Origin: Microbacterium sp. SORGH_AS_0862
Lineage (GTDB): Bacteria > Actinomycetota > Actinomycetes > Actinomycetales > Microbacteriaceae
DNA: 64,000 nucleotides
Direction of reading: 5' to 3'
Assembly (NCBI RefSeq): GCF_030818795.1
Contig: NZ_JAUTAY010000001.1
Coordinates: 930,001-994,000 of the forward strand
The first letter of the stretch is position 1, and every line of letters starts with the position of its first letter. The position numbers were made by a program, and so were the translations under genes. The notes under the pieces were generated by a model. The model searched no databases, had not been told where the DNA came from, and was given only the letters and a program-made list of their open reading frames with translations. Below are positions 1 through 64,000 of this stretch, piece after piece.

Positions 1-393
1 GTCGGGCACATGGCTGAACATCACGCCCGGCACGCGCGCGGCGCTCATGGCCGAATCCGTGTGCGCCGCCGTCGCGATCACCACGTCGCGCACAGCCACA
101 TCGGGGTGAATGCCGCCCGCGGTGCCCACACGCACGATCTGACGCACGCCGTAGAAGCGCGCAAGCTCTGTCGCGTAGATCGTCATCGACGGCGCCCCCA
201 TCCCCGACGCCATGACCGTGAGTGGCTCGCCCTCGTATATGCCCGTGTAACCCAGGATGCCGCGCACCTCGGTGACGAGCACCGCCTCCTGCAGGTGAGT
301 CTGGGCGATACGGCGTGCGCGATACGGGTCTCCGGGCATGATCACGCGAGACGCGATCTGCTCCGGGGACGCGGCGATGTGCGGTGTGCTCAT
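1..393 (-). CDS. deoD: Purine nucleoside phosphorylase, DeoD type (partial, runs off left edge)
   Basis: The visible N-terminal 131 residues read like the hexameric purine nucleoside phosphorylases, which split purine (deoxy)nucleosides with phosphate into base and (deoxy)ribose-1-phosphate in the cytoplasm. After MSTPHIAAS the phosphate-binding MPGDPYRA is present, followed by RGILGYTG, the GMGAPS turn and RVGTAGG, which match E. coli DeoD block by block. The C-terminal half lies outside the window. The start ATG (393-391) overlaps the TGA of the upstream amidotransferase-like gene as ATGA, so the two are probably translationally coupled. Family assignment is firm; catalytic completeness cannot be judged. 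Confidence 0.93.
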   Translation of the reverse strand, partial: MSTPHIAASPEQIASRVIMPGDPYRARRIAQTHLQEAVLVTEVRGILGYTGIYEGEPLTVMASGMGAPSMTIYATELARFYGVRQIVRVGTAGGIHPDVAVRDVVIATAAHTDSAMSAARVPGVMFSHVPD

Positions 394-1145
394 GTGAGTT
401 CCTCTCCTGACAACCAGCGAACCAGACGATCGAACAGCACTCCATAGCCGTCCCACGCGAGAAAAGCCGGAGTCGCCCAGTGCGGTGCGAGATCCGACGT
501 GAAGGCGGCCGTACGGCCCGCCCCGTGGGCCCCCACGACCAGCAGCGGGTGCTCCCCCGCCGCCGCGATCACCGCGGCATCCGGCTTTGCGCTCACCTCG
601 TTGAGCCCGAGAAGTGCCGGCCACCGGGCATCCAACGCCGCGACGATCGGATGCGGCGCCGCCACGCACGGTTCGACGCCCGACGGCAGCTCCACCCTGT
701 CGTCGCGGTCGAGCATCCGAACAGGCAGCGCGTCGGCGAGCGCGGTTCGCCCCCATCGCGCCTTCGCGTCGATCCCGGAGAAGCTCATGTAGCCGCCCAC
801 CATGAGGAGGCCACCGCCGTTCGCCGCGAACTCGACCAGCGCTGCGATCGAGTCCGCCACCGGGAGCGACGACGAGAAGACGGCGGGCGGCAGCTGAAAG
901 GTGTTCGCACCCACATCCGACACCACGACGACGTCCGCGACCTCGGCAAAACCGGATGCGGATGTCGGCAGATCGAAGGGGACGCGGTGCGCAGGCACAT
1001 GGATCACGACGTGCCCTCGCTCCCGCAACGCAGCGACGAACTCGACTCCTCCTGTCTCGTACTCCGAGGTGGTGAAGGTGTCGAAGCCTTTCTGGTGGAT
1101 CGAGTGCACGAACCACGACTCTCCGACCAGCAGGATGCGCGTCAT
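390..1145 (-). CDS. Class I glutamine amidotransferase-like protein (GATase1-like/DUF1355 type)
   Basis: A 251-residue cytoplasmic protein that begins MTRILLVGESWFVHSIH and has the flavodoxin-like layout of the ThuA/GATase1-like group. VVVSDVGANTFQLPP follows strand 3, then a glycine-rich FAANGGGLLMVGGYMSF turn where a catalytic Cys would sit in true amidotransferases; no Cys is seen there, so glutaminase activity is unlikely. The C-terminus has VGAHGAGRTAAFTSD. It is the first gene of a two-gene operon ending in deoD and sits directly behind a LacI-type palindrome at 1155-1168. A second in-frame ATG at 1154 would add three residues; neither has a clear ribosome binding site. A role in nucleoside or sugar catabolism is inferred from context only. 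Confidence 0.75.
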   Translation of the reverse strand: MTRILLVGESWFVHSIHQKGFDTFTTSEYETGGVEFVAALRERGHVVIHVPAHRVPFDLPTSASGFAEVADVVVVSDVGANTFQLPPAVFSSSLPVADSIAALVEFAANGGGLLMVGGYMSFSGIDAKARWGRTALADALPVRMLDRDDRVELPSGVEPCVAAPHPIVAALDARWPALLGLNEVSAKPDAAVIAAAGEHPLLVVGAHGAGRTAAFTSDLAPHWATPAFLAWDGYGVLFDRLVRWLSGEELT

Positions 1146-1154
1146 AGACACCAT

Positions 1155-1168
1155 GCAAATGCATTTGC
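1155..1168. promoter_or_regulatory. LacI/PurR-like operator O1
   Basis: GCAAATGCATTTGC is a perfect 14-bp palindrome in the intergenic space between the divergent amidotransferase-like gene (start 1145) and nucleoside hydrolase gene (start 1270). It resembles the LacI/PurR half-site GCAAA and matches three other sites in the window (3153, 12961, 13122). It would block transcription of the leftward operon directly. Confidence 0.7.
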
Positions 1169-1269
1169 TTTCCGCTTGTTCGCGCCTCCCGTTACGAGTT
1201 CGTGAATTCTGCGCCGCGCCGGCGTGGCCGACCGCGCCGACGCGTCGGACGCACGGATAGGGTCGCCCG

Positions 1270-2253
1270 ATGATCCCTCTCGTTGTCGACACCGACACCG
1301 CCGCCGACGACTGCTTCGCCCTGCTCGTCGCCCTGCTCGACCCTCGCGCCGACCTTCGCGCCGTCACCATGGTGGCGGGCAACGTCGGCTTCACACAGCA
1401 GGTGCACAACGCCCTACTCACGATCGCCCTCGCCGGCCGAGCCGGAGAGGTGCCGGTATACCTCGGAGCCGACCGTCCTCTGCTGCGCCCCTGGGTCGAC
1501 GCGGTCGACGTCCACGGCGACGGCGTCGGAGGGATCACCCGCCCCGACGACGGCCAGGCCCCCGCCGACGAGCACGCGGCGCTCGCGCTGATCCGACTCT
1601 CGCGCGAGCACGAGGGGCGGTTGCGCATCGTCGCCATCGGCCCCCTGACGAACATCGCACTCGCCGTGCGGCTGGATCCCGGGTTCGCCGCGCGCATCGA
1701 CCGACTCACGATCATGGGCGGCTCGATCAACGGCCGCGGCAACATCACCCCCGCCGCCGAGTTCAACATCTACGTCGACCCCGAAGCCGCCGCGATCACG
1801 CTGGGCGCGGGCTTCGCCGATCTGCGCTTCGTGACGTGGGATCCGGTGACACTGAACGACGCCGTCTTCGATCGGGCGCGGGTCGCCGAGATCGCAGCGC
1901 TCGACACTCCACTCGCCCGCTTCTTCGTGCGCGCCAACCAGGCGACCTTCGACTTCGACCTGCGCGCGGGTATCGACGGATCGACGCATCCCGACTCGCT
2001 GTCCGTCGCCCTCTCGCTCGACGAGGACCTCATGATCGACGCCGCCCCCTTCGAGGTCACAGTCGAGACCTCGGGCCCCGCGACGCTCGGCGCGACGGTC
2101 TTCGGCTGGCGCTCCACCACACCGAACGCCACCGCACCCACGAGCATCGACGGAGAGCGCTTCTTCGCCTACCTCAAAGGGATCATGGCGCTGACCCCGC
2201 CCACCCCGAGCGCGGTGATCGACGCGATAGACAGCCCGTCGCCGGCCGGCTGA
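1270..2253 (+). CDS. Inosine-uridine preferring nucleoside hydrolase
   Basis: A 327-residue member of the IUNH family, which hydrolyses ribonucleosides to base plus ribose. The calcium/ribose-binding signature DTDTAADD is at residues 7-14. IGPLTNIALAVRL is near residue 127, followed by IMGGSINGRGNITPAAEFN, the usual 'MGG...N..AEFN' block that binds ribose. The length is typical. It is divergent from the amidotransferase/deoD pair and convergent, 13 bp apart, with a second nucleoside hydrolase. Only a weak purine stretch precedes the ATG. Substrate preference cannot be read from sequence; the neighbours suggest purine ribonucleosides. Confidence 0.92.
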   Translation: MIPLVVDTDTAADDCFALLVALLDPRADLRAVTMVAGNVGFTQQVHNALLTIALAGRAGEVPVYLGADRPLLRPWVDAVDVHGDGVGGITRPDDGQAPADEHAALALIRLSREHEGRLRIVAIGPLTNIALAVRLDPGFAARIDRLTIMGGSINGRGNITPAAEFNIYVDPEAAAITLGAGFADLRFVTWDPVTLNDAVFDRARVAEIAALDTPLARFFVRANQATFDFDLRAGIDGSTHPDSLSVALSLDEDLMIDAAPFEVTVETSGPATLGATVFGWRSTTPNATAPTSIDGERFFAYLKGIMALTPPTPSAVIDAIDSPSPAG

Positions 2254-2266
2254 GCTCCCCCAGCCC

Positions 2267-3136
2267 TCAGAGCTGCGCAGCCAACACGCCCTCGACGATC
2301 GCCGAGGCGACGGCGGCCTCGTCGAGCCCGACAACCCACTGCACCCAGCCCGTCGCATCCGGAACGAAACGCGTCACCCCGACCGGCGACACCTCGACGC
2401 GACCCGGCTCGGAGAGCGTGAACAGACCGGGCTGCGTGAGCGCCAGCACCGTCACCGGATCGTGCGGCACGTTCCACGTCTCATTCCAGAACGCCCACCA
2501 CTGATGGATGTCGCGCTCGAGCGCAGCACCCAGAGGGCCGCTGCGCGCGATCACCTCGATCTGCTCGGCTTCGAGCCGCACGCGACGCGTCGCCTCCAGC
2601 GTGGCGATGGTCGTCGGGATGCCCGACTCGAAGACGCGCGCGGCGGCGTCGACGTCGCTGCGCACGTTGTGCTCGGGCTCGTCGCTCTCGAACGAGCCGC
2701 CCATGAGCCAGAGCCGGCGTACCGAGCGGGCGAACGCGCCATCGCGGTCGATCGCGGCGGCGACGTTGGTGAGGGGGCCGACGGCGACGATGTCGATCGC
2801 GCCGGGCTCGGCGAGCACCGCGTCGACCATGACGTCGACCGCATCTTCCGAGTCGACCGGTTCGTCTTCCAGCCGCTCGTGCAGAGTTCCCTCGTGCCCA
2901 GCCCACCACACCTCGCGCCCGGAGCGCGTCGGACCCGTTCCTGCGACGGCCCGCACCCGACGCCGCGCCAGGCCCGCGTAGCGCGAGGCGAGCCTGGCGC
3001 GCAGCAGAGTGTCGCCGTACACGGTGGTCACGGCGCGGATCTCGACCTCCGGCGCGCCGAGCAGAACGGCGAGCGCGAGAGCGTCGTCGACGTCGGTCCC
3101 GAGGTCGGTGTCGAAGAGAACGGAGCGAATCGGCAT
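2267..3136 (-). CDS. Nucleoside hydrolase (second paralogue)
   Basis: A 289-residue IUNH-family protein starting MPIRSVLFDTDLGTDVDD, with the metal-binding DTD-x3-DD motif at residues 9-16. VAVGPLTNVAAAID and LMGGSFESDEPEHNVRSD complete the family blocks. In the second block the usual AEFN is HNVR, the variant often seen in ribosylpyrimidine or broad-specificity members. It differs clearly from the neighbouring hydrolase, so they are not a recent duplication and may divide substrates. Its start lies 17 bp from a LacI-type operator (3153-3168) that it shares with the divergent ADP-ribosylglycohydrolase genes. Confidence 0.9.
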   Translation of the reverse strand: MPIRSVLFDTDLGTDVDDALALAVLLGAPEVEIRAVTTVYGDTLLRARLASRYAGLARRRVRAVAGTGPTRSGREVWWAGHEGTLHERLEDEPVDSEDAVDVMVDAVLAEPGAIDIVAVGPLTNVAAAIDRDGAFARSVRRLWLMGGSFESDEPEHNVRSDVDAAARVFESGIPTTIATLEATRRVRLEAEQIEVIARSGPLGAALERDIHQWWAFWNETWNVPHDPVTVLALTQPGLFTLSEPGRVEVSPVGVTRFVPDATGWVQWVVGLDEAAVASAIVEGVLAAQL

Positions 3137-3152
3137 GGTTCATTATGTGCGA

Positions 3153-3168
3153 TGCAAAACGATTTACC
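3153..3168. promoter_or_regulatory. LacI/PurR-like operator O2 and promoter region
   Basis: TGCAAAACGATTTACC is an imperfect palindrome with a central CG, matching the other LacI-type sites. It lies between the divergent starts at 3136 (-) and 3214 (+). A TAGGCT box at 3170-3175 could be the -10 element of the rightward three-gene operon, so a bound repressor would cover the spacer of that promoter. Confidence 0.6.
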
Positions 3169-3213
3169 GTAGGCTCGCGCTACCACACCGCCCGATGACC
3201 TCGGAGCCTCCTC

Positions 3214-4191
3214 ATGACCTACGCCGACCGCACCCGCGGATGCCTGATCGCCCTCGCCGCGGGCGACGCGCTGGGCGCTCCGACCGAGGGCATGACGCGC
3301 GAGGGCATCGCGGCGGCATTCGGGCGCGTGGAGACGTTCCTCACCGCCGATGCCGCAGGCACCGACGACACCGAGTACGCGGTTCTCACGGCTCAGGCGG
3401 CGCTCGCGCACGGCTCGGCGCTGACCTCCGACGACGTCGCCGATCTGTGGCTGCGCGCCCTCGCGATGCAAGATGGCGGCTTCTCCGGCGCGGGCTTCTC
3501 CGAGATGGTCGCCCTCGCGGGGCTCGCGAGCGGGCTGCGCCCGCCTCACAGCGGAAGACGCAGCTACGAACGCTGGAGCGACGGGGCTGCCATGCGCGTC
3601 GCACCGCTCGGACTCCTGTGTCCCGGCGACCCGACCGAAGCGGCACGACTGGCCGCGATCGACGCCGTGGTCAGCCACAGCGACGACGGTGTTCTCGCCG
3701 CACAGACGGTCGCGGCGGCGATCGCGTCCGGTGCGGGCGGCGCGGGGTGGGAGGCGGCGCTGGCAGCCGGTCTCGCCGCCATCCCCACCGACTCGTGGAC
3801 GGCGCGCGGCATCACACATGCACTCGAGCTGGTCGATGCCGCGCCCGATGCCGAACACGCCGAGAGGATGCTCTCCGACGCCCTCCCCCTCCGTCACTAT
3901 CCGTGGGCGGATGCGGCTCCGGAGGCGGTCGCCTTCACGTTCGGACTGATCGCCGCACACCGGGGGCACCTGCAACGGGCGGTGCTCGCGGGCGTGAACA
4001 TGGGGCGTGATTCCGACACCATCGCCGCGATGGCCGGCGCGATCTGCGGCGCCGTGCACGGAATGGCGGCGGTGCCACCGGGCTGGGCCGATCGCGTGCG
4101 TCGCGTGGCGGGGGTGTGCATCACCGCCACGCGCGGCGTCGACCTGATGCAACTGGCCGATCGACTCGCGGAGGCCGCCCATGCTCGATGA
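3214..4191 (+). CDS. ADP-ribosylglycohydrolase family protein
   Basis: A 325-residue cytoplasmic ARH-family protein. This all-helical fold cleaves ADP-ribose from proteins or small molecules using two Mg ions. The N-terminal GDALGAPTEGM at 18-27 and TDDTEYAV (Asp51, Asp52, Thr53) supply one metal cluster. GRDSDTIAAMAGAICGA (Asp266, Asp268, Thr269) supplies the second. Both clusters are intact, so it is probably active. It heads a tightly overlapping operon with a second ARH-like protein (11-bp overlap) and an adenosine deaminase, behind operator O2. This suggests the substrate is a free ADP-ribosyl or ribosyl nucleoside compound rather than a modified protein; that is inference. Confidence 0.88.
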   Translation: MTYADRTRGCLIALAAGDALGAPTEGMTREGIAAAFGRVETFLTADAAGTDDTEYAVLTAQAALAHGSALTSDDVADLWLRALAMQDGGFSGAGFSEMVALAGLASGLRPPHSGRRSYERWSDGAAMRVAPLGLLCPGDPTEAARLAAIDAVVSHSDDGVLAAQTVAAAIASGAGGAGWEAALAAGLAAIPTDSWTARGITHALELVDAAPDAEHAERMLSDALPLRHYPWADAAPEAVAFTFGLIAAHRGHLQRAVLAGVNMGRDSDTIAAMAGAICGAVHGMAAVPPGWADRVRRVAGVCITATRGVDLMQLADRLAEAAHAR

Positions 4192-4930
4192 CTCGGCTCT
4201 TCTGGCGCGCGCCCGGGCGGTCTTGCTCGGCCTCGCGATCGGCGATGCCCTGGGCGCCCCGGCCGACGTGCACCGTAGCGTCCGCACGCCGTGGGTGCGC
4301 GGGCGACTCTGGGCGGGCAGCGCAGAGCTCGACGCCGAACGCGTCAGTCGCCCGCTGCTGCCCTTCGCCCCCACCCTCGATGATGCGCGGGGCATCTCAG
4401 CCACCGACGACACCGAGGAGGCGGTGGCCGCCGCGATCTGCCTGCTCGCAGCCGACGCAGGCACGGATGCGGGCCTCTTCGCGCGCTGGCTGGCCATCCA
4501 CGCCGACCGCGACGCCTGGCTGGGGGTCGCCGCCCGCAGCGCCGAGCGCAACGCCGCCCGCGACGCCCTCCCCGCCCTCATTCGAGAGCTGAGCCCGCGG
4601 ATGTACTCCCACGCGGGCACCGTGGCCGAGACGCTGCCGCTCGCCCTGGCCGTGACGATGCTCGCCGAGGCCCAGGCGTCGCGCGCGATCCCTCTGAGCC
4701 TCGCGATCGCACGAAAGGCCGACTCGCTCCCGGCGTTCGTCGGCGCATTCTGCGGCGCGCTGGGCGGGGGTGCTGCACCGGAGCACTGGTCCGAGCTCGA
4801 CGCGGTGCGCGGACACCTGCTGCCCGCTGTCGCGGGCACCTCGCTCGACGCGGTCGCCGCAGACCTCGCCGCCCACGCCCGACGCGGCCGCAACCGCCAT
4901 CGCGGCCATCCCCGATCGGAGAACAGATGA
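4181..4930 (+). CDS. ADP-ribosylglycohydrolase-like protein with degenerate metal site
   Basis: A 249-residue ARH-fold protein that overlaps the previous gene by 11 bp. GDALGAPADV at residues 21-30 and ATDDTEEAV (Asp76, Asp77, Thr78) keep the first metal cluster. At the C-terminus the expected G-x-DSDT motif reads RKADSLPAFVGAFCGALG, which has lost the second Asp and the Thr. It is also about 75 residues shorter than its neighbour. It may have another activity, or be a partner subunit of the upstream paralogue. Its stop overlaps the adenosine deaminase start by 4 bp. Confidence 0.75.
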   Translation: MLDDSALLARARAVLLGLAIGDALGAPADVHRSVRTPWVRGRLWAGSAELDAERVSRPLLPFAPTLDDARGISATDDTEEAVAAAICLLAADAGTDAGLFARWLAIHADRDAWLGVAARSAERNAARDALPALIRELSPRMYSHAGTVAETLPLALAVTMLAEAQASRAIPLSLAIARKADSLPAFVGAFCGALGGGAAPEHWSELDAVRGHLLPAVAGTSLDAVAADLAAHARRGRNRHRGHPRSENR

Positions 4931-6066
4931 GCACGGCGACGACGTGGATCGACGCGACCGACCCGCTCGCGCGGCTGCCCAAAATCGCCCTGCACGACCA
5001 TCTCGACGGCTCGCTTCGCCCCGAGACGCTCATCGAGCTGGCAACAGCGGCCGGCATCGCCCTCCCCCGCACGACACCGGCCGCCCTGCAGCACTGGCTG
5101 CGCAACTTCGCCGAGCTCGAACCCGGCCGCGACTGGGAAGACCTGTTCGGGCTCAGCACCTCGGTGATGCAGTCCCGAGATCAGCTGCGACGCGTCGCCC
5201 GCGAGTATGTGCATACGCTGGCCGCCGACGGCGTGGTGTACGCCGAGAGCCGGTGGGCGCCCGAGAAGCATCTCGCGGGCGGGCTGACGATGGACGAGGC
5301 GGTCGAAGCCGTCGCCGAGGGACTCGCCCGCGGCGTTGCCGACGTCTTCGAGCTCGGCCACCGCGTCGAGGTGCGCCAGGTCCTCTCCGTCATGCGCACC
5401 GGCTCAGCCGGGCAGCAGGTGCTCGACACCGCCCTGCGCGCCGCAGACATCGGCGTGGTCGGCATCGACCTGGCCGGACACGAGGAGGGCCGCCCCGCTC
5501 ACGAGCATGCGGCGACCTTCCAACGCGCCGCAGCGCAAGGGATCCGGCGCACCGTGCACGCCGGCGAGGCCGCCGGCGCCGCAAGCGTCGCCGACGCCGT
5601 CGAGACGTGCGCCGCACAGCGCATCGGCCACGGCGCGCGCCTGGTCGAAGACATCTCCATCTCGGGCGAATCGCACGACGTGCACAGTGCCGTCGGTGCC
5701 TGGGAAGCGGCGGGCTCGCTGGCCTCCTCGCTCCTGCCGGGGCCGATCGCCACGCAGATCCTCGACAGGGGGATCGTGCTGGAGGTGTGCCCCACCTCCA
5801 ACTCCGAGGGTGTCGTCGTCGCGAGCATCGCGCAGCACCCGGTCGCGTTGCTGGCCGCCGCCGGCATCCGCGTGACGCTGCATCCCGACAACCGGATGCT
5901 GAGCGAGACGAGCGTCACGGGTGAGATGCGCGCGGTCGTGCGCGCGTTCGGGTGGTCGCACGCGCAGCTGCGACGCTCGACGCTCGACGCGCTCGACGCC
6001 GCCTTCGGCCCCGCCGAGGCGCTCGAGCGCATCCGCGCCGAACTGGTCCTCCCCGGCTGGGGCTGA
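4927..6066 (+). CDS. add: Adenosine deaminase
   Basis: A 379-residue metal-dependent deaminase that converts adenosine to inosine (deoxyadenosine likewise). The zinc ligands and catalytic residues are visible: HDHLDGS (His23, His25) at the start, TVHAGEAAG with the catalytic His/Glu block, RIGHGARL, and TLHPDNRMLSETS, where the usual NTDN reads HPDN but keeps the zinc-binding Asp. Length fits bacterial Add. It is the third gene of the operon, overlapping the stop of the ARH-like gene as ATGA. Inosine would then feed the nucleoside hydrolases and phosphorylase encoded nearby. Confidence 0.93.
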   Translation: MSTATTWIDATDPLARLPKIALHDHLDGSLRPETLIELATAAGIALPRTTPAALQHWLRNFAELEPGRDWEDLFGLSTSVMQSRDQLRRVAREYVHTLAADGVVYAESRWAPEKHLAGGLTMDEAVEAVAEGLARGVADVFELGHRVEVRQVLSVMRTGSAGQQVLDTALRAADIGVVGIDLAGHEEGRPAHEHAATFQRAAAQGIRRTVHAGEAAGAASVADAVETCAAQRIGHGARLVEDISISGESHDVHSAVGAWEAAGSLASSLLPGPIATQILDRGIVLEVCPTSNSEGVVVASIAQHPVALLAAAGIRVTLHPDNRMLSETSVTGEMRAVVRAFGWSHAQLRRSTLDALDAAFGPAEALERIRAELVLPGWG

Positions 6067-6077
6067 TCAGGGCAGGC

Positions 6078-6659
6078 TCAGCCCCGCCAGGCCCCCTCCG
6101 CGCGGATGCGCAGAATCTCCTCGCGCACCTGCGTGTCGCGTCCGGGGCGTTCGTTCTCGAGTTTCGATCCATCGGTCCAGAACCCGTCGACGTCGCGTCC
6201 GGCCTCCTGACCGCGGCGGGTGTGCACGTCGAGGGCGTAGTCGGGGATCTCGAAGGGGCGCTCCTCGGCAGCCATGAGATGCAGCACCAGATTCGCCCAC
6301 TCGTCGGAGGTGCGGTCTTTGACCCGCTCTGCCAGGAAGCGGATCGCGTGCACGGCGAACAACCACCGATCGCCGGCTGAACGCTCCATGCGCTCATGCA
6401 TCTGGAACAGAGCGTTGATCACGACGGGTTCCTGGAAGCTGCCGTCGCCCACGTCTTCGGCCGAGATGACGCTGAGGCGTGACCACATCACCGCCTCGAG
6501 CTCGGCGCTCGTCTCATACAGCTCGCGACCCACGAGCAGCGCCAGGCGGAGGTCGCCGCGGCGAATCGACTTCTGCAGGGTGGAGATGAGCTCGTCGGCG
6601 GCGTAGCCGCGCTGCGAGACGACCCGCGTCCACGGATCCTGGGTGTGCGGAACGGGCAT
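6078..6659 (-). CDS. Stand-alone MgsA/RarA C-terminal-like domain protein
   Basis: A 193-residue soluble protein. LQKSIRRGDLRLAL, SRLSVISAEDVG and PDYALDVHTRRGQEAG match, in order, the C-terminal oligomerisation half of the clamp-loader-like AAA+ protein MgsA/RarA, but the ATPase half is absent. Such free-standing homologues occur near metabolic genes in actinobacteria; their function is unknown to me. It lies 63 bp downstream of the amidohydrolase gene on the same strand, so it may be the last gene of the nucleoside-import operon. The start is chosen at MPVPHTQDPW; the reading frame ends 11 bp from the convergent adenosine deaminase stop. Confidence 0.6.
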   Translation of the reverse strand: MPVPHTQDPWTRVVSQRGYAADELISTLQKSIRRGDLRLALLVGRELYETSAELEAVMWSRLSVISAEDVGDGSFQEPVVINALFQMHERMERSAGDRWLFAVHAIRFLAERVKDRTSDEWANLVLHLMAAEERPFEIPDYALDVHTRRGQEAGRDVDGFWTDGSKLENERPGRDTQVREEILRIRAEGAWRG

Positions 6660-6722
6660 GGCGTGCTCTTCTTTCTTCGGAGAGGGGCTGTCGGGCAGAG
6701 GATGGGGAAGATCCCGCGGCGC

Positions 6723-8042
6723 TCAGGCTGCGGAGATGCGTGCCATCAGCGTGTCGAAGTCGGCCTGACGGCGAGCGAGCGCCGCGGGCAGATCGATCGT
6801 GGTCAGCTCGCCCTCGCGCTTGAGCCAGCGTCCCGCCGTCATGACGTGCGTCGTGTCGAAACCGGAAGCGCCGTAGACCAGGGCGGAGTGCACCGACTGC
6901 GCCCCGACGGGGCCGCGATGCAGGGCGGCGACGGGGAGCGCGATGAGATCCGCGATGGCGCCTTCGGTCAGCACACCGTCACCGGCGGCTCCGCCCATGG
7001 CGTCGCGGGCCCGCCAGGTCGCCATGCCGAGCAGCTCTACCGGCGTGATGGCGTGCGGCCGCTGTTCGGCGAAGGCCACGAGCTTGCCGAGCGTGCGGAG
7101 CTCCTCGAACATGTCGGCGTTGTTGTTGCCGCAGACGTTGTCGGTGCCGATCACGACGTTGACCCCGGCGTCGAGAGCGGCACGCACCGGCGCCGCGTGG
7201 GCTCCGCTGATCATCGCGACGCTCGCGGCGACGGCGAGGCTCGCCCGCGTCGCAGCGAGCAAGTCCAGATCCTGCACGCGCACATCGTTCGCGTGCGCGA
7301 GCAGCACCGGCACATCTGCGATGCCGAGTTCGCTCAGCATCGCCAGGGCCGATCGGTCGAACTGCTCCTCGCAGACGTCGTCCTCCTCCGTAGAGGTCGC
7401 GTAGTGGGCGTGCAGTCCCGCACCGTAGCGGCGGGCGAGGGCGAACTCCGCCCGCACCGTGTCGATGCGGTTGTCGACGAAGAACGCGTGCGGGCCGATC
7501 CATCGATCCACGAGACCGTCGTCGGATGCGGACACGAACGCCTCGGCCGCGATGAGCGATGCATCGCGGCGATCGTCGTCGCCCAGATCGACGATGCCGT
7601 AGGCGACGCTGGCTCTGACCCCCGTGGACGCGACGGCGTCGACGTAGGCGTCGGCGAACAGGTACTGGTCTGCGAAGGAGGTGGTGCCCGATCCGATCAT
7701 CTCGGCGCAGCCGACGAGGGTCGATGCGGCGAGGAGGTCGGGCGTGAGGTGCAGCTCCTTGGAGCGGATGGAGCCCAGCCATCCCTCCCAGGTGAGCAGC
7801 GAGTGCCCCTCCGACACACCGCGCAACAGCATCATCGGGGCGTGCGCGTGGGCGTTCACGAGTCCGGGCATCAGCACGCTGGCCCCCAGGTCGACCACAT
7901 CTCGCCCGCGCGGCCGCGCGCCGCGCACCGGACCGACCGAGACGATCAGCCCGTCTTCCACGATGACGACGCCGGGCTCGATCACCTCGGGCGTCGCCCC
8001 TCCGACCACCACATGATCGGCGACGATCGAGAGCGCGCTCAT
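6723..8042 (-). CDS. Amidohydrolase, purine/adenosyl deaminase type
   Basis: A 439-residue TIM-barrel amidohydrolase of the group with SAH/MTA deaminases, 8-oxoguanine deaminase and TrzN. The metal ligands are HAHAP (His65, His67), LLAHANDV and GTDNVCGNNNADMFEEL; the last is the block typical of S-adenosylhomocysteine/methylthioadenosine-type deaminases. The usual HAxExxxE segment reads HAHYATSTEED. It starts with ATG overlapping the stop of the ABC transporter ATPase (ATGA), so it is co-translated with the importer and probably deaminates what the importer brings in. The exact substrate (adenosine derivative, guanine or oxidised base) is undetermined. Confidence 0.85.
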   Translation of the reverse strand: MSALSIVADHVVVGGATPEVIEPGVVIVEDGLIVSVGPVRGARPRGRDVVDLGASVLMPGLVNAHAHAPMMLLRGVSEGHSLLTWEGWLGSIRSKELHLTPDLLAASTLVGCAEMIGSGTTSFADQYLFADAYVDAVASTGVRASVAYGIVDLGDDDRRDASLIAAEAFVSASDDGLVDRWIGPHAFFVDNRIDTVRAEFALARRYGAGLHAHYATSTEEDDVCEEQFDRSALAMLSELGIADVPVLLAHANDVRVQDLDLLAATRASLAVAASVAMISGAHAAPVRAALDAGVNVVIGTDNVCGNNNADMFEELRTLGKLVAFAEQRPHAITPVELLGMATWRARDAMGGAAGDGVLTEGAIADLIALPVAALHRGPVGAQSVHSALVYGASGFDTTHVMTAGRWLKREGELTTIDLPAALARRQADFDTLMARISAA

Positions 8043-9610
8043 CCGATCGCCGCGCTCTCGACACCGCGGGCATCCTCCGCGCCGCGGACATCGTGCGCGC
8101 TCCGCCCCGCCATGAGAGCACCGATCTCGACATTGCTGAGCTCGCCGCGGGCGTACGGCCCCGTGACCGCGCCGTCGTAGATTACGAAGATGCGGTCGGC
8201 GAGCGTCATGATCTCCTCGAGCTCGGCCGATACGAGCAGCACCCCCGCGCCGCGCAGACGTGCATCGAGCAAGGCGCGATGCACGAACTCGATGCTGCCG
8301 ACGTCGAGACCCCGGGTGGGTTGGTTGGCGATGATCACCGCGGGGTCTCCGTCGAGCTCGCGGCCGATGACGATCTTCTGCAGGTTGCCGCCGGACAGGT
8401 TGCCGATCACGCGGCGCGGGGCTCCGCCTCGCACGACGTAGTCCTCGATGACCTCACGGGCGAACTCATAGATCGAGCGGCCCTTCAAGAACCCCCACCT
8501 CGAGAAGCGGCTCTGGCGGTAGGCGACGGAGACCGCGTTCTCGGCCAGCGTCGCCTCGCGGTTCAGCCCCACGTGCATACGATCTTCGGCGATGTGGGCG
8601 AGCCCCACCGACCGGGCCACCCGAGGGCCCCTGTTGGTCACGATCCGACCGGCGATCGATACCTCGCCGGAGTCGACCTTGCGTAGGCCGGCGATGGCGT
8701 CGATGAGGTTGCCCTGCCCGTTGCCGCTCACCCCCGCGATACCGACGATCTCACCGCCGCGCACCTCCAGGTCGACACCGGCCAGACCGGAATCGCCCGC
8801 ACTCACCTGGTGGGCGACGAGGTCGCGGACCACGAGCATCGGCTCGCCGGGCTCACGATCGGCGATCTCGGCCCGCAACAGTACCTCGCGACCCACCATG
8901 AGCCGCGCGATCCTCGCCGGGCTGGCGTCGCCCACCGGCATTTCGCCGACCACGTGTCCGCGGCGCATCACGACGATGCGGTCGGCGACCGCCATGACCT
9001 CGGGAAGCTTGTGACTGATGAACACGACGGCCGTGCCCGATCGGGCGAGCTGGCGCACGGCGACGATGAGCTCCTGCGCCTCCGCGGGGGTGAGCACGGC
9101 GGTCGGCTCATCGAGGATCAGCAGTCGCGTATCCCCGGCGAGCGCCTTGAGGATCTCCACGCGCTGCTGCAGCCCGATGGGAAGCGTCGCAACGACATCC
9201 GTCGGATCGAGAGGGAACCCCAGCCGAAGCCCGAGCTCGCGCACGTACTCCTCGGCGGCCCTGTCGTCGACGCGCCCGCCCCTCGTGCGCTCGCGCCCGA
9301 GCATGACGTTCTGTGCGACGGTGAAGCTCGGCACCAGCGCGAAGTGCTGCTGCACCATGCCGATACCGCGCGAGATCGCATCCTCCGCCCCACGGATCTG
9401 CACCTCTTCACCGTCGATGAAGACGCGGCCCTCATCCATCGGGAACGCTCCGAACAGCAGGTTCATGAGCGTCGTCTTGCCGGTGCCGTTCTCACCGACC
9501 AGCGCGACGACCTCGCCGGCAGCCACCGAGAGCGAGACGTCGGCGACGGCCAGCACGCCCGACGACGCGAAGTACTTCCGCAATCCCTCGAGTCTCAGGA
9601 ACTCACTCAT
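8039..9610 (-). CDS. ABC transporter ATP-binding protein, double-domain, BMP/nucleoside type
   Basis: A 523-residue protein with two ABC cassettes, as in sugar and nucleoside importers (YufO, NupA, RbsA). Domain 1 has GENGTGKTTLMNLLFG (Walker A) and LLILDEPTAVLTP (Walker B). Domain 2 has a degenerate Walker A, GVSGNGQGNLIDAI, as is usual for these, and LSGGNLQK with NQPTRGLDVGS. The start MSEFLRLEG was chosen because a GGAG ribosome binding site lies just upstream; a longer frame to 9706 has no such site and a non-family N-terminus. It lies 77 bp after the lipoprotein gene and overlaps the amidohydrolase gene. Confidence 0.93.
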   Translation of the reverse strand: MSEFLRLEGLRKYFASSGVLAVADVSLSVAAGEVVALVGENGTGKTTLMNLLFGAFPMDEGRVFIDGEEVQIRGAEDAISRGIGMVQQHFALVPSFTVAQNVMLGRERTRGGRVDDRAAEEYVRELGLRLGFPLDPTDVVATLPIGLQQRVEILKALAGDTRLLILDEPTAVLTPAEAQELIVAVRQLARSGTAVVFISHKLPEVMAVADRIVVMRRGHVVGEMPVGDASPARIARLMVGREVLLRAEIADREPGEPMLVVRDLVAHQVSAGDSGLAGVDLEVRGGEIVGIAGVSGNGQGNLIDAIAGLRKVDSGEVSIAGRIVTNRGPRVARSVGLAHIAEDRMHVGLNREATLAENAVSVAYRQSRFSRWGFLKGRSIYEFAREVIEDYVVRGGAPRRVIGNLSGGNLQKIVIGRELDGDPAVIIANQPTRGLDVGSIEFVHRALLDARLRGAGVLLVSAELEEIMTLADRIFVIYDGAVTGPYARGELSNVEIGALMAGRSAHDVRGAEDARGVESAAIG

Positions 9611-9687
9611 TGCGTCATCTCCTCTGAATGATGTGCGGCTGTGCGGCTGTGCGGGACGGCCGCACGACGCGACCGCCCCGCACGATG

Positions 9688-10770
9688 TCAACCGAGCGAG
9701 GCGCAAGCCTCTGAGTCGGGCGCGTTCAGCGCGTCACAGACCTCGAACGAGCCGTCGAGGATCGACGCCCGATACTTCTCGACGGCAGCCTGCGCCGCCG
9801 CGACCGTGTCAGCGAGCTCGGGGTGAGCATTCACGAACGTGGTCGATCCCTCATCCCACGACAGGCCCGTCGCTCCCTCGGCCAGCCCCACCAGCTTGAC
9901 GCCCGAGGTGAAGTTGCCGTCCTTGGCCTGGGAGATCATCTCAAGAACGCTCGCGTCGACGTGCTTCATCATCGAGGTGATGACGGTACCGGGCGCGACG
10001 TCGTCCTGGTTGGAGTCGACGCCGATCGCGTACACGCCCTGCTCTTTGGCGGCCTCGATCACACCGGTCCCGGTGCCACCGGCGACCTGGTAGATCACAT
10101 CGACGCCGTCGCTGATCATGTCGAGCGCAGTCGCCTTGCCGAGCGCCGGGTCGTCGAAGACGAAGTTGAGATAGCTCGTCTGCACCGTGCAGTCGGCGCA
10201 CGCGGTCTTCACGCCCTGCTCGTAGGCGTAGGCGAACTGGTTGAGTGCGGGAGAATCGCCGCCCACGACCTGACCGACCTTCTTCGAGGTGCTCATCGTG
10301 CCAGCCACGAGGCCCGCCAAGAAGCTCCCCTCGTGCGTGTTGATGGTGTAGAGCTCGAGGTTGTCGGGAAGATCCTTGTCCTCGCTCGACTGATCCGGCA
10401 TGCCGATCAGCTGATCGGGATACTGCTCGGCGATGGAGATGACGGTGTCGAGAGGCAGCGTGATGCTCAGGAGCAGATCGGGCGACGTCTGGATCGCTGA
10501 ACGCAGCAAGGTCTCGCCTTGCGCCGGATCCGGCGCCTCGATGTGGTTCGTCGTCACTCCCAACTCGTCGGCGGCCGAGGTCAAGCCGGCGATCGCCGAG
10601 TCGGTGTACGAGAGGTCGCCCGCCACGCCCCCGACGAGAGTGGCCCGGTAGTCGCTCGATCCGCCCGGGGAGGCAGTGCCGCCCGACGACGAGCCGCTGC
10701 AGGCGGCGAGGGAGAGCGAGAGCGCGACGGCTCCCGCGGCGACGGCGACGATCTTTCTGCTGTGCGTCAT
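9688..10770 (-). CDS. BMP-family substrate-binding lipoprotein (nucleoside ABC importer)
   Basis: A 360-residue lipoprotein. MTHSRKIV followed by a hydrophobic stretch ends in the lipobox LAAC, giving lipidated Cys24 on the outer face of the membrane. The mature part, with GGVAGDLSYTDSAIAG, QVVGGDSPALNQF and VYAIGVDSNQDDVAPG, is typical of the BmpA/Med family that binds purine nucleosides. An AAGGAA ribosome binding site precedes the ATG. It lies 59 bp after the second permease gene. A nucleoside ligand is inferred from the family and from the salvage enzymes on both sides. Confidence 0.93.
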   Translation of the reverse strand: MTHSRKIVAVAAGAVALSLSLAACSGSSSGGTASPGGSSDYRATLVGGVAGDLSYTDSAIAGLTSAADELGVTTNHIEAPDPAQGETLLRSAIQTSPDLLLSITLPLDTVISIAEQYPDQLIGMPDQSSEDKDLPDNLELYTINTHEGSFLAGLVAGTMSTSKKVGQVVGGDSPALNQFAYAYEQGVKTACADCTVQTSYLNFVFDDPALGKATALDMISDGVDVIYQVAGGTGTGVIEAAKEQGVYAIGVDSNQDDVAPGTVITSMMKHVDASVLEMISQAKDGNFTSGVKLVGLAEGATGLSWDEGSTTFVNAHPELADTVAAAQAAVEKYRASILDGSFEVCDALNAPDSEACASLG

Positions 10771-10829
10771 GGTGATTCCTTCGGGTTGGGTGTTGCGCGG
10801 GTGGGAGAGCTGGTCGAGACGTCGCCGGA

Positions 10830-11780
10830 TCACACGGCCGCAGCGGGCACGCGGCGGCGACGCCGCGAGGGCCGGTAGGTGCGCGCGCGACGCGTGCCGC
10901 GGTACCCGACGATTCCGAGCACCGCGAGAGTGGCGATCATCGGCAGACCCTGGACGATGGCGTTGGGAAGGTCGGTGGTGCTCTGGAGGCGGATGGCGAA
11001 GGCGTCCGAGAATCCGAACAGCAGCGCCGCGGGAACCAGGAAGAGGGGGCGATTCATGGCGAGCAGCGCCGCGGTGATCGCGATCCAGCCGGCGCCTTCG
11101 GTCATGTCGCGGGCGAAGAGCCCCAGTTCGCCCACCGTGAGGAAAGCGCCGCCGAGTGCGGCCACCGCCCCCGCGCCCACAAGACTCCAGGTCTGCACCT
11201 TCGAGACGGACAGGCCCGCGCTGAGCGCCGCCACGGGCGACTCGCCGACCGCCAAGAGGTGCCGCCCGGAGCGGAACTTGAAGAGCAGGCCGTAGCCGAT
11301 CGCGAGCACGAGAGCCAGGTAGACCAGGGCGTTGTAGCCGCTGAGCATCGTGCCGAGAACGGGCACGTCAGAAACGAGGGGGATCTGCAGATCGGGCAGG
11401 ATCGTCACGTCGGGCCGCCAGACTCCTGTCCCCCCGAACAGCACCCGCATGAGGTACACCGACAGCTCGAGGAAGAGCATGTTCAGCCCGATCGCGAAGA
11501 TGATCAGGTCGACTCCGATCCGGTGCGCGACGGCCATCATCGCGCCGGTGAGAGCCCCGGCGAGCGCGGCGGCGATCACCGCGACGATCGACGATCCCGA
11601 CATCGAGAGGGCGAGAAGTCCCACGAACGCCCCGACCAGCATCTTCGCCTCGATCGCGAGATTCAGCACGCCCGCACGCGAGCTGAGCGCCGATGCGATG
11701 GCGCCGAAGAGGATCGGCGTCGTCAGTCTGACGCCGTTCGAGAACATCTCCGGCGTGAAGAAGGAGGACAGGAAGTCCAT
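10830..11780 (-). CDS. ABC transporter permease (nucleoside importer, subunit 2)
   Basis: A 316-residue integral membrane protein of the BPD_transp_2 family, with about eight hydrophobic segments. LTTPILFGAIASALSSRAGV, NLAIEAKMLVGAF, VDLIIFAIGLNMLF and GLPMIATLAVLGIVGYRG are typical of the YufQ/NupC-type subunit. The Arg-rich cytoplasmic tail is short. Its ATG shares one base with the TGA of the upstream permease (TGATG), so translation is coupled. Together with the larger permease it forms the membrane channel of the importer. Confidence 0.92.
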   Translation of the reverse strand: MDFLSSFFTPEMFSNGVRLTTPILFGAIASALSSRAGVLNLAIEAKMLVGAFVGLLALSMSGSSIVAVIAAALAGALTGAMMAVAHRIGVDLIIFAIGLNMLFLELSVYLMRVLFGGTGVWRPDVTILPDLQIPLVSDVPVLGTMLSGYNALVYLALVLAIGYGLLFKFRSGRHLLAVGESPVAALSAGLSVSKVQTWSLVGAGAVAALGGAFLTVGELGLFARDMTEGAGWIAITAALLAMNRPLFLVPAALLFGFSDAFAIRLQSTTDLPNAIVQGLPMIATLAVLGIVGYRGTRRARTYRPSRRRRRVPAAAV

Positions 11781-12943
11781 CAGCGCTCTTCCTCCGTGGT
11801 CGTGGTCGAACCGCTCACCGACACCGGTTCCGGTTCATCGGGCGGCGGTGCCTGTGCGGCGCGCTGTTCGATCTCCTTCGCGCCGCGCCGCTTGCTGAGC
11901 CACAGCTCGAGACGGTGGGCGAGCGGCGTCTGGATCGCGACGAGCACGATCATCAGCGAGAGGATGACCGAGCCGATCTCACGCGGGATGCCCATGAGGA
12001 TCTGCAGACCGTTGATGGCTCCGATGGAGATCGACGCGAACACGACCGCGGCGATGCTCGCGCCGATCACGGTCGTGCCTCCCAGGATCGCCGCGGTCAG
12101 ACCGTTGAATCCGGTTCCGTCCATGAATCCGTCGATCACGCGGTAGTTCATGCCGAGAACCTGGATGCCTCCGCCGATCCCTGCGAGCGCGCCGCCCAAC
12201 GCTGCTGCGCGGATCACCGCGTTGCGTGTGCGCATCCCCGAGTAGCGGGCGAACACCGGCGCCTCGCCGGCCATGCGCTGCTCGTAGCCCCAGGTCGTGC
12301 GGCTCATGTAGATGTAGGTCACCACGACGAAGACGAGCGCGATCACGATGTTCATGCCGAGCTTCGTCGCCGGGTCGAAGACCGCGAGCCGCGCCGTCTC
12401 GTCGATCTGGGGGGTGAAGGATGCGCTCCCTCCCGCTTCGCGCAGGGGGTAGTTGACCAGATACGACAGCAGCAGCGCGACCATCGAGTTGACGATGATG
12501 CTGACGATCAACTCGTTCGCACCGAGGTAGACGCGAAACAATGCGGGCACGATACCCACGAGTGCGCCGGCGACAGCGCCGCCCAGCAGCGCGATGACCG
12601 GATGGAGCCCGCCGGGCAGCGGCACCATGTACCCGATCACGACCGCGGCCAGACCGCCCATGGCGTACTGGCCTTCCTGCCCGATGCTGAACAGGCCGGC
12701 CCGCAGAACCATCACCGCGCCGAGCCCCGTCATGATCAGCGGCGCGGCCGTCGTCAGCACCGTCGCGAAGTTGCAGAACTGCGGCGCACAGGTGAAGGCG
12801 GCCTGGCCGATGGCTCCGATCGCCTCGCCGGGTGACGCACCGCCCGCGGCGATGAGCACCGCACCGATGACGAGCGCGACGATCACCGCGATCACGGGTA
12901 CGGAGATCCGCTGCGCAGCGCGGGCGAGATCCAGGTCCTTCAT
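11780..12943 (-). CDS. ABC transporter permease (nucleoside importer, subunit 1)
   Basis: A 387-residue integral membrane protein, first gene of the importer operon. Hydrophobic segments are spread over residues 15-350. The family pattern is seen in LRAGLFSIGQEGQYAMGG, GANELIVSIIVNSMVALLLS and GFNGLTAAILGGTTVIGA, as in YufP/NupB. The cytoplasmic tail from about residue 345 is charged and Pro/Thr-rich. A GGAG ribosome binding site precedes the ATG, and LacI-type operator O3 lies 18 bp upstream of the start, inside the expected 5' untranslated region. Confidence 0.92.
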   Translation of the reverse strand: MKDLDLARAAQRISVPVIAVIVALVIGAVLIAAGGASPGEAIGAIGQAAFTCAPQFCNFATVLTTAAPLIMTGLGAVMVLRAGLFSIGQEGQYAMGGLAAVVIGYMVPLPGGLHPVIALLGGAVAGALVGIVPALFRVYLGANELIVSIIVNSMVALLLSYLVNYPLREAGGSASFTPQIDETARLAVFDPATKLGMNIVIALVFVVVTYIYMSRTTWGYEQRMAGEAPVFARYSGMRTRNAVIRAAALGGALAGIGGGIQVLGMNYRVIDGFMDGTGFNGLTAAILGGTTVIGASIAAVVFASISIGAINGLQILMGIPREIGSVILSLMIVLVAIQTPLAHRLELWLSKRRGAKEIEQRAAQAPPPDEPEPVSVSGSTTTTEEER

Positions 12944-12960
12944 CGTTGCACTCCGGAAAA

Positions 12961-12976
12961 TGCCAATCGATTTGCA
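12961..12976. promoter_or_regulatory. LacI/PurR-like operator O3
   Basis: TGCCAATCGATTTGCA is a 16-bp palindrome with one mismatched pair and a central CG. It sits just before the first gene of the ABC importer operon and is the best match to a TGCAAATCGATTTGCA-type consensus among the four sites found. Confidence 0.75.
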
Positions 12977-13121
12977 TTCGTCGACAAGAACATCACGCGA
13001 TGATCATATGGAGGCGCTCGAGCCCCGAAGAACCACGAAACAGTATCTTCAGAGCGGAGAAATCGGCACGAAACACCACCCCTTCCCCTCGCTTGCTCCG
13101 GGCCGCGCATAGACTGGTCCC

Positions 13122-13135
13122 GCAAACGGATTGCA
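13122..13135. promoter_or_regulatory. LacI/PurR-like operator O4 (autoregulatory)
   Basis: GCAAACGGATTGCA lies 28 bp before the LacI-family gene. The half-sites GCAA and TTGC are spaced by five bases instead of six, so it is a weaker match than the other three. Its position fits autoregulation. Confidence 0.5.
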
Positions 13136-13162
13136 CACTCCAACCAATGCGGGGGATGAGAT

Positions 13163-14179
13163 TTGGACGCGCAACGTAAGCGCCGGCCAACGATGCAGCA
13201 GATCGCGCGCATCGCCGGGGTCAGCGTCACAACCGTGTCGCACGTGCTCTCGGGAAATCGCCCCGTGAGCCCGAGGACGGCCGAACGAGTTCACGCGGTC
13301 ATCCAGCAGTACGACTACGTGCCCGTCTCGGCTGCCCGCAGGCTGAAGAACGGTCGCGGCGGGCTCATCGCGCTCGTCGTCCCCGATCTCACCGTGTCGT
13401 ACTTCGCCCACGTGGCCAAGGGCGTGGAGCGGGCTGCAGATGCCGCAGGGCTGGGCGTGATCGTCTGCAGCGTGTCGACGAACGCACCCCGTCGACACCT
13501 GGACCTCGTTCGCGACGGCACCGTCGACGGCATCGTCCATCTCTCGCACGATCCACAGATCGACCGCGAGATCGTCGCTCTGTCGGCGGACTACCCCGTC
13601 GTCATAGCCGACGAGGCCCTCGCCACCGCGACCAGCATTCCCACCGTGACGGCCGACAATCTCCGCGGCGGACGTCTGCTCGGCGAACATCTCGCCGAGC
13701 TCGGCCATCGGCAGGCGCTCATCATCGCGGGCCCCGAATCTCTCGGTTCGTCCTCTCTTCGCGTGGTGGGCATCCGCGAGAGCTTTCCGACGGCGCTCGT
13801 GCTGCGCGGCGACTTCACGGCTGAGTCCGGTTACCGCCTGGTCGGCGAAGCGCTCGCCAGCGGGCTCACCTTCACATGCGTCGCCACGGGTAACGACGAC
13901 CAAGCACTGGGCGTTCTGCGCCGACTCCGCGAAGCCGGCATCGACGTGCCGCACGAGATGTCGGTGACCGGGTTCGACGACGGCATCGTCGCCGACGCAC
14001 TCGGGCTCACCACCGTGCACCAGCCCGCAATCGAGATGGGCGTGCGCGCCTGCGAGCTGCTCATCGAACTGATCGACAGCGCTGAGACCGCCGAGGCACG
14101 CTCCGACATCCCTCCGGAGCTCATCCCCGTCGAACTGCGCGTGCGCCGTACGACCGCTCGCGCATCGTCCCCAGCCTGA
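13163..14179 (+). CDS. LacI-family transcriptional regulator of the nucleoside cluster
   Basis: A 338-residue LacI/PurR-type repressor. The N-terminal helix-turn-helix reads TMQQIARIAGVSVTTVSHVL, followed by the hinge helix region VSAARRLKNGR. The effector-binding domain has the usual ALVVPDLTVSYFAHVAKGVE and VTGFDDGIVADALG blocks. Translation most likely begins at TTG 13163, because the nearby ATGs at 13147 and 13156 are out of frame and a GGGGGATGAG purine stretch precedes the TTG; the next in-frame ATG (13193) would cut into the DNA-binding domain. It is divergent from the importer operon, and palindromes of LacI type lie at four promoters of the block. The effector is probably a purine base, nucleoside or ribose. 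Confidence 0.92.
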   Translation: MDAQRKRRPTMQQIARIAGVSVTTVSHVLSGNRPVSPRTAERVHAVIQQYDYVPVSAARRLKNGRGGLIALVVPDLTVSYFAHVAKGVERAADAAGLGVIVCSVSTNAPRRHLDLVRDGTVDGIVHLSHDPQIDREIVALSADYPVVIADEALATATSIPTVTADNLRGGRLLGEHLAELGHRQALIIAGPESLGSSSLRVVGIRESFPTALVLRGDFTAESGYRLVGEALASGLTFTCVATGNDDQALGVLRRLREAGIDVPHEMSVTGFDDGIVADALGLTTVHQPAIEMGVRACELLIELIDSAETAEARSDIPPELIPVELRVRRTTARASSPA

Positions 14180-14408
14180 GAGAGTCCCCGGCCGTCAACC
14201 GCGCGCCTTTGCGGAGATGCCCGTAGCCCGGTCGCCCGTGCGCCGAGGGTCGTGCGCCGGCAGCCGACGGCCGGACCGCCCGCCGTGTTCTCGACCCGGC
14301 GCGCCCGCGTTCATAGCCGGTTCACCGGGTGCACACCGTCGACGACCCTCACCCGGATAGATCTTTTCTCGGCCCGTCCCGAGGCCGCCGAAAGGATCTT
14401 CACAGCTC

Positions 14409-16506
14409 ATGAAGCACCCGACCCGACGCGCGTGGAGCGCGGCCGCCGTGGCCGCCGCACTCGCGCTGATCTCCGCAGCCGCGGCCGCGCCGTCCGTCGC
14501 CGAGACACCCTCGCGCACGGTCGTCATCGACCCCCGCAGCCGCCTCCGTCGCCGCTCCCGCGTGGCCCTCGATCGATCCCGCAGCGATCGACCCGACCGC
14601 GACCGGCTCCGGCCGGGCCAGCGAGCTCGCCGCATCCGTCATCGCCACCGCCCGCACGGGCGCGCAGGTCCTCGCGGGCGACACCCTCCCCGCCGCCGCG
14701 AACACGGTCCGTGCGCACTTCGCCGACTTCATCGCCGCCGGAACCCCGCTGCTCGCGTCCCCCGACGACACCACGCTCATCGCCCTCGCCGGCGACACCG
14801 CGACGGTCGTCTTCGCCAACACCTCCAGCACCCAGGCGACCCTCGAGATCGACGTGCGCTCCTTCGCCGATCACACCGCCGCGGCCACCACCGTGCACAC
14901 CACCAGCGCCGCAGGCGAGCTCGTCGCCACGCCGGCGACGCCCGTTCCCGCCACCGGCCTGATCACGGTCGCCGCCCCCGCGGACTCGATCGTCACGGCC
15001 GTCACCAGCGGCCTCGTCGTCGCCGCAACCCCGACAGCGACCGCCGCACGCGTCGCACCCGCATCCGCCCTCGTCGGCGAAGGCCGGCTGCGCCTCATCG
15101 AGTCGTCCTACGCGCCCGGCAAGGTCATCGAGCTCGGCAACCCCGCCGCCCAGCCCACCGGCCCGACGGGTGCGACCTCCCCCGCCGCTGCCGCCGTGTT
15201 CACGATCTCCGGCGTCGCCGCCCTCACGCAGAAGCAGGCCGTCGTGTTCTCCCCCGTCACCGCGCGGGCCGACACCTATGTCATCTCCACCCAGGACGGC
15301 CGCGTGCTCTCGCGCCGCGACAACGCCGCGAGCGACTTCCGCTACCTGCAGCTCACCGAGCGCACGATCGACGACGCCGCCGCCGACCCCTACGCGCAGT
15401 GGACCGCCGTCGACGCCGGAAACGGCGAGGTCTCGCTGCAGAACGTGCAGCGGGATGCGGGCGGCGCCATCGCGGCCCTCGACCTCTACAACTGGAAGAC
15501 CGCCGACGCCTCCGAGGTGCAGACCTACACCTTCAGCGGCGCCGCCGTGCAGAAGTGGAAGATCCACCCCCTCACCGCCGCCGTCGCATCCGACACGGTC
15601 ATCATCCAGCCCGGCGCCGCACCCCAGCTGCCGACCCTGCTGCGCGCCGCCTACGGCTGGGGCACCCGGTTCGAGATGACGACCCTCACCTGGAACCTGC
15701 CCGATGAGAACGTGTGGACCACCGACGGCAACGTCACCGTGACCGGCACCGGCATCGGCTACTTCGGCGAGCAGGTTCCCGTCGAGGCTCGCTACCTCGT
15801 GGGCTCGCTCTCCGACGGCGCCGACGCCACGTACACGACCTTCGCCGGCGTGCTCATCAAAGAGCTCCAGATGCGCGCACCCCGCACCGTCGTCCGCGGT
15901 GTCTCGGGCTCCGAGGCCACCGTCGACGCACCCGTCACCTGGGACTGGTCGCGCGTCACCGACGCCGACTTCGCCGCCCCCGGCACCGTGACCGTGCCCG
16001 CCGCTGCGAAGAGCGGGTTCACGGCCAACCTCGTCATCACGGTGACCCCTGCCGCAGCCGCCAACATCCTGCGCGGCGCCGGCGTGCACCACACCGTCAC
16101 CCACATGGACGGCTCGAACTTCCAGCTCACCGACGGGGTGCGTAACGTCTCGGGCTTCTCCGACTGGCGATCGGGCGGCGCATCCAACCGCGTCAACCCG
16201 AACACGATCACCTTCTTCCTCGACGAACCCCAGCAGGTCACCGGCGCGGCGGTGTTCGACATCGCCGGAAAGCGGAACGTCGGCACCGTCACGGTGCAGT
16301 ACCGCACGCTCACCGGCGGCTGGGCGAACCTGCCCGGCACCGCCTGGCCGGTCACCAACCCCACCGCCGATCTCAGCCTCGAGGTCACGAACGAACCGGT
16401 CATCGCCACCGGCGTGCGCGTCATCATCACCAACAAGTCCGCGAGCACGTGGATGACCCTCTCCGAGATCGAGGTCTCGGGTCTCACGGCGGGAGACGCA
16501 CGATGA
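14409..16506 (+). pseudogene. Secreted multidomain protein, frame-shifted near its start
   Basis: Translation from ATG 14409 gives a signal peptide (MKHPTRRAWSAAAVAAALAL... cut near AAAAPSVA), but the frame turns into arginine-rich nonsense after SRTVVIDP. The next frame is coding from about 14521 to the TGA at 16504. Removing one C from the C5 run at 14531-14535 joins the two frames into about 698 residues. After the junction come a beta-domain resembling the C-terminal part of GH30-type glycosidases (about 60-150), a beta-trefoil-like region (about 220-380), a bacterial Ig-like domain and an F5/8 type C-like domain ending MTLSEIEVSG. No glycosidase TIM barrel is visible, so the catalytic part seems to be missing. 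Its end overlaps an ATG at 16503 and the gene precedes a surface phosphoesterase. It could be decay, a sequencing error or phase variation. Confidence 0.7.
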
Positions 16507-16556
16507 TCCGCTCCGCTGCGCCCCTCGCCGCCGCATCCACCAAGGAGACCTCGTTC

Positions 16557-19355
16557 ATGTCACGAACGACCCGCCGCGCCGTCACGGTCGCGACCATCAC
16601 CGCCATCGCCGGCTCGGCGCTGCTGGGCGGCACCGCCGCATCCGCCGCGACGCAGAGCACCGCCGCACCGAGCACCACGACCACCGCCCCCGCACCGGGC
16701 ACCGCCGGCTCCGACTCCGTCGGCGACCGCTCCAGCTTCGTCGTGCCCGTGCTGCCCGACACGCAGTTCTACTCCCGCTACAGCGCATCGCAGTTCGTGC
16801 CCCAGTACGGTACGAACCCCTTCGAGGTGCAGACGCAGTGGATCGTCGACAACCAGCACGAGCTCAACATGCCCTTCACGGTGCACGTGGGCGACGTCGT
16901 CGACCAGCAGGGTCAGAGCGGCGAGTGGGATGCGGCCGCCAAGGCCATGAAGATCCTCACCGACGGCGGCATGGAGTACTCGGTGCTCCCCGGCAACCAC
17001 GACGTGAGCGACATGAACGCCCGCTCCTCCGTCGGCATCTCGGGCAACTACCTCGCCCGCTTCGGAGAGTCCCAGCTGCGCGCCCAAGCGGGCGACGGCC
17101 TGATCGGCACCTTCCAGAACGGGCTCTCCTCGGCCTACCTGTTTCAGGCCGAGGGCCACACGTGGATGTCGCTCGCGATCGCGTGGAACGCCTCCGACGA
17201 CACCTTCGCGTGGGCGCAGGGCGTGCTCGACGCGCACCCCGGCGTCCCCGTCATCCTCTCCTCGCACGCCATCATCGGCATCGCCGAGGACCAGGTGTCG
17301 CCGGCATCCTGGTGGTGGGGCGAGGAGCTGTGGAATCGCCTCATCAAGAGCAACGACGAGATCATCCTCACCGTCAACGGTCACTTCCACGGCTCCACGT
17401 CGCAGACGCGTACGAACGACGCCGGCCACCCGGTGTACCAGGTGCTCACCGACTACCAGATGGCCGCCGACGGCGGGAACGGCATCATGAGCCTGTTCGA
17501 GTTCAACCTCTCGGGCGGCGACATCACCCTGTCGACCATCTCGCCGTGGGTGCCCAAGAAGCACGCGAACTCCGTCGCCTCCACCGACGCTCCGGTGCTG
17601 ACCGGCTCCGGGCAGAGCCTCACGATGCCGCTCGACTTCCGCTCGCGCTTCGGGTGGACGATCGACCCGTCCCAAGAGGACGACGTCGACCTCTCGGCGC
17701 GCGCGAAGGCGATCGTGTCGAAGGGCTGGAACGGGTCGAACGGCGGCACCGCTCGCGCCGTCGCCGGCGCTTCCAACGACTACATCCAGGTCGACGGCAC
17801 GGTCGCGCACTGGCGATTCGGCGGCGTGCCCGAGGGAGTCGTCGACGAGAACTCGGTGATCCCCGACGTCGCCGGCGACAGCCCGATGTACCGCAACGCG
17901 ATCGATCAGACCGACGCGAACGAGGCCCTCGACGACGTGAAGGTCTCGCATGAGAACCACGCCTACTACTCGTCCGACTTCGGCGCGGTCTGCTTCAGCA
18001 ACGTCTACCGCAACGCCTCCGGCCCCGACAACCTGTCGTTCCTGTCGACCGAGTACGGCGCACCGGCGACCTTCGCCGACCTGACCGCCTCGACCGGCTA
18101 CACGCTGGAGAGCTTCCTGCAGCTCGACGAGGGCTGGACCGAGACCGCCAACCGATGGGGCGCGGCGATCACCCGCGGCGGCTCGCGCGAGTGGACCGGC
18201 ATCCACGATTCCGCAGATCCCGGTGCCGGCGCCGCGTGGCTCGGCATCTCGAGCCTGCGCGAGTACCAGTACTCCGCCGGCGACACAACGACCGGAAACT
18301 CGTACACGAACTGGTCGGGCGAGATCATGCCCGGCTCGTGGCACCACGTGGCGATCGTCAACGACCCCGACGCCCGCACCGTGATCATGTACGTCGACGG
18401 CGTGCCCGTGCTGCGCAACGCGTCGAACGTCGGCGGGATGATGGCTGCGGACTTCATGCCCTGGATCATCGGCACGTCGACGTGGGACACCGAGCCCGAC
18501 CACGGCTGGAACGGATGCGTCGGCGAGACCCGCATCGTGGATCACGCCCTCTCGCAGAGCGAGTTCCTCACCGAGCGCGTCGACATCGACGGCACGGGCG
18601 CGAACTTCGCGCTCACGACCGACACCGGCACGGTCCTCGCACACGACGCGAAGATCACCGAGTTCACCGGAACCGGCTTCCCGGGCGCGAAGATCACCGT
18701 CACGGCGGGACAGGCTCGCCTCGGCGAGGCCGTCGTCGCGCAGGACGGCAGCTGGGAGGCGACTCTCGACGCACCCGTCGCGGGCTCCGGCGCCCACACC
18801 TTCGCGTTCACCCAGGCGATCGGCACCCGCTCCGGCAAGCCCTTCGAGGCGACCCTGACGATCGGTGAGAACACCGCCTGGAGTCCCGTCGAGAGCGATC
18901 TGACCGACAGCCTCGAGGGCCTCATCACCGTGACGCCCGAGAACTTCGTGCCGGGCCAGGCCATCAGCGTGCGCGTGCCGGAAGGACACGAGGGCGAGGA
19001 GCTCTCGGCCTTCCTCTTCTCCCAGCCGACCGGCCTCGGAGTGTCGACGGTCACCGGCGGCTCCCTGCGCCTCGTGACCCCCGCATCCCTTCCGCTCGGG
19101 GTGCACCGGCTCGCGGTCTACACCGCGGACGGCACGATCCTCGGCTGGAGCAACGTGCTCATCAGCGCACCCGTCATCGGCACGGACCCCGTGCCCGTCC
19201 CCGACCCGACGGCCCCGGTCGCCGCGGGTCCGGGGGCATCGGGGGCACTGCCGATCACCGGGATCGAAGCCGCATCCCTGGTGCTGCTCATCGGGGCAGG
19301 ACTCGGCGCACTCGCCTTCGGCGTGGGCGCGGTGCGTCGAGCTCGGCGCCGCTGA
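16557..19355 (+). CDS. Cell-wall-anchored metallophosphoesterase with LamG domain
   Basis: A 932-residue exported protein. It has a signal peptide (1-31, ending TAASAA), then a calcineurin-like metallophosphoesterase domain (about 60-330) with DTQ at 68-70, GDVVDQ at 112-117, GNHD at 146-149, a later SSHAIIG and NGHFHGS. A LamG/concanavalin-like domain (about 500-690) contains GSWHHVAIV and MYVDGVPVLRN, followed by two Ig-like repeats. The C-terminus is a sortase signal: LPITG at 898-902, a hydrophobic helix and RRARRR. The start at 16557 is supported by AAGGAGA nine bases upstream; ATG 16503 is in frame but lacks a ribosome binding site. The substrate is unknown; the lectin-like domain suggests a surface or extracellular glycan/phosphoester. 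Confidence 0.88.
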   Translation: MSRTTRRAVTVATITAIAGSALLGGTAASAATQSTAAPSTTTTAPAPGTAGSDSVGDRSSFVVPVLPDTQFYSRYSASQFVPQYGTNPFEVQTQWIVDNQHELNMPFTVHVGDVVDQQGQSGEWDAAAKAMKILTDGGMEYSVLPGNHDVSDMNARSSVGISGNYLARFGESQLRAQAGDGLIGTFQNGLSSAYLFQAEGHTWMSLAIAWNASDDTFAWAQGVLDAHPGVPVILSSHAIIGIAEDQVSPASWWWGEELWNRLIKSNDEIILTVNGHFHGSTSQTRTNDAGHPVYQVLTDYQMAADGGNGIMSLFEFNLSGGDITLSTISPWVPKKHANSVASTDAPVLTGSGQSLTMPLDFRSRFGWTIDPSQEDDVDLSARAKAIVSKGWNGSNGGTARAVAGASNDYIQVDGTVAHWRFGGVPEGVVDENSVIPDVAGDSPMYRNAIDQTDANEALDDVKVSHENHAYYSSDFGAVCFSNVYRNASGPDNLSFLSTEYGAPATFADLTASTGYTLESFLQLDEGWTETANRWGAAITRGGSREWTGIHDSADPGAGAAWLGISSLREYQYSAGDTTTGNSYTNWSGEIMPGSWHHVAIVNDPDARTVIMYVDGVPVLRNASNVGGMMAADFMPWIIGTSTWDTEPDHGWNGCVGETRIVDHALSQSEFLTERVDIDGTGANFALTTDTGTVLAHDAKITEFTGTGFPGAKITVTAGQARLGEAVVAQDGSWEATLDAPVAGSGAHTFAFTQAIGTRSGKPFEATLTIGENTAWSPVESDLTDSLEGLITVTPENFVPGQAISVRVPEGHEGEELSAFLFSQPTGLGVSTVTGGSLRLVTPASLPLGVHRLAVYTADGTILGWSNVLISAPVIGTDPVPVPDPTAPVAAGPGASGALPITGIEAASLVLLIGAGLGALAFGVGAVRRARRR

Positions 19356-19366
19356 GCCGGCATCGT

Positions 19367-19397
19367 GGGCCCCTTCCGCACCTCGCGGGAGGGGCCC
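19367..19397 (+). terminator. Hairpin terminator after the phosphoesterase gene
   Basis: GGGCCCCTTCC (19367-19377) pairs with GGGAGGGGCCC (19387-19397), an 11-bp stem with one wobble pair and a nine-base loop, 12 bp after the stop codon. There is no T-run, as is common in this group. It could also end the leftward gene at 19410. Confidence 0.65.
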
Positions 19398-19409
19398 CAC
19401 GAGCACGTG

Positions 19410-19643
19410 TCAGCCTCCTTCGCCGCGCACCCGCACGATCGCGGCGTCGAGGTACCAACGAAGCGAGACCTCCCGCACGTGGTTCCAGCCCACGCGTACG
19501 CGCACCATCGTCACCCCGCGCGCACGCATAGCCAGCGCGACGTCGTGAGATAAGCGCACCCGTTCATCGACCGGGCGCCAGGCCATGCCAACATATTCGT
19601 CAAGCACCCTCGCCCCGTCGACCCTGTGAAACACACCGGCCAT
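19410..19643 (-). CDS. Small hypothetical protein
   Basis: A 77-residue frame, MAGVFHRVDGARVLDE to VRVRGEGG, with a balanced composition (several Trp, Tyr, Phe and Val) and no membrane segment. I do not recognise the family. It is supported by its position: it is divergent from the DUF6907-like gene, and a perfect 20-bp palindrome lies 39 bp upstream of its start. No strong ribosome binding site is visible, and it could still be a chance frame. Confidence 0.4.
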   Translation of the reverse strand: MAGVFHRVDGARVLDEYVGMAWRPVDERVRLSHDVALAMRARGVTMVRVRVGWNHVREVSLRWYLDAAIVRVRGEGG

Positions 19644-19681
19644 GGCGACTCCGTCCGAGCTCGCACGAGAATTGCATTACG

Positions 19682-19701
19682 ACACCATGTATACATGGTG
19701 T
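19682..19701. promoter_or_regulatory. Perfect 20-bp palindromic operator P1
   Basis: ACACCATGTATACATGGTGT is a perfect 20-bp palindrome located between the divergent small genes at 19643 (-) and 19808 (+). A near-identical site is at 20200-20219. The length and symmetry fit a dimeric regulator such as a GntR, TetR or XRE protein; the XRE gene at 20449 is a candidate. Confidence 0.75.
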
Positions 19702-19807
19702 GAAGCACGACGACAAACGCACCCGACCGCCGCAGCAACACCGCGACTTCCCACCCCACCGGGTGAACCCGTCACCCGGCCCCGACCCGGAGGAGGATGA
19801 CTGCCAC

Positions 19808-20164
19808 ATGCGCGATTACTTCGCTGGCGACGACGCACTCTGCCCGACATGGTGCACCGGGGATCACGAGCTTTCGGACGACCTCCGACTGGCACACCGC
19901 AGCGAAGCGATATCCGTACCCGCCGTGGAGTGCGTCGACGACCCCGCGCGCGGCACCCCTCGCGCAACAACGGCGAACCTGATCGTCGGGCTCGAAAAGT
20001 CTTCCGGAGAGCTCTGGGTGTGGATCGGCCCCGAAGACGACGCGAGACGCGGCCTCGCCCTGAGCGCCGAGAGCGCCCATCGCTTGCAGAACGCACTGAG
20101 CGACATCCTGCGCCTCGCTCGCACCGGGCGTGAACGCGGCGGGACGCAACCCGCGCAAGACTAG
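19808..20164 (+). CDS. DUF6907-like small protein
   Basis: A 118-residue soluble protein with the pattern I associate with actinobacterial DUF6907 proteins: a Cys-x3-Cys pair with His in LCPTWCTGDHE near the start, LAHRSEAISVP, then WVWIGPEDDARRGLALSA and SAHRLQNALSDIL at the end. These proteins often occur near XRE regulators and their function is not known. The start at ATG 19808 is preferred because GGAGGAGG lies 8-15 bases upstream; an in-frame GTG at 19700 would overlap the P1 palindrome and add a Pro/Asp-rich leader of unlikely composition. The gene is flanked by palindromes P1 and P2. Confidence 0.75.
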   Translation: MRDYFAGDDALCPTWCTGDHELSDDLRLAHRSEAISVPAVECVDDPARGTPRATTANLIVGLEKSSGELWVWIGPEDDARRGLALSAESAHRLQNALSDILRLARTGRERGGTQPAQD

Positions 20165-20199
20165 TCACAGGACCGCGCGATCACCACAATCGCAGCGAT

Positions 20200-20219
20200 G
20201 TACCATGTAAACATGGTGT
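20200..20219. promoter_or_regulatory. Palindromic operator P2 (copy of P1)
   Basis: GTACCATGTAAACATGGTGT has perfect ACCATGT/ACATGGT arms around a two-base centre and matches P1 (19682-19701) at 17 of 20 positions. It lies after the DUF6907-like gene and just before the hairpin array that leads to the XRE gene. Confidence 0.7.
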
Positions 20220-20247
20220 CACCCTCCCGAGCGGCGGCACAGCGAGG

Positions 20248-20352
20248 GTCTCTGGGCATGGGAATCCAGAGGCGCGTTGCGGTCTCCGTGGGGCGCAACG
20301 CCTGGCTCCCCTCTGCACGCTTTCACCCCCTCGCATCGCAGAGGGGAGCCAG
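20248..20352 (+). ncRNA. Structured element: three directly abutting hairpins
   Basis: Hairpin 1 pairs 20248-20255 with 20266-20273 (CTCTGG/CCAGAG core). Hairpin 2 pairs GCGTTGCG (20274-20281) with CGCAACGC (20294-20301). Hairpin 3 pairs CTGGCTCCCCTCTGC (20302-20316) with GCAGAGGGGAGCCAG (20338-20352). There is no base between one hairpin and the next. A fourth short stem (CGGGG/CCCCG) is at 20375-20389. It could be a 5' leader of the XRE gene, a small RNA or a DNA-level element such as a recombination or mobilisation site. I see no convincing protein frame through it. Confidence 0.55.
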
Positions 20353-20448
20353 CACATCCTTCGCGGACGGGCCACGGGGACACACCCCGGTCGATCCCAG
20401 CCGCTTCCCGCAGTTTCCTCATGTGGGCAAATGGTTCAGAGTTGATCC

Positions 20449-20718
20449 ATGACCATGACCGTCAGCGAGCAGTGGACCACGTACTGCCGGATGCTGGGAG
20501 AGAACCTCTCGACGGCGCGCGCGGCGCTCGGCCTGAGTCAGGAGCAGGTCGCTCGCGCGGCGGGCCTGGCGACCTTCACGTACCAGAAGCTCGAGAAGGG
20601 CGAGTCCAACCCGGGCAGCCCGGCGAATCCGCGACTGCACACGCTCGTCTCGCTCGCCCTGGTGTTGAACCTGGATCTCGCGACGATGCTCCCTTCCGCC
20701 CAGCTCGCGAAGGCGTGA
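20449..20718 (+). CDS. XRE-family transcriptional regulator
   Basis: An 89-residue protein that is essentially one Cro/C1-type helix-turn-helix: LSTARAALGLSQEQVARAAG is followed by ATFTYQKLEKGESNP and a C-terminal helix. There is no effector domain, so it resembles small antitoxin- or phage-type regulators. Its GTGA overlap with the downstream membrane protein gene couples translation and suggests that the two proteins act together. The nearby twin palindromes P1/P2 are plausible binding sites, untested. Confidence 0.88.
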   Translation: MTMTVSEQWTTYCRMLGENLSTARAALGLSQEQVARAAGLATFTYQKLEKGESNPGSPANPRLHTLVSLALVLNLDLATMLPSAQLAKA

Positions 20719-21449
20719 CCGACGCTGTCACGCTCGCACACACGAGGCGCCTCGGCCGCATCTGTGCGGGCGTGACAGCGGTGTACGGCGGCTTCCTCGT
20801 CTTCACGGGGATATACGCGCTGGTGCTCGGCGCCATCATCTGGCGCAACGCCGCGCGCCCCGCGCGCATCTTCCGCACCGCCCGCGCGAACCAGCTCGCC
20901 TACAGCGACCGCGGAGCGGTCGGCCTGCGACTGCCCGGCTCCGTCATGGCGAGCACCGACGCGTTCGTCGTCACGACCGACGTGCTGAGCGGCGGAGCTC
21001 CGGACAACGGCCTCCCCCGCTTCACCGCCATCTCCCTCGACCGGCAGACGCCCCACATCGTGCTCGAGAACCGTCGCGCCCGCGTGCTGCGCACCACCGG
21101 CGCGCTCTACATCTTCACGCCCGACCTCATGGCGCTCATGATCGATCTCGCATCCGACTGCGAAGCCGAGCTGCTCGACGGCTGGCTCGTGCTCTACAGC
21201 GGGCGCCCCTGGCGACTCTCGACCCCGCGCGGCTTCACGCGACTCATCTCGCTCGTCGACCTCGTCGGACGCAAGATGCGCACCCGCACCGAGCTGTATC
21301 GCGACGAGCACGCGGATGCGGAAACCGCCATCGCGATCCCCGGCCGCCGCCTGCGTGCCCGTCCTTCGTGGGGAGCGGTCGCCTCGACGATCGTGCCGGC
21401 GGCGTTCATCGCGCTCGGGCTCGTGTCGATGATCCTCGACCTGTTCTGA
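20715..21449 (+). CDS. Membrane protein coupled to the XRE regulator
   Basis: A 244-residue protein with one hydrophobic segment near the N-terminus (GVTAVYGGFLVFTGIYALVL), a central soluble domain of about 160 residues, and a second segment at the C-terminus (IVPAAFIALGLVSMILDLF). I do not recognise the family. GTG 20715 was chosen because it overlaps the XRE stop as GTGA; a longer frame upstream runs through the hairpin array and has no plausible start. An XRE regulator fused by operon to a membrane protein recalls sensor/repressor pairs, but no toxin or protease motif is visible. Confidence 0.8.
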   Translation: MTDAVTLAHTRRLGRICAGVTAVYGGFLVFTGIYALVLGAIIWRNAARPARIFRTARANQLAYSDRGAVGLRLPGSVMASTDAFVVTTDVLSGGAPDNGLPRFTAISLDRQTPHIVLENRRARVLRTTGALYIFTPDLMALMIDLASDCEAELLDGWLVLYSGRPWRLSTPRGFTRLISLVDLVGRKMRTRTELYRDEHADAETAIAIPGRRLRARPSWGAVASTIVPAAFIALGLVSMILDLF

Positions 21450-21814
21450 GGGATGCGGGGAGCCTGTCCCTCGTGATTCGGTGCACGTCGTGCCCGATGA
21501 GATCCCGCCGGTCGGCGGCATGCCCGGGCATCGCGATCACGTAGAACTGCTCAGTTCCGGGAGCGCGCGCAGGATCGATCCGCGCCGTGACGCGTTCCGC
21601 GACGCACCGCGCCGGAACGAGCGTCGTGGCCGCTGGAAGTCCCGGTGGGAACTGTATTCCGCGTCACACACTCGTACCCACCGCGTCACGCGAGGCGCCG
21701 ATCGAAACCTCGCCACTCCCAGCGGAAACACAAGGGACACATAGCGATGGCACCGTGAGGCCGCTCCACCGACACCGTCACCCGAACGCCCCGGCAGCAA
21801 AGGTCTGTACACCC
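21450..21814. other. Intergenic region before the cohesin-like gene
   Basis: In these 365 bp I see no convincing gene. Several short frames exist but are rich in Arg/His/Pro and have no ribosome binding site. The region must hold the promoter of the cohesin/dockerin pair, but I cannot identify a clear -35/-10. Confidence 0.5.
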
Positions 21815-23101
21815 ATGCCCGATTCCCGCGCCCGCCGCGCCCGCAGCGGCCCCCGCCTCCGACGACCAGTGATCATCGCCGCGCTCGTCGGTCTGGTGAT
21901 CGCCCCCCTCACCGCCACCGCCGTCGCCACAGCGGTCTCGGCCAACGCCAAGGCCACCGCGATCGCCACACTGTCGGCCACCGACGGCGTCGTGGGCGAC
22001 GCCCTCACCCTGACGCTCGACACGACCGATGCCGACGACGTCTACGCCGCCGCCGTGAGCCTGAGCTTCGACGCGTCCCGCCTCACCTTCGACGAGGACG
22101 CCCTCACCAGCGACTTCCCCGGCATGTACAGCGTCGTGGGCGAGATCGCCGGCGACGAAGGACACCTCGACTTCACCCTCACGCGACTCGGCACCTCGAG
22201 CGGAGCGGTCGGCGAATTCTCGCTCGGAGAGCTCGGCTTCACCTCGACCGCCTGGGGCGACGCCGCCATCACGATCGACGCCGTGACCCTCGTCGACAGC
22301 GAGCTCGGCCGGATCGAGCAGAAGCCCGGAACCACCCTCACGTTCCGCGTTCCCGCACCCCCGGAGCCCACGACTCCGCCGACGGAGCCCACCACTCCCC
22401 CCACCGAACCCACCACTGCCCCGACCGAGCCGACGACGGCGCCGACCGAACCCGCGGAGCCCTCGACGCCGACGAAGCCGACGACACCCGCCGCACCCAC
22501 CGCACCGAACGCGCCCGCGACCCCGAACAGCCCGACGGTCATCGCGGCCAGCGGCTACGGCACGACGGTCGCGAAGCCCTCCTCGGGCTCGGTCGTCGCG
22601 GCACCGCAATCGAGCGCCGCGCCCACCAACCAGACGGCGCAGATCGCTGCGTCGACCGCGAAGCCCGCGCCGGGCGCCACCGTCGAGCTGACGGTCACCG
22701 GCCTCGCCGCGAACACGGCGCACCGCATCGAGCTTCACTCCGACCCGATCGTGCTCGGCACCGCGGTCAGCGACGCGGCGGGCTCGTTCACCTTCACGGC
22801 CACGATCCCGGAGACCGCCCCCACCGGCGAGCACGAGATCGTCGTCCTGGCCGACGACGCCGTGGTGGCGACCCTGCCCATCACGATCGCGGAGGCGACC
22901 GCATCCCCGGCGCCGACGGCGAGCCCGACCGCATCCGCCACCGCCGCCCCCGAGGTCGACACGGATGCGGCATCGTCCGCCGACTCCTCCGGCGGCATGG
23001 CCTGGTGGATCTGGATCGTCGTCGCACTGGTCGTCGTCCTCATCGCGGCCGTCATCGCCCTCGTGATGTCCCGCAACCGCAGCAAGGAGAAGAGCGAATG
23101 A
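21815..23101 (+). CDS. Membrane-anchored cohesin-like protein
   Basis: A 428-residue exported protein. Residues 1-44 are a basic N-terminus and signal/anchor helix (VIIAALVGLVIAPLTATAVA). Residues about 47-180 form a cohesin-like beta-sandwich, with the opening pattern VVGDALTLTLDTTDADDVYA and the core VSLSFDASRLTFDEDAL. A Thr/Pro/Glu linker of repeating TEPTTPP-type units covers about 181-240. A second beta domain (about 290-370) starts PAPGATVELTVTGLAANTAH. The C-terminus has a transmembrane helix after GGMAWWIW and a basic tail. The start MPDSRARRARSG is followed directly by the signal helix. The stop overlaps the dockerin-amidase start (ATGA), so cohesin and dockerin proteins are made together. 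The match is by pattern only. Confidence 0.8.
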   Translation: MPDSRARRARSGPRLRRPVIIAALVGLVIAPLTATAVATAVSANAKATAIATLSATDGVVGDALTLTLDTTDADDVYAAAVSLSFDASRLTFDEDALTSDFPGMYSVVGEIAGDEGHLDFTLTRLGTSSGAVGEFSLGELGFTSTAWGDAAITIDAVTLVDSELGRIEQKPGTTLTFRVPAPPEPTTPPTEPTTPPTEPTTAPTEPTTAPTEPAEPSTPTKPTTPAAPTAPNAPATPNSPTVIAASGYGTTVAKPSSGSVVAAPQSSAAPTNQTAQIAASTAKPAPGATVELTVTGLAANTAHRIELHSDPIVLGTAVSDAAGSFTFTATIPETAPTGEHEIVVLADDAVVATLPITIAEATASPAPTASPTASATAAPEVDTDAASSADSSGGMAWWIWIVVALVVVLIAAVIALVMSRNRSKEKSE

Positions 23102-24942
23102 CGCACGCATCCATCGCCCCCGTACGCCGCGCGACGCTGCTCGCCGGGATCGGCCTCGCCACCGTCGGCATCCTCGTCGCCGGCGCGGCACCCGCCTACG
23201 CCGCCGATGACTCGGTCAGCTACCTGGCACCGGAGTACCAGGCCGGCGAGCTCACCGGCGACGACAAGGTCGACACCGACGACCTCGCCATCCTGATGAC
23301 CGCCGTCGGCATGACGTCCGACGACGCGGACTGGGAGACCGTGGCCGCAGCCGACGCCGACGGCGACGGCGTGATCACCGTCCTCGACGTCGCCGCGCTC
23401 TCCAAGGCCTATCTCTACGACGACGACCCGTTCGAGATCCTGGAGACCGATGTCGTCGCCGTCCAGAAGGCGATGACCGCCGGAGTCCTGACCTCCGAGC
23501 AGCTGACCGCCGAGTACCTCTCCCGCATCGCCGCCTACGACCGGGTCGCCGGCATCGACCCCGCCGCCCCGGCCGAGATGCTGGAAGCGATCGTCGCCAC
23601 CAACCCGAACGCGATGGCGGAGGCGAAGGCACTCGACGCCGAACGGGCCGCCACCGGTCCGCGCAGCATCCTGCACGGCATCCCGGTGCTGGTGAAGGAC
23701 AACATCAACACGGTCGACATGGCCACGACCGCCGGCTGCGCCTGCCTCGCGGACAACCGCACCTCCACCGACGCGGAGACCGTGGAGCGGCTGAAGGCGA
23801 TGGGTGCCATCGTCATCGCCAAGGCCAACCTGTCCGAGTTCGCCCAGTCCACGGCGTCCTCGATCAGCAAGTACGGCACGACCCGCAACGCCTACGGGCT
23901 GGGACGCGACCCGGGCGGCTCGAGCGGCGGCACCGGCGCATCCGTGTCCGCCAACCTCGGCGTCTTCGGACTCGGAACCGACACCGGCGGCTCCGTGCGC
24001 GTCCCGTCCTCCTTCAACGCGCTCGTCGGCATCCGCCCCACGATCGGACTCGTGAGCCGCGAGGGCGTCATCCCGCTGGATCTCTACCGCGACACCGTCG
24101 GCCCGATGGCCCGCTCCGTCTCGGACGCGGCACTCGCCCTCGACGCCCTGGCCGGCACCGATCCGATGGATGCGGTCACCGCCGGCGCAGACGGCGTCAA
24201 GCCGCCGTCGTACGCACAGGCCCTCGACCCGAAGGCGCTGGAGGGCAAGCGCATCGGATACATCTCGGGGCTCGTCTCCGGCAACCAGAACGCCGTCGGA
24301 TTCCGCCTCGTCCGGGGCGCGTTCACCGACCTGGAGGCCGCCGGCGCCACCGTGATCGACGTCGGGAGCTTCGGCAGCGTCAACGGATACGGGCTCGGGA
24401 GCCTGCCGGGCAGCTCCTCGTTCACCCACGACATGAACGAGTACCTGAACGCCTACTACCGGCCCGGCTACACGTTCGCCGACCTCGCCCAGCGGGTCAC
24501 CGATGCGGCGAACAGCGGCGGCCCGACCCTCTCCACCTGGTCGGCGGCCACCGTGCGCGGCTGGGCCTCGACGAGCGACGCCACCCGGGATGCGGCCTAC
24601 CCGAACTTCAGCCGCACCCAGCAGGCGATGCGTGATCGCGTCGATCAGCTCATGACGCAGTACGACCTGGACGCGGTCATCTACCCGAGCACGGGCGGGA
24701 CCGTCGGCTCCCCGGCCAGCAACAACCGCATCAGCGCGTTCAGCGGCTACCCCGCGATCTCGGTGCCGATGGGCTTCGCCGACTCGACACTCGACGAGAC
24801 GAGCTACAGCGGATTCCCGATGGGGCTGGAGTTCCTCGCCGAGCCGTACTCCGAGTCGAAGCTGCTGGGCTTCGCCTACGCGTACGAGCAGCAGACACAG
24901 CACCGCCGGCCGACGACGCTCTTCCCCGACCTCGCGGGCTGA
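23098..24942 (+). CDS. Secreted amidase with N-terminal dockerin-like module
   Basis: A 614-residue exported enzyme. The signal peptide (1-35) ends AAPAYA. Residues about 50-110 hold two calcium-loop helices of a type I dockerin: GELTGDDKVDTDDLAILM, where loop 1 has Glu51 and Thr53 in place of the usual Asp and Asn, and DADGDGVITVLDVAALSK, a complete loop with Asp86, 88, 90 and 97. Residues about 120-610 are an amidase-signature domain with the full triad: Lys200 in PVLVKDNINT, Ser275 in DPGGSSGGTGAS and Ser299 in GTDTGGSVRVPS; the spacings 75 and 24 equal those of FAAH. AAGGAG precedes the ATG. It should hydrolyse an amide or peptide-like bond outside the cell while docked on the upstream cohesin protein. 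The substrate is unknown. Confidence 0.88.
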   Translation: MTHASIAPVRRATLLAGIGLATVGILVAGAAPAYAADDSVSYLAPEYQAGELTGDDKVDTDDLAILMTAVGMTSDDADWETVAAADADGDGVITVLDVAALSKAYLYDDDPFEILETDVVAVQKAMTAGVLTSEQLTAEYLSRIAAYDRVAGIDPAAPAEMLEAIVATNPNAMAEAKALDAERAATGPRSILHGIPVLVKDNINTVDMATTAGCACLADNRTSTDAETVERLKAMGAIVIAKANLSEFAQSTASSISKYGTTRNAYGLGRDPGGSSGGTGASVSANLGVFGLGTDTGGSVRVPSSFNALVGIRPTIGLVSREGVIPLDLYRDTVGPMARSVSDAALALDALAGTDPMDAVTAGADGVKPPSYAQALDPKALEGKRIGYISGLVSGNQNAVGFRLVRGAFTDLEAAGATVIDVGSFGSVNGYGLGSLPGSSSFTHDMNEYLNAYYRPGYTFADLAQRVTDAANSGGPTLSTWSAATVRGWASTSDATRDAAYPNFSRTQQAMRDRVDQLMTQYDLDAVIYPSTGGTVGSPASNNRISAFSGYPAISVPMGFADSTLDETSYSGFPMGLEFLAEPYSESKLLGFAYAYEQQTQHRRPTTLFPDLAG

Positions 24943-24962
24943 GCACCGACACGGCCATCACC

Positions 24963-24997
24963 GCGCGCCCCGCTCCGCTTCGGTGGGCGGGGCGCGC
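24963..24997 (+). terminator. GC-rich hairpin terminator after the dockerin-amidase gene
   Basis: GCGCGCCCCGC (24963-24973) pairs perfectly with GCGGGGCGCGC (24987-24997) around a 13-base loop, 20 bp after the stop codon. No T-run follows. Confidence 0.65.
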
Positions 24998-25012
24998 ACC
25001 TTCAGCAAGGCG

Positions 25013-25018
25013 TAAGGT
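25013..25018 (+). promoter_or_regulatory. -10 box of a probably leaderless gene
   Basis: TAAGGT lies eight bases before the ATG at 25026 and no ribosome binding site separates them, so transcription probably starts at or next to the start codon. Confidence 0.5.
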
Positions 25019-25025
25019 TGATGGT

Positions 25026-25502
25026 ATGGAGACCTTCCTCCTCCGGATCGACCGCCTGGCCGGCGGCCGCATGGCGGGCTACCGTGTCGACAGCCCCGAC
25101 GACCCCCGTGTGAGCCGCGCCTTCCGGGCGATCACGATCCTGCTCGTCGCGTGCTTCCTTCTCGGCATCGCCACCGTCGCCACGTCGGCCTGGCTGACCG
25201 CATCCGGCGAGGACGTCGGCTTCGCCGTCTGGATGCGGTGCCTCGTCGTCCTCGGCATCACCACGACCCTCTTCTACTTCCTGTGGCGGGCGCGCGCCGG
25301 CTGGTACTGGGCGGTCCGTCGCCTGCAACTGTTCAGCCGCATCTTCCCGATCGTCGCGCTCGTGCTCGCGGCGATCCCGGGGCTCTACCCCTGGTGGGTC
25401 ATCAGCGAGCAGATCGTGTTCGCCATCCTTCTGATCGGCGTCTCCGACTACCTGCAGTCTGACTACCTCCGCGCCGCCTACCCGAAGCCGAAGCACCCCT
25501 AG
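25026..25502 (+). CDS. Hypothetical membrane protein
   Basis: A 158-residue protein with four hydrophobic segments: AITILLVACFLLGIATVATS, MRCLVVLGITTTLFYFLW, IFPIVALVLAAIPGLYPWW and IVFAILLIGVSDYL. The N-terminal 40 residues are soluble and the C-terminus (PKPKHP) is short and basic. I cannot assign a function; the composition and layout are those of small uncharacterised actinobacterial membrane proteins. It is separated from the upstream operon by a hairpin and appears leaderless. Confidence 0.8.
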   Translation: METFLLRIDRLAGGRMAGYRVDSPDDPRVSRAFRAITILLVACFLLGIATVATSAWLTASGEDVGFAVWMRCLVVLGITTTLFYFLWRARAGWYWAVRRLQLFSRIFPIVALVLAAIPGLYPWWVISEQIVFAILLIGVSDYLQSDYLRAAYPKPKHP

Positions 25503-25589
25503 CGCGGACTCGGGCGGCAGGACGACTGTGGCGCTCGAAGCCCTCACAATGGCAAGGTCATCTTAGAAGGCGTCACCCGAGGAGCAGCA

Positions 25590-27239
25590 ATGCCGTTGTT
25601 CGAGATGGAGGCGAGCCCGAAGGGCCGCCTCCGCGTCTTCGGGCGCACTCAGCTGCCCTTCGCCCTCGGCGCGGTTCTCATCGCCGTCGTCGCAGCACTC
25701 GTCGATCTCTCCCTGCTGGAGCGCTGGCCGATGATCACGGGCTTCGCACTCACCGCCGTCGCCACGTGCGCGGCCGTCGCCGTCCCCTGGGAGCGGCTGC
25801 ATCCGTCGGCCATGATCTCGATCGCCGTGCTCGATCTCGTCACCGTCGCGCTCCTGCGCGCAGAACTCGCACCGTCGGTACCCGCGGTCACGATCCTGTC
25901 GTTCTTCCCTCTGCTGTGGCTGGCCTACGGATTCCGCTGGTACGGCATGGCCGTCGCCGTCATCGGTGCGGCATTCATCACGTCATTCCAGTTCGTGTAC
26001 ATCTCGCGGTGGCCGTCGAGCCCTGTCGAGTGGGCGAACGTCGTCACCTTTCCCGTGCTCATCCTCGGGGTCGCCGTCATCGTGTACATCGCCGCGAACC
26101 AGTTGCGCCGCAACAGCAGAAGATTGGCCGATGCTGCGCGCGCGCAGGCCGAATCGCTCCGCGACGCAAAGGATGCCGAAGCGATCGCCCTCGGCATCCT
26201 GAACACCGTCACGGCGGGGGTGGCCTTCTACGACGCCGACGGCCGGCTGAACGTGGCGAACACCATAGCCCGCCGGATGACCGAGATCGCGGGCTTCCGA
26301 CTCGACACCCCGCCCTACAGCGGCGAGAACGCGTTTACCGCGGACCGCATCACCCGCATCCCGGACGACGAGCAGATCATCCCGCGAGCGTTGCGCGGAG
26401 AGACGATCGAGGACCACTTGGAGTGGATCGGGCCACCCGACTCACAGGTCGCGATCATCGCCTCTTCGGGACGCGTGCACCGTGAGGACGGCGTGCTGCT
26501 CGGAACCGTCGTCGTGGCCTACGACGTGACAGAGCTGGCGGATGCGATCGAGGTGCGGGAGCAGTTTCTGCGCACGGTCTCCCATGAGTTGCGCAACCCC
26601 ATCACGAGCATCACCGGCTTCCTCGACCTCATCGACGACGCCGTCGACCCCGCCGACACGAAGGTTCACGGCTACATCGACATCGTCACCCGCAAGACCA
26701 ACGACCTGCTCGACCGCGTACGGGACCTGCTCGCCGCCAACGACGGAGCCAAGTCGCCGAACTGGACCAACAACGACACCGCGTCGCTCGTCGGTGAGGC
26801 CGTAGAGCGGGCGCGCAGTCTCGCCGACCGCAATGACGTCATCGTGCAGGTCACCGGGCCCGACAGCCTGCCGGTCTTCGCAGACGGCGAGCAGCTGACG
26901 ATCGCGATCACCGAACTGCTCACGAACGCGATCAAGTTCGGCGACGAGAGCGCCGTCGTCGCCATCCGCTACGGCCTCGTCGGGCACCGCGTCACGATCG
27001 CCGTCACCAACCCCGGGCACGGCATCACGCCGGCTGAACAGCGCCGCGTATTCGATCGCTTCTACCGCGCACCGTTTGCGCGCGCCCAGGCGATTCAGGG
27101 ATTCGGGCTCGGCCTCACCAACGTGCGCGCGATCGTGGCGGCGCACGGCGGCCACATCCACATCGACAGCGTTCACGGCGCACACACCACGTTCACGCTC
27201 GACGTTCCCCAGCACCCCTACACCGTCAGCCAGGACTGA
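25590..27239 (+). CDS. Sensor histidine kinase (orphan, PAS-containing)
   Basis: A 549-residue membrane sensor kinase. Residues 20-172 hold about six hydrophobic segments, followed by a coiled-coil linker (RRNSRRLADAARAQAESL) and a PAS-like domain (about 200-315, GVAFYDADGRLNVANTIAR). The HisKA box EQFLRTVSHELRNP has phosphoacceptor His332. The ATPase domain has ELLTNAIKFG (N box) and GFGLGLTNVRAIVAAHGG (G box). GAGGAGC precedes the ATG. No response regulator gene is adjacent, so its partner is elsewhere. The signal is unknown; the multi-span sensor suggests membrane or small-ligand sensing. Confidence 0.92.
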   Translation: MPLFEMEASPKGRLRVFGRTQLPFALGAVLIAVVAALVDLSLLERWPMITGFALTAVATCAAVAVPWERLHPSAMISIAVLDLVTVALLRAELAPSVPAVTILSFFPLLWLAYGFRWYGMAVAVIGAAFITSFQFVYISRWPSSPVEWANVVTFPVLILGVAVIVYIAANQLRRNSRRLADAARAQAESLRDAKDAEAIALGILNTVTAGVAFYDADGRLNVANTIARRMTEIAGFRLDTPPYSGENAFTADRITRIPDDEQIIPRALRGETIEDHLEWIGPPDSQVAIIASSGRVHREDGVLLGTVVVAYDVTELADAIEVREQFLRTVSHELRNPITSITGFLDLIDDAVDPADTKVHGYIDIVTRKTNDLLDRVRDLLAANDGAKSPNWTNNDTASLVGEAVERARSLADRNDVIVQVTGPDSLPVFADGEQLTIAITELLTNAIKFGDESAVVAIRYGLVGHRVTIAVTNPGHGITPAEQRRVFDRFYRAPFARAQAIQGFGLGLTNVRAIVAAHGGHIHIDSVHGAHTTFTLDVPQHPYTVSQD

Positions 27240-27279
27240 GCCACGCCTCGCCAGCCCATCGAGTCGGGCCGCCGCCGGC

Positions 27280-27349
27280 CCGAACTCCTGCAGATCCGGC
27301 CGAACCTGATGACGAAACCGGGCGAGCGCCGGACTCTCCAGGAGTTCGG
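27280..27349. terminator. Long nested hairpin between convergent genes
   Basis: CCGAACTCCTG (27280-27290) pairs with CAGGAGTTCGG (27339-27349), and inside it TCCGGC (27295-27300) pairs with GCCGGA (27328-27333). It lies 41 bp after the kinase stop and 39 bp before the end of the convergent gene, so it may stop transcription from both sides. It is unusually long for a terminator and could be a repeat element. Confidence 0.5.
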
Positions 27350-27387
27350 CACGCCTCAGCGCGTGCGGAAGAAGACCCCTGTACCGC

Positions 27388-27765
27388 TCACGCGCCCGCG
27401 GCGCCGCTGTCCTTCGCCGCCCGACGGCGCCGGATCTCCGCCTCCAGCGCAGCCGCACGCTCCTCGCGCTCGAGGTCGGCGAGCTGCTGCTCGGTCGTGC
27501 GCGTGTCGCGCGGACGCGGCGCGGGAGCAGGCGCTGCTTCGTCCTTCGACCAGCGACGCGGGTCGCCGAAGCTCATGGCCTCGCGCTCGCCGCTCCACTC
27601 GCGACCGAGCGTGAACCAGAGGATGGAGCCGACGAGCGGCAGCAGCACGATGAAGAAGATCCACGCGACCTTCGGCAGAAACCGAATCTGATCGTCGCGG
27701 CGCGTGATGGCGTCGATGAGCGCGACCACCATGACGGCGAAGATGAGCAGCGCGAGGATCGGCAT
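27388..27765 (-). CDS. PLDc_N-type small membrane protein
   Basis: A 125-residue protein. Two hydrophobic segments (LALLIFAVMVVALIDAI and AWIFFIVLLPLVGSILWF) frame the loop TRRDDQIRFLPKV, and the first 60 residues match the phospholipase D N-terminal membrane domain found alone in many actinobacteria. The rest is a charged, Ala/Arg-rich helix (LADLEREERAAALEAEIRRR) likely to be cytoplasmic. The start MPILALL was chosen because the longer frame upstream runs through a dispersed repeat. Function unknown. Confidence 0.78.
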   Translation of the reverse strand: MPILALLIFAVMVVALIDAITRRDDQIRFLPKVAWIFFIVLLPLVGSILWFTLGREWSGEREAMSFGDPRRWSKDEAAPAPAPRPRDTRTTEQQLADLEREERAAALEAEIRRRRAAKDSGAAGA

Positions 27766-27829
27766 GCATCCAACGTGCCGCAGTGAGCAGCCGAGCGCAA
27801 CGGTCGCGCACGGACTCCCCCCTCCTGTT

Positions 27830-27903
27830 CGTCGGAGAAAGCGCGCGATGTCGGAGGATTGCGCGCGGATCCTCCGACGAACGCGCAAACCTCCGACCGA
27901 CGG
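27830..27903. repeat. Dispersed 74-bp palindromic repeat, copy 1
   Basis: This 74-bp segment matches 38214-38287 at about 57 of 74 positions without gaps. It contains an inner hairpin, GTCGGAGGAT (27850-27859) with ATCCTCCGAC (27869-27878), and an outer TCGGAG/CTCCGA pair. It occupies the gap between two genes on the same strand. Confidence 0.7.
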
Positions 27904-27937
27904 ATGCGGGCAGCCCGCGCGACGTGCACCCTCGGCG

Positions 27938-28414
27938 TCAGCCGCTGAACGCGAAGGCGACGAAGGCGAAGAGCACGAAGACGAGCACCACGTTGCCGAG
28001 CATCACGAGAAACGCCGACATCGTGAGCCCGGCGAAGGCACGCCGAGCCACGGATGCACCCTCGGGACCCTTCTTCGCGTAAGACAGGGTGATCAGCCCG
28101 ATGGCCAGGATCTCGATGAGCCCGAACCACGGTGCCGTTGGAAACATCGCGACCTGCGGAGCGAACACCGCAGCGACGCTCCAGACGCCGAGGCGCGCGA
28201 TCACACTGACCGTCAGCCAGATCAGATTCACGATGAACAGCGGCACCAGCCAGGGCCAGGTCTCTCGCACGGTGAACCCCGCCTCGCCCGCATGCGTCTG
28301 CGCGTTGTGCGCGACGCGCTCGTCGACGACGGCCTCGGTTCCGGCCTCTTTCGCCGGGCTCTCCTGCACCCATCCGCATCCCGCTGCGGTGCATGCGTAC
28401 GCGATGACGGCCAT
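27938..28414 (-). CDS. Hypothetical membrane protein, paralogue of the 30593 gene
   Basis: A 158-residue protein with a Cys-x4-Cys start (YACTAAGCGW), a soluble segment of about 40 residues, then four hydrophobic helices in the last 105 residues (for example LVPLFIVNLIWLTVSV and VARRAFAGLTMSAFLVMLGN). It has exactly the same length and layout as the product of 30593-31069; both share FAPQVAM and RRAFAGLTMSAFLVM. The first Cys pair may bind a metal or form a short zinc ribbon, but only two Cys are present. Function unknown. Confidence 0.8.
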   Translation of the reverse strand: MAVIAYACTAAGCGWVQESPAKEAGTEAVVDERVAHNAQTHAGEAGFTVRETWPWLVPLFIVNLIWLTVSVIARLGVWSVAAVFAPQVAMFPTAPWFGLIEILAIGLITLSYAKKGPEGASVARRAFAGLTMSAFLVMLGNVVLVFVLFAFVAFAFSG

Positions 28415-28489
28415 GCATACCGACGTTAGCCGGTCCGCGTCTCCGACAACCGCGCGCCTCCCCAGGCGACGGATGCGGCCGGTCCGCGC

Positions 28490-28756
28490 TCAGGTCGCGA
28501 CGAGCCAGACGATGACGGCCGCGACCAGCAACAGCGGCGAGATCCACGCCATCCAACGGGTCATCGGCAACGGCTCCCACCACACGCGCAGCAGACTCAC
28601 GACGACGAGGAAGGCGGCCATGAACACGACCGCGAGGTGCACACGCATCACCGTGCCCACCACGATCAGGATGACGCCGCACATCTGCATCGCGAACAGC
28701 CGCCACAGCACGAGGGGCGGCGGCCGGAACCGGCGGCGGGGAGGTCGGGCGTTCAC
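28490..28756 (-). CDS. Small hypothetical membrane protein
   Basis: An 88-residue protein with three hydrophobic stretches (AMQMCGVILIVVGTVM, LAVVFMAAFLVVVSLL and ISPLLLVAAVIVWLV) behind a basic N-terminus (RPPRRRFRPPP). The GTG at 28756 was chosen because an earlier start would overlap the next gene and read Arg-rich nonsense. No ribosome binding site is evident. I do not recognise the family. Confidence 0.6.
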   Translation of the reverse strand: MNARPPRRRFRPPPLVLWRLFAMQMCGVILIVVGTVMRVHLAVVFMAAFLVVVSLLRVWWEPLPMTRWMAWISPLLLVAAVIVWLVAT

Positions 28757-28808
28757 GTGCGGAGGGCGAGGCTGCGACCGGCACCGAGGTCGTGGAAGAA
28801 ACGCACGT

Positions 28809-29216
28809 TCACGGTGCACCGAGCTCCTCGGCGAACGCCTGCGGAAGAACGACATTGGCGGGCGCCGCAGCGAACAGCGGCGCGACGTCGGCGACGCGAT
28901 GGCCGGCGATGCCCGTGCCGACGGGGGTCACGAGGAAGGTCGTGCCGGGATGCGCGCGGGCGTAGTCGAGGAAGTCGGCGATGTGCTCGATCATCGTGTC
29001 GAAGCCGCTCATCGTGTCGACCGCGTAGGAGCGCCCGGTCGGCCCGACGCCCACGCCCCACTCGGCACCGAACTCCTCGAAGGCGGCGCGCGCCGCCCCC
29101 GCACCGTGGTGACCGCTCGCGTTGCTGCCGAACACGAACACCTCGTCGTCGGCGAGCTGCGTCACGGCCTCCGGCGTCCGCCGGGCCCGCTCGGGCGAAC
29201 CGTCGAAGACTGACAT
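28809..29216 (-). CDS. A1S_2505-like conserved protein
   Basis: A 135-residue soluble protein with FVFGSNASGHHGAGAARAA, WGVGVGPTGRSYAVDT and TTFLVTPVGTGIAGHRVADV, a conserved pattern of the A1S_2505-type family that is often phage-associated. The glycine-rich loops suggest nucleotide or ADP-ribose-like ligand binding, but this is not established. The start MSVFDGSPER is preceded by a GATACT box six bases upstream, so the mRNA may be leaderless. It is divergent from the glyoxalase-fold gene. Confidence 0.75.
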   Translation of the reverse strand: MSVFDGSPERARRTPEAVTQLADDEVFVFGSNASGHHGAGAARAAFEEFGAEWGVGVGPTGRSYAVDTMSGFDTMIEHIADFLDYARAHPGTTFLVTPVGTGIAGHRVADVAPLFAAAPANVVLPQAFAEELGAP

Positions 29217-29254
29217 CCGACCAGTATCGTCGGTGGCCCGGCGAGAATGGTCGG

Positions 29255-29662
29255 GTGGCACGCATCCATCACATCGAGATCTGGGTCGCCGATCTGCGGG
29301 AGGCGCTGACGGAGTGGGCGTGGCTGCTCACACGTCTCGGCTCCGCACCGCAGAGCGAGTGGGCGAACGGGCAGTCCTGGTCGTTCGGCGGGAGCTATTT
29401 GACGCTGACCACCTCACCCTCGCTCAGCGACGCCGCGCACGACCGCCGGCGCGCAGGGGTGAACCACCTCGCCTTCGCCGTCGACAGCACCGCCGAGGTC
29501 GATGCGATCATGGCGGATGCGGAGGCGCACGGCTGGCGTCCGCTGTACCACGACCGCTATCCGCACGCCGGCGGCGCCGATCACTACGCGGGCTGGCTGG
29601 AGAACTCTGCGGGCTTCAAAGCCGAGGTCGTCGCCGACCTCAGTCCTGTTCCTTCTTCATGA
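29255..29662 (+). CDS. VOC-family (glyoxalase/bleomycin resistance fold) protein
   Basis: A 135-residue protein beginning VARIHHIEIWVADLREALTE, with the metal-ligand His in the first beta strand. GVNHLAFAVDSTAEVDAIM opens the second beta-alpha-beta-beta-beta module, and GFKAEVVAD ends it. Such vicinal-oxygen-chelate proteins act as dioxygenases, isomerases or antibiotic-binding proteins; which one cannot be told. GTG 29255 is used because the nearby ATG is out of frame. Its last 23 bp overlap the 3' end of the convergent hydrolase gene. Confidence 0.85.
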   Translation: MARIHHIEIWVADLREALTEWAWLLTRLGSAPQSEWANGQSWSFGGSYLTLTTSPSLSDAAHDRRRAGVNHLAFAVDSTAEVDAIMADAEAHGWRPLYHDRYPHAGGADHYAGWLENSAGFKAEVVADLSPVPSS

Positions 29663-30596
29663 CGCGCGCGTGCGCGGTCTTCCCGCGCGCGACCTCGCGA
29701 TCGTCGCGGCGCAGCACGCCGATGAACTCGACGAACCGCGCCGCGAACGCGCGGAAGGCGGCCGCCACGCCGGCCGCGCGCGGCTCGGGCGTCTCGGCCT
29801 CCGCATCCGGCATGCGGTTGAGTTCGCCGTCGGTGTCTCGGGGCGTCCGCGCGAACGCGACGCACAGCCGCGCGACGCCCTCCGCGTGCCCGTGCATGAC
29901 GGAATGCGCCGCACCTCCGATCTCCCACGTCGACGCGAACGGGATCTCGCGCGCCGCGCGCTCGACCCACGCGCGCGGCACCACGTCGTCGTGCTCGCCG
30001 CGGATGACGAGCGTGTGGGCGCGGATGTCGGCGAAGAGCTCCTCGATCGGAAACCGCATCATCTCCGGCAGCACCCGCAGGAACCATCGCGGGCCGCACA
30101 GCAGATAGGCGCCCACCGCCAGCACCTTGATCTTGAGCGGTTCATGCCACGTCGATCGCAGGAACCGCAGCGCGAGCCGCGGAAGCCGTCGCGCTTCGGG
30201 GTCGACGACCGGGCCGATGAGCACGAGCGTCGAGATCTGCGGACGCCGCCGCGCGACCTCGCTCACGATCTGCGTGCCCATCGAGTGCCCGACAAGCACG
30301 GGATCCTCGAGGGCGAGCTCGTCGAGCACGGCCTCCACCGCATCCGCGTACTGCGCGATCGACATGGCGGACTCCGGATGCGGCACGCCGCCGAACCCGG
30401 GCAGGTCGAGCGCGTGCACCGCGCCGAACTCGTTCAGCTGCGGAGCGAGGCGCTCGAAGTAGGTCGCCGCGACGCCGATTCCCGCGACGAGCACGAAGGA
30501 GCGCTCCCCCTCCGCCCGGATGGAGGACACGCGCGTATAGGCCGTGCCGCAGGCGACGCGGCGCACGTCGACGACGGGTGCGGACTCGGCTGTCAC
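29640..30596 (-). CDS. Alpha/beta hydrolase
   Basis: A 318-residue alpha/beta-hydrolase. The nucleophile elbow GHSMGT gives Ser105, the acid lies in RGEHDDVVP, and the His in GGAAHSVMHGHAEG. The oxyanion-hole region is VLVAGIGVAATYFERLAPQL. The C-terminal 60 residues are a charged extension without a clear domain. GTG 30596 overlaps the stop of the upstream membrane protein gene as GTGA, so the two are coupled. The substrate is unknown; esterase, lipase-like or C-C hydrolase activity are all possible. Confidence 0.88.
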   Translation of the reverse strand: MTAESAPVVDVRRVACGTAYTRVSSIRAEGERSFVLVAGIGVAATYFERLAPQLNEFGAVHALDLPGFGGVPHPESAMSIAQYADAVEAVLDELALEDPVLVGHSMGTQIVSEVARRRPQISTLVLIGPVVDPEARRLPRLALRFLRSTWHEPLKIKVLAVGAYLLCGPRWFLRVLPEMMRFPIEELFADIRAHTLVIRGEHDDVVPRAWVERAAREIPFASTWEIGGAAHSVMHGHAEGVARLCVAFARTPRDTDGELNRMPDAEAETPEPRAAGVAAAFRAFAARFVEFIGVLRRDDREVARGKTAHARVMKKEQD

Positions 30597-31069
30597 GGTG
30601 AGGACGCGAACAACGAGCCGATGAAGAACAGAAGCGCGAAGGCCGCCACGGCGTTGCCGATCATCACGAGGAAGGCGGACATCGTGAGTCCCGCGAACGC
30701 GCGACGCCAGAAGGACGCACCGGCGGGCACGGTCGACGCGTAGGAGAAGGTGCCGACAGCGATGAGCACGACCTCGATCGCCGCGATCCACCAGGCTTGG
30801 AGCATCGCCACCTGAGGGGCGAAGACGCTCACGGCGAAGTCACCGCTCACCGCCGCGTACACGCTCACGGCCAGCCACACGAGGTTGAGGGCGAACAGGG
30901 GCCACAGCCACGCCCAGCGCTCCCGCACTGTGAAGGTCACGTCATGCCCGTGGACACCACCGTGCTCGGTGCGCTCGCGCACCGCATCCGCCGAACGCGC
31001 GCGGCGCGAAGGCACAGCCTGACGCCATCCGCAGTCCGGCTCGACACAGGAGTAGGTGACGGCGCTCAT
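30593..31069 (-). CDS. Hypothetical membrane protein, paralogue of the 27938 gene
   Basis: A 158-residue protein with the same architecture as the product of 27938-28414: YSCVEPDCGW at the start, a polar segment with several Arg, and four hydrophobic helices (WLWPLFALNLVWLAVSVYAA and WRRAFAGLTMSAFLVMIGNA among them). It is translationally coupled to the hydrolase and 12 bp downstream of another membrane protein gene, so the three form one operon. The paralogues lie 2.2 kb apart on the same strand. Function unknown. Confidence 0.8.
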   Translation of the reverse strand: MSAVTYSCVEPDCGWRQAVPSRRARSADAVRERTEHGGVHGHDVTFTVRERWAWLWPLFALNLVWLAVSVYAAVSGDFAVSVFAPQVAMLQAWWIAAIEVVLIAVGTFSYASTVPAGASFWRRAFAGLTMSAFLVMIGNAVAAFALLFFIGSLFASSP

Positions 31070-31080
31070 ACCAATCGAGG

Positions 31081-31713
31081 CTATCGGGCCGCGCGGCGGG
31101 ACCGCACGCCTTGCACGAGCAGCACGATCGTCATGAGCAACGCGAACAGCGGCAGCCCCACGGCCCCGAGCGCGAGAAGCGTCCCGGTGCGATAGTCGAC
31201 GTTGCCCATCCGCCCGAGGCCGACGCCACCACCGCCGGCGGTCACGTCGCCTGCGAGCAGGAACTCCCCGTCGTACGTGTCGATCCGCGACGTACACGTG
31301 ACGGATGCGGCGGCGCCGCCCGCATCCGCGATACTCAGCACGGGCGAGAAGCCGCCGCCGTGGGTCATCCACCACAGCGTGTCGTCCCATCCCGGCGACG
31401 GCACCGACCAAGTGCCGAGGGAACTCCCGTCGGCGGTCTCGGCCCGACACTCGACGAGCCCCAGCAGCGGCGCGGCGCCCGACGCCCACACCCCCGTCAC
31501 CCCCTCCGTGGGAAGCTCCACCCTCTGCCCCAGCGGCACCGGCTGCGCCGCCGCGACCGACTGCGACACCGGCACCACCCACAGCGCCCAGATGAGTGCG
31601 CTCGCCACGACGCACACCCCCACCAGCGTCCACAGCAGCTGCGTCCTGTGCCGCATCCGCATCCGCGACTCCTGCGCTCGCAACGCGTCGTCGGCGGCGG
31701 GCGGATCGGTCAC
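31081..31713 (-). CDS. Hypothetical two-helix membrane protein with extracellular domain
   Basis: A 210-residue protein. One hydrophobic segment lies at about 27-48 (LLWTLVGVCVVASALIWALW) and one at about 179-201 (LALGAVGLPLFALLMTIVLL). The 130 residues between them face outside and include two Cys (CRAETADG and VTCTSR) that could form a disulfide. GTG 31713 starts VTDPPAADDA; no better site is present. I do not recognise the family. It heads the leftward operon with the 158-aa membrane protein and the hydrolase. Confidence 0.75.
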   Translation of the reverse strand: MTDPPAADDALRAQESRMRMRHRTQLLWTLVGVCVVASALIWALWVVPVSQSVAAAQPVPLGQRVELPTEGVTGVWASGAAPLLGLVECRAETADGSSLGTWSVPSPGWDDTLWWMTHGGGFSPVLSIADAGGAAASVTCTSRIDTYDGEFLLAGDVTAGGGGVGLGRMGNVDYRTGTLLALGAVGLPLFALLMTIVLLVQGVRSRRAAR

Positions 31714-31763
31714 GGGTCGAGTGTACGGATGCGGCACGGTCAGGACCGTTGCCCCACATCCCG

Positions 31764-31785
31764 TATAGTTGAGAATGGTTCTCAA
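31764..31785 (+). promoter_or_regulatory. Fur/Zur-like box overlapping a -10 element
   Basis: TTGAGAATGGTTCTCAA (31769-31785) has seven-base perfect arms around TGG and resembles the NNGANAATnnTTnTC pattern of Fur-family metal regulators. A TATAGT -10 box (31764-31769) abuts it. The site lies 19 bp before the start of the FecCD-type operon, so metal-dependent repression is likely. Fur or Zur cannot be told apart by eye. Confidence 0.7.
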
Positions 31786-31803
31786 TAAGACAGGTGAATC
31801 TCC

Positions 31804-32886
31804 GTGCTCGACGCCACCGCAACAGCGGCGCCTCCCACGCGGACCCGCGTCCTCGTCGCCTTGGCAGCATCGCGCCGGCATGCCCTTTCGACCGTGGGCG
31901 TGCTGTGGCTCACCGCCTTGATCGTCGCCATCGCGGCGCTCGGCATCGGGCCGGTGCCCGTCGACCCCGCCATGATCGTGCGCATCATCGCCGCACACGT
32001 CACCGGATCGGCGCTGCCCGCCGACATCCCGCCCATGGCCGACCAGATCGTCTGGATGACGCGGACGCCCCGCATCGCGATGGCCGTCGTGGCCGGGGCA
32101 GCGCTGGCCGTCGCGGGCATCGTGCTGCAGTCCCTCACCCGCAACGGGCTCGCCGATCCATACCTGCTCGGCATCAACGGGGGCGCATCCGCCGGTGTCG
32201 CACTCGTCGTGCTCGTGGCGGGCGCGGCCACAGGCCTCGCACTCTCGGGAGCGGCTCTCGCCGGCGCGGTCCTGGCGACCGTCCTCGTGCTCGCGATCGC
32301 CGGGGGCGCCGCCATGCGCGGACCCTCCCGGCTCGTGCTGTCAGGGCTCGCCGTCGGCTACGCGCTGACAGCCGTCACGAGTTTCCTGCTGTTCTGGACC
32401 GACTCCCCCGAGGCGGCGCGATCCGTGCTGTTCTGGCTTCTGGGTTCGCTCACGAGTGTGCAGCCCACGGTTCTGACCGCCGCAGCGATCGCCACCCTCG
32501 TGGGCCTTCTGCTGCTCTCCCTGCTGTCCGGGCGTCTGGACGCACTCGCCTCCGGCGACGACTCGGCCCGAGCCGTGGGCCTCGATCCTGAACGCTCACG
32601 GTTCACCTTCATGGCCGGAACATCGGCGATGGTGGGGGTCGTCGTCTCTGGCGTCGGCGGCGTCGGCTTCATCGGGCTCATCGTCCCCCACGCCGCCCGC
32701 GCGCTCGTGGGAGCGCGGCACCGCTTCGCGCTACCCGCCGCCGCAGCCCTGGGCGCCGCACTCCTGGTCTCAGCCGACACCGTCGCGCGCACCGCCTTCG
32801 CTCCGCAGGAGATCCCCGTCGGTGTCATCACGGGCGCCCTCGGCGCCCCCGTCCTCCTCCTCCTGCTCCGCCGCAGCCACAGCTGA
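31804..32886 (+). CDS. FecCD-family ABC transporter permease (metal-chelate or cofactor uptake)
   Basis: A 360-residue integral membrane protein with about ten hydrophobic segments and the FecCD/BtuC signatures LAVAGIVLQSLTRNGLADPYLLG (in part), RLVLSGLAVGYALTA, FWLLGSLTSV and FIGLIVPHAARALVG. It starts at GTG 31804 after an AGGTGA ribosome binding site, directly behind the Fur/Zur-like box. With the binding protein and ATPase that follow it forms a complete importer. A metallophore is the likeliest ligand because of the operator; related cassettes have also been proposed to carry F420-0, which the sequence cannot exclude. Confidence 0.9.
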   Translation: MLDATATAAPPTRTRVLVALAASRRHALSTVGVLWLTALIVAIAALGIGPVPVDPAMIVRIIAAHVTGSALPADIPPMADQIVWMTRTPRIAMAVVAGAALAVAGIVLQSLTRNGLADPYLLGINGGASAGVALVVLVAGAATGLALSGAALAGAVLATVLVLAIAGGAAMRGPSRLVLSGLAVGYALTAVTSFLLFWTDSPEAARSVLFWLLGSLTSVQPTVLTAAAIATLVGLLLLSLLSGRLDALASGDDSARAVGLDPERSRFTFMAGTSAMVGVVVSGVGGVGFIGLIVPHAARALVGARHRFALPAAAALGAALLVSADTVARTAFAPQEIPVGVITGALGAPVLLLLLRRSHS

Positions 32887-32916
32887 GCCCGTCCCGTCCC
32901 CACCCGAAAGGACCCC

Positions 32917-33924
32917 ATGAAAGCCCACCCTCCCCGTATCGCGGGATTGATCGCCGTCGTCGTGGCGGCCGCATCGCTCACCGCGTGCACGAGCGCATCC
33001 ACGGCATCGAATGCCCTCGCTTCCCCCACGGCGGACGCGCAGTACCCGCTGACGATCGACAACTGCGGATCCGACGTGACACTCACGCACGCACCGCAGC
33101 GCATCGTCATGGTCAACAACGATGCGCTCGCCACGCTCGAGGCACTGGATGCGGTCGACCGCGTCGTCGCCGTCACTGCCACCCCGCAGGCAGAGCTGTA
33201 CCAACCCGCCACGGTCGCGATGATCGACAAGCTCTCCGTGCTCTCGACGCAAAAGAACGCAACCGGCGGCTCGATCGTCTCCCAGGAGAGCATCCTGGGG
33301 GCACAACCGGACCTCGTCATCGCCCCGGAGAGCGCTGTCGACCGGGGCGCCCTCACCGCGGCGGGCATTCCGGTCTACAGCCCCAGCGCGTACTGCCAGA
33401 ACCCGCCGCCCGCGTACACGCAGACAGCGACCTTCCAGCGCGTCTGGGACGAGCTGACGACGTTCGGCGCCATGCTCGGCGTGCCCGAGCTCGCCGCGTC
33501 CGCCATCGCCGACGCACAGGCGGACCTGGGCAGCACCGACGTCGCCGATAAGGGCACCGCGGCAGCACTGTACGTGTCGTCGGGCGGTACGACGCTCTCG
33601 CCCTACGGCGGGCCCAGCATGGTCACCCCCGTGTTCGCGGCAGCCGGGCTGCACAACGTCTACACCGACACTCCGGAGCGTGTGTTCGACGCGAGCCTCG
33701 AAGACCTCCTCTCGCGCGACCCGCACACCATCGTGCTGCTCTACTCCGGCGGCGACCCGCAGGCCACAATCGATGCGTTCCGTTCCGCACCCGGCGTCTC
33801 GGGCCTCTCCGCTGTGAAGGACAGCCGCGTCGTCGCCCTCGCGTTCCCCTACACTGACCCGCCGTCGGTGCTCTCGACGCGCGGGCCGGCCGAGCTCAGC
33901 AAGCTCCTCGCGGAACTGCCGTGA
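32917..33924 (+). CDS. FecB/BtuF-like substrate-binding lipoprotein
   Basis: A 335-residue lipoprotein. The signal sequence ends in the lipobox LTAC, with lipidated Cys24. The mature part has APQRIVMVNNDALATLEALD, the SQESILGAQPDLVIAPES block and a C-terminal STRGPAELSKLL, typical of two-lobed type III binding proteins with a helical backbone. Several Cys (NCGSDV and AYCQNPP) may form a disulfide. It lies 30 bp after the permease gene and overlaps the ATPase gene as GTGA. Ligand as discussed for the permease. Confidence 0.88.
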   Translation: MKAHPPRIAGLIAVVVAAASLTACTSASTASNALASPTADAQYPLTIDNCGSDVTLTHAPQRIVMVNNDALATLEALDAVDRVVAVTATPQAELYQPATVAMIDKLSVLSTQKNATGGSIVSQESILGAQPDLVIAPESAVDRGALTAAGIPVYSPSAYCQNPPPAYTQTATFQRVWDELTTFGAMLGVPELAASAIADAQADLGSTDVADKGTAAALYVSSGGTTLSPYGGPSMVTPVFAAAGLHNVYTDTPERVFDASLEDLLSRDPHTIVLLYSGGDPQATIDAFRSAPGVSGLSAVKDSRVVALAFPYTDPPSVLSTRGPAELSKLLAELP

Positions 33925-34709
33925 TCTCCGCGAGCGGCCTGGTCGTCGAGCTGGGCGGGCACACCGTGCTGCGCGGCGTCGACCTGGCCGCTCGCACCGG
34001 CCGGGTCACCGGCATCGTCGGGCCGAACGGCAGCGGCAAGTCGACCCTCGTTCGCTGCCTGGTCGGCGCCCACATTCCGCGCAGCGGCGCCGTCGCGCTG
34101 GACGGCACCGGGCTGCGTCGCCGATCACGCCGGTGGGCCGCAGAGCGGATCGCCTTCGTCGGTCAGCACGTCGACCCCGATCCCTCGATGCGCGTCAGCG
34201 ACGAGGTCGCACTCGGTGCGCTGTCGGCACGCGTGCGCGGTGCAGCCGAGACGGACCGCCGGGTGGTGAACGCCCTCGACGCGGTCGGACTTCTTTCGCA
34301 CGCACGACGACGCGTCGCCGAGCTGTCCGGCGGCGAGCTGCAGCGCGTGGGTCTGGCCCGCGCAATCGCCCACGGCGCATCGCACGCCGTGCTCGACGAG
34401 CCGACCAACCATCTCGACATCCACCACCGTCTCGAGATCGGCGCGCTCCTGCGGCGCGTGGCCGACACGGTCGTCGTCGTCCTCCACGACCTCGAACTCG
34501 CCGCGCACGTGTGCGACGACGTCCTCGTACTCGACGAAGGGCGAGTGGCGGCATCCGGTTCCGCGGCAGACGTGCTCACCGCCGCCGTCATCGATCCCCT
34601 CTATCGCGTCCGCACCCTCGAGCTCCCGACCGGCGAGGGCGACACCGCCCTCGCGTTCCGCAGACATTCGCCCACAGCCCACTCCCTCCACGAAAAGGAG
34701 CCCGCATGA
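33921..34709 (+). CDS. ABC transporter ATP-binding protein (FecE type)
   Basis: A 262-residue ATPase. GIVGPNGSGKSTLVRCLVG is Walker A, LSGGELQRVGLARAIAH the signature, and HAVLDEPTNHLDIHHRLEI Walker B with D-loop, all intact. The H-loop His is in VVVVLHDLELAA. It starts at GTG overlapping the stop of the binding-protein gene and ends in an ATGA overlap with the methyltransferase gene, so all four genes are one tightly coupled operon. Confidence 0.92.
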   Translation: MISASGLVVELGGHTVLRGVDLAARTGRVTGIVGPNGSGKSTLVRCLVGAHIPRSGAVALDGTGLRRRSRRWAAERIAFVGQHVDPDPSMRVSDEVALGALSARVRGAAETDRRVVNALDAVGLLSHARRRVAELSGGELQRVGLARAIAHGASHAVLDEPTNHLDIHHRLEIGALLRRVADTVVVVLHDLELAAHVCDDVLVLDEGRVAASGSAADVLTAAVIDPLYRVRTLELPTGEGDTALAFRRHSPTAHSLHEKEPA

Positions 34710-35524
34710 CTCTCGCCACCGTCTCCGCATCCCCCGCCGAACTGGCCGAGGCCCGCACGTTGCTCGCCCGCTGGGACGCGCAACAGACCGGGTACATCCG
34801 CCACCGCGCCGAGCGCTTCCAGACCATCGCGCGCGTCGTGGCGGCCGTCGTCGACGGCGCGTCCGCACCACGCATCCTGGACCTCGCCGCAGGGCCCGGA
34901 TCCCTCGCCCGTGCCGTGCGCGCCGAGGTACCCGCTGGTCACCTCGTCGTGGTCGACAAGGACCCCGTCCTGCTGCAGATCGCCGCGGACATCTTCGCGG
35001 GCGACACGCACACCGAGGTGGTCGCGGTCGATCTGGCCGATGCGGCATGGACGCAGGCTCCCGCCGTCGCAGCAGCACCGTTCGACGCCGTCGTCAGTTC
35101 GACAGCACTGCACTGGTTGCAGCCCGAGACGCTCGTGCGGGTGTATCGCGAGCTGGCCGAACTGGTGCGCCCCGGCGGCATCGTCCTCAACGGCGATCAC
35201 CTCTCGTACGACGCGGCCACCGAGCCGACGCTGCGCGAGATCGCGGCCAAAGACGACGCCGCGATGCAGCACGCATCCTTCACCGGCGACCCCGCGGAGT
35301 CGAAAGTGGACACGTGGGACGCCTGGTGGGCGGCGGCCGCATCCGTCGAGCGCTACCGCGACGCGTTCGCGGCGCGAAAGCGGGTCTGGGGCGACGAACT
35401 GCACGTCGCACCGCCGACGGTATCGCTCGAGTTCCACATCGCGGCTCTGCGCAGCGCAGGGTTTCGCGAGACGGGCACCGTCTGGCGCTATCTGGACGAT
35501 GTCGTGCTCTACGCCGTGCACTGA
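34706..35524 (+). CDS. Class I SAM-dependent methyltransferase linked to the importer
   Basis: A 272-residue Rossmann-fold methyltransferase. Motif I is ILDLAAGPGSLARAV, the acidic end of strand 2 is VVVDKDPVLLQ, and motif IV/post-IV region is FDAVVSSTALHWLQPE. RPGGIVLNGDHLSYD follows. An AAAAGGAG ribosome binding site and a 4-bp overlap tie it to the ATPase gene. It may modify the imported compound or a chelator. Its presence in a Fur/Zur-box operon is suggestive, but the substrate cannot be deduced. Confidence 0.87.
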   Translation: MTLATVSASPAELAEARTLLARWDAQQTGYIRHRAERFQTIARVVAAVVDGASAPRILDLAAGPGSLARAVRAEVPAGHLVVVDKDPVLLQIAADIFAGDTHTEVVAVDLADAAWTQAPAVAAAPFDAVVSSTALHWLQPETLVRVYRELAELVRPGGIVLNGDHLSYDAATEPTLREIAAKDDAAMQHASFTGDPAESKVDTWDAWWAAAASVERYRDAFAARKRVWGDELHVAPPTVSLEFHIAALRSAGFRETGTVWRYLDDVVLYAVH

Positions 35525-35561
35525 ACCGATAGCGGCGACGAATCGCACGCCCCGCCTCACC

Positions 35562-35567
35562 TAGGCT
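35562..35567 (+). promoter_or_regulatory. -10 box of a leaderless regulator gene
   Basis: TAGGCT ends seven bases before the ATG at 35574 with no ribosome binding site between them, which fits transcription starting at the start codon. Confidence 0.55.
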
Positions 35568-35573
35568 GGGCGC

Positions 35574-36206
35574 ATGAGCGAGCAGCCCTCACCCACCGCC
35601 GCCGCCATCGGCCGCGCCGTGCGTGAGGAGCGCACGCGCCGTCAACTCTCGACGCGCGCGCTCGCGGCCGCCGCCGGGGTCTCGCAGCCGTTCCTGACGA
35701 ACGTCGAGAACGGCCGCGTGATGCCGAGCATCGCCTCCCTTTACAGCCTCGCCGGCGCCCTCGGCGTCTCGGCCGCGGCGCTGCTGCCCGAGCAGCCCAT
35801 CCGCCTGGAGGTCGTCCGCGCCGGCGGCGGCTCCCGCATCCCGATGCGCGACAGCGACGGCGACAAGAGCAGCGACCGGGAGACCTACACGCAGCTGATC
35901 GCCGGGGCGCGCGGGCGTCAGCTCGGGGCCTACCGGTTCGAGCTCACGGCCGGATACGAGGATGTGACCTACGCGCACGACGGCGAAGACATCGTGCACG
36001 TGCTCTCCGGCTCCCTCGTGTACCGCTACGCGGACCACGACGACGTCGAGCTTCACCCCGGCGACACCCTCTGGGTCGACGCGCGCAGCGCGCACTCCTG
36101 GATGGTGCCCGCCGCGCAGCTCGGCATGACCGAGCTCCTGCTCATCACCGCCGCGGGCGCGACGCACCGCCACGGCACCAGTACTGACGCCAGCACCGAG
36201 CGATAA
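35574..36206 (+). CDS. XRE-family regulator with C-terminal cupin domain
   Basis: A 210-residue regulator. An HTH of Cro/C1 type covers about 14-70 (LSTRALAAAAGVSQPFLTNV, then ENGRVMPSIASLYSLAGALG). A small cupin barrel covers about 105-195, with YAHDGEDIVHVLSGSLVYRY and ELHPGDTLWVDARSAHSW. This pairing is common in regulators of amino acid, polyamine or xenobiotic catabolism, where the cupin binds the small effector. It is probably leaderless. It lies 72 bp before the flavin monooxygenase gene on the same strand and may regulate it. Confidence 0.9.
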   Translation: MSEQPSPTAAAIGRAVREERTRRQLSTRALAAAAGVSQPFLTNVENGRVMPSIASLYSLAGALGVSAAALLPEQPIRLEVVRAGGGSRIPMRDSDGDKSSDRETYTQLIAGARGRQLGAYRFELTAGYEDVTYAHDGEDIVHVLSGSLVYRYADHDDVELHPGDTLWVDARSAHSWMVPAAQLGMTELLLITAAGATHRHGTSTDASTER

Positions 36207-36266
36207 CTCACACGAATCGTTACATTGACGGCGAGCGGCGGTCACACCCGCGAAACACGCGGTTCC

Positions 36267-36272
36267 TAGCGT
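36267..36272 (+). promoter_or_regulatory. -10 box of a leaderless monooxygenase gene
   Basis: TAGCGT ends seven bases before ATG 36279 with no ribosome binding site. It gives the monooxygenase gene its own promoter, separate from the regulator gene before it. Confidence 0.5.
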
Positions 36273-36278
36273 GGCCGC

Positions 36279-37649
36279 ATGCCCACCAAACAGCTCGTCC
36301 TCGGCGCCTTCGAGGAGTTCACACCCAACTTCATCGGCAACAGCTGGCACCACGAGCGCGGCGACACCGCCGCCTTCGCCACGCTCGAGTTCTGGACCGA
36401 CATGGTCAAGAAGCTGGATGCGGCGGGCTTCGACTTCTTCTTCATGGCCGAGGCCATCGGTTACCCCATGAACGACGCCGGCGAGGTGCCGGAGGCCGTC
36501 ATCCGCGAGGCCGTGCAGTTCCCCGTGCACGATCCGCTCACGATCATGTCGGCGCTGGCGGCGGCGACTCCTCGCATCGGCTTCGTGGCGACCGCATCCA
36601 CCACCGCGCAGCAGCCCCTGCTGAACGCGCGCACCTTCACGACGCTCGACCACCTGACCGGCGGACGCATCGGCTGGAACATCGTCACGAGCGACAACCA
36701 GCAGGCGCTCGTGCGGCTGCTGGGCCGCACGCAGGTCACCCCGCACGACGAGCGTTACGCCGCCGCGACCGAATTCGTCGACCTCGACCTCGAGCTCTGG
36801 GAGGGCGCGTGGGAAGACGACGCCGTCCGTGCCGACAAGAAGAACAAGGTCTTCGCCGACCCGAGCAAGGTGCACCGCATCCGTCGCGACGGCACGTACT
36901 TCACCTTCGACGGCTACTTCCCCGCGACCCCTTCCCCGCAACGCACGCCCACGCTGTTCCAGGCGGGCACCTCGGAGGCCGGCACGACGTTCGCCGCGCA
37001 GTACGCCGAATGCGTGTTCACGCAGGACCGCAACGCCGCGCGCCTCGCGGCGGGCATCGCCCGCCTGCGTCAGAAGGCGGTGGATGCGGGCCGCCCCGCC
37101 TCCTCGATCAAGGTCGTCAACGGTGCGTCGTTCATCATCGCCGACACCGAGGAAGAAGCGCAGCGCCTGCGCGCCGAGCTCAACACGACGGCCACCCGCG
37201 AGGCCACGGCAGCGCTCTTCCTGGGGTGGTCGGGTGTGGACCTCGCCCAGCTCGACCCCGAGGCGACGCTCGACGACGTCTCGACGGAGGTCGGCCACAC
37301 GATGCTCGCCATGTGGCGAAACCCCGACGGCACGAGCCCGACCATCGGCGAGATCCTCGATTCGCTGCCCGCCACCTTCGGCGGCATGAAGTTCACCGGC
37401 ACCGTCACCTCGGTCGCCGACCAGGTCGAGGCGTTCGTGGCCGAGACAGACGTCGACGGCTTCCTCGTCGAGAACTGGTACGGCGGCATCGAGGGCTACA
37501 CGGAGTTCACCGACCAGCTCATGCCGGAACTGCGCCGCAGAGGCCTGCTGCCCGAGACGCCCCGCACGGGCACGCTCCGCGAGATGCTCACCGACGCCGA
37601 CGGCCCGCGCCTCCCCGACTGGCACCCCGCGGCCCGCTATCGCCGCTGA
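36279..37649 (+). CDS. Flavin-dependent monooxygenase, NtaA/SnaA/DszA family
   Basis: A 456-residue LLM-class oxidoreductase that uses reduced FMN from a separate reductase. FDFFFMAEAIGYPMN, the LDHLTGGRIGWNIVTS core and TLFQAGTSEAGTTFAAQYAE are the conserved blocks of the NtaA/SnaA/DszA/SoxA branch, which oxidises C-N or C-S bonds in chelators, sulfonates or thiophenes. Length is typical. It lies next to a cupin regulator, so it may be a small inducible catabolic unit. A flavin reductase is not seen nearby. The substrate is unknown. Confidence 0.92.
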   Translation: MPTKQLVLGAFEEFTPNFIGNSWHHERGDTAAFATLEFWTDMVKKLDAAGFDFFFMAEAIGYPMNDAGEVPEAVIREAVQFPVHDPLTIMSALAAATPRIGFVATASTTAQQPLLNARTFTTLDHLTGGRIGWNIVTSDNQQALVRLLGRTQVTPHDERYAAATEFVDLDLELWEGAWEDDAVRADKKNKVFADPSKVHRIRRDGTYFTFDGYFPATPSPQRTPTLFQAGTSEAGTTFAAQYAECVFTQDRNAARLAAGIARLRQKAVDAGRPASSIKVVNGASFIIADTEEEAQRLRAELNTTATREATAALFLGWSGVDLAQLDPEATLDDVSTEVGHTMLAMWRNPDGTSPTIGEILDSLPATFGGMKFTGTVTSVADQVEAFVAETDVDGFLVENWYGGIEGYTEFTDQLMPELRRRGLLPETPRTGTLREMLTDADGPRLPDWHPAARYRR

Positions 37650-37713
37650 CCCGGCCGGGATTTCCAGCCCGCTCGCCTCGTCGGATGCGACGGATGCCGG
37701 CGATCTCTGCCCC

Positions 37714-38132
37714 TCAGGCGGGACGGACGACGAGCGCGTGCTCGAGGGACTCGGCGCTGACCACGGGCGGCACGTGCGCGGGGAAGTCGGCCGCGTGACT
37801 TCCTGCGTCCCGGGGCTCGCTGTCGCGACCGGGGTCGCCGGATCGAGCTCGCGCGGATTCATGGCTCCGTACGCGGCCGATCCCGCGAGAAGCACCACAA
37901 AGCCGCCCGCCGCGACGGCGGCACCGACCCGTCGCGGCGCGGGGAGCCCGACCCAGCTCGGACGACGCGTAACAGCCACGTACACGCCCGTGACGAGGGC
38001 GACGAGTCCCGCCATCATCAGGAATCCGCCGATTCCAGAGCTGAACAGACTGATGACCAGCAGCAGAGCGCAGAGCGCTCAACCGACGATCGTTCCCAGA
38101 CTGAATCGCTTGCGCACGGGCACGCGTGCCAT
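37714..38132 (-). pseudogene. Decayed membrane protein gene
   Basis: Read leftward from ATG 38132, MARVPVRKRFSLGTIVG is followed by an in-frame TGA at 38079-38081. The same frame then resumes as a hydrophobic protein (ALCALLLVISLFSSGIGGFL, then MMAGLVALVTGVYVAV and a second helix VAAGGFVVLLAGSAAYGAM). Around 37795-37805 the sensible continuation moves to another frame, ending SAESLEHALVVRPA at 37714. The product would be about 138 residues with two or three helices and a Thr/Pro-rich external part. Two independent lesions argue for a real pseudogene rather than one sequencing error. Confidence 0.65.
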
Positions 38133-38213
38133 CTCTCCCCCAGAGTTTGCATGCAGCCCCCACGGCCGCCAGCTGCACACTACCCGGGCACCGGCATCCT
38201 GAGCACACCCGAA

Positions 38214-38287
38214 CGTCGGAGAAAACGCCCCGCGTCGGAGGTTTCAGGCCACATCCTCCGACGTTCGCGCAATTCTCCGACCGCCGG
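38214..38287. repeat. Dispersed 74-bp palindromic repeat, copy 2
   Basis: The same 74-bp element as 27830-27903. The pairing segments GTCGGAGG, ATCCTCCGACG and TCTCCGACCG are conserved, while the loop bases differ. It directly abuts an 18-bp tandem array. Confidence 0.7.
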
Positions 38288-38411
38288 GATGCGGGAAGCG
38301 CCCGGGATGCGGGAAGCGCCCGGGATGCGGGAAGCGCCCGGGATGCGGGAAGCGCCCGGGATGCGCGAAGCGCACGGGATGCGGGAGGTGCCCGGGATGC
38401 GGGAGACGGGC
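38286..38411. repeat. Tandem repeat, seven copies of an 18-bp unit
   Basis: The unit GGGATGCGGGAAGCGCCC is repeated exactly four times from 38286, then three more times with two to six changes per copy. Each unit contains the octamer GGATGCGG. Translated in the rightward frame it would give a six-residue repeat (GMREAP), but the frame has no credible start and the region most likely is noncoding. Confidence 0.9.
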
Positions 38412-38459
38412 GCGTGCAAGGGGTCGGCGGGGGCTCGGCGGGGACTTATGCTGAGCGCG

Positions 38460-39140
38460 ATGTCCACAGCTCTCGTTCCCCCCGTCGAGGTCGTGATCCC
38501 CTGGCGGGACGCGCCGACTCGCCGCGCACCGTTCGCTCTCGTCCGCCGCTGGTACGAGACCCATCTGCCCGAGGCGTCGGTGCGCACGATCGACACCGAC
38601 GACGACGTGTTCGTCCTCGCCGCCTGCCGCAACCTCGCGATGCGCACCGCGCATCCGGATGCGGTCGTCGTGATCGGCGACGCCGATACCCTCCCCGAGG
38701 CGGAGCCGCTGCGCGCCGCGATCGCCGCGGCCCGCACGAGCGGACGCGTGCACCTGCCCTACGACCAGTACCGCTGGCTCGGCGCGAACGGTTCGGCCGA
38801 GTACGCAGCAGGTACGCCGCTCATCGACTGCACGGTCGAGCAGTACGTCGAGGGGGCCTGTTCCGGCGTGTACGTCGCGACCCCGCAGACGTGGTTCGCG
38901 CACGGCGGTCAGGACGAGGCGTTCCGCGGATGGGGCTTCGAAGACGCCGCCTGGTACCTCACCCACCAGGCCGTGCTCGGCGAACCGCCGCGCCGCCACG
39001 AGGGACGCGTCTACGCGCTGCATCACGCGGCCGAGCAGCGCGTCGGCGCCGGTTACGAGGCCAACGAGGCCCGTATGGGGCTCTACCGCGCCGCGGCCTC
39101 CGACCCCGGCGCCATCGCGCGCCTCGTCGGCATCTCCTGA
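38460..39140 (+). CDS. Glycosyltransferase, family 2 / galactosyltransferase-like
   Basis: A 226-residue protein. VEVVIPWRDAPTRRAPF opens the GT-A fold, VVVIGDADTLPEAEPL carries the DAD metal-binding motif, and HGGQDEAFRGWGFEDAAWYL matches the galactosyltransferase C-terminal (Glyco_transf_7C) block with its ED pair. It transfers a sugar from a nucleotide donor. The start ATG 38460 follows a TATGCT box by nine bases and may be leaderless; ATG 38448 is an in-frame alternative. It lies next to other glycosyltransferase genes but on the opposite strand. Confidence 0.82.
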   Translation: MSTALVPPVEVVIPWRDAPTRRAPFALVRRWYETHLPEASVRTIDTDDDVFVLAACRNLAMRTAHPDAVVVIGDADTLPEAEPLRAAIAAARTSGRVHLPYDQYRWLGANGSAEYAAGTPLIDCTVEQYVEGACSGVYVATPQTWFAHGGQDEAFRGWGFEDAAWYLTHQAVLGEPPRRHEGRVYALHHAAEQRVGAGYEANEARMGLYRAAASDPGAIARLVGIS

Positions 39141-39152
39141 CCCGGAGCTGGT

Positions 39153-40442
39153 TCAGGCCAGCGCGTCGAAGGCCCGGAGCGGCCCCGGGCGTTCGCGGCC
39201 GTCGCGCCGCATCCGGTCGCGCAGTGCCGGGGCAGCCGCATCCGGTCGCAGCTGGCGGGCGACGGCTTCTGCCAGCTCGGCCGCGGTCGCGCGATTGGGA
39301 TCGCACGCGACACCCACCCCGGTGCGCTCCAGCGCCCCAGCGCCCGCGAACTGGTCCGTCGAGAACGGCAGCACCACCAGCGGCACACCCTGCGCGCACG
39401 CCTCCGTGACGGAGTTGTTGCCGCCGTGGGTGATCGCGGCCGCCGCGGAGCCCAATAGACGCACCTGCGGCAGGTACTCGCGCACGAGCCAGTCGGCGGG
39501 GATCTCGCCCCACGCCGCGGTGTCAGCGGCGCCGGTCGCGACCGCGGCTCGCACGCCGAGCGATCGCAGCGCCTCGACCACCCGGGCCAGCACGTCGTCG
39601 CGCACCGAGAGGAAGCTGCCGAAGCTCACGTACACGTACGGCTCACCCTGGTCTATCCAGCGCGAGATCGACGGATCGACGGCCTCCTCGCGCAGCGTGG
39701 AGCCGAGGAAGGTCCCGGGGTGCATCGCCCGGCCGTCGCCGGCGGCGAGCTGCTCGGGGTAGTTGTAGAGCACGGTGGCGCCGTGCGACGCGAAGGCGTC
39801 GGCCACGGAGGGGGCCGCGGGATCGATCTCGGATGCGGCGTCGTTCCACTGCGCGGTGAATCGCTCCGACACCTCCGCCGCCAGCAGGCGCAACGCGCCC
39901 AGGCTCTCGGCATCCGGGTCGAACACCCGGGGCCAGAACGGCGGCACTCCGTAGAGCTCCCCCGGCACCGGCAGGGCGGTCGGGTGCCCCAGCACGACGT
40001 CCCCGTACGCGACGCCGGCAGCCTGCATGGCCATCCGCGCGCTGAACGCGAGGTGGTCGACGAGGATGCGGTCGGGCCGAACCCGCTCGACGATCTCCAG
40101 CGTCTGCCGGCCGCGACCGACCGGGTCCCACATCAGATCCGTCAGCCGTTCCCGCGCCTGGTAGGTGAGCGTCTCGACCATCCCCCGGCGCGTCGCGGAG
40201 AAGAACCCCTCGAGCGAGGACGCCTCGTCCGCCTGCTGCTGCGCGGTGCGCATGACACCGGCGTTCGCGCCCCGTCCGAGCGACAGCTCGACGTGCGCGA
40301 AACCGGCGTCCGCGACGATGGGCGCCGTCGCGGGACCCGTCGCCACGGTGACCTCGTGCCCGCGGTCCTGCCAGGCCGTCGCGAGGGTCGCGAGCGGCAG
40401 AAGGTGCGAGGCGTAGTCCGGGCTGATGACGAGCAGCCTCAC
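39153..40442 (-). CDS. Glycosyltransferase, GT1/UDP-glycosyltransferase-like
   Basis: A 429-residue GT-B enzyme. The N-terminal VRLLVISPDYASHLLPLATL with GHEVTVATG is the acceptor-binding lobe. YVSFGSFLSV opens the donor lobe, and ITHGGNNSVTEACAQGVPLV followed by LPFSTDQFAGAGALE is the nucleotide-sugar signature of macrolide/flavonoid-type glycosyltransferases. The GTG start (40442) overlaps the stop of the upstream HEAT/GT4 gene as GTGA. It probably glycosylates a small molecule or lipid-linked sugar. The acceptor is unknown. Confidence 0.88.
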   Translation of the reverse strand: MRLLVISPDYASHLLPLATLATAWQDRGHEVTVATGPATAPIVADAGFAHVELSLGRGANAGVMRTAQQQADEASSLEGFFSATRRGMVETLTYQARERLTDLMWDPVGRGRQTLEIVERVRPDRILVDHLAFSARMAMQAAGVAYGDVVLGHPTALPVPGELYGVPPFWPRVFDPDAESLGALRLLAAEVSERFTAQWNDAASEIDPAAPSVADAFASHGATVLYNYPEQLAAGDGRAMHPGTFLGSTLREEAVDPSISRWIDQGEPYVYVSFGSFLSVRDDVLARVVEALRSLGVRAAVATGAADTAAWGEIPADWLVREYLPQVRLLGSAAAAITHGGNNSVTEACAQGVPLVVLPFSTDQFAGAGALERTGVGVACDPNRATAAELAEAVARQLRPDAAAPALRDRMRRDGRERPGPLRAFDALA

Positions 40443-42586
40443 GAGGGCAGCACCGCCAGCCGGGCGAGGTCCGCGTCCTGCGAGGCCACGGCCTGGTACA
40501 ACGGGGCGAGCGTCGCCGCCATGGCCTGGATCGTGAACCGTTCGGCGACCATCGCGTGCGAACGCTCGGCGACCGCATCCGGGTCGAGCTTCGCGTGCGC
40601 GAGCGCGTCGGTGATCGCGGCGACGAAACGCTCCCGGTCCCAGGTCGGGGCGAGGAATCCGGTGCGGCCGGGCTCGACGTAGGTGGCGGGGCCGCCGGCA
40701 TCCGGCGCCACGACGACCAGCCCCGTCGCCATCGCCTCCAGCAGGGCGATGCCGAACTCCTCCTTGATGCTCGCGCAGACGTAGACGCCCGCGGGCGCGG
40801 CGAGACCGGGCAGTCCGAGGCGGGCGGCGGCCAGCCACAACGCCGTGACGCCGTTCGGCCGATGTCCGGGAAGCAGCAGGCCCCGCGCGGCGCGTTCGGC
40901 GACCGGGACGATGGCGTCGATGCGCTCGAGCTGCTCCCGCTCGTCGACCGACGGATGCGCGAGGTCGCCCCCGATGATCAGCAGATTCGTGCGCTCGGCG
41001 AGCGCAGAGGTGCGCCACGCCTCGACGAGCGAGGCCATGCCCTTCACGCGGTGCAGGCGCCCCACGCTGACCAGCAGGGGCAGGCCGCGGCGCTCGGGTG
41101 GCAGCTCAGCCAGCAGGCGCTCGAGCTCGGCCAGGCCCGCAGGCACCTCGCCCTCGGCACCAGAGGCGGCGACACGGGAGACGGCGTCGTCGACGACGGC
41201 GAGGTCGACGCCCTCGGCGACGACCGTGTGCCGCTCGGCGTGCGTGGTGATGTCCACTCCCACGAGCCGCTTCATGTCGTCGGCGAGCGTCGGCCGGGGG
41301 AAGAGGACCGTGTGCTCGGCGCCCGCCGCCAGCGACTGCACGAGGCGGGCACGGAACCAGTAGTGCTCGCGGAGGTCGGCCTCGCCGAACCCCTCGCGCG
41401 TGAGCTGGCCCGACTCCTCGAGAGACGTGATCACGGAATGCGGGTCGGGAGCCAGCGTGAACACCGTGGGGATGCCGAGCTCGCGCGCGACATCCGCCGC
41501 CGCGAGACTCCCCACATCCGCCATACGCAGGTGGAGCACGTCCACGCGACCCGCCGCGCGCAGCACCCGGCGGATGCCGCGACGCGCCTGCACGCGCAGC
41601 CCCCACGCCGCAGCGGAGGGAACCGGCGAGGGCGCCATGGGCACACGCCCGAAGCGGTGCCCGCCGCGGGTGCCCGCGACGTCGAGAAGATCGCTCGCGG
41701 CCTGATCGATGCTGCCGCGCCCGAGGGTGATCACGCGCTCCACGAGCCCGGAGCCGTCCGCGACCAGCGCGTCGCCGAGCCGCACGAGCAGGGTCGCGAT
41801 CCCGCCGTTGTCGCCGGCGCCCGCCGTCGCCAGCTGCGCGTCCATGTCGGCGTGCAGGAACAACTGCGCGATCGTGCGGGGCGCGTCGGCAGCATCCGGC
41901 CGCGGCGGGACGAGATCCAGCAGCGCCAGCCGCGCCACGGACGCCAGCCGGCCCGTGGTCGCCATGAGCGCGTCGAGCGTGTTCTCGACACCGGGCTGCC
42001 CCGGCCGCTGACCGAGCGCGGCGATGGCGGCCTCGCGCACCGCGTCGTCCTCCGCCTCGTCGCGGGCGATCGCCACGAGCGGCCTCGTCGCGAGCGGCGC
42101 GCGCACGAGCCCGAGGGTCTCGACGAGACGCGCCCGGGCGGAGGGGTCGTCGGTGGACACGAGTGCCGCCTCCAGGGCGACGGCGAGCACCTCGCCCGAG
42201 GCGACCGACCACCCCTCGAGGGTGCGCTGCGCGAGCATGGCCGAGAATCCACCGGCGGCGACCATCGCGATCAGGCGCCCGACCGCGTCGAGTCGCGGCA
42301 GCCCCTGCGACAACGCCCACGCCGCATGCTCGCGCACGTACGCGCGACGATCCGACAGCAGCGCCGCCAGCATCCGTCCGGCTTCCTCGTCGGTCATCGC
42401 CCCCAGCGCATGCACCGCCGCGAGGGCGCGGACATCGTCTTCGCTCGCGAGCGCCGCGGCCAGATGGCGCAGCGACCGCACGCCCGGCTCCCGGCCCGCC
42501 TCGAACGCCAGTTCCTCGGCCCGGCGCAGCGCATCGACGATCGTCGGAGCGCTCTGCACCGCATCCATGGACGTCTGAATCCCCAC
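40439..42586 (-). CDS. HEAT-repeat / GT4 glycosyltransferase fusion
   Basis: A 715-residue protein with two parts. Residues about 15-310 are helical HEAT-like repeats (VREHAAWALSQGLPRLDAVG, AREAAIAALGQRP-type units, and ARLALLDLVPP). Residues about 340-715 are a GT4 glycosyltransferase with VGRLHRVKGMASLVEAW, LLIIGGD and EEFGIALLEAMATGLVVVAP, then PATYVEPGRTGFL. A GTG start follows an AGGGAAG ribosome binding site. It is coupled to the GT1-like gene. The HEAT part probably binds a protein partner and may place the enzyme in a complex. The fusion is unusual. Confidence 0.85.
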   Translation of the reverse strand: MGIQTSMDAVQSAPTIVDALRRAEELAFEAGREPGVRSLRHLAAALASEDDVRALAAVHALGAMTDEEAGRMLAALLSDRRAYVREHAAWALSQGLPRLDAVGRLIAMVAAGGFSAMLAQRTLEGWSVASGEVLAVALEAALVSTDDPSARARLVETLGLVRAPLATRPLVAIARDEAEDDAVREAAIAALGQRPGQPGVENTLDALMATTGRLASVARLALLDLVPPRPDAADAPRTIAQLFLHADMDAQLATAGAGDNGGIATLLVRLGDALVADGSGLVERVITLGRGSIDQAASDLLDVAGTRGGHRFGRVPMAPSPVPSAAAWGLRVQARRGIRRVLRAAGRVDVLHLRMADVGSLAAADVARELGIPTVFTLAPDPHSVITSLEESGQLTREGFGEADLREHYWFRARLVQSLAAGAEHTVLFPRPTLADDMKRLVGVDITTHAERHTVVAEGVDLAVVDDAVSRVAASGAEGEVPAGLAELERLLAELPPERRGLPLLVSVGRLHRVKGMASLVEAWRTSALAERTNLLIIGGDLAHPSVDEREQLERIDAIVPVAERAARGLLLPGHRPNGVTALWLAAARLGLPGLAAPAGVYVCASIKEEFGIALLEAMATGLVVVAPDAGGPATYVEPGRTGFLAPTWDRERFVAAITDALAHAKLDPDAVAERSHAMVAERFTIQAMAATLAPLYQAVASQDADLARLAVLPS

Positions 42587-42705
42587 GTCCCACTTCCCTT
42601 CACCGTCGCCGGACGGCCACGAGCGAATCGATCGTAGAGAACACGTCTGTACGGCAGGCTAGCGTTGAGCCGCACCCCTTCCCCCGCTACGATCCCGGAG
42701 CCCGC

Positions 42706-43911
42706 GTGAGCGTTCTTGCCATCGGCGACGTCGGCGTCGTCGACGATCTGTTCCATGTCGGCGACGAGGCGATGTTCGACGCCGCCGTGATCGAACTGCG
42801 TCGTCGCGGTCTTGCGACCATCGGGGTCTCCTCGGCGCCCGCGGAAACGCGCGAGAGGTACGGGATCGACGCCGTCGACCGACTGGGATTCGCGGGACTG
42901 GATCGCGAGGCAGCCGCCCGTCGGGCCGGGCAGTTGGTGGATGCGGCGACGGGAAGCATCCAGCTCGCCGCCGACGATGTGGCCCAGGGCGTCCTCGACG
43001 CGCTCGGCACGGTCACCGGCGTGCTGCACACCGGCGGCGGCAATCTCGCCTCCCGGTGGCCGGTGCACATCTACGAGCGCACGGCGCTCACGCGGATGGC
43101 GGCCGCACGCGGGCTGCCGGTCGCCTTCAGCGGCCAGACCTTCGGACCCGACCTGGCCGCCGGCGACGAGATCCGGCTGCGGGCAGCGCTCGCCACCGCC
43201 GCCCTCGTCGGCGTGCGCGAGGGCACCAGCGAGGCGCTCGTGCGCTCGTGGGGGCTCGACCCTCGGCGGCAGGTCGACGACGCCTCCTTCCTCGACGCCG
43301 CCGCGGTCCTCCCCGGATCCGGCCCGCTGCTCGTGAGCCTGTCGGGTTGGTACGCGCACCGCCCGTCGGATGCGGTCGACGCCGCCCTCGCCCGCATGAT
43401 CGACACGGCCGCAGAGATCACCGGCGCACCCGTCGTGTTCCACGCGCACTTCGGTCCCCTCACCGACGGCGACGTACGCGGTGACGTCGTGGTGCACGAA
43501 CGCGTCCGCGCCCATCTGCGCACCGCCAGCAGGCTGGAGACGACGGCGGACACCGCGCATGCCGTCGCGCTCGCCCGCTCCGCGCGCCTGCTCATCAGCT
43601 CCCGCTATCACCCCGTCGTCTTCGCCGCACCGTCCGGGGTGCCCGTGCTCGCCCTCGCGGCAGACGAGTACACGCGCATCAAACTCACCGGCGCGCTCGG
43701 GCCCTGGGGCCAGGACAGCGTGGTCGACATCGACGACGCCGCGGCCGCATCCGCTCTGCTGCCCGCCCTGGTCTCTCGCGCCGCATCCTTGCGCGATGCC
43801 GCGGCCGAGCGGTTCGACGCGCACCGCTCGCGGGCATCGCTGTGGTGGGACGACGTGGCGGCGACCCTCGGCCGAGCCCGGGGGAAACTCCAGGTGCGCC
43901 CTCTACCCTGA
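42706..43911 (+). CDS. Polysaccharide pyruvyl transferase family protein
   Basis: A 401-residue GT-B-like protein. GDVGVVDDLFHVGDEAMFDA at the start, TGVLHTGGGNLASRWPVHIY in the middle and LLISSRYHPVVFAAPSGVPV near the end follow the CsaB/WcaK pyruvyl-transferase pattern, which adds ketal-linked pyruvate to surface sugars. GTG 42706 begins the first beta strand. It is divergent from the HEAT/GT4 gene with a 119-bp gap. The context supports a role in surface glycan assembly. Confidence 0.85.
   Translation: MSVLAIGDVGVVDDLFHVGDEAMFDAAVIELRRRGLATIGVSSAPAETRERYGIDAVDRLGFAGLDREAAARRAGQLVDAATGSIQLAADDVAQGVLDALGTVTGVLHTGGGNLASRWPVHIYERTALTRMAAARGLPVAFSGQTFGPDLAAGDEIRLRAALATAALVGVREGTSEALVRSWGLDPRRQVDDASFLDAAAVLPGSGPLLVSLSGWYAHRPSDAVDAALARMIDTAAEITGAPVVFHAHFGPLTDGDVRGDVVVHERVRAHLRTASRLETTADTAHAVALARSARLLISSRYHPVVFAAPSGVPVLALAADEYTRIKLTGALGPWGQDSVVDIDDAAAASALLPALVSRAASLRDAAAERFDAHRSRASLWWDDVAATLGRARGKLQVRPLP
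43906..43911 (+). promoter_or_regulatory. -10 box overlapping the previous stop codon
   Basis: TACCCT ends six bases before ATG 43917 and overlaps the end of the pyruvyl-transferase gene. No ribosome binding site is present, so the next gene may be made from a leaderless transcript. Confidence 0.35.
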
Positions 43912-43916
43912 CCGCG

Positions 43917-44651
43917 ATGTCCCGACGCCCCTCGGCCGCCCCCAGGCGCCGCCCTCCAGCCCGGCGACGCCCGCGTCATCGGCACGGCCGTTCCGTTCGA
44001 CGACGGGGTGTGCGCGGCGGTTTCGTCGCCGCCGTCGTCCTTCTCGTCGCGGCCCCTCTCGTCCTTGTCGTGGCGCTGATCGCCGCCGGCAGCGCGGCGA
44101 TCAGCGCCTTCGATGCCGACGACCGGATCGACATCGGAGTCGACGACGCGCCCCGGCCGCCCGGCATCGCCGAGCCGGGCATCGCGGGCTACGGTTCGGG
44201 CCAGCTCGCCAACGCGTGCACGATCCTGGCGGCGGGCCGCGATCTCGGCTTCGACGAGCGCGATCAGACCATCGCGATCATGACGGCGATGGGCGAGTCC
44301 TCACTGCGCAACCTCGATTACGGCGACTGGGAGACGAACGGCGTCACCAATCCCGACGGATCGCCGACGACCTCGATCGGCCTGTTCCAGCAGCAGGATT
44401 CGTGGGGCACGCGTGAGGAGCGCCTCGATCCGTACACGGCCGCGACGATCTTCTTCCGCGCGATGGCCGAGCGGGTGCCGGACCGGGCCGCACTCGATCC
44501 CACGCAGGTCGCGCACGAGACGCAGGTCAACGCGGACCCGCTGCATTACGCGCGGTTCTGGGACCGCGCGGTGCGCGTCGTCGCGGCACTGAACGGAGCA
44601 CCGCGCGAGGGCGACCGCACCGACGGCATCGCCCTCTGCCCCGCGGTGTGA
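43917..44651 (+). CDS. Secreted lysozyme/transglycosylase-like protein
   Basis: A 244-residue exported protein. A very basic N-terminus (many Arg and Pro) precedes a hydrophobic segment (FVAAVVLLVAAPLVLVVALI). The external domain (about 95-235) has IAIMTAMGESSLRNLDYGD, with the likely catalytic Glu, then SIGLFQQQDSWGTREERLDP and FWDRAVRVVAAL. This matches the lytic-transglycosylase-like domain that actinobacteria put on NlpC/P60 enzymes, here alone. It probably acts on peptidoglycan or is a structural derivative. The start MSRRPS follows the TACCCT box. Confidence 0.82.
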   Translation: MSRRPSAAPRRRPPARRRPRHRHGRSVRRRGVRGGFVAAVVLLVAAPLVLVVALIAAGSAAISAFDADDRIDIGVDDAPRPPGIAEPGIAGYGSGQLANACTILAAGRDLGFDERDQTIAIMTAMGESSLRNLDYGDWETNGVTNPDGSPTTSIGLFQQQDSWGTREERLDPYTAATIFFRAMAERVPDRAALDPTQVAHETQVNADPLHYARFWDRAVRVVAALNGAPREGDRTDGIALCPAV

Positions 44652-44665
44652 GGGATCCCGACGAG

Positions 44666-44824
44666 CTATGCCTGTCGTCGGATGAAACGCATGAGGGCGG
44701 CGATGATCCCGATGATGAGGATGACCAGCCCGACCCAGAGCAGGAACTTCACCGCTTCCACGAACACGCCGAGCAGCAGCAGAACGATTCCGATGATGAC
44801 CAAGAGAACAGCGATTCCGACCAT
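44666..44824 (-). CDS. Small two-helix membrane protein (52 aa)
   Basis: MVGIAVLLVIIGIVLLLLGV followed by FVEAVKFLLWVGLVILIIGI and a basic end (MRFIRRQA): two membrane helices in 52 residues, with hairpin topology. This pattern is common for uncharacterised 'hydrophobic' proteins of actinobacteria (DUF6131-like). It is convergent with the lysozyme-like gene. A sense frame in the other direction is purely polar and repetitive, which supports this strand. Confidence 0.75.
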   Translation of the reverse strand: MVGIAVLLVIIGIVLLLLGVFVEAVKFLLWVGLVILIIGIIAALMRFIRRQA

Positions 44825-45091
44825 GTCTTCAGTCTGCGTTGCGGCTCGTGCTCACGTGGGGCCCTTGACGAACGCCGCGGCACCGGGCATGGCCGCCCGG
44901 ATCCGCCGATCGCGGGCGGCAGATCCGGCGCGGAACATGTCGGTTGAGCAAGTCCGTGCAATCGCGTCACGATCCGACGGCTCCCGCATCTCTCAGACAT
45001 GCACCCCGCGCACACCGAGTTCACCGTTCCGCCCCGTCGCGCATGGCGGCGCTGGATGCCGCGGCGAACGACAGGCTCCACGGCGAGGATC

Positions 45092-45400
45092 ATGCCCGAT
45101 CGGATCGTGATCCGCGGGCCGCTCGTGCACATCTACCACGGACAGGACACCGCCATCTGGCGGCGAGGGCTCGTGGGCTTCTGCGTCCCGCGTGCGGGCG
45201 ATGCGGGGATGGGCCGGCGTCTTCGGCACTGCATCCTGGTGTCGGTCCTGGGAACCACGCCCTGCGTCCTGGACTGCCGGGCGTTCACGGACGACGCGTT
45301 CGCCGATCTCGTGCGTCACCTGCGCAACTTCGAGTCCATCGGCGATTCTGCCCAGAATGCGTGGGAGCTCCACCCATCGCTCGCCGAGGCCCTAGTCTGA
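45092..45400 (+). CDS. Small hypothetical protein
   Basis: A 102-residue soluble protein starting MPDRIVIRGPLVHIYHGQDT, with two Cys (LRHCILVSVLG and CVLDCRAF) and an amphipathic C-terminus. ATG 45092 has GAGG eight bases upstream; an in-frame ATG at 44999 would add an Arg-rich leader of unlikely composition. The 267 bp before it (44825-45091) hold nothing I recognise. It is 12 bp before the sigma-factor gene. Family not recognised. Confidence 0.5.
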   Translation: MPDRIVIRGPLVHIYHGQDTAIWRRGLVGFCVPRAGDAGMGRRLRHCILVSVLGTTPCVLDCRAFTDDAFADLVRHLRNFESIGDSAQNAWELHPSLAEALV

Positions 45401-45412
45401 GAAGACCCGAAC

Positions 45413-46993
45413 ATGAGAGCTTTCTCACAAAGCCCGAAGACCCGAACACCGATGCCCGAGCTGTCTGACGACGATCTCGTCGAGCGCGTCCGCGCGAACG
45501 ACTCCCGCGCCTACGGCGAGTTGTGGCTGCGCCATTCCGCCGCCGCCCACGCCGTCGCGCGCGCGTTCACCTCCCTCGACCCCGACGACGTCGTCGCCGA
45601 GGCCTTCACCCGCATCCTCGCCGCGATCGGACGCGGTCAGGGCCCCGTGATGGGCTTCCGCCCGTACCTCCTGACCGCCGTGCGCAACGTCGCCGCGGAA
45701 TGGGGATCCCGCCAGGTCAGAGCGGACGCGATGGATCTGGAGGATGCGGCCACTGCCGCATCGGTGGACGCGGAGCACTCCGCACTGTCCGCCCTCGAGC
45801 GCGGCACGACCGCCAATGTGTTCCGCAGCCTGCCCACGAGATGGCAGGAAGCGCTCTGGTACAGCGAGGTCGACGGCCTCAAGCCGCGGCAGTTCGCGCC
45901 GCTGATGGGCCTGGCCCCCAATGCCGCCTCCGCCCTCGTGATCCGCGCCCGCCGCGGCTTCCGTGACGCGTGGGTCACCGCGCAGCTGCGCAACCCGAGC
46001 GGTCCGGACTGCCACGAGACGCTCCCCCTGCTGGGCACACACACGCGCGGCGCCCTCTCGCGACGCGACGCCCGACGCGTCGACGCCCACCTCGCCACCT
46101 GCACCGGATGCGCGCTCGCATGGAGCGAGGCCCGCGATGTCGCGTCGCGACTCGCCCTCGTGCTCATCCCGCTCGTGGTGGGAGTCTCGGCGACGGCGAG
46201 CTACGCCGCGTGGGCGCAGTCCGGCGGCGCGCAGGCCGCCGCCGTCGCGATGGCTGCGGGCAGCGGACAGGCCGCTTCGAACACGAGCGGCGGACTGCTC
46301 GGCTTCCTCCGCCCGCGCGGCGCAGGACGCAGTTCCTGGCAGGTCACCACCGTCGTCGCCGTCTCCGCGGTCGCCGTCGTGGCCGGCGGCGTGGCGTGGG
46401 CTGCGACGGGCGGTCTCGGCGGCTTGCTCGCCGCGCCCGCGCCCGCCGCGATCGCTCCGGTGGACACGGCCGCCGAGTCGTCGACGACGAGTGAGACACC
46501 GGTGGTCTCGACTCCCGAGGTCGATGTCACCCCGGATGCCTCCGCCACCCCGACGAGCGCGCCGAGTCCGGAGCCGACGCCGCAGACCACGCGCACCCCG
46601 CGCGCGACACTCCCTCGCGTACCCGAGGCGCCCGCAGCGGTTCCTTCGGTCGCCGCCACCCGTCCTTCGCCTTCGGTCACGCCCTCACCGAGCCCGACGC
46701 CCGCGGCTTCTCCCTCGCCGACACGCTCGCCCTCGCCATCGTCATCACCGTCGCCGACCCCCACCGTGTCGCCCTCGCCTTCACCGTCGCCGACCCCCAC
46801 CGCGTCGCCATCACCGACGCCCACCGCGTCACCGTCGCCCACCGCGTCGCCATCGCCCACCGCGTCGCCATCGCCCACCGCGTCACCGTCGCCCACCGCA
46901 TCGCCGTCGCCCTCGCCCTCGCCGAGCGGGCCCACGGAGCCGACGGAACCGGGATGCCCGTGGCCGTGGGGATGGTTCTGCTTCCCGTTCTGA
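45413..46993 (+). CDS. ECF-type sigma factor fused to an anti-sigma-like membrane domain
   Basis: A 526-residue protein. Residues about 15-110 are sigma region 2 (DDLVERVRANDSRAYGELWL and MGFRPYLLTAVRNVAAEW). Residues about 135-185 are region 4 (SLPTRWQEALWYSEVDGLKP). A zf-HC2-like segment HLATCTGCALAWSEA follows at about 225. Then come two hydrophobic segments (ALVLIPLVVGVSATAS and TTVVAVSAVAVVAGGVAW). The last 150 residues are Ser/Pro/Thr-rich, with many ASPSPT units, ending PGCPWPWGWFCFPF. Sigma and membrane anti-sigma functions in one chain would tether the sigma factor to the membrane until release. The start could also be ATG 45452. Confidence 0.85.
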   Translation: MRAFSQSPKTRTPMPELSDDDLVERVRANDSRAYGELWLRHSAAAHAVARAFTSLDPDDVVAEAFTRILAAIGRGQGPVMGFRPYLLTAVRNVAAEWGSRQVRADAMDLEDAATAASVDAEHSALSALERGTTANVFRSLPTRWQEALWYSEVDGLKPRQFAPLMGLAPNAASALVIRARRGFRDAWVTAQLRNPSGPDCHETLPLLGTHTRGALSRRDARRVDAHLATCTGCALAWSEARDVASRLALVLIPLVVGVSATASYAAWAQSGGAQAAAVAMAAGSGQAASNTSGGLLGFLRPRGAGRSSWQVTTVVAVSAVAVVAGGVAWAATGGLGGLLAAPAPAAIAPVDTAAESSTTSETPVVSTPEVDVTPDASATPTSAPSPEPTPQTTRTPRATLPRVPEAPAAVPSVAATRPSPSVTPSPSPTPAASPSPTRSPSPSSSPSPTPTVSPSPSPSPTPTASPSPTPTASPSPTASPSPTASPSPTASPSPTASPSPSPSPSGPTEPTEPGCPWPWGWFCFPF

Positions 46994-47097
46994 TCCGAAG
47001 ATCTCGCAAACCGCGTCACGAAACCGCGTGAGACGCATCTCTCCTGTCAGGAAACGCGATCCCCGCGTCACCGCAGACCCGAGAGGCCACGCAGATC

Positions 47098-48672
47098 GTG
47101 AGCGACGTCACCCGTGAACCACCCTGCCCCCTGACCGCCGCCGTCGACGAGGAGGACTGGGAGCGCGTCACCAGGGTGATCGCCGACCACTGGTCGGAGC
47201 TCATCCTTCACGACGCCCCGACGCTCCTGGCGGCGTTGGAGCGGCTGCCGCCGTCGACGCTCGCCGCACAGCCCCGCTACGTCGCCGCACGCACGTACCT
47301 GCGCCACCTCTCCCACGGCGAGCGAAGCGTCCATCGCTACCGGCATTCGGCGTTCGAACGGCCCGACGCACTGCTGGACGTGCTCGTCGAGCACACGAGT
47401 CGCGCGGCCGCCGAGCGCAGTGCCGGCCATGTCAGGGCCGCCCTCGTCCACGTCGAACGCGGCCGCGACGCACTCGAGGCCGCCGCAAGCGAAGCGGTCG
47501 AGACGGCACAGTCGGCGCTGCCCCACCTCCACGCGCAGTGGGCGCGTGTGCGCGAGTTCGCCGGTCAGGTCGACCAGGCCGTGACCGAGTACCAGGACGC
47601 GTACGACCTCGCCGTCCTGATGGAAGACCCTCTCATCCGCGCATCCGCATCCTCCTCCCTGGCCGGCATCCACGCGCTCGCGGGTCACCGTTCGGCCGCA
47701 CTCCACTGGCTGCGTATCGCCGAGTCCTGCTTGCTGAGCACCGCGGCCGTGAAGTACGGCGTGCCGGCTCGACTGGCCGAGGCGCTGCACCACGGCGATC
47801 AGCTGCGCAACGAGGATGCCGAGCGCGCTCTCAGGGCGATCGATCACGCTGCGCTAGGCGAGCACTGGGCCCACGTGCTGCATGCCAGGGCGAGATTCGC
47901 TTCGGCGGCTGACGCGGCAGCGCTGCTCACCGAGATCGACATCGCCGCGGCCTCACGCCCCGGACCACTGAGCGAGACGGGCCTGATCGCCGAGCTCGTG
48001 GCCGGCGCGCGCATCGACCTGCTGCTGCGCCTGGGCGCGCTGACGCGAGCGACCGCGGTACTCGAGAAAGCCGAGGAAGCGATCTCTCGCAGCTCGCGCC
48101 TCGACGGATTCGACCTCTGGCCCGTGGAACCCGGCTATCTGACGCTCGCGCGAGGGCGCGTGGAGTCCGCCGCCGGTCAGCATCGCCGCGCCGTCGCCAC
48201 TCTCACTTCCCTCATCGAGGAGGCGAGCTCCCGGCCTCGCCTGCTGGTGGAAGCTCTCATGACCGCGGCCGTCGCGAGTCTGCGCCTGGGCGAGCCGACC
48301 AACGCAGGAGAGGCCACGAGGCACGCGCTTCGTCTGGCACGCGAGTACGACCTCGCCGGCAGCATGTCCACCGTGGCTCGCAGCGACTTCGATCTGCTGG
48401 TGGAGACGGCGGGGCTGGCCGACGACGCGCTGGTCCGACACATTCGCGCATCAGCCGGCTTCCCCGAGGCTGCATCGGCGCCCTCGCTCACCGCCAGGGA
48501 GCGGGCGGTGCTGCGCGAGCTGACCACGGGCGCCACGACGGCCCAGATCGCCGACAGACTCTTCGTGAGCCCCAACACCGTCAAAACACAGCTCAGCAGC
48601 GGGTACCGCAAACTCGGTGTCGCCTCTCGTAAGGAGGCGGAGGCTGCCGCCCGGCGACTCGGACTCACCTGA
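47098..48672 (+). CDS. LuxR-family regulator with helical repeat domain
   Basis: A 524-residue protein. The C-terminal 65 residues are a GerE/LuxR HTH (LTARERAVLRELTTGATTAQ and LFVSPNTVKTQLSSGYRKLG). The N-terminal 450 residues are all-helical with TPR-like character (RAALVHVERGRDALEAAASE, AGHRSAALHWLRIAESCL), but lack the ATPase domain of MalT/LAL regulators. It follows the sigma/anti-sigma gene by 104 bp; in the gap AAACCGCGT occurs twice, 13 bp apart. It starts at GTG 47098 after GAGAGG. It probably senses a small ligand or protein by the TPR-like part. Confidence 0.88.
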   Translation: MSDVTREPPCPLTAAVDEEDWERVTRVIADHWSELILHDAPTLLAALERLPPSTLAAQPRYVAARTYLRHLSHGERSVHRYRHSAFERPDALLDVLVEHTSRAAAERSAGHVRAALVHVERGRDALEAAASEAVETAQSALPHLHAQWARVREFAGQVDQAVTEYQDAYDLAVLMEDPLIRASASSSLAGIHALAGHRSAALHWLRIAESCLLSTAAVKYGVPARLAEALHHGDQLRNEDAERALRAIDHAALGEHWAHVLHARARFASAADAAALLTEIDIAAASRPGPLSETGLIAELVAGARIDLLLRLGALTRATAVLEKAEEAISRSSRLDGFDLWPVEPGYLTLARGRVESAAGQHRRAVATLTSLIEEASSRPRLLVEALMTAAVASLRLGEPTNAGEATRHALRLAREYDLAGSMSTVARSDFDLLVETAGLADDALVRHIRASAGFPEAASAPSLTARERAVLRELTTGATTAQIADRLFVSPNTVKTQLSSGYRKLGVASRKEAEAAARRLGLT

Positions 48673-48686
48673 ACAGGTGGCACGCG

Positions 48687-48872
48687 TCAACGCCCCATCA
48701 GCTGCGTCAGCAGCCAGACCCCGGCCAGAACGACGGGGGCGGCGACGGAGACCGCCACGAGACCCATGACGCCGATCCACCCCAGGACCACCAGCACCAC
48801 CGCCATGCCGCCCTCACCGCGAGCGCGAAGCCGTGGCTGCAGGGCGAGGGTGCGGAGGTTCTCGGTGGTCAT
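48687..48872 (-). CDS. Small membrane protein (61 aa)
   Basis: A 61-residue protein with a polar N-terminus (MTTENLRTLALQPRLRARGE) and two overlapping hydrophobic stretches (MAVVLVVLGWIGVMGLVAVS and APVVLAGVWLLTQLMG). It is convergent with the LuxR gene, 14 bp apart. I do not recognise it. The composition is that of a real small membrane protein, but no strong ribosome binding site is seen. Confidence 0.5.
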   Translation of the reverse strand: MTTENLRTLALQPRLRARGEGGMAVVLVVLGWIGVMGLVAVSVAAPVVLAGVWLLTQLMGR

Positions 48873-48945
48873 GGCTCAAGCCTGGCGACCCAGCCCATCT
48901 CTCACATCCGTCGGGAGGATGTTTCACGTCCTCCGCGAGGACTAT

Positions 48946-49683
48946 TCACCCGACCCAGCTCACGCCGGCCGCGGCATCGTGCCCCGCCACGGTCGGCGGG
49001 TCGGGGCCGGGACAGCCTGGAAGGCCTCCTCGAACCCAGCTCTCGAGCTTCCAGGTCGGCACACGGAAGATCCGGGCGACGATCACGACGGGGTGCCCCG
49101 CCTCGACCACCGCGGCGACGGCGAACTGCTGCAGCGACTCGAACGAACGCCCCGCGAGCACGCCGCGGCGGAGGTCGTCGAACGACCGCGGCGTGCGGCT
49201 CGGGGCGGGCGGTGCGGAAGGGGGCGTCTGAGCGCGGGGAGCGGGCTGCACGAACGGCGCGGCGCGGCGCGGATACCTCACCGGATGACCCGGCTGCACG
49301 GACGGGGCGGGGGCTGCGGCGCGCACGGGCGCCGCCGGCAGGAAGGACGGCGCGCCCGCGTCGCCGAGGTACCGGGCCGGAGGCTCCCAGAGTTCGGGGA
49401 CCTCGAGCGGCACGTAGCCGGCGGGGGAGGGCTGCGACGCGGGATGCGCGAAGGGCGGGGCGACAACGGCCGACCGCGGCGCCGGCGCGGGCGCAGGCCT
49501 CGTCGAGGGCGTGCGCGCGGGCGCCGTCCGCTCGATCGTGGGGCGTTCCGCATCCGTCGGATGCGGTTCCTCGGCGGCGTCGGGGACACGCGCCATCCGC
49601 AACGCCACCACGACGAGGGCAGCGATCGCGACGGCGGTGACGACGAGAACGGGGTTGTCGCGTGCCCAGACGATCAGGTCCAT
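48946..49683 (-). CDS. Membrane-anchored Pro/Ala-rich hypothetical protein
   Basis: A 245-residue protein. One membrane helix at 12-29 (VLVVTAVAIAALVVVALR) is followed by about 110 residues rich in Pro and Ala, and a folded C-terminal domain of about 75 residues (RSFDDLRRGVLAGRSFESLQ and VEAGHPVVIVARIFRVPTWK). The start MDLIVWARDN follows AGAGGAAG at good spacing. The C-terminal part may bind DNA or protein, but I recognise no family. A palindromic stretch (49704-49735) lies in its 5' leader. Confidence 0.65.
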   Translation of the reverse strand: MDLIVWARDNPVLVVTAVAIAALVVVALRMARVPDAAEEPHPTDAERPTIERTAPARTPSTRPAPAPAPRSAVVAPPFAHPASQPSPAGYVPLEVPELWEPPARYLGDAGAPSFLPAAPVRAAAPAPSVQPGHPVRYPRRAAPFVQPAPRAQTPPSAPPAPSRTPRSFDDLRRGVLAGRSFESLQQFAVAAVVEAGHPVVIVARIFRVPTWKLESWVRGGLPGCPGPDPPTVAGHDAAAGVSWVG

Positions 49684-50056
49684 GACGCTTCCTCTTCCGC
49701 TACGGCACCCGGGCACGAAGGGCCCGGATCGTGCCGCGTTCAGAAGGGGTCGGGGTGGCCCATCAGACGTGACACATGAGGTGTACAGGGGAAGACTACT
49801 CCCCGGCGCGGTCCGCGCACGGATCTGATGCGATCGATGTCGAACCGAGATGAGCGGCGGGCCCCGGATGTTCGGGACCGGGACCCACCGCGCAAGAGCC
49901 TTCGCGGGGACCTTGCAGCCTCCATCATGACGGCGCCGCCGGGGTGCACGCTCTGCGGATCGTGTGATTTCGCCCGGTGATTCACCCCCTTCGTGGACGC
50001 GAAGAACTGCTCAACCGGAAACACCGTGTTCATGAAGGATCCCTAATGTTCGGCGC
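49684..50056. other. Intergenic region before galU
   Basis: These 373 bp contain a hairpin near the left end (GGCAC 49704-49708 with GTGCC 49731-49735, plus inner CGGGC/GCCCG pairing) and the galU promoter at the right end. A 47-codon frame at 49837-49980 ending in a Cys-rich tail is open but has no ribosome binding site and is not called. I see nothing else. Confidence 0.5.
50044..50049 (+). promoter_or_regulatory. -10 box of leaderless galU
   Basis: TAATGT ends eight bases before ATG 50057, with no ribosome binding site between. Transcription would start at the first base of the start codon. Confidence 0.6.
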
Positions 50057-50947
50057 ATGGCACACGCACCGATCAAGGCCGTCATCCCCGCCGCGGGACT
50101 CGGCACCCGCTTCCTGCCCGCGACGAAGGCGATGCCGAAGGAGATGCTGCCGGTCGTCGACAAGCCGGCGATCCAGTACGTGGTCGAGGAGGCGGTGGCC
50201 GCGGGTAGTGACGACGTGCTGGTCATCGTCGGGCGCAACAAGAACGCCCTCGCCAACCACTTCGACCGCGTCGCGGAGCTCGAGCACACGCTGGAGAGGA
50301 AGGGCGACGCCGCCAAGCTGGAAAAGGTCATGCAGGCCAGCCGGCTCGCCGACGTGCACTTCGTGCGCCAGGGAGATCCGCTCGGGCTCGGCCACGCCGT
50401 GCTGCGCGCCCGCAAGCACGTGGGCCACGAGACGTTCGCCGTCCTCCTCGGCGACGACCTGATCGACGCCCGCGACGTGCTGCTCGCGCGCATGATCGAG
50501 GTGTCCCAGGCCCGATCTGCGACCGTCGTCGCCCTGATGGAGGTCGATCCGTCGCAGATCCACCTCTACGGCTGCGCGGCCGTCGCGCCCACCGCAGAGG
50601 ACGACGTCGTGACCATCACCGGCCTCGTCGAGAAGCCGTCGGCCGCCGACGCGCCGAGCAACCTCGCCGTCATCGGACGCTACGTGCTCAAGCCCGAGAT
50701 CTTCGACGTGCTCGAGAAGACCGCACCGGGCAAGGGCGGCGAGATCCAGCTCACCGACGCGCTGGAAGCGCTGGCCGAGGACGAGAGCATCGGCGGACCG
50801 GTTCTGGGCGTCGTCTTCCGCGGCCGCCGCTACGACACGGGCGACCGACTCGACTACATCAAGTCCAACGTGCAGCTCGCCCTGGATCGGGACGACCTCG
50901 GACCCGACCTGGCCCAGTGGATCAAGGAACTCGCCACCACTCTCTGA
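50057..50947 (+). CDS. galU: UTP-glucose-1-phosphate uridylyltransferase
   Basis: A 296-residue nucleotidyltransferase that makes UDP-glucose from UTP and glucose-1-phosphate. IKAVIPAAGLGTRFLPATKA is the nucleotide-binding signature, VDKPAIQYVVEEAVAAG and HFVRQGDPLGLGHAVLRARK are further GalU blocks, and VLLGDDLIDA carries the metal Asp. VEKPSAADAPSNLAVIGRYV holds the catalytic Lys region, and RGRRYDTGDRLDYI the end block. UDP-glucose feeds cell-wall glycans, which fits the glycosyltransferase block upstream. Probably leaderless. Confidence 0.95.
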   Translation: MAHAPIKAVIPAAGLGTRFLPATKAMPKEMLPVVDKPAIQYVVEEAVAAGSDDVLVIVGRNKNALANHFDRVAELEHTLERKGDAAKLEKVMQASRLADVHFVRQGDPLGLGHAVLRARKHVGHETFAVLLGDDLIDARDVLLARMIEVSQARSATVVALMEVDPSQIHLYGCAAVAPTAEDDVVTITGLVEKPSAADAPSNLAVIGRYVLKPEIFDVLEKTAPGKGGEIQLTDALEALAEDESIGGPVLGVVFRGRRYDTGDRLDYIKSNVQLALDRDDLGPDLAQWIKELATTL

Positions 50948-51046
50948 GAGCAGCGCCGGCGCTCACAGCGGAGATTCACATCGCCCATCGATGAACGAGA
51001 ACGGGCAGAGTAGTAGAACACACCCGACACCTCCGGAAGGCACGGC

Positions 51047-52417
51047 ATGAGCGACGCGCGCCCAGACTCCCCCGACGACTCACAGACGGGCTCCAGCCCG
51101 TTCGATGAACTGATGCGCCCGTCCTCGGGCGACGAAGGCAGCACGTTCTCGGTCGGATTCCGGGGCTACGACCGCCATGAGGTCGATGCGGCGATCTCCG
51201 AGCTCACGAACCGCCTGCAGCGCACCTCGGCCGAGCTCGGCACGGCCGAGGCGCGCCAGCGGGAGACCCTCGATCGACTGCGCGAGGAGCAGCGGACGGA
51301 GATCGAACGCCTGGTCGCCGAGACCGAGGAGTCGGTGGGTCGGGTGCGCGAAGAGCAGCGCGAGCAGACGGAACGGCTGGAGGCCGATCTGCAGACGGCG
51401 ACCGCCCAGATATCCGAAGCCGAAGCGCGCATCGCCGCCCTGACCGCGCAGCTCGTCGAACGGCCCGAGGGCGACGAAGGGTCGGAGACCCCGGTGTCGG
51501 ATCCCGCCGACCCGTCGACACGCGACCAGTTCGAGGCCGTTCTGCGCGTCGCCGAGGAGCAGGCCGGCCTCATCGTCCAGAACGCCGCAGCGCAGGCGGA
51601 ACGCCTGCTCGAGGCAGCGCGCGAGGAAGTCGCGACCCAACGCACCCAGGCTCAGGCGGACGTCTCCCGCATCCAGGCGCAGGCGCAGCACGACGCCGAC
51701 CAGGTGCGCCTGCGGATCGAGACCGAGTACACGGCGCACGAGGCGACCATCCAGCGCGAAGCGGCGCACGCCGCCGAGAAGCTCGCGCAGGCGGAGCGAG
51801 AGGCCGAGGCCATCCGTTCGGAGGCGGAGAAGGGCGCTGCCGCGCTGCGAGCGATGGTGACGCGCGAGACCGCGCAGTTGCGCAGCGACACCGAACGCGA
51901 CGTCCGCGAGATGAATGCACGACTGCTGGAGTTCGAGGAGACCCTGACGCGTCGCCAGGACGACGCGCAACAGGAGTTCCTGGTGCTGCACAACCAGGCC
52001 GTCGCGCACGCCGAACGCATCACCTCGGACGCGAACGATCAGGTCGCCGCCTCGCTCGAGCACGCGCAGCGCATCTCGGCGAAGGCGGACGACTACGAGA
52101 AGCTCATGCGGGCCCAGGCCGCGCAGATCGAAGCGGACGCGCACGTGCGGGCGCAGGAGAACCTCGACCGCGCGCGCACCAAGGCGCACAAGATCGTGTC
52201 CACCGTCATCGACCACTCGACCGCCGTCCTGCGCGATGCGGAGGACCGTACCCGCGCGCTTCGCTGGCAACAGCAGCAGCTCACGAGCTTCATGTCGGAG
52301 GTGCGCGAGCTGATCCGCCCCGAAGGCGTGCTCAGCGCGACGGCTGGCGCGGACGAGGCGGCCTCCGACTCGGCACACGGCGACGGCCCTCAGGAGGATG
52401 AAGATCAACACGACTGA
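51047..52417 (+). CDS. DivIVA-like coiled-coil protein
   Basis: A 456-residue cytoplasmic protein. Residues about 35-65 (FSVGFRGYDRHEVDAAISEL) match the DivIVA/Wag31 N-terminal lipid-binding motif. Nearly all the rest is predicted coiled coil rich in Ala, Glu, Arg and Gln (for example AEKLAQAEREAEAIRSEAEK). The end is acidic (HGDGPQEDEDQHD). A second DivIVA-like protein in actinobacteria often sits at the pole or scaffolds envelope synthesis. GGAAGG precedes the ATG. Probably not the essential Wag31, which is normally with the division cluster. Confidence 0.82.
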   Translation: MSDARPDSPDDSQTGSSPFDELMRPSSGDEGSTFSVGFRGYDRHEVDAAISELTNRLQRTSAELGTAEARQRETLDRLREEQRTEIERLVAETEESVGRVREEQREQTERLEADLQTATAQISEAEARIAALTAQLVERPEGDEGSETPVSDPADPSTRDQFEAVLRVAEEQAGLIVQNAAAQAERLLEAAREEVATQRTQAQADVSRIQAQAQHDADQVRLRIETEYTAHEATIQREAAHAAEKLAQAEREAEAIRSEAEKGAAALRAMVTRETAQLRSDTERDVREMNARLLEFEETLTRRQDDAQQEFLVLHNQAVAHAERITSDANDQVAASLEHAQRISAKADDYEKLMRAQAAQIEADAHVRAQENLDRARTKAHKIVSTVIDHSTAVLRDAEDRTRALRWQQQQLTSFMSEVRELIRPEGVLSATAGADEAASDSAHGDGPQEDEDQHD

Positions 52418-52471
52418 GCGGAAATGCTCAGATCAATGAATCGCCTGTGTCCCATGTGATTGAATTCACCT

Positions 52472-52568
52472 GAGCGGTCGCTCCCCGCGAAGGCCCGATC
52501 GCTCGCACCCGAGCTGGGGCCTTGGCCAAATGCTCATACCCCCTCCCCGGCATCGCCGAGGAGGGGGT
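52472..52568 (+). ncRNA. Putative small RNA with terminator, copy 1
   Basis: A 37-base block (52472-52508) is 34/37 identical to 54141-54177. It begins with the small stem GAGCG/CGCTC, passes through CCCCGCGAAGGCCCGA and ends CGCTCGCAC. Thirty bases later a terminator stem follows: ACCCCCTCC (52538-52546) with GGAGGGGGT (52560-52568). A block repeated in two intergenic places, both times followed by a terminator on the same strand, suggests a paralogous small RNA of about 95 nt. It overlaps no gene. Confidence 0.6.
52538..52568 (+). terminator. Terminator of small RNA copy 1
   Basis: Nine-base perfect stem ACCCCCTCC/GGAGGGGGT, followed by TTCTGCGTTT. It also lies between the DivIVA-like gene and the convergent 70-aa gene, so it may serve both directions. 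Confidence 0.7.
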
Positions 52569-52583
52569 TCTGCGTTTCCCGGA

Positions 52584-52796
52584 TCAGCGCGTGAGCATCG
52601 CGGCGGCGACAAGGGCGACGACGCCGGCGGCGAGCAGGGCGACACCGACATAGAGGGACCAATGCGGGCGCTGCGAGAGCTTGCGGTGCAAGCGGCGACG
52701 GCGGCGCGCACGTGCTTTCGCCTCGCGGTCGCGCACGGTCGTCTCACGTGGTCCGGTGCTCGAGCGATATTCTGAGCGCGAGTACGGTGCCTGCAT
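52584..52796 (-). CDS. Small single-helix membrane protein (70 aa)
   Basis: A 70-residue protein: a basic cytoplasmic part (EAKARARRRRRLHRKLSQRP) and one C-terminal helix (SLYVGVALLAAGVVALVAAA). The start MQAPYSRSEY is supported by GGGAGG seven bases upstream. It resembles small actinobacterial membrane proteins with no assigned role. Convergent with the small RNA terminator. Confidence 0.7.
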   Translation of the reverse strand: MQAPYSRSEYRSSTGPRETTVRDREAKARARRRRRLHRKLSQRPHWSLYVGVALLAAGVVALVAAAMLTR

Positions 52797-52999
52797 GCGT
52801 CCTCCCAAGGACTGAACGGTTGGAGCTGGACGACCGTCGAGATGCCGGAGCATCAGAGTCGGGAGCCCCCTCATCCGCCGGCCTTCCCTGAAGATACCCA
52901 CGCATGTTTTCCCGCAGGTTGCGGCTGAGTATTTTTCCGTCGCCCGATCACGACCCTTCCCCGGCGGCGGGCAGAATGCGACAAAGGAGAAAGGCCGCG

Positions 53000-54082
53000 A
53001 TGGGCGCATCGGCAGGCGGAGGCATCTCCGTCGACGACGGACTGCTCGACCACCTCGACACCGGGATCGCGATCTTCGACCCCGAGGGCCGTCTGCGCGC
53101 CGCCAACGCCCCTGCGTACCGGTACGCACGACTGCAGGGGGTGGACCTGGACGACCTCGATCTGGCGCGATCCCTGCGCGAGAGCCCGCCCGGATTCGAC
53201 ATCGACGATGCACCCTTGCGGGTGGAACAATCGGTCATCCTCGCCGCCACCGAGGGCCGCGAGGCGCAGCGCACCGTGTGGGCCGGACCCGTCGACCGCC
53301 GGCGAGCGCTGCGCAAGTCGTCTCATCGGTTCACGTCGGCGTCGACGGGGCTCGAGGGGACCGTCCTCATCACACGGGACGTGTCGCGACGCGCCCACCA
53401 CGACCGGTTCCCGCATGACTTCCTCGCCTCGACCTCCCACGAACTGCGAAACCCGCTGACCCCGATCGTCGGACACCTGGAACTACTCACCGAAGACATC
53501 GAGCGGGGCGTCCCGAACGCAGCGGTGCGGCTCGAGATCCTGCGTCGCAACGTCGACCGGATCGTCCATCGACTCGACGAGCTCCTGCTGCTCGAACACC
53601 TCGCTCCGCGGCTCGTCGTCACCCGGTGCGATGCCGCTCGCATCGTCGAGGAGGCGGTCGCGGCACGCGCATCGGATGCGGCTGAGCACGAGATCCGCAT
53701 CCTCGTCGACGTCGCCCCGGCTCAGGTCAGCGCGGACGCGGACCGCCTGCGGATGGCCGTCGAGGCCCTCATCGGCAACGCCGTCCGGTTCGGTCCCCGC
53801 GGCTCCACCGTCACCGTGGCGCTCACCTCAGACGCCCTCGCGGGACGGATCGACATCACGGTCATCGACGAGGGTCCCGGCTTCCGCCCGTCCGAGCTCG
53901 CGAGGGTCTTCGAACCCTTTCACCGCGGCCGCGAAGCGCGGGCCAACGCGGTACCCGGTCTCGGACTCGGACTCGCCGTCTCACGTGCGATCGCGCACGC
54001 CCACGGCGGCGCGATCGACATCGTCAGCGAGCCGGGATCGGGAGCGGTCGTGACCCTCACCCTGCCCGTCGACCACCGGTGA
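53000..54082 (+). CDS. Soluble sensor histidine kinase (orphan)
   Basis: A 360-residue kinase without membrane segments. A PAS-like domain (about 10-128) begins DDGLLDHLDTGIAIFDPEGR. The HisKA box DFLASTSHELRNPLTPIVGH has phosphoacceptor His147. EALIGNAVRFGPRG (N box), VIDEGPGFRPSEL (G1) and PGLGLGLAVSRAIAHAHGG (G2) form the ATPase domain. The start MGASAGGG follows AAGGAGAAAGG; an earlier ATG gives a Pro/Arg-rich leader. No response regulator is adjacent. It is flanked by the two small RNA copies. The cytosolic signal is unknown. Confidence 0.88.
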   Translation: MGASAGGGISVDDGLLDHLDTGIAIFDPEGRLRAANAPAYRYARLQGVDLDDLDLARSLRESPPGFDIDDAPLRVEQSVILAATEGREAQRTVWAGPVDRRRALRKSSHRFTSASTGLEGTVLITRDVSRRAHHDRFPHDFLASTSHELRNPLTPIVGHLELLTEDIERGVPNAAVRLEILRRNVDRIVHRLDELLLLEHLAPRLVVTRCDAARIVEEAVAARASDAAEHEIRILVDVAPAQVSADADRLRMAVEALIGNAVRFGPRGSTVTVALTSDALAGRIDITVIDEGPGFRPSELARVFEPFHRGREARANAVPGLGLGLAVSRAIAHAHGGAIDIVSEPGSGAVVTLTLPVDHR

Positions 54083-54140
54083 GGGCATTCTCACGGCCCC
54101 GCCCTTCCGCCCCGACGATCACGCGTGGTTTACTCCTTCC

Positions 54141-54215
54141 GAGCGCCCGCTCCCCGCGAAGGCCCGAGCGCTCGCACTCCGTAACGGCCCCTCGCCATCG
54201 CCGGCGAGGGGCCGT
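54141..54215 (+). ncRNA. Putative small RNA with terminator, copy 2
   Basis: The 37-base block 54141-54177 matches 52472-52508 at 34 positions. A perfect 13-bp terminator stem follows only six bases later: ACGGCCCCTCGCC (54184-54196) with GGCGAGGGGCCGT (54203-54215). TTTACT (54129-54134), seven bases before the block, may be the -10 box. The transcript would be about 75 nt. It lies between the kinase gene and the tetR remnant. Confidence 0.6.
54184..54215 (+). terminator. Terminator of small RNA copy 2
   Basis: A perfect 13-bp GC-rich stem with a six-base loop (ATCGCC), followed by TCCTCC. Its stem sequence differs from that of copy 1 although the upstream block is conserved, so the hairpin is kept as structure and not as sequence. 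Confidence 0.8.
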
Positions 54216-54391
54216 TCCTCCGCCGGGGCGACACGAGACGCATCCGAACTTCATACGTTTCACATAATCGAAACACAGACAGCCTCGTCCGAACGGTTGG
54301 TCCCCCTAGCGTGAGCGGAGTGAATCGCCCGGTTCACTCCATCCCCCGGAGCACGACGATGTCTGCGCGCCTGACTGCACCCTCGCACCGA

Positions 54392-54410
54392 CCTAGGTAC
54401 GCACTAGGGT
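54392..54410. promoter_or_regulatory. TetR-type operator over the promoter of the tetR remnant
   Basis: CCTAGGTACGCACTAGG (54392-54408) is a palindrome with five-base arms CCTAG/CTAGG and overlaps TAGGGT (54405-54410), a -10 box seven bases before GTG 54417. This fits autoregulation of a leaderless TetR gene. Confidence 0.55.
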
Positions 54411-54416
54411 GGGGCC

Positions 54417-55022
54417 GTGCCGAACCCGACCGACGGATCGCGCGGCAGGCTTCTCGATGCCGCCGAGGCGCTGCTCGGGGAGGACGCCGACCGGTCACTG
54501 TCGGTGCGCGCGGTGTGTTCCCGCGCCGGAGTGCAACTGCCCACGCTCTCCCACTTCTTCGAAAGCAAGCAGGGACTGATCGATGCGCTCGTCGAGCGCG
54601 GTTTCGACCGCTTCGCGCGTCTGCTCGACGAGATCCCGTCACCGTCGGGGACAGGGGCGCCGGCCGCGATCTGGGATGCGCACCTCGCCTTCGCCGTCGA
54701 GCATCCGGCGCTTTTCACCCTGATGACCGGCCACGTCCGTCCCGGCTCTCCGCGCGACGGAGACGACATCGCAGGCGCGGCCACCTTGCGCCTCCTGCGC
54801 GAGGAGGCGAGACACCGACTCCCGGCACCGGAGGTGAGACACCGACTCCCGGCACCGGAGGTGAGCCTTCCACCCCCGGCACGGGCACCGAGCAGCCCAT
54901 CGCCGCAGCACCGGGTGCGGCTCCGGCGGACCGCAGTGACCTCGCCCTCACCGGTGGGGAGATCGCGAGCTGGGCGCTCCTGGCCGGCGGCGGCCTGCTG
55001 CTGTTCGGCGTCGCTCTGCTGA
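54417..55022 (+). pseudogene. Truncated TetR-family regulator with foreign C-terminus
   Basis: The first 130 or so residues are a TetR protein: RGRLLDAAEALLGEDADRSL, the HTH VRAVCSRAGVQLPTLSHFFE and the start of the ligand domain (AAIWDAHLAFAVEHPALFTL, then TGHVRPG). After LRLLREEA (about 54805) the frame runs into DNA that, in another frame, encodes a surface-protein tail, so the last 70 residues are Arg/Pro-rich nonsense. A full TetR would need about 55 more residues. The helices for dimerisation are cut, so the product is probably non-functional or only DNA-binding. Confidence 0.7.
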
Positions 55023-55138
55023 TCGCCCGCAGACGCGCGGGGGCCCGCACCGACTCGTGGCGTCAGCGAAGAGGGGCGTCGCCGATCCGGCGGCGCCCCT
55101 CTTCGCGCTCTCCCGGCTGGTTCACGCCTGCGCGATGA
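54806..55138 (+). pseudogene. 3' remnant of a cell-wall-anchored surface protein
   Basis: In the frame beginning at 54806 the DNA encodes three nine-residue GETPTPGTG-type repeats (27-bp units at 54806, 54833 and 54860), a Pro/Ala linker, and a sorting-type tail: DLALTGGEIASWALLAGGG, a hydrophobic helix and ARRRAGAR. LALTG fits the LAxTG motif of actinobacterial class E sortases. There is no signal peptide or start. The frame passes through a strong terminator and stops only inside the convergent gene, so its own end is also altered. Confidence 0.65.
55066..55106. terminator. Strong bidirectional terminator hairpin
   Basis: GCGAAGAGGGGCG (55066-55078) pairs with CGCCCCTCTTCGC (55094-55106), extended inward by CGCC/GGCG across one mismatch, giving a stem of about 17 bp. 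It lies just after the 3' end of the leftward gene (55122) and below the rightward remnant. Confidence 0.8.
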
Positions 55139-56162
55139 CGACGGCCAGCACCATGTCGGACTCGACCGTCGTGGCGGCGATCTCGAGGTCGGGGACGTAG
55201 GTCTCGCGGAGCCGGTCCGAGCTCTGTGCGAACCGCTGTCGGAGTTCGTCCGCCGCCACATCCGGCGTTGCGACAGCGCACACCATGGCCACTCGACCAG
55301 GCCCGATGAGTCCCACCTCTGCCTCGTCCGCGAGCATCCGCGTGCAGGCGGCGACCAACGCGGTGTTGACCTCGTCGATGTACTCCTGACCGAACGATTC
55401 GCGGATCAGCTCCAACTCGTCGACGGTCGCCACGCGCCAGGAGACGGCGCCGTGCTGGGAGAGGATCGCCCTGGCCCGTGCCGCCAGACGGTCTCGCGTG
55501 TCCACCTGCTGCACCCGGCGGCTGGCTCGTTCGTCCCGGGCGGCGGCGAGCACCCCGAAGGCCAGCAGGATCACCGCGAGCACCCCCGCGATCGTGGTGG
55601 GCCCCGTGGCGAAGTACTGCGCATAGACCCCGCCGTACAGACCGTCGATCGCCAGGAAGACCGCTCTGCCGACGGAGTAGAGCGCGTAGCCGACCATCGT
55701 CGCCGCGATCGCCAATGTGCCGCTCGTGGCACGTGCGCGCCCGACGCGCGCCTCGACCGCGGTCAGCGTGCAGCCCACGATCAGCAACAGGATCTTGATC
55801 CCCGATGAGACCGTCTCCGCCAGCAGGATGCTGCACACGAACATCGCGAGGCCGCCCGCGATCACGACCCAGAGGCGCCACGGCCGCCTGTCGTTGAGCG
55901 CGCCGACGGCGACCCACAGCAGAGCCGGCGCCAGCACCATCGCGGCGTCGCCTGCCGCGAGAGTCCACGCCTCGTGCTCGAACGAGAAATAGATGACGTA
56001 GAGCAGGCTGGAGAAGACCGCGAACACGGCCGAGGCGGTGGCGATCCCGAGGAAGGATCCCGAACGATACGAGGGGCCTCTCACCCAGAGGAAGGCAGCG
56101 AGGACGACGAACGTCGCCACGATGCTGACACCCACCAGCGGCAGACCGGTCATCGCGTTCAT
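55122..56162 (-). CDS. Multi-span membrane protein with a cytoplasmic GGDEF-like remnant domain
   Basis: A 346-residue protein. Seven or so hydrophobic segments cover residues 8-210 (LVGVSIVATFVVLAAFLWV to GVLAVILLAFGVLAAA). A linker (RRVQQVDTRDRLAARARAIL) leads to a soluble alpha/beta domain of about 120 residues. That domain has the general layout of a nucleotide-cyclase fold (VATVDELELIRESFGQEYID) but no GGDEF motif, so it cannot make cyclic di-GMP. This class assignment is tentative. An AAGGGA ribosome binding site precedes the ATG. Confidence 0.7.
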   Translation of the reverse strand: MNAMTGLPLVGVSIVATFVVLAAFLWVRGPSYRSGSFLGIATASAVFAVFSSLLYVIYFSFEHEAWTLAAGDAAMVLAPALLWVAVGALNDRRPWRLWVVIAGGLAMFVCSILLAETVSSGIKILLLIVGCTLTAVEARVGRARATSGTLAIAATMVGYALYSVGRAVFLAIDGLYGGVYAQYFATGPTTIAGVLAVILLAFGVLAAARDERASRRVQQVDTRDRLAARARAILSQHGAVSWRVATVDELELIRESFGQEYIDEVNTALVAACTRMLADEAEVGLIGPGRVAMVCAVATPDVAADELRQRFAQSSDRLRETYVPDLEIAATTVESDMVLAVVIAQA

Positions 56163-56247
56163 GGCCGTCCCTTCCGCCGCAGGATGAGAACGCCATGCTA
56201 CGCGCGGGCGGCGCGGGCGTCAGCCGAAGACGGAGAACCCCGTCGTC

Positions 56248-56412
56248 TCACCGCCGTCGCAGCGGTCGGAAACTGGGGATGGGGATCGGCTTGCTAATCG
56301 GGCTCGCCGGCTCCGGCGCCGCAGCACCGAAGCGCTCCTCGAACTCCCGCCGCACGTCATCCTCGAAGTAGTCCGCGTCGTCGCGGAGATCGTCGTGCTC
56401 CTTGATACTCAT
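56248..56412 (-). CDS. Small acidic protein (54 aa)
   Basis: MSIKEHDDLRDDADYFEDDV, then RREFEERFGAAAPEPASPIS and a basic proline end (KPIPIPSFRPLRRR). The N-terminal half is acidic and helical; the C-terminal half is unstructured and ends in four Arg within six residues. The ATG follows AGGAGG at ideal spacing, which makes this a confident small gene. I do not recognise the family. It lies between the aminotransferase-like and membrane protein genes on the same strand. Confidence 0.75.
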   Translation of the reverse strand: MSIKEHDDLRDDADYFEDDVRREFEERFGAAAPEPASPISKPIPIPSFRPLRRR

Positions 56413-56488
56413 GACCGCCTCCTGCTGCGATCACGGTAGGTCGGCGGACAGGGCACGCCACGGGGGTTGCGAATCCGCGCCGACCCGT

Positions 56489-57640
56489 CTACTCGCGCGC
56501 GCTCGCGCCCATGGCGGCGACCGCGTCCGCGAGCAGCGGACGCGGCATCGCGAGCACGAGCCGGAGGAATCCGGGAGCCGCGCACAGCGCGCCGTCGGTC
56601 AGCACGACCCCCGCGCGCTCGCGGAAGAAGTCGGCAGGCGCGTCCGGCAGCGCGAGGTCGCGTGCGTCCAACCACGCGAGGTAGGTGCCTTGGGGAGGCG
56701 TATAGCGCACCTCGGGCAGGTGCTGAGCGAGCAGATCCACCAGCAGCATCCGATTGCCGTCGAGATACTCGATCGTCTGGGCGAGCCAGGGCTCCCCCTC
56801 CTCGTACGCGGCGATGGATGCGACGACGCCGAGAGTCGAGGCGCCGTGCACGTGGGCGAAGCCCACTCGTCGGTAGATGTCGTCGTCGTTCTGGTTCGAG
56901 GTGATGAGCTGCGCCGCCTTCACCCCCGGGATGTTCCACGCCTTCGACGCGCTCGTGCCGGTGACGGTGTGCGAGGCGGTGGCCTCGGAGAGCGAGGCGT
57001 ACGGCACGTGTGTGACACCGCCGTATCGCAGCGGCGCGTGGATCTCATCGGCGAAGACCCTGCCGCCGTGACGTTCGACCACCTCGGCGATCCGGCTGAG
57101 CTCATCCCGGGTCAGGACGGAGCCGGTCGGATTATGCGGGTTACACAGCACGAGCGTGCGCGCGCCGGCGGAGAACGCGGCGTCGATGCCGTCGATGTCA
57201 TGCTCCCATCGCCCCGACACCACGCGTCCCGGCACCGGGATCACCGGGTGCCCGATCGCAGGCAGGTACGTGAGGAACGGCATGTAGGCGGGTGTGGGCA
57301 CGATCACGGGTGAACCGGCGGGCGCGAACGTGCGGACCGCGACGCCCAGCGCCGCCATCACGTCGGCGACGGGGTGCACGCGCTCGGACGCGATGCTCCA
57401 GCCGTAAGCGCGCCGCATCCAGCTCGCCGTGGCGAGCGCCATCCGCTCGGCCAGCGCCGGCGACAGATACCCGAGCGTCTCCTCCTCGACCGCCCGGTGC
57501 AGCGCTGCGCTCACCACCGGCGCCGTGCCGAAATCCATCTCGGCCACCCACGCCCCGATCTTGCCCGGATGCAGGCTCCACTTCCGACTCTCCGGGCGAT
57601 CGAGCATCTCGCGGCCGCGTTCGTCGTAAGGATGCGTCAC
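56489..57640 (-). CDS. PLP-dependent aminotransferase, MalY/PatB type (putative C-S lyase)
   Basis: A 383-residue fold-type I PLP enzyme. KWSLHPGKIGAWVAEMDFGT is the N-terminal MalY/PatB signature, LCNPHNPTGSVLTRDEL the phosphate-contact block, FADEIHAPLRYGGVTHVPYA holds the PLP Asp, and TSASKAWNIPGVKAAQL has the Schiff-base Lys233. In this group the activity is usually cystathionine beta-lyase, releasing homocysteine, or aminotransferase. The reaction here is inferred from the family. It is divergent from the riboswitch-controlled TerC gene. Confidence 0.9.
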   Translation of the reverse strand: MTHPYDERGREMLDRPESRKWSLHPGKIGAWVAEMDFGTAPVVSAALHRAVEEETLGYLSPALAERMALATASWMRRAYGWSIASERVHPVADVMAALGVAVRTFAPAGSPVIVPTPAYMPFLTYLPAIGHPVIPVPGRVVSGRWEHDIDGIDAAFSAGARTLVLCNPHNPTGSVLTRDELSRIAEVVERHGGRVFADEIHAPLRYGGVTHVPYASLSEATASHTVTGTSASKAWNIPGVKAAQLITSNQNDDDIYRRVGFAHVHGASTLGVVASIAAYEEGEPWLAQTIEYLDGNRMLLVDLLAQHLPEVRYTPPQGTYLAWLDARDLALPDAPADFFRERAGVVLTDGALCAAPGFLRLVLAMPRPLLADAVAAMGASARE

Positions 57641-57687
57641 GGATCCGACGCTACCTGCGGCGTGCGCTCGACGTGCCCGGGATGCCG

Positions 57688-57693
57688 TATTCT
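57688..57693 (+). promoter_or_regulatory. -10 box of the terC leader
   Basis: TATTCT, with CTCGAC (57667-57672) 15 bp upstream as a possible -35. Transcription would begin near 57700, at the first bases of the riboswitch-like leader. Confidence 0.5.
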
Positions 57694-57701
57694 GTCATTC
57701 A

Positions 57702-57810
57702 AGCAAGGGGAGTACTCCCGCTCGCGGTCGGCTCGTCAGTACGGATCCAACGTCGGATCCCGGGCCGCCGGTCCCGACCAGCATCGGGGCGGAGGAGACC
57801 TTGGCGTCAT
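57702..57810 (+). promoter_or_regulatory. yybP-ykoY-like (Mn-responsive) riboswitch leader
   Basis: The leader of the TerC gene begins AGCAAGGGGAGTACTCCCGC, the 5' half of the conserved GGGGAGUA core, and ends CGGAGGAGACCTTGG, the 3' half, with two GC-rich hairpins between. This arrangement is typical of the manganese-sensing yybP-ykoY RNA, which very often precedes TerC-family genes. The distance from the leader to the start is about 30 bases. Identification is by recognition of the motif and its context. Confidence 0.75.
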
Positions 57811-57839
57811 GACCGTACGCCCACCCCTTGGAGTTCTCC

Positions 57840-58868
57840 GTGAACATCACCCCCGCCATCTGGCTCATCACGATCGCGATCACGATCGCCTTCTTCGTCT
57901 TCGAGTTCTTCGTGCACGTGCGAAAGCCGCACGCCCCCACCATCCGCGAATCCGCCGTCTGGTCGGTCTTCTACATCGGCCTGGCGCTGCTGTTCGGCGT
58001 CGGGATCGGCATGGTCTCGGGCTGGACCTTCGGTGGCGAGTACTTCGCGGGGTACCTCACCGAGAAGGCGCTGTCGATCGACAACCTCTTCGTCTTCCTC
58101 ATCATCATGACGGGCTTCGCCGTGCCCAAGGAGTACCAGCAGAAGGTGCTCATGATCGGCATCGTGATCGCGCTCATCATGCGCGGCGCGTTCATCGCGC
58201 TGGGCGCCGCCCTTATCGAGAACGTCTCCTGGGTGTTCTACATCTTCGGCGCGTTCCTGCTCTACCTGGCCTGGCAGCAGGCGTTCTCGAGCCACGAGTC
58301 CGACCCTTCGAACGGGCGGATCGTGCGGTTCATGCGCCGCATCCTCCCGGTTCACGACGAGTACCACGGCGACCGGCTGACCGTGAAGATCGACGGCAAG
58401 CGCTTCGTCACCCCCATGCTTCTGACGATCATCGCCGTGGGCTTCATCGATCTGGTCTTCGCCCTCGACTCGATCCCCGCGATCTACGGGCTCACGCAGG
58501 AGGCGTACATCGTCTTCACCGCCAACGCGTTCGCCCTGATGGGCCTGCGCCAGCTCTTCTTCCTCGTCGGCGGACTGTTGGAGCGCCTGGTCTACCTGGC
58601 GCAGGGCCTCGCCGTCATCCTGGCCTTCATCGGTGTGAAGCTCGTCTTCCACGCACTCCACGTCAACGAGCTGCCGTTCATCAACGGCGGCGAGCACATC
58701 GACTGGGTCCCCGAAATCCCGATCTGGTTCTCGCTGCTGTTCATCGGCGCGACGATCGCGGTGGCCACCGTCGCGAGCCTGCTGAAGACCCGCAACGACC
58801 GCCTGAAGGCCGACCGCGGCCAGGTGCAGGGACACCCCGTCGCCACCGCCGAGGTCGACGAGCACTGA
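57840..58868 (+). CDS. TerC-family membrane protein (metal ion exporter)
   Basis: A 342-residue integral membrane protein of the TerC/Alx type with about nine helices. The conserved acidic motifs are EKALSIDNLFVFLIIMTGFA and VFALDSIPAIYGLTQEAYIV; these Asp residues bind metal. The GTG at 57840 was chosen because TTGGAG lies six bases upstream and NITPAIWLIT is the family's usual N-terminus; TTG 57828 is an alternative. A Mn riboswitch-like leader fits a role in manganese export, perhaps with metal supply to exported proteins. Confidence 0.92.
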   Translation: MNITPAIWLITIAITIAFFVFEFFVHVRKPHAPTIRESAVWSVFYIGLALLFGVGIGMVSGWTFGGEYFAGYLTEKALSIDNLFVFLIIMTGFAVPKEYQQKVLMIGIVIALIMRGAFIALGAALIENVSWVFYIFGAFLLYLAWQQAFSSHESDPSNGRIVRFMRRILPVHDEYHGDRLTVKIDGKRFVTPMLLTIIAVGFIDLVFALDSIPAIYGLTQEAYIVFTANAFALMGLRQLFFLVGGLLERLVYLAQGLAVILAFIGVKLVFHALHVNELPFINGGEHIDWVPEIPIWFSLLFIGATIAVATVASLLKTRNDRLKADRGQVQGHPVATAEVDEH

Positions 58869-58901
58869 GCACCCGTTCCCGGGCCCGGATACGGCGCCGC
58901 A

Positions 58902-59732
58902 TCAGCGCGGACAGATCTCGAAGGCGTAGTCCGCATCCCCCGGCGTCGTGAGGTCGCGATCGCGCAGCACGAGGGATGCGGGCATCGCGGGATCGGCGCA
59001 GAGGTCGTCGAACGGCCGGTCGATCGCATCGGTGTACTCGATCGCGACCACGGCGTCGCCGTAGACGTCGGTGTAGGCGGCGCACTCGTCGTAGTACGCG
59101 CACTCCTCCACCACCGCGAAGTCGAAGCCGGCCTCCGCGCGCAGACGCTCGGCATCCTCCGCCGCGTTCTTCTGGCCCGCCGCAAGGCCCGCACGATGCG
59201 CCCGCTCGACGAGCAGCGTCGCGAGGGCGAGGTTGTCGTCGGCTCTCAGGAGATCGTCGGAGCGCGTGTAGGTGTCGAGGTTGTCGAACTCGACCGCGTC
59301 GTAGCCCGCCGCCGCACAGCCGTCGATCCACTCGCCGACGCGCTCCGCGATGGCCTGGCGAGCGCCATCCGAACGGGTGTCGAGGAGCGCTTCGTCGGGC
59401 CAGTCCGGATCCATGACGTCCGCACCGTCCTGGCGGAGGACGAGGTCGTCGGGCCACTCGTCGCGCTCGCCGGGCTGCGTCTGGAACGCATTGAGATAAC
59501 AGATCGAGTACACCCCGTCGACAGGCGCCGCGGAGCGGTCGCGGGCAACGATGCCCACCCGCGGGTCCGGCGGATACGCGCCACCGAGCTGATAGTCGGC
59601 CGGCACCGCGGAGGGCGGCGGATGCGGCGGCGCGGGCTCGCTCGCACACGCGGCGACGGCGACGGCGACACTCGCGATCAGCGCGAGAGCGGCTGCGGCA
59701 CGCACCGGCGCAAGCGCGGCGCGGCGGGTCAT
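58902..59732 (-). CDS. GH114-like lipoprotein (endo-alpha-1,4-polygalactosaminidase family)
   Basis: A 276-residue lipoprotein. A hydrophobic signal ends VAVAAC, so Cys29 or so is lipidated. The mature part is a TIM-barrel GH114: GVYSICYLNAFQTQPGERDE, the YDAVEFDNLDTY block with likely acidic catalytic residues, GLAAGQKNAAEDAERL and VVEECAYYDECAAY. Such enzymes cleave polymers of galactosamine in exopolysaccharide. Its ATG overlaps the stop of the response-regulator gene as ATGA, so a receiver domain and a secreted glycosidase are made together. The substrate is inferred from the family. Confidence 0.85.
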   Translation of the reverse strand: MTRRAALAPVRAAAALALIASVAVAVAACASEPAPPHPPPSAVPADYQLGGAYPPDPRVGIVARDRSAAPVDGVYSICYLNAFQTQPGERDEWPDDLVLRQDGADVMDPDWPDEALLDTRSDGARQAIAERVGEWIDGCAAAGYDAVEFDNLDTYTRSDDLLRADDNLALATLLVERAHRAGLAAGQKNAAEDAERLRAEAGFDFAVVEECAYYDECAAYTDVYGDAVVAIEYTDAIDRPFDDLCADPAMPASLVLRDRDLTTPGDADYAFEICPR

Positions 59733-60094
59733 GAGGCGAGCAGGGCCCCCACCCGCGCGACGAGCTCGCGCGGCGAGAAGGGCTTCGTCATGAAGTCGTC
59801 GGCGCCGGCCGAGAACGCGCGCGCGATGTCCTCGTCCTGGGTCCGGGCGGTGAGCATCATGATGCGGGTGCTCGCGAACGACGCGTCGCCGCGGAGCTCG
59901 GTGCACACTTCCAGACCGGTGCGGTACGGCATCATCCAGTCCAGGATCACGAGGGAGGGATGCGCGTCGCGCGCGGCGACGAGGCCCTGCTCACCATCGG
60001 GAGCCACCGCGACCTCGTGCCCCGACGCCGCCAGGCGGTGCTGGATCAGCTGCGCCACATCGGCGTCGTCTTCGACGACCAGGATGCTGGCCAC
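59729..60094 (-). CDS. Single-domain response regulator (CheY-like)
   Basis: A 121-residue receiver domain. VVEDDADVA supplies the acidic pocket (Glu8, Asp9, Asp10), LVILDWMMPYRTG the phosphoacceptor Asp52, IMMLTAR the Thr/Ser position and DDFMTKPFSPREL the conserved Lys104. There is no output domain. GTG 60094 was chosen because AGGAGG lies at suitable spacing; a neighbouring GTG nine bases upstream overlaps that site. It is divergent, 69 bp apart, from the sensor kinase gene, its probable partner. Confidence 0.9.
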   Translation of the reverse strand: MASILVVEDDADVAQLIQHRLAASGHEVAVAPDGEQGLVAARDAHPSLVILDWMMPYRTGLEVCTELRGDASFASTRIMMLTARTQDEDIARAFSAGADDFMTKPFSPRELVARVGALLAS

Positions 60095-60151
60095 GGCCGC
60101 CACCTCCTCGCAACCCTTGTCTCGTGTACGGGGCGGGCGCCGCCGAGAGGG

Positions 60152-60157
60152 TACGTT
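60152..60157 (+). promoter_or_regulatory. -10 box of a leaderless kinase gene
   Basis: TACGTT ends seven bases before ATG 60164 with no ribosome binding site, in the divergent region between the receiver and kinase genes. Confidence 0.45.
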
Positions 60158-60163
60158 CACAGT

Positions 60164-62152
60164 ATGAAGGCTGGCGCCCCGTTCGCGACACTCGGCGCCC
60201 CGGCACGGACCGCATGGATCCCCCCGTGGTGGAGTTGGCCGATCGCCGCGATCGTCATCGGCGCACTGGGCCTCACGGGGACGGTCTTCACGCCTCCGGG
60301 AGGCAGCGCCGCCGCGTGGTGGCCGGCCGCGGGAGCGGCCGTCCTCTTCGCCCTGCTCAATCCACCGCGCCGCCGCGGCGCCTCCGTTCTGCTGGTTCTC
60401 GTCGTGACGGTGATCCCCAACCTCGTCTACGGCCGTTCGCTCGCGGTGGCCGTCGGCTATGCGCTGGGGAACGCCATGGAGGTCGCGGCTGTGCTGACAG
60501 TGCTGGCGATCTGGGGCTACCGCGGATCGAACGCTTTCGTCCTGCGCCGCACGCGCGAGGCGCTCGTCTTCGTGGTCGCTGGCCTCACGGGCGCCCTCGT
60601 CGCCGCGATGATCGCCGCCGCCACGGCCGCGCTGCTCGGCGGTGGCGACTTCTCGGCGACCGCGCTGACCGTCTTTCCTTCCCACGCGGCCGCCGTGCTC
60701 CTGATCGCTCCGTTCGCCTGCATCCCGCCGTCGTTCGGCTCCACACCACTGCCGCGCTGGGAGGGCGTGCTGCAGCCCGCCCTCCTGCTCGGCGTGCTCG
60801 CGTTCGTCGCCGTTCCCCGCGTGGAGATCCCCCTCACCTTCCTGCCGTTCATGATCATCGCGTGGGGATGTCTGCGCCTGCCGTTCGTGGTCGCCCTCGT
60901 CGAGGTGCTGGTCGCCGGCGTCGCGATTCTCATGGTCACCCTGGCGGGGCGCGGGCCTTTCGCACTCGGGCTCTCGTCGGCTGAGCGCGCGATCACCGTC
61001 GAGATCTTCCTCATCGCCTTGGCGACCGTGTCGCTCCTGCTGCTCACCGCACGCGCGGAGCAGCAGGAGACGGCGCGGGTGGCGGCGCGCACCAGCCACC
61101 TGCTCTCGGGCGGTCTGGTCGAGACCGAGGTGGGACTCGCCGTGGCGCGCCGCGCCGGCGAGAGCACCCAGCTGCTGTGGGCGAATCCGGCCGCGCGCTC
61201 CATGATCGCCCTCGAACTCGACGGTGACGGTTGGAGGGGTCCCCTCGAGCACGTCGCCCGCCACGCCAGTCGCGACGGCGTCGAGCGTGTGCACACCGAC
61301 GGAGACACGTCGCTGCGCCTCGTTGCCAACCCGATCGAGGACGATCCCGGACTGTTCGCCGTACAGCTGCTCGACGTGTCGAGCACCGTCCGCATGATCG
61401 AGGCCCGCGCGGACGCCGAGCGCGAGCGCGACGCGGCCACGGAGCTGCGCGCCGACCTCAGCCGGCAGCGCGACGACTTCATCTCGACCACGAGTCACGA
61501 GCTTCGGACGCCCTTGACGAACGTGCTGGGCTACGCCGAGCTTCTCGAAGAGTCGCCCGTGCTGACCGCTCTCGAACGCGACTGGGTCTCCCGCATCCGG
61601 CGGAACGGTCTGCGTCTGTCGGATCTCGTGGAGGATCTGCTGATGGTCGGCGGCGCCCATGCGACGCCCGTGAGCCCCGGCGAGCAGCACACGCTCTCGA
61701 CCCGTTCCGTGGTGGCGGCGATCGTCGCCTCCCACGGCGCCGCGGCCGATGAGAAACGGCTGCGCCTCGAGATCGACATCGATGCCGGAGCGAACGTGCA
61801 CGGGGTTCCCGCCGACATCCATCGCTCGCTCGGAGCGCTGCTCACCAACGCGATCCTGTTCACACCGGTCGACGGGGACGTGCTGGTGCGCGTACGCGAA
61901 GACGGCGGGATCACCGAGTTCTCGGTCAGCGACAGCGGGCCGGGCATGAGCGACGCGGACCGCGACCGCGCCTTCGACCGGTTCTTCCGGGGCGTCCAGG
62001 CGGAGCATTCCGGCACACCCGGCGTCGGCCTCGGCCTGTCCATCGCGCAGCGCCTCGCGAAACGGAACGGCGGCACCCTGGAGCTCGTCTCCCCTGCGTC
62101 CGGCGGTCTGCGTGCGGTGCTGCGGCTGCCGGCGGCACCGCAACCCGCCTGA
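60164..62152 (+). CDS. Sensor histidine kinase with MASE1-like membrane domain
   Basis: A 662-residue kinase. Residues 24-297 hold about eight hydrophobic segments (IAAIVIGALGLTGTVF, AAAWWPAAGAAVLFALLNPP and others) resembling the MASE1 sensory domain. A PAS-like domain covers about 300-412, followed by a helical linker. The HisKA box DDFISTTSHELRTPLTNVLG has His445. The ATPase part has FSVSDSGPGMSDADRDRAFD and GTPGVGLGLSIAQRLAKRNG. It is the likely partner of the divergent lone receiver. A role in control of the surface or exopolysaccharide is inferred from the GH114-like gene beyond it. Confidence 0.9.
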   Translation: MKAGAPFATLGAPARTAWIPPWWSWPIAAIVIGALGLTGTVFTPPGGSAAAWWPAAGAAVLFALLNPPRRRGASVLLVLVVTVIPNLVYGRSLAVAVGYALGNAMEVAAVLTVLAIWGYRGSNAFVLRRTREALVFVVAGLTGALVAAMIAAATAALLGGGDFSATALTVFPSHAAAVLLIAPFACIPPSFGSTPLPRWEGVLQPALLLGVLAFVAVPRVEIPLTFLPFMIIAWGCLRLPFVVALVEVLVAGVAILMVTLAGRGPFALGLSSAERAITVEIFLIALATVSLLLLTARAEQQETARVAARTSHLLSGGLVETEVGLAVARRAGESTQLLWANPAARSMIALELDGDGWRGPLEHVARHASRDGVERVHTDGDTSLRLVANPIEDDPGLFAVQLLDVSSTVRMIEARADAERERDAATELRADLSRQRDDFISTTSHELRTPLTNVLGYAELLEESPVLTALERDWVSRIRRNGLRLSDLVEDLLMVGGAHATPVSPGEQHTLSTRSVVAAIVASHGAAADEKRLRLEIDIDAGANVHGVPADIHRSLGALLTNAILFTPVDGDVLVRVREDGGITEFSVSDSGPGMSDADRDRAFDRFFRGVQAEHSGTPGVGLGLSIAQRLAKRNGGTLELVSPASGGLRAVLRLPAAPQPA

Positions 62153-62163
62153 GCATCGCCCCC

Positions 62164-62294
62164 CCGCGCCTCGCGCCCCGCATCCGCGCCCCGCGCCTCG
62201 CGCCCCGCGCCCCGCGCCTCGCGCCCCGCGCCCGCATCCGCATCAGCCGCATCCGCATCCGCACCCGCATCCGACGCATCCGCCGCATCCGCAC
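62164..62294. repeat. Low-complexity CGCGCCTCGCGCCCCG / CATCCG repeat tract
   Basis: About 130 bp made of two short motifs. The first half repeats CGCGCCTCGCGCCCC-type units, the second repeats CATCCGC-type units, the complement of the octamer core GGATGCGG. No gene is encoded. It starts 11 bp after the kinase stop. Confidence 0.8.
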
Positions 62295-62316
62295 TGAGAC
62301 GGTGCCGGACCCCTGC

Positions 62317-62368
62317 GTGTCCCACTTATTCACGAAACGCGTCAGGCCAGCGTGCACAACTGAGACAC
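62317..62368. repeat. 52-bp palindromic (REP-like) repeat, copy 1
   Basis: GTGTCCCACTTATTCACG (62317-62334) is an imperfect inverted copy of CGTGCACAACTGAGACAC (62351-62368), giving a hairpin of about 18 pairs with four mismatches and a 16-base loop. Confidence 0.75.
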
Positions 62369-62398
62369 CGATTCGAGCGCCGGGCGCCACGGCACTGC

Positions 62399-62450
62399 GT
62401 GTCCCACTTATGCACGCCGACGAAAGCCGCAGCGTGCACGACTGAGACAC
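62399..62450. repeat. 52-bp palindromic (REP-like) repeat, copy 2
   Basis: The same hairpin, GTGTCCCACTTATGCACG (62399-62416) with CGTGCACGACTGAGACAC (62433-62450), spaced 82 bp from copy 1. The arms are conserved and the loop differs. The adjacent gap to 62529 holds nothing else I recognise. Confidence 0.75.
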
Positions 62451-62529
62451 GGAGGGGCAGAGACACACTGGCGCCGGCCGCCGGGCGCCACGCATGCATC
62501 CCGATCGGATGCGGTCGCCTGCGCGCAGT

Positions 62530-64000
62530 TCAGGCGACGGGCAAGGGCACCCGTGCCTCGAGCACGACATCACGGCCTCGCTGAAACAGCTGCGCGCCGC
62601 CCAGATTGGCGATGCCCCGGCCCGCGGTCAGGGGCAGTGCTGAGCCGAGGCGTCCCGGCGATGACACCTCCACACGCAGCTCCGGGGCGGCATCCGGGTC
62701 GCCGTGGGTCACCTCGAGCGTCGCCTGCCTCGCGCCCGAGTGCTTGACCGCGTTGAGGAAGCCCTCGCTCGCGATGTCGACGACACGGCGCGTCACATCC
62801 TCGCGGCCGAGTGCGATCCGCGACTCCTCGTCGATGTCGCTCGAGATCTCCAGCACATGGGACCACGTCTCGATCATCTGGGCGAGGGCGTTCGAGGGCG
62901 CGGTCGCGGCCGCGGCCCGTGTCGGCGCTGTGCCCTCGATCTCCGCGAGGGCCAGCGTGATCGTCGCCGCGAAGGCCTCCAGCTCCTCGGCCGTGGCCGC
63001 GCGCTCGTCCACCGTCGCCGCGAACAGCACGCACCTCCCCTGGACGCGACCGTGCAGCTGCTCGGCCGCGCTGCGCAGTTCGAGACGAGCGCGCGTCGTG
63101 CGCGTGGCGACCGCATCCGTCTGCGCGGCCAGAGCGCGCGACAGGCGACGCATCTGCACGATCGCACTGTGGATCGCATCGGAGGAGACACCGACGATGG
63201 CCGCGAGGAGGGGGAAGGCGAGGATCGGGACGAGCGCCGTCGGCAGGGTCTGCGGTGCCAGGAGGATCGCGGCGGAAGCGAAGAGCACCCCGGTCGCGAA
63301 CCAGGCGAACAGGATGGCGCCGCCTCGCGCAGTGGCCGAGCGACGGCGCGACGAGCGACGGGCGACCGCGTCGGCCACGAAGCCGCAGGCGAAGACGAGC
63401 ACGACGGCGATGAGGGCGAGGGCCGTCGACACCGTGGTCAGCGTGTACGGAAGGCTGCCCACCACGTAGGCGATGCTGACGACCACCGGGCTCGGCGGGC
63501 GCAGCCGCGCCAGCAGCGGGCGTCGGGGCGCGGCGGGCACGTCCACGGGACCGGTTCCTGCGGGAATCTCGGACAGCGGCAGCACCGCTGCGTCCTCGAG
63601 GTCGTGGCTGACCGCGCGGACCGACTGCGAGAACGCACTGACCTCGTCGAATCCGGGGTCGGCCGCCACCAGCTGCGTGAGTTCGGTGCGGAGCTTCGCG
63701 ACCTCCCCGTGCAGCAGGAGGCGGCTGCGGCGCGCGTAGGCGTCGGCGCGGCGGTCGGCCTCGCTCAGGTCGGACAGCGCGACCCGCAGGCGCGCGCTCG
63801 CGTCGCGGGTGGTGTGGTAGGCCACCGTCGCCGTGGCGACGAGGGACAGCACGATGAGCCAGATGACCACGTTCGTCGTCACGCGCTCGACCCAGGAGCC
63901 CGTGCTGGGCTCGTGCAGCAGCACGAAGCCGGCGGCGTCGTTGAGCAGGGGACGCGCCGCGCCGACGCCGACCACCGTGACGAGCACGAGAAGGGCTCGC
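62530..64000 (-). CDS. NarX/DesK-type sensor histidine kinase (partial, runs off right edge)
   Basis: At least 490 residues are visible. Hydrophobic segments are seen near the N-terminus (NVVIWLIVLSLVATATVAY), then two pairs in the middle (TALALIAVVLVFACGFVADA; GAILFAWFATGVLFASAAIL). A coiled coil leads to a HisKA_3-like box ELRSAAEQLHGRVQGR with the likely phosphoacceptor His. The GHKL ATPase has EGFLNAVKHSGARQ and TAGRGIANLGGAQLF. Such kinases act with NarL/LuxR-type regulators. A GTG at 63987 is a possible start, but the frame stays open to the window edge with a hydrophobic sequence (LLVLVTVV), so the true start is probably outside. Confidence 0.85.
   Translation of the reverse strand, partial: RALLVLVTVVGVGAARPLLNDAAGFVLLHEPSTGSWVERVTTNVVIWLIVLSLVATATVAYHTTRDASARLRVALSDLSEADRRADAYARRSRLLLHGEVAKLRTELTQLVAADPGFDEVSAFSQSVRAVSHDLEDAAVLPLSEIPAGTGPVDVPAAPRRPLLARLRPPSPVVVSIAYVVGSLPYTLTTVSTALALIAVVLVFACGFVADAVARRSSRRRSATARGGAILFAWFATGVLFASAAILLAPQTLPTALVPILAFPLLAAIVGVSSDAIHSAIVQMRRLSRALAAQTDAVATRTTRARLELRSAAEQLHGRVQGRCVLFAATVDERAATAEELEAFAATITLALAEIEGTAPTRAAAATAPSNALAQMIETWSHVLEISSDIDEESRIALGREDVTRRVVDIASEGFLNAVKHSGARQATLEVTHGDPDAAPELRVEVSSPGRLGSALPLTAGRGIANLGGAQLFQRGRDVVLEARVPLPVA

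Follow-up and report, generated by a model that had tools for sequence, protein, structure and literature searches.

The pairing of cohesins with dockerins is a model of high-affinity protein plugging, and it has been discussed mostly for cellulosomes. The solved structures nearest to the two proteins considered here come from a likewise non-cellulosomal system of Clostridium perfringens, and include both halves of one complex: for the cohesin these are NagJ, in complex with the NagH dockerin (2ozn), and 2vo8, which we take to be NanJ, and for the dockerin it is NagH itself. Anchoring scaffoldins of cellulosomes are described in PMC11557425 as carrying at least one cohesin together with SLH domains, an LPxTG motif or a C-terminal helix. 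That study surveyed 305,693 genomes for multi-cohesin scaffoldins accompanied by dockerin-bearing glycoside hydrolases, and a two-cohesin scaffoldin is listed there for one Paenibacillus species; criteria of this kind would miss single pairs such as the one described below. Archaea and other bacteria also have cohesins and dockerins outside cellulosomes, as PMC9012536 notes (citing Peer et al. 2009), and PMC3544764 reports neither domain in three Cellulomonas genomes. No description of a dockerin-amidase with a cohesin partner was recognised among the titles and abstract openings listed in searches of the open-licence literature.

The window, by which is meant the whole 64,000-nucleotide stretch of Microbacterium DNA that was analysed, contains two overlapping genes whose closest named proteins are also from Microbacterium. 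The features of genes A and B are collected in Table 1. It is probable that the two encode a dedicated cohesin-dockerin display pair that operates outside any cellulosome. The initial annotation had assigned to gene A a signal/anchor, two beta domains (a cohesin-like sandwich and a further one) separated by a Thr/Pro linker, and a membrane helix, and sequence and predicted structure both agree with this layout. Its reading of gene B, as a signal peptide, two dockerin calcium loops of which the second is complete, and an amidase with a full Lys200/Ser275/Ser299 triad, is upheld by the PF00404 match, the predicted fold, the loop ligands and the invariance of the triad in 16 aligned sequences. 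The ATGA overlap that it described is likewise present, and the same junction recurs at other loci.

Table 1. Features of genes A and B (positions in the window)
Feature	Position	Strand	Basis
Gene A, anchored cohesin-like protein, 428 aa	21815..23101	+	sequence, profile match, predicted fold, paralogue homology
Gene A basic N-terminus, then hydrophobic signal/anchor, residues 1-45	21815..21949	+	by eye; helix 19-27 low-confidence
Gene A cohesin-fold domain (beta sandwich), residues 46-182	21950..22360	+	predicted structure
Gene A linker rich in Thr/Pro/Glu, residues 183-273	22361..22633	+	sequence; pLDDT <50 across most
Gene A second beta domain, macromomycin-like, residues 274-359	22634..22891	+	predicted structure
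Gene A C-terminal membrane helix, residues 394-425	22994..23089	+	basic tail; without LxxTG motif
ATGA overlap, gene A stop/gene B start	23098..23101	+	sequence; in-frame ATGA at 63/74 cohesin-first loci
Gene B, secreted dockerin-amidase, 614 aa	23098..24942	+	sequence, profile matches
Gene B signal peptide, residues 1-35	23098..23202	+	sequence, by eye
Gene B dockerin domain, residues 50-108	23245..23421	+	PF00404; predicted dockerin fold
Gene B calcium loop 1, residues 51-62	23248..23283	+	sequence; pair alignment
Gene B calcium loop 2, residues 86-97	23353..23388	+	sequence; pair alignment
Gene B amidase-signature domain, residues 110-607	23425..24918	+	PF01425 E 3.6e-89
Gene B catalytic Lys200	23695..23697	+	invariant, 16 sequences
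Gene B catalytic Ser275	23920..23922	+	invariant, 16 sequences
Gene B catalytic Ser299	23992..23994	+	invariant, 16 sequences

Taken alone, gene A scored only 15.9-18.8 bits on the Pfam cohesin model, below the cut-off of 24.1, and in the profile check suggested in the initial annotation its match therefore stayed below threshold. The cohesin identity nevertheless stood, on the predicted fold and on homology to accepted cohesins through P0142, a paralogue in the same genome that scores 45 bits on the same model and shares 39% identity with gene A over 101 residues (E 5e-13); hhalign comparison of gene A with the Pfam-positive cohesin paralogue of its genome gave a probability of 99.5. The annotation had been prepared to abandon this identity if a missing profile match coincided with a fold unlike that of cohesins, and only the former was found. 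A profile built from the gene A clade alone did not find a solved cohesin among PDB sequences, but the cohesin reading is kept because of the fold and the paralogue homology. As modelled, then, gene A carries a cohesin domain, for which the genomic linkage set out below suggests dockerin binding.

Two predicted calcium loops of 12 residues, the fold and the profile match place the dockerin of gene B with type I dockerins. The predicted ligands are Glu51, Thr53, Asp55 and Asp62 in loop 1 and Asp86, Asp88, Asp90 and Asp97 in loop 2. Loops were compared in 79 pairs, left from 88 after removal of identical amidases, the set of 88 excluding three damaged-dockerin loci, repeats of the source-genome pairs and loci where the pair is incomplete. 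Position 53 is Thr in 71 of the 79 and Asn in 8, and all eight ligand positions are occupied by Asp, Asn, Glu, Thr or Ser in 79/79. The catalytic domain has the Ser-Ser-Lys triad of the amidase signature family, and its closest solved relatives are the peptide amidase structures 5ac3 (E 3.5e-80), 1m21 (E 7.4e-79) and 1m22, which we take to be from Stenotrophomonas; this match covers residues 110-607, and since it starts at residue 110 the dockerin lies outside it. Our guess would be that the substrates are peptide C-terminal amides or similar amides.

The source genome (3.5 Mb, one contig) was searched for further cohesins and dockerins. Two of its dockerins, both on amidases, exceed the Pfam cut-off; with two cohesin matches, one above the cut-off and gene A below it, they make two neighbouring pairs; the profile search found no further dockerin or cohesin above cut-off. 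The second pair, a paralogous cohesin and dockerin-amidase (L006:7040-9648, equivalent to C1:2337039-2339647), lies between nusG and rplK and also has an in-frame ATGA junction, while its cohesin ends in a sorting-like LATTG motif; two sortase matches in the genome are above cut-off. The search for other dockerin proteins that the initial annotation had recommended thus turned up just one above cut-off, again amidase-borne and again cohesin-paired. Each of the two cohesin proteins found in the genome has one cohesin match, the search recovered no multi-cohesin scaffoldin, neither above-cut-off dockerin is on a glycoside hydrolase, and a cellulosome in this organism is not supported. A third dockerin-like match (14.4 bits) was set aside as noise, the opposite frame being read by eye as a pseudouridine synthase. 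The nusG neighbourhood was considered as a conserved site for the second pair and rejected: among the loci fetched, whose flanks are mostly a few kilobases, nusG occurs only in the source genome.

Linkage of the two domains was examined with a cohesin profile (A1), built from eleven cohesins including gene A, its paralogue and some fused ones, and a dockerin-amidase profile (A5) built likewise; the seed lineages therefore match by construction, and the linkage counts hold among the candidates scored in each genome. In a family sample of 150 genomes, the full dockerin-amidase profile was matched at 14 loci, spread over 13 genomes, and 13 loci in 12 genomes held a strong cohesin. A strong cohesin lies near 13 of the 14 full-length dockerin-amidase loci, the unpaired match beginning 154 bases into its contig, and all 13 strong cohesins adjoin a dockerin-amidase; beside the other 79 of the 93 amidase matches, which begin at model position 39 or later and lack the dockerin, no strong cohesin was seen. 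Weak cohesin matches in four family genomes (E 0.002-0.008) were discarded as noise, three of the four having an internal stop. Among 217 genomes of the genus, 37 have a dockerin-amidase (38 loci) and 35 a cohesin (36 loci), 35 having both, and none of the 180 genomes without a dockerin-amidase has a cohesin. When the 38 loci were read, 33 had a separate adjacent cohesin, one was a single-chain fusion, one was split by contig ends (L106, L107) and three had damaged dockerins. At two of these three (L103, L104) a cohesin was not found, and at the third (L102) the reading frame of the cohesin continues but has no sorting signal, possibly a joint decay of the cohesin-dockerin pair.

From named genomes, 80 loci were kept of at least 489 confirmed. 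Of these 80, 46 are amidases with a dockerin, and for 44 of the 46 a cohesin is adjacent or in the same chain (a separate one for 33, one of each sort for 8, an in-chain one alone for 3); the two exceptions, L022 and the Cellulomonas iranensis locus L057, are both at contig ends. None of the remaining 34 amidases, which lack a dockerin, has a cohesin, nine of them having less than 1.5 kb of flank on one side. For the dockerin-cohesin linkage, Fisher tests that ignore relatedness gave p values of 2e-38 in the genus, 8e-17 in the family and 1e-20 for the named loci. No linkage test comes from 396 genomes sampled across the phylum: at strict thresholds both profiles recovered only the source genome, with at most 8 and at most 10 candidates scored in the genomes listed. 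The arrangement of cohesin and dockerin-amidase is not confined to the source genome, and recurs in named genomes including Curtobacterium, Leifsonia, Cellulosimicrobium, Nocardioides and Paenibacillus. The initial annotation's proposal of a minimal one-scaffold, one-enzyme unit outside cellulosomes gains from the tightness of linkage across genomes. The cohesin gene comes first at 74 loci, 63 of which have an in-frame ATGA at the junction and 8 an in-frame GTGA, and lies downstream of the amidase at 11 (neither set de-duplicated); of the 74, 65 are distinct, with ATGA in 55 and GTGA in 7. Over the 79 pairs, cohesin and dockerin distances, with amidase distance removed, have a partial r of 0.23, a value reached by 2 of 2000 permutations, which weakly suggests that the two domains co-diverge.

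The co-occurrence extends across types of anchor. Among 84 separate cohesin ORFs (five repeat loci left out; 77 distinct sequences when the last 200 residues are compared), 68 have a C-terminal LxxTG-like motif and helix, 55 of these being LAxTG, under a loose pattern that admits three without the initial Leu. Five, the gene A clade, end in a helix only, and eight are of a Paenibacillaceae type; of the remaining three, one shows no anchor, a second is truncated and the third is interrupted by the end of its contig. All of five LxxTG partners compared with NCBIfam match sorting-signal models, below the curated cut-offs in every case, and in all four Paenibacillaceae partners tested by profile a cohesin match and three SLH matches exceed the cut-offs, the other four of the eight being judged by eye. 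A Nocardioides cohesin partner (L030:6201-7361) has no visible wall or membrane anchor. Single-chain fusions occur at eight Paenibacillaceae and three actinobacterial loci and at L105 (G625), a natural cohesin-dockerin-amidase within the genus that seems to have been fused independently and to have lost the anchor. At the eight Paenibacillaceae loci (L021, L023, L025, L029, L034, L036, L039, L049) the enzyme has a divergent cohesin directly before its dockerin and a separate cohesin protein is encoded after the enzyme gene, and these enzymes could possibly form chains.

The gene A/gene B pair is a divergent form, since most separate cohesin partners bear an LxxTG-like sorting signal. The anchor cohesins of both phyla frequently have a strand resembling LYAYDLxLxYD and a segment resembling T(R/K)xGxSP, and the in-chain Paenibacillaceae cohesins have neither. 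Gene A retains TRLGTS, but its strand reads VYAAAVSLSFD, with Ala in place of the Asp, where many other anchor cohesins have YAYDL or YAYEL. Gene A is accordingly not classed as a type I cellulosomal cohesin, for it lacks the dockerin-contacting Asp on strand 3, which is Asp39 in CipA Coh2. As that residue is important in CipA, the interface of the gene A/gene B pair may be altered.

In the arrangement that we favour, gene A would be exported and its C-terminal helix would keep it in the membrane, its cohesin standing outside the cell on the Thr/Pro stalk. The secreted gene B protein would plug its N-terminal dockerin, loaded with calcium, into this cohesin, and one amidase that might otherwise diffuse away would so be retained at the cell surface. 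The two domains would on this proposal bind each other and probably require calcium to do so, and the ATGA overlap would allow both proteins to be made together.

The invariance of Tyr107 and Asp108 directly after the dockerin, and the position of the dockerin immediately before the amidase in 16/16 aligned sequences, are what would be expected if the dockerin packed on its own enzyme as an intramolecular cap or folding aid, the neighbouring cohesin protein being unrelated. We consider this improbable, given that dockerin-less amidases are common (34 of the 80 named loci kept of at least 489; 79 of 93 family matches), that dockerin and cohesin co-occur, and that damaged dockerins accompany lost or altered cohesins. 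It is more improbable still that the cohesin is an adhesin-like domain for some other surface or host ligand, the dockerin having a different partner and the genes being linked for co-expression only: nothing else in the source genome scores above cut-off as a dockerin or a cohesin, and the two domains are joined in natural single-chain proteins in several lineages. The pair might, alternatively, bind as proposed, with the cohesin holding or shielding the amidase during export and then releasing it, for example at low calcium. Overlapping genes do imply joint production, and the calcium loading of dockerins is reversible in principle; yet a transient chaperone would have no need of the wall anchors seen in the partners (LxxTG-like in 68 of 84, SLH in 4/4 tested), and we give this explanation little credence.

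Should display be confirmed, the pair would be the simplest case of its kind, with one socket, one plug and one enzyme, and related pairs are present in genomes of two phyla. Fusions, decayed pairs and two parallel pairs in one genome provide natural controls, so that the role of the pairing apart from any multi-enzyme complex becomes testable; many new, possibly orthogonal, cohesin-dockerin pairs could also become available for protein engineering. It is tempting, though on balance doubtful, to go further and to suppose a widespread, cellulosome-independent display system of Gram-positive bacteria for single enzymes, in which the anchor is exchanged between membrane helix, sortase signal and SLH domains, and in which Paenibacillaceae amidases, because they carry both cohesin and dockerin beside an SLH-anchored cohesin, are strung into wall-tethered chains.

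The enzyme of gene B is an amidase, where the Clostridium perfringens system has glycoside hydrolases, the NagH dockerin presumably also being borne by a secreted one. The NagJ and NanJ cohesins sit, according to the PDB titles, on secreted glycoside hydrolases, whereas that of gene A belongs to a dedicated anchor protein. Unlike cellulosomes, the source genome was found to have neither a multi-cohesin protein nor a dockerin-glycoside hydrolase. With cellulosomal anchoring scaffoldins, as PMC11557425 describes them, gene A has in common that the protein bearing the cohesin is anchored in the wall or the membrane, and the Paenibacillaceae partners share their layout of cohesin and SLH domains. 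The dockerin-amidase of Cellulomonas iranensis contrasts with the lack of such domains that PMC3544764 gives for three Cellulomonas genomes. Archaeal cohesins and dockerins, in the account of PMC9012536, likewise lie outside cellulose degradation and are without large scaffoldins; what distinguishes the present pairs from these and other non-cellulosomal sets is one fixed enzyme family in a one-to-one neighbouring pair, recurring in two phyla.
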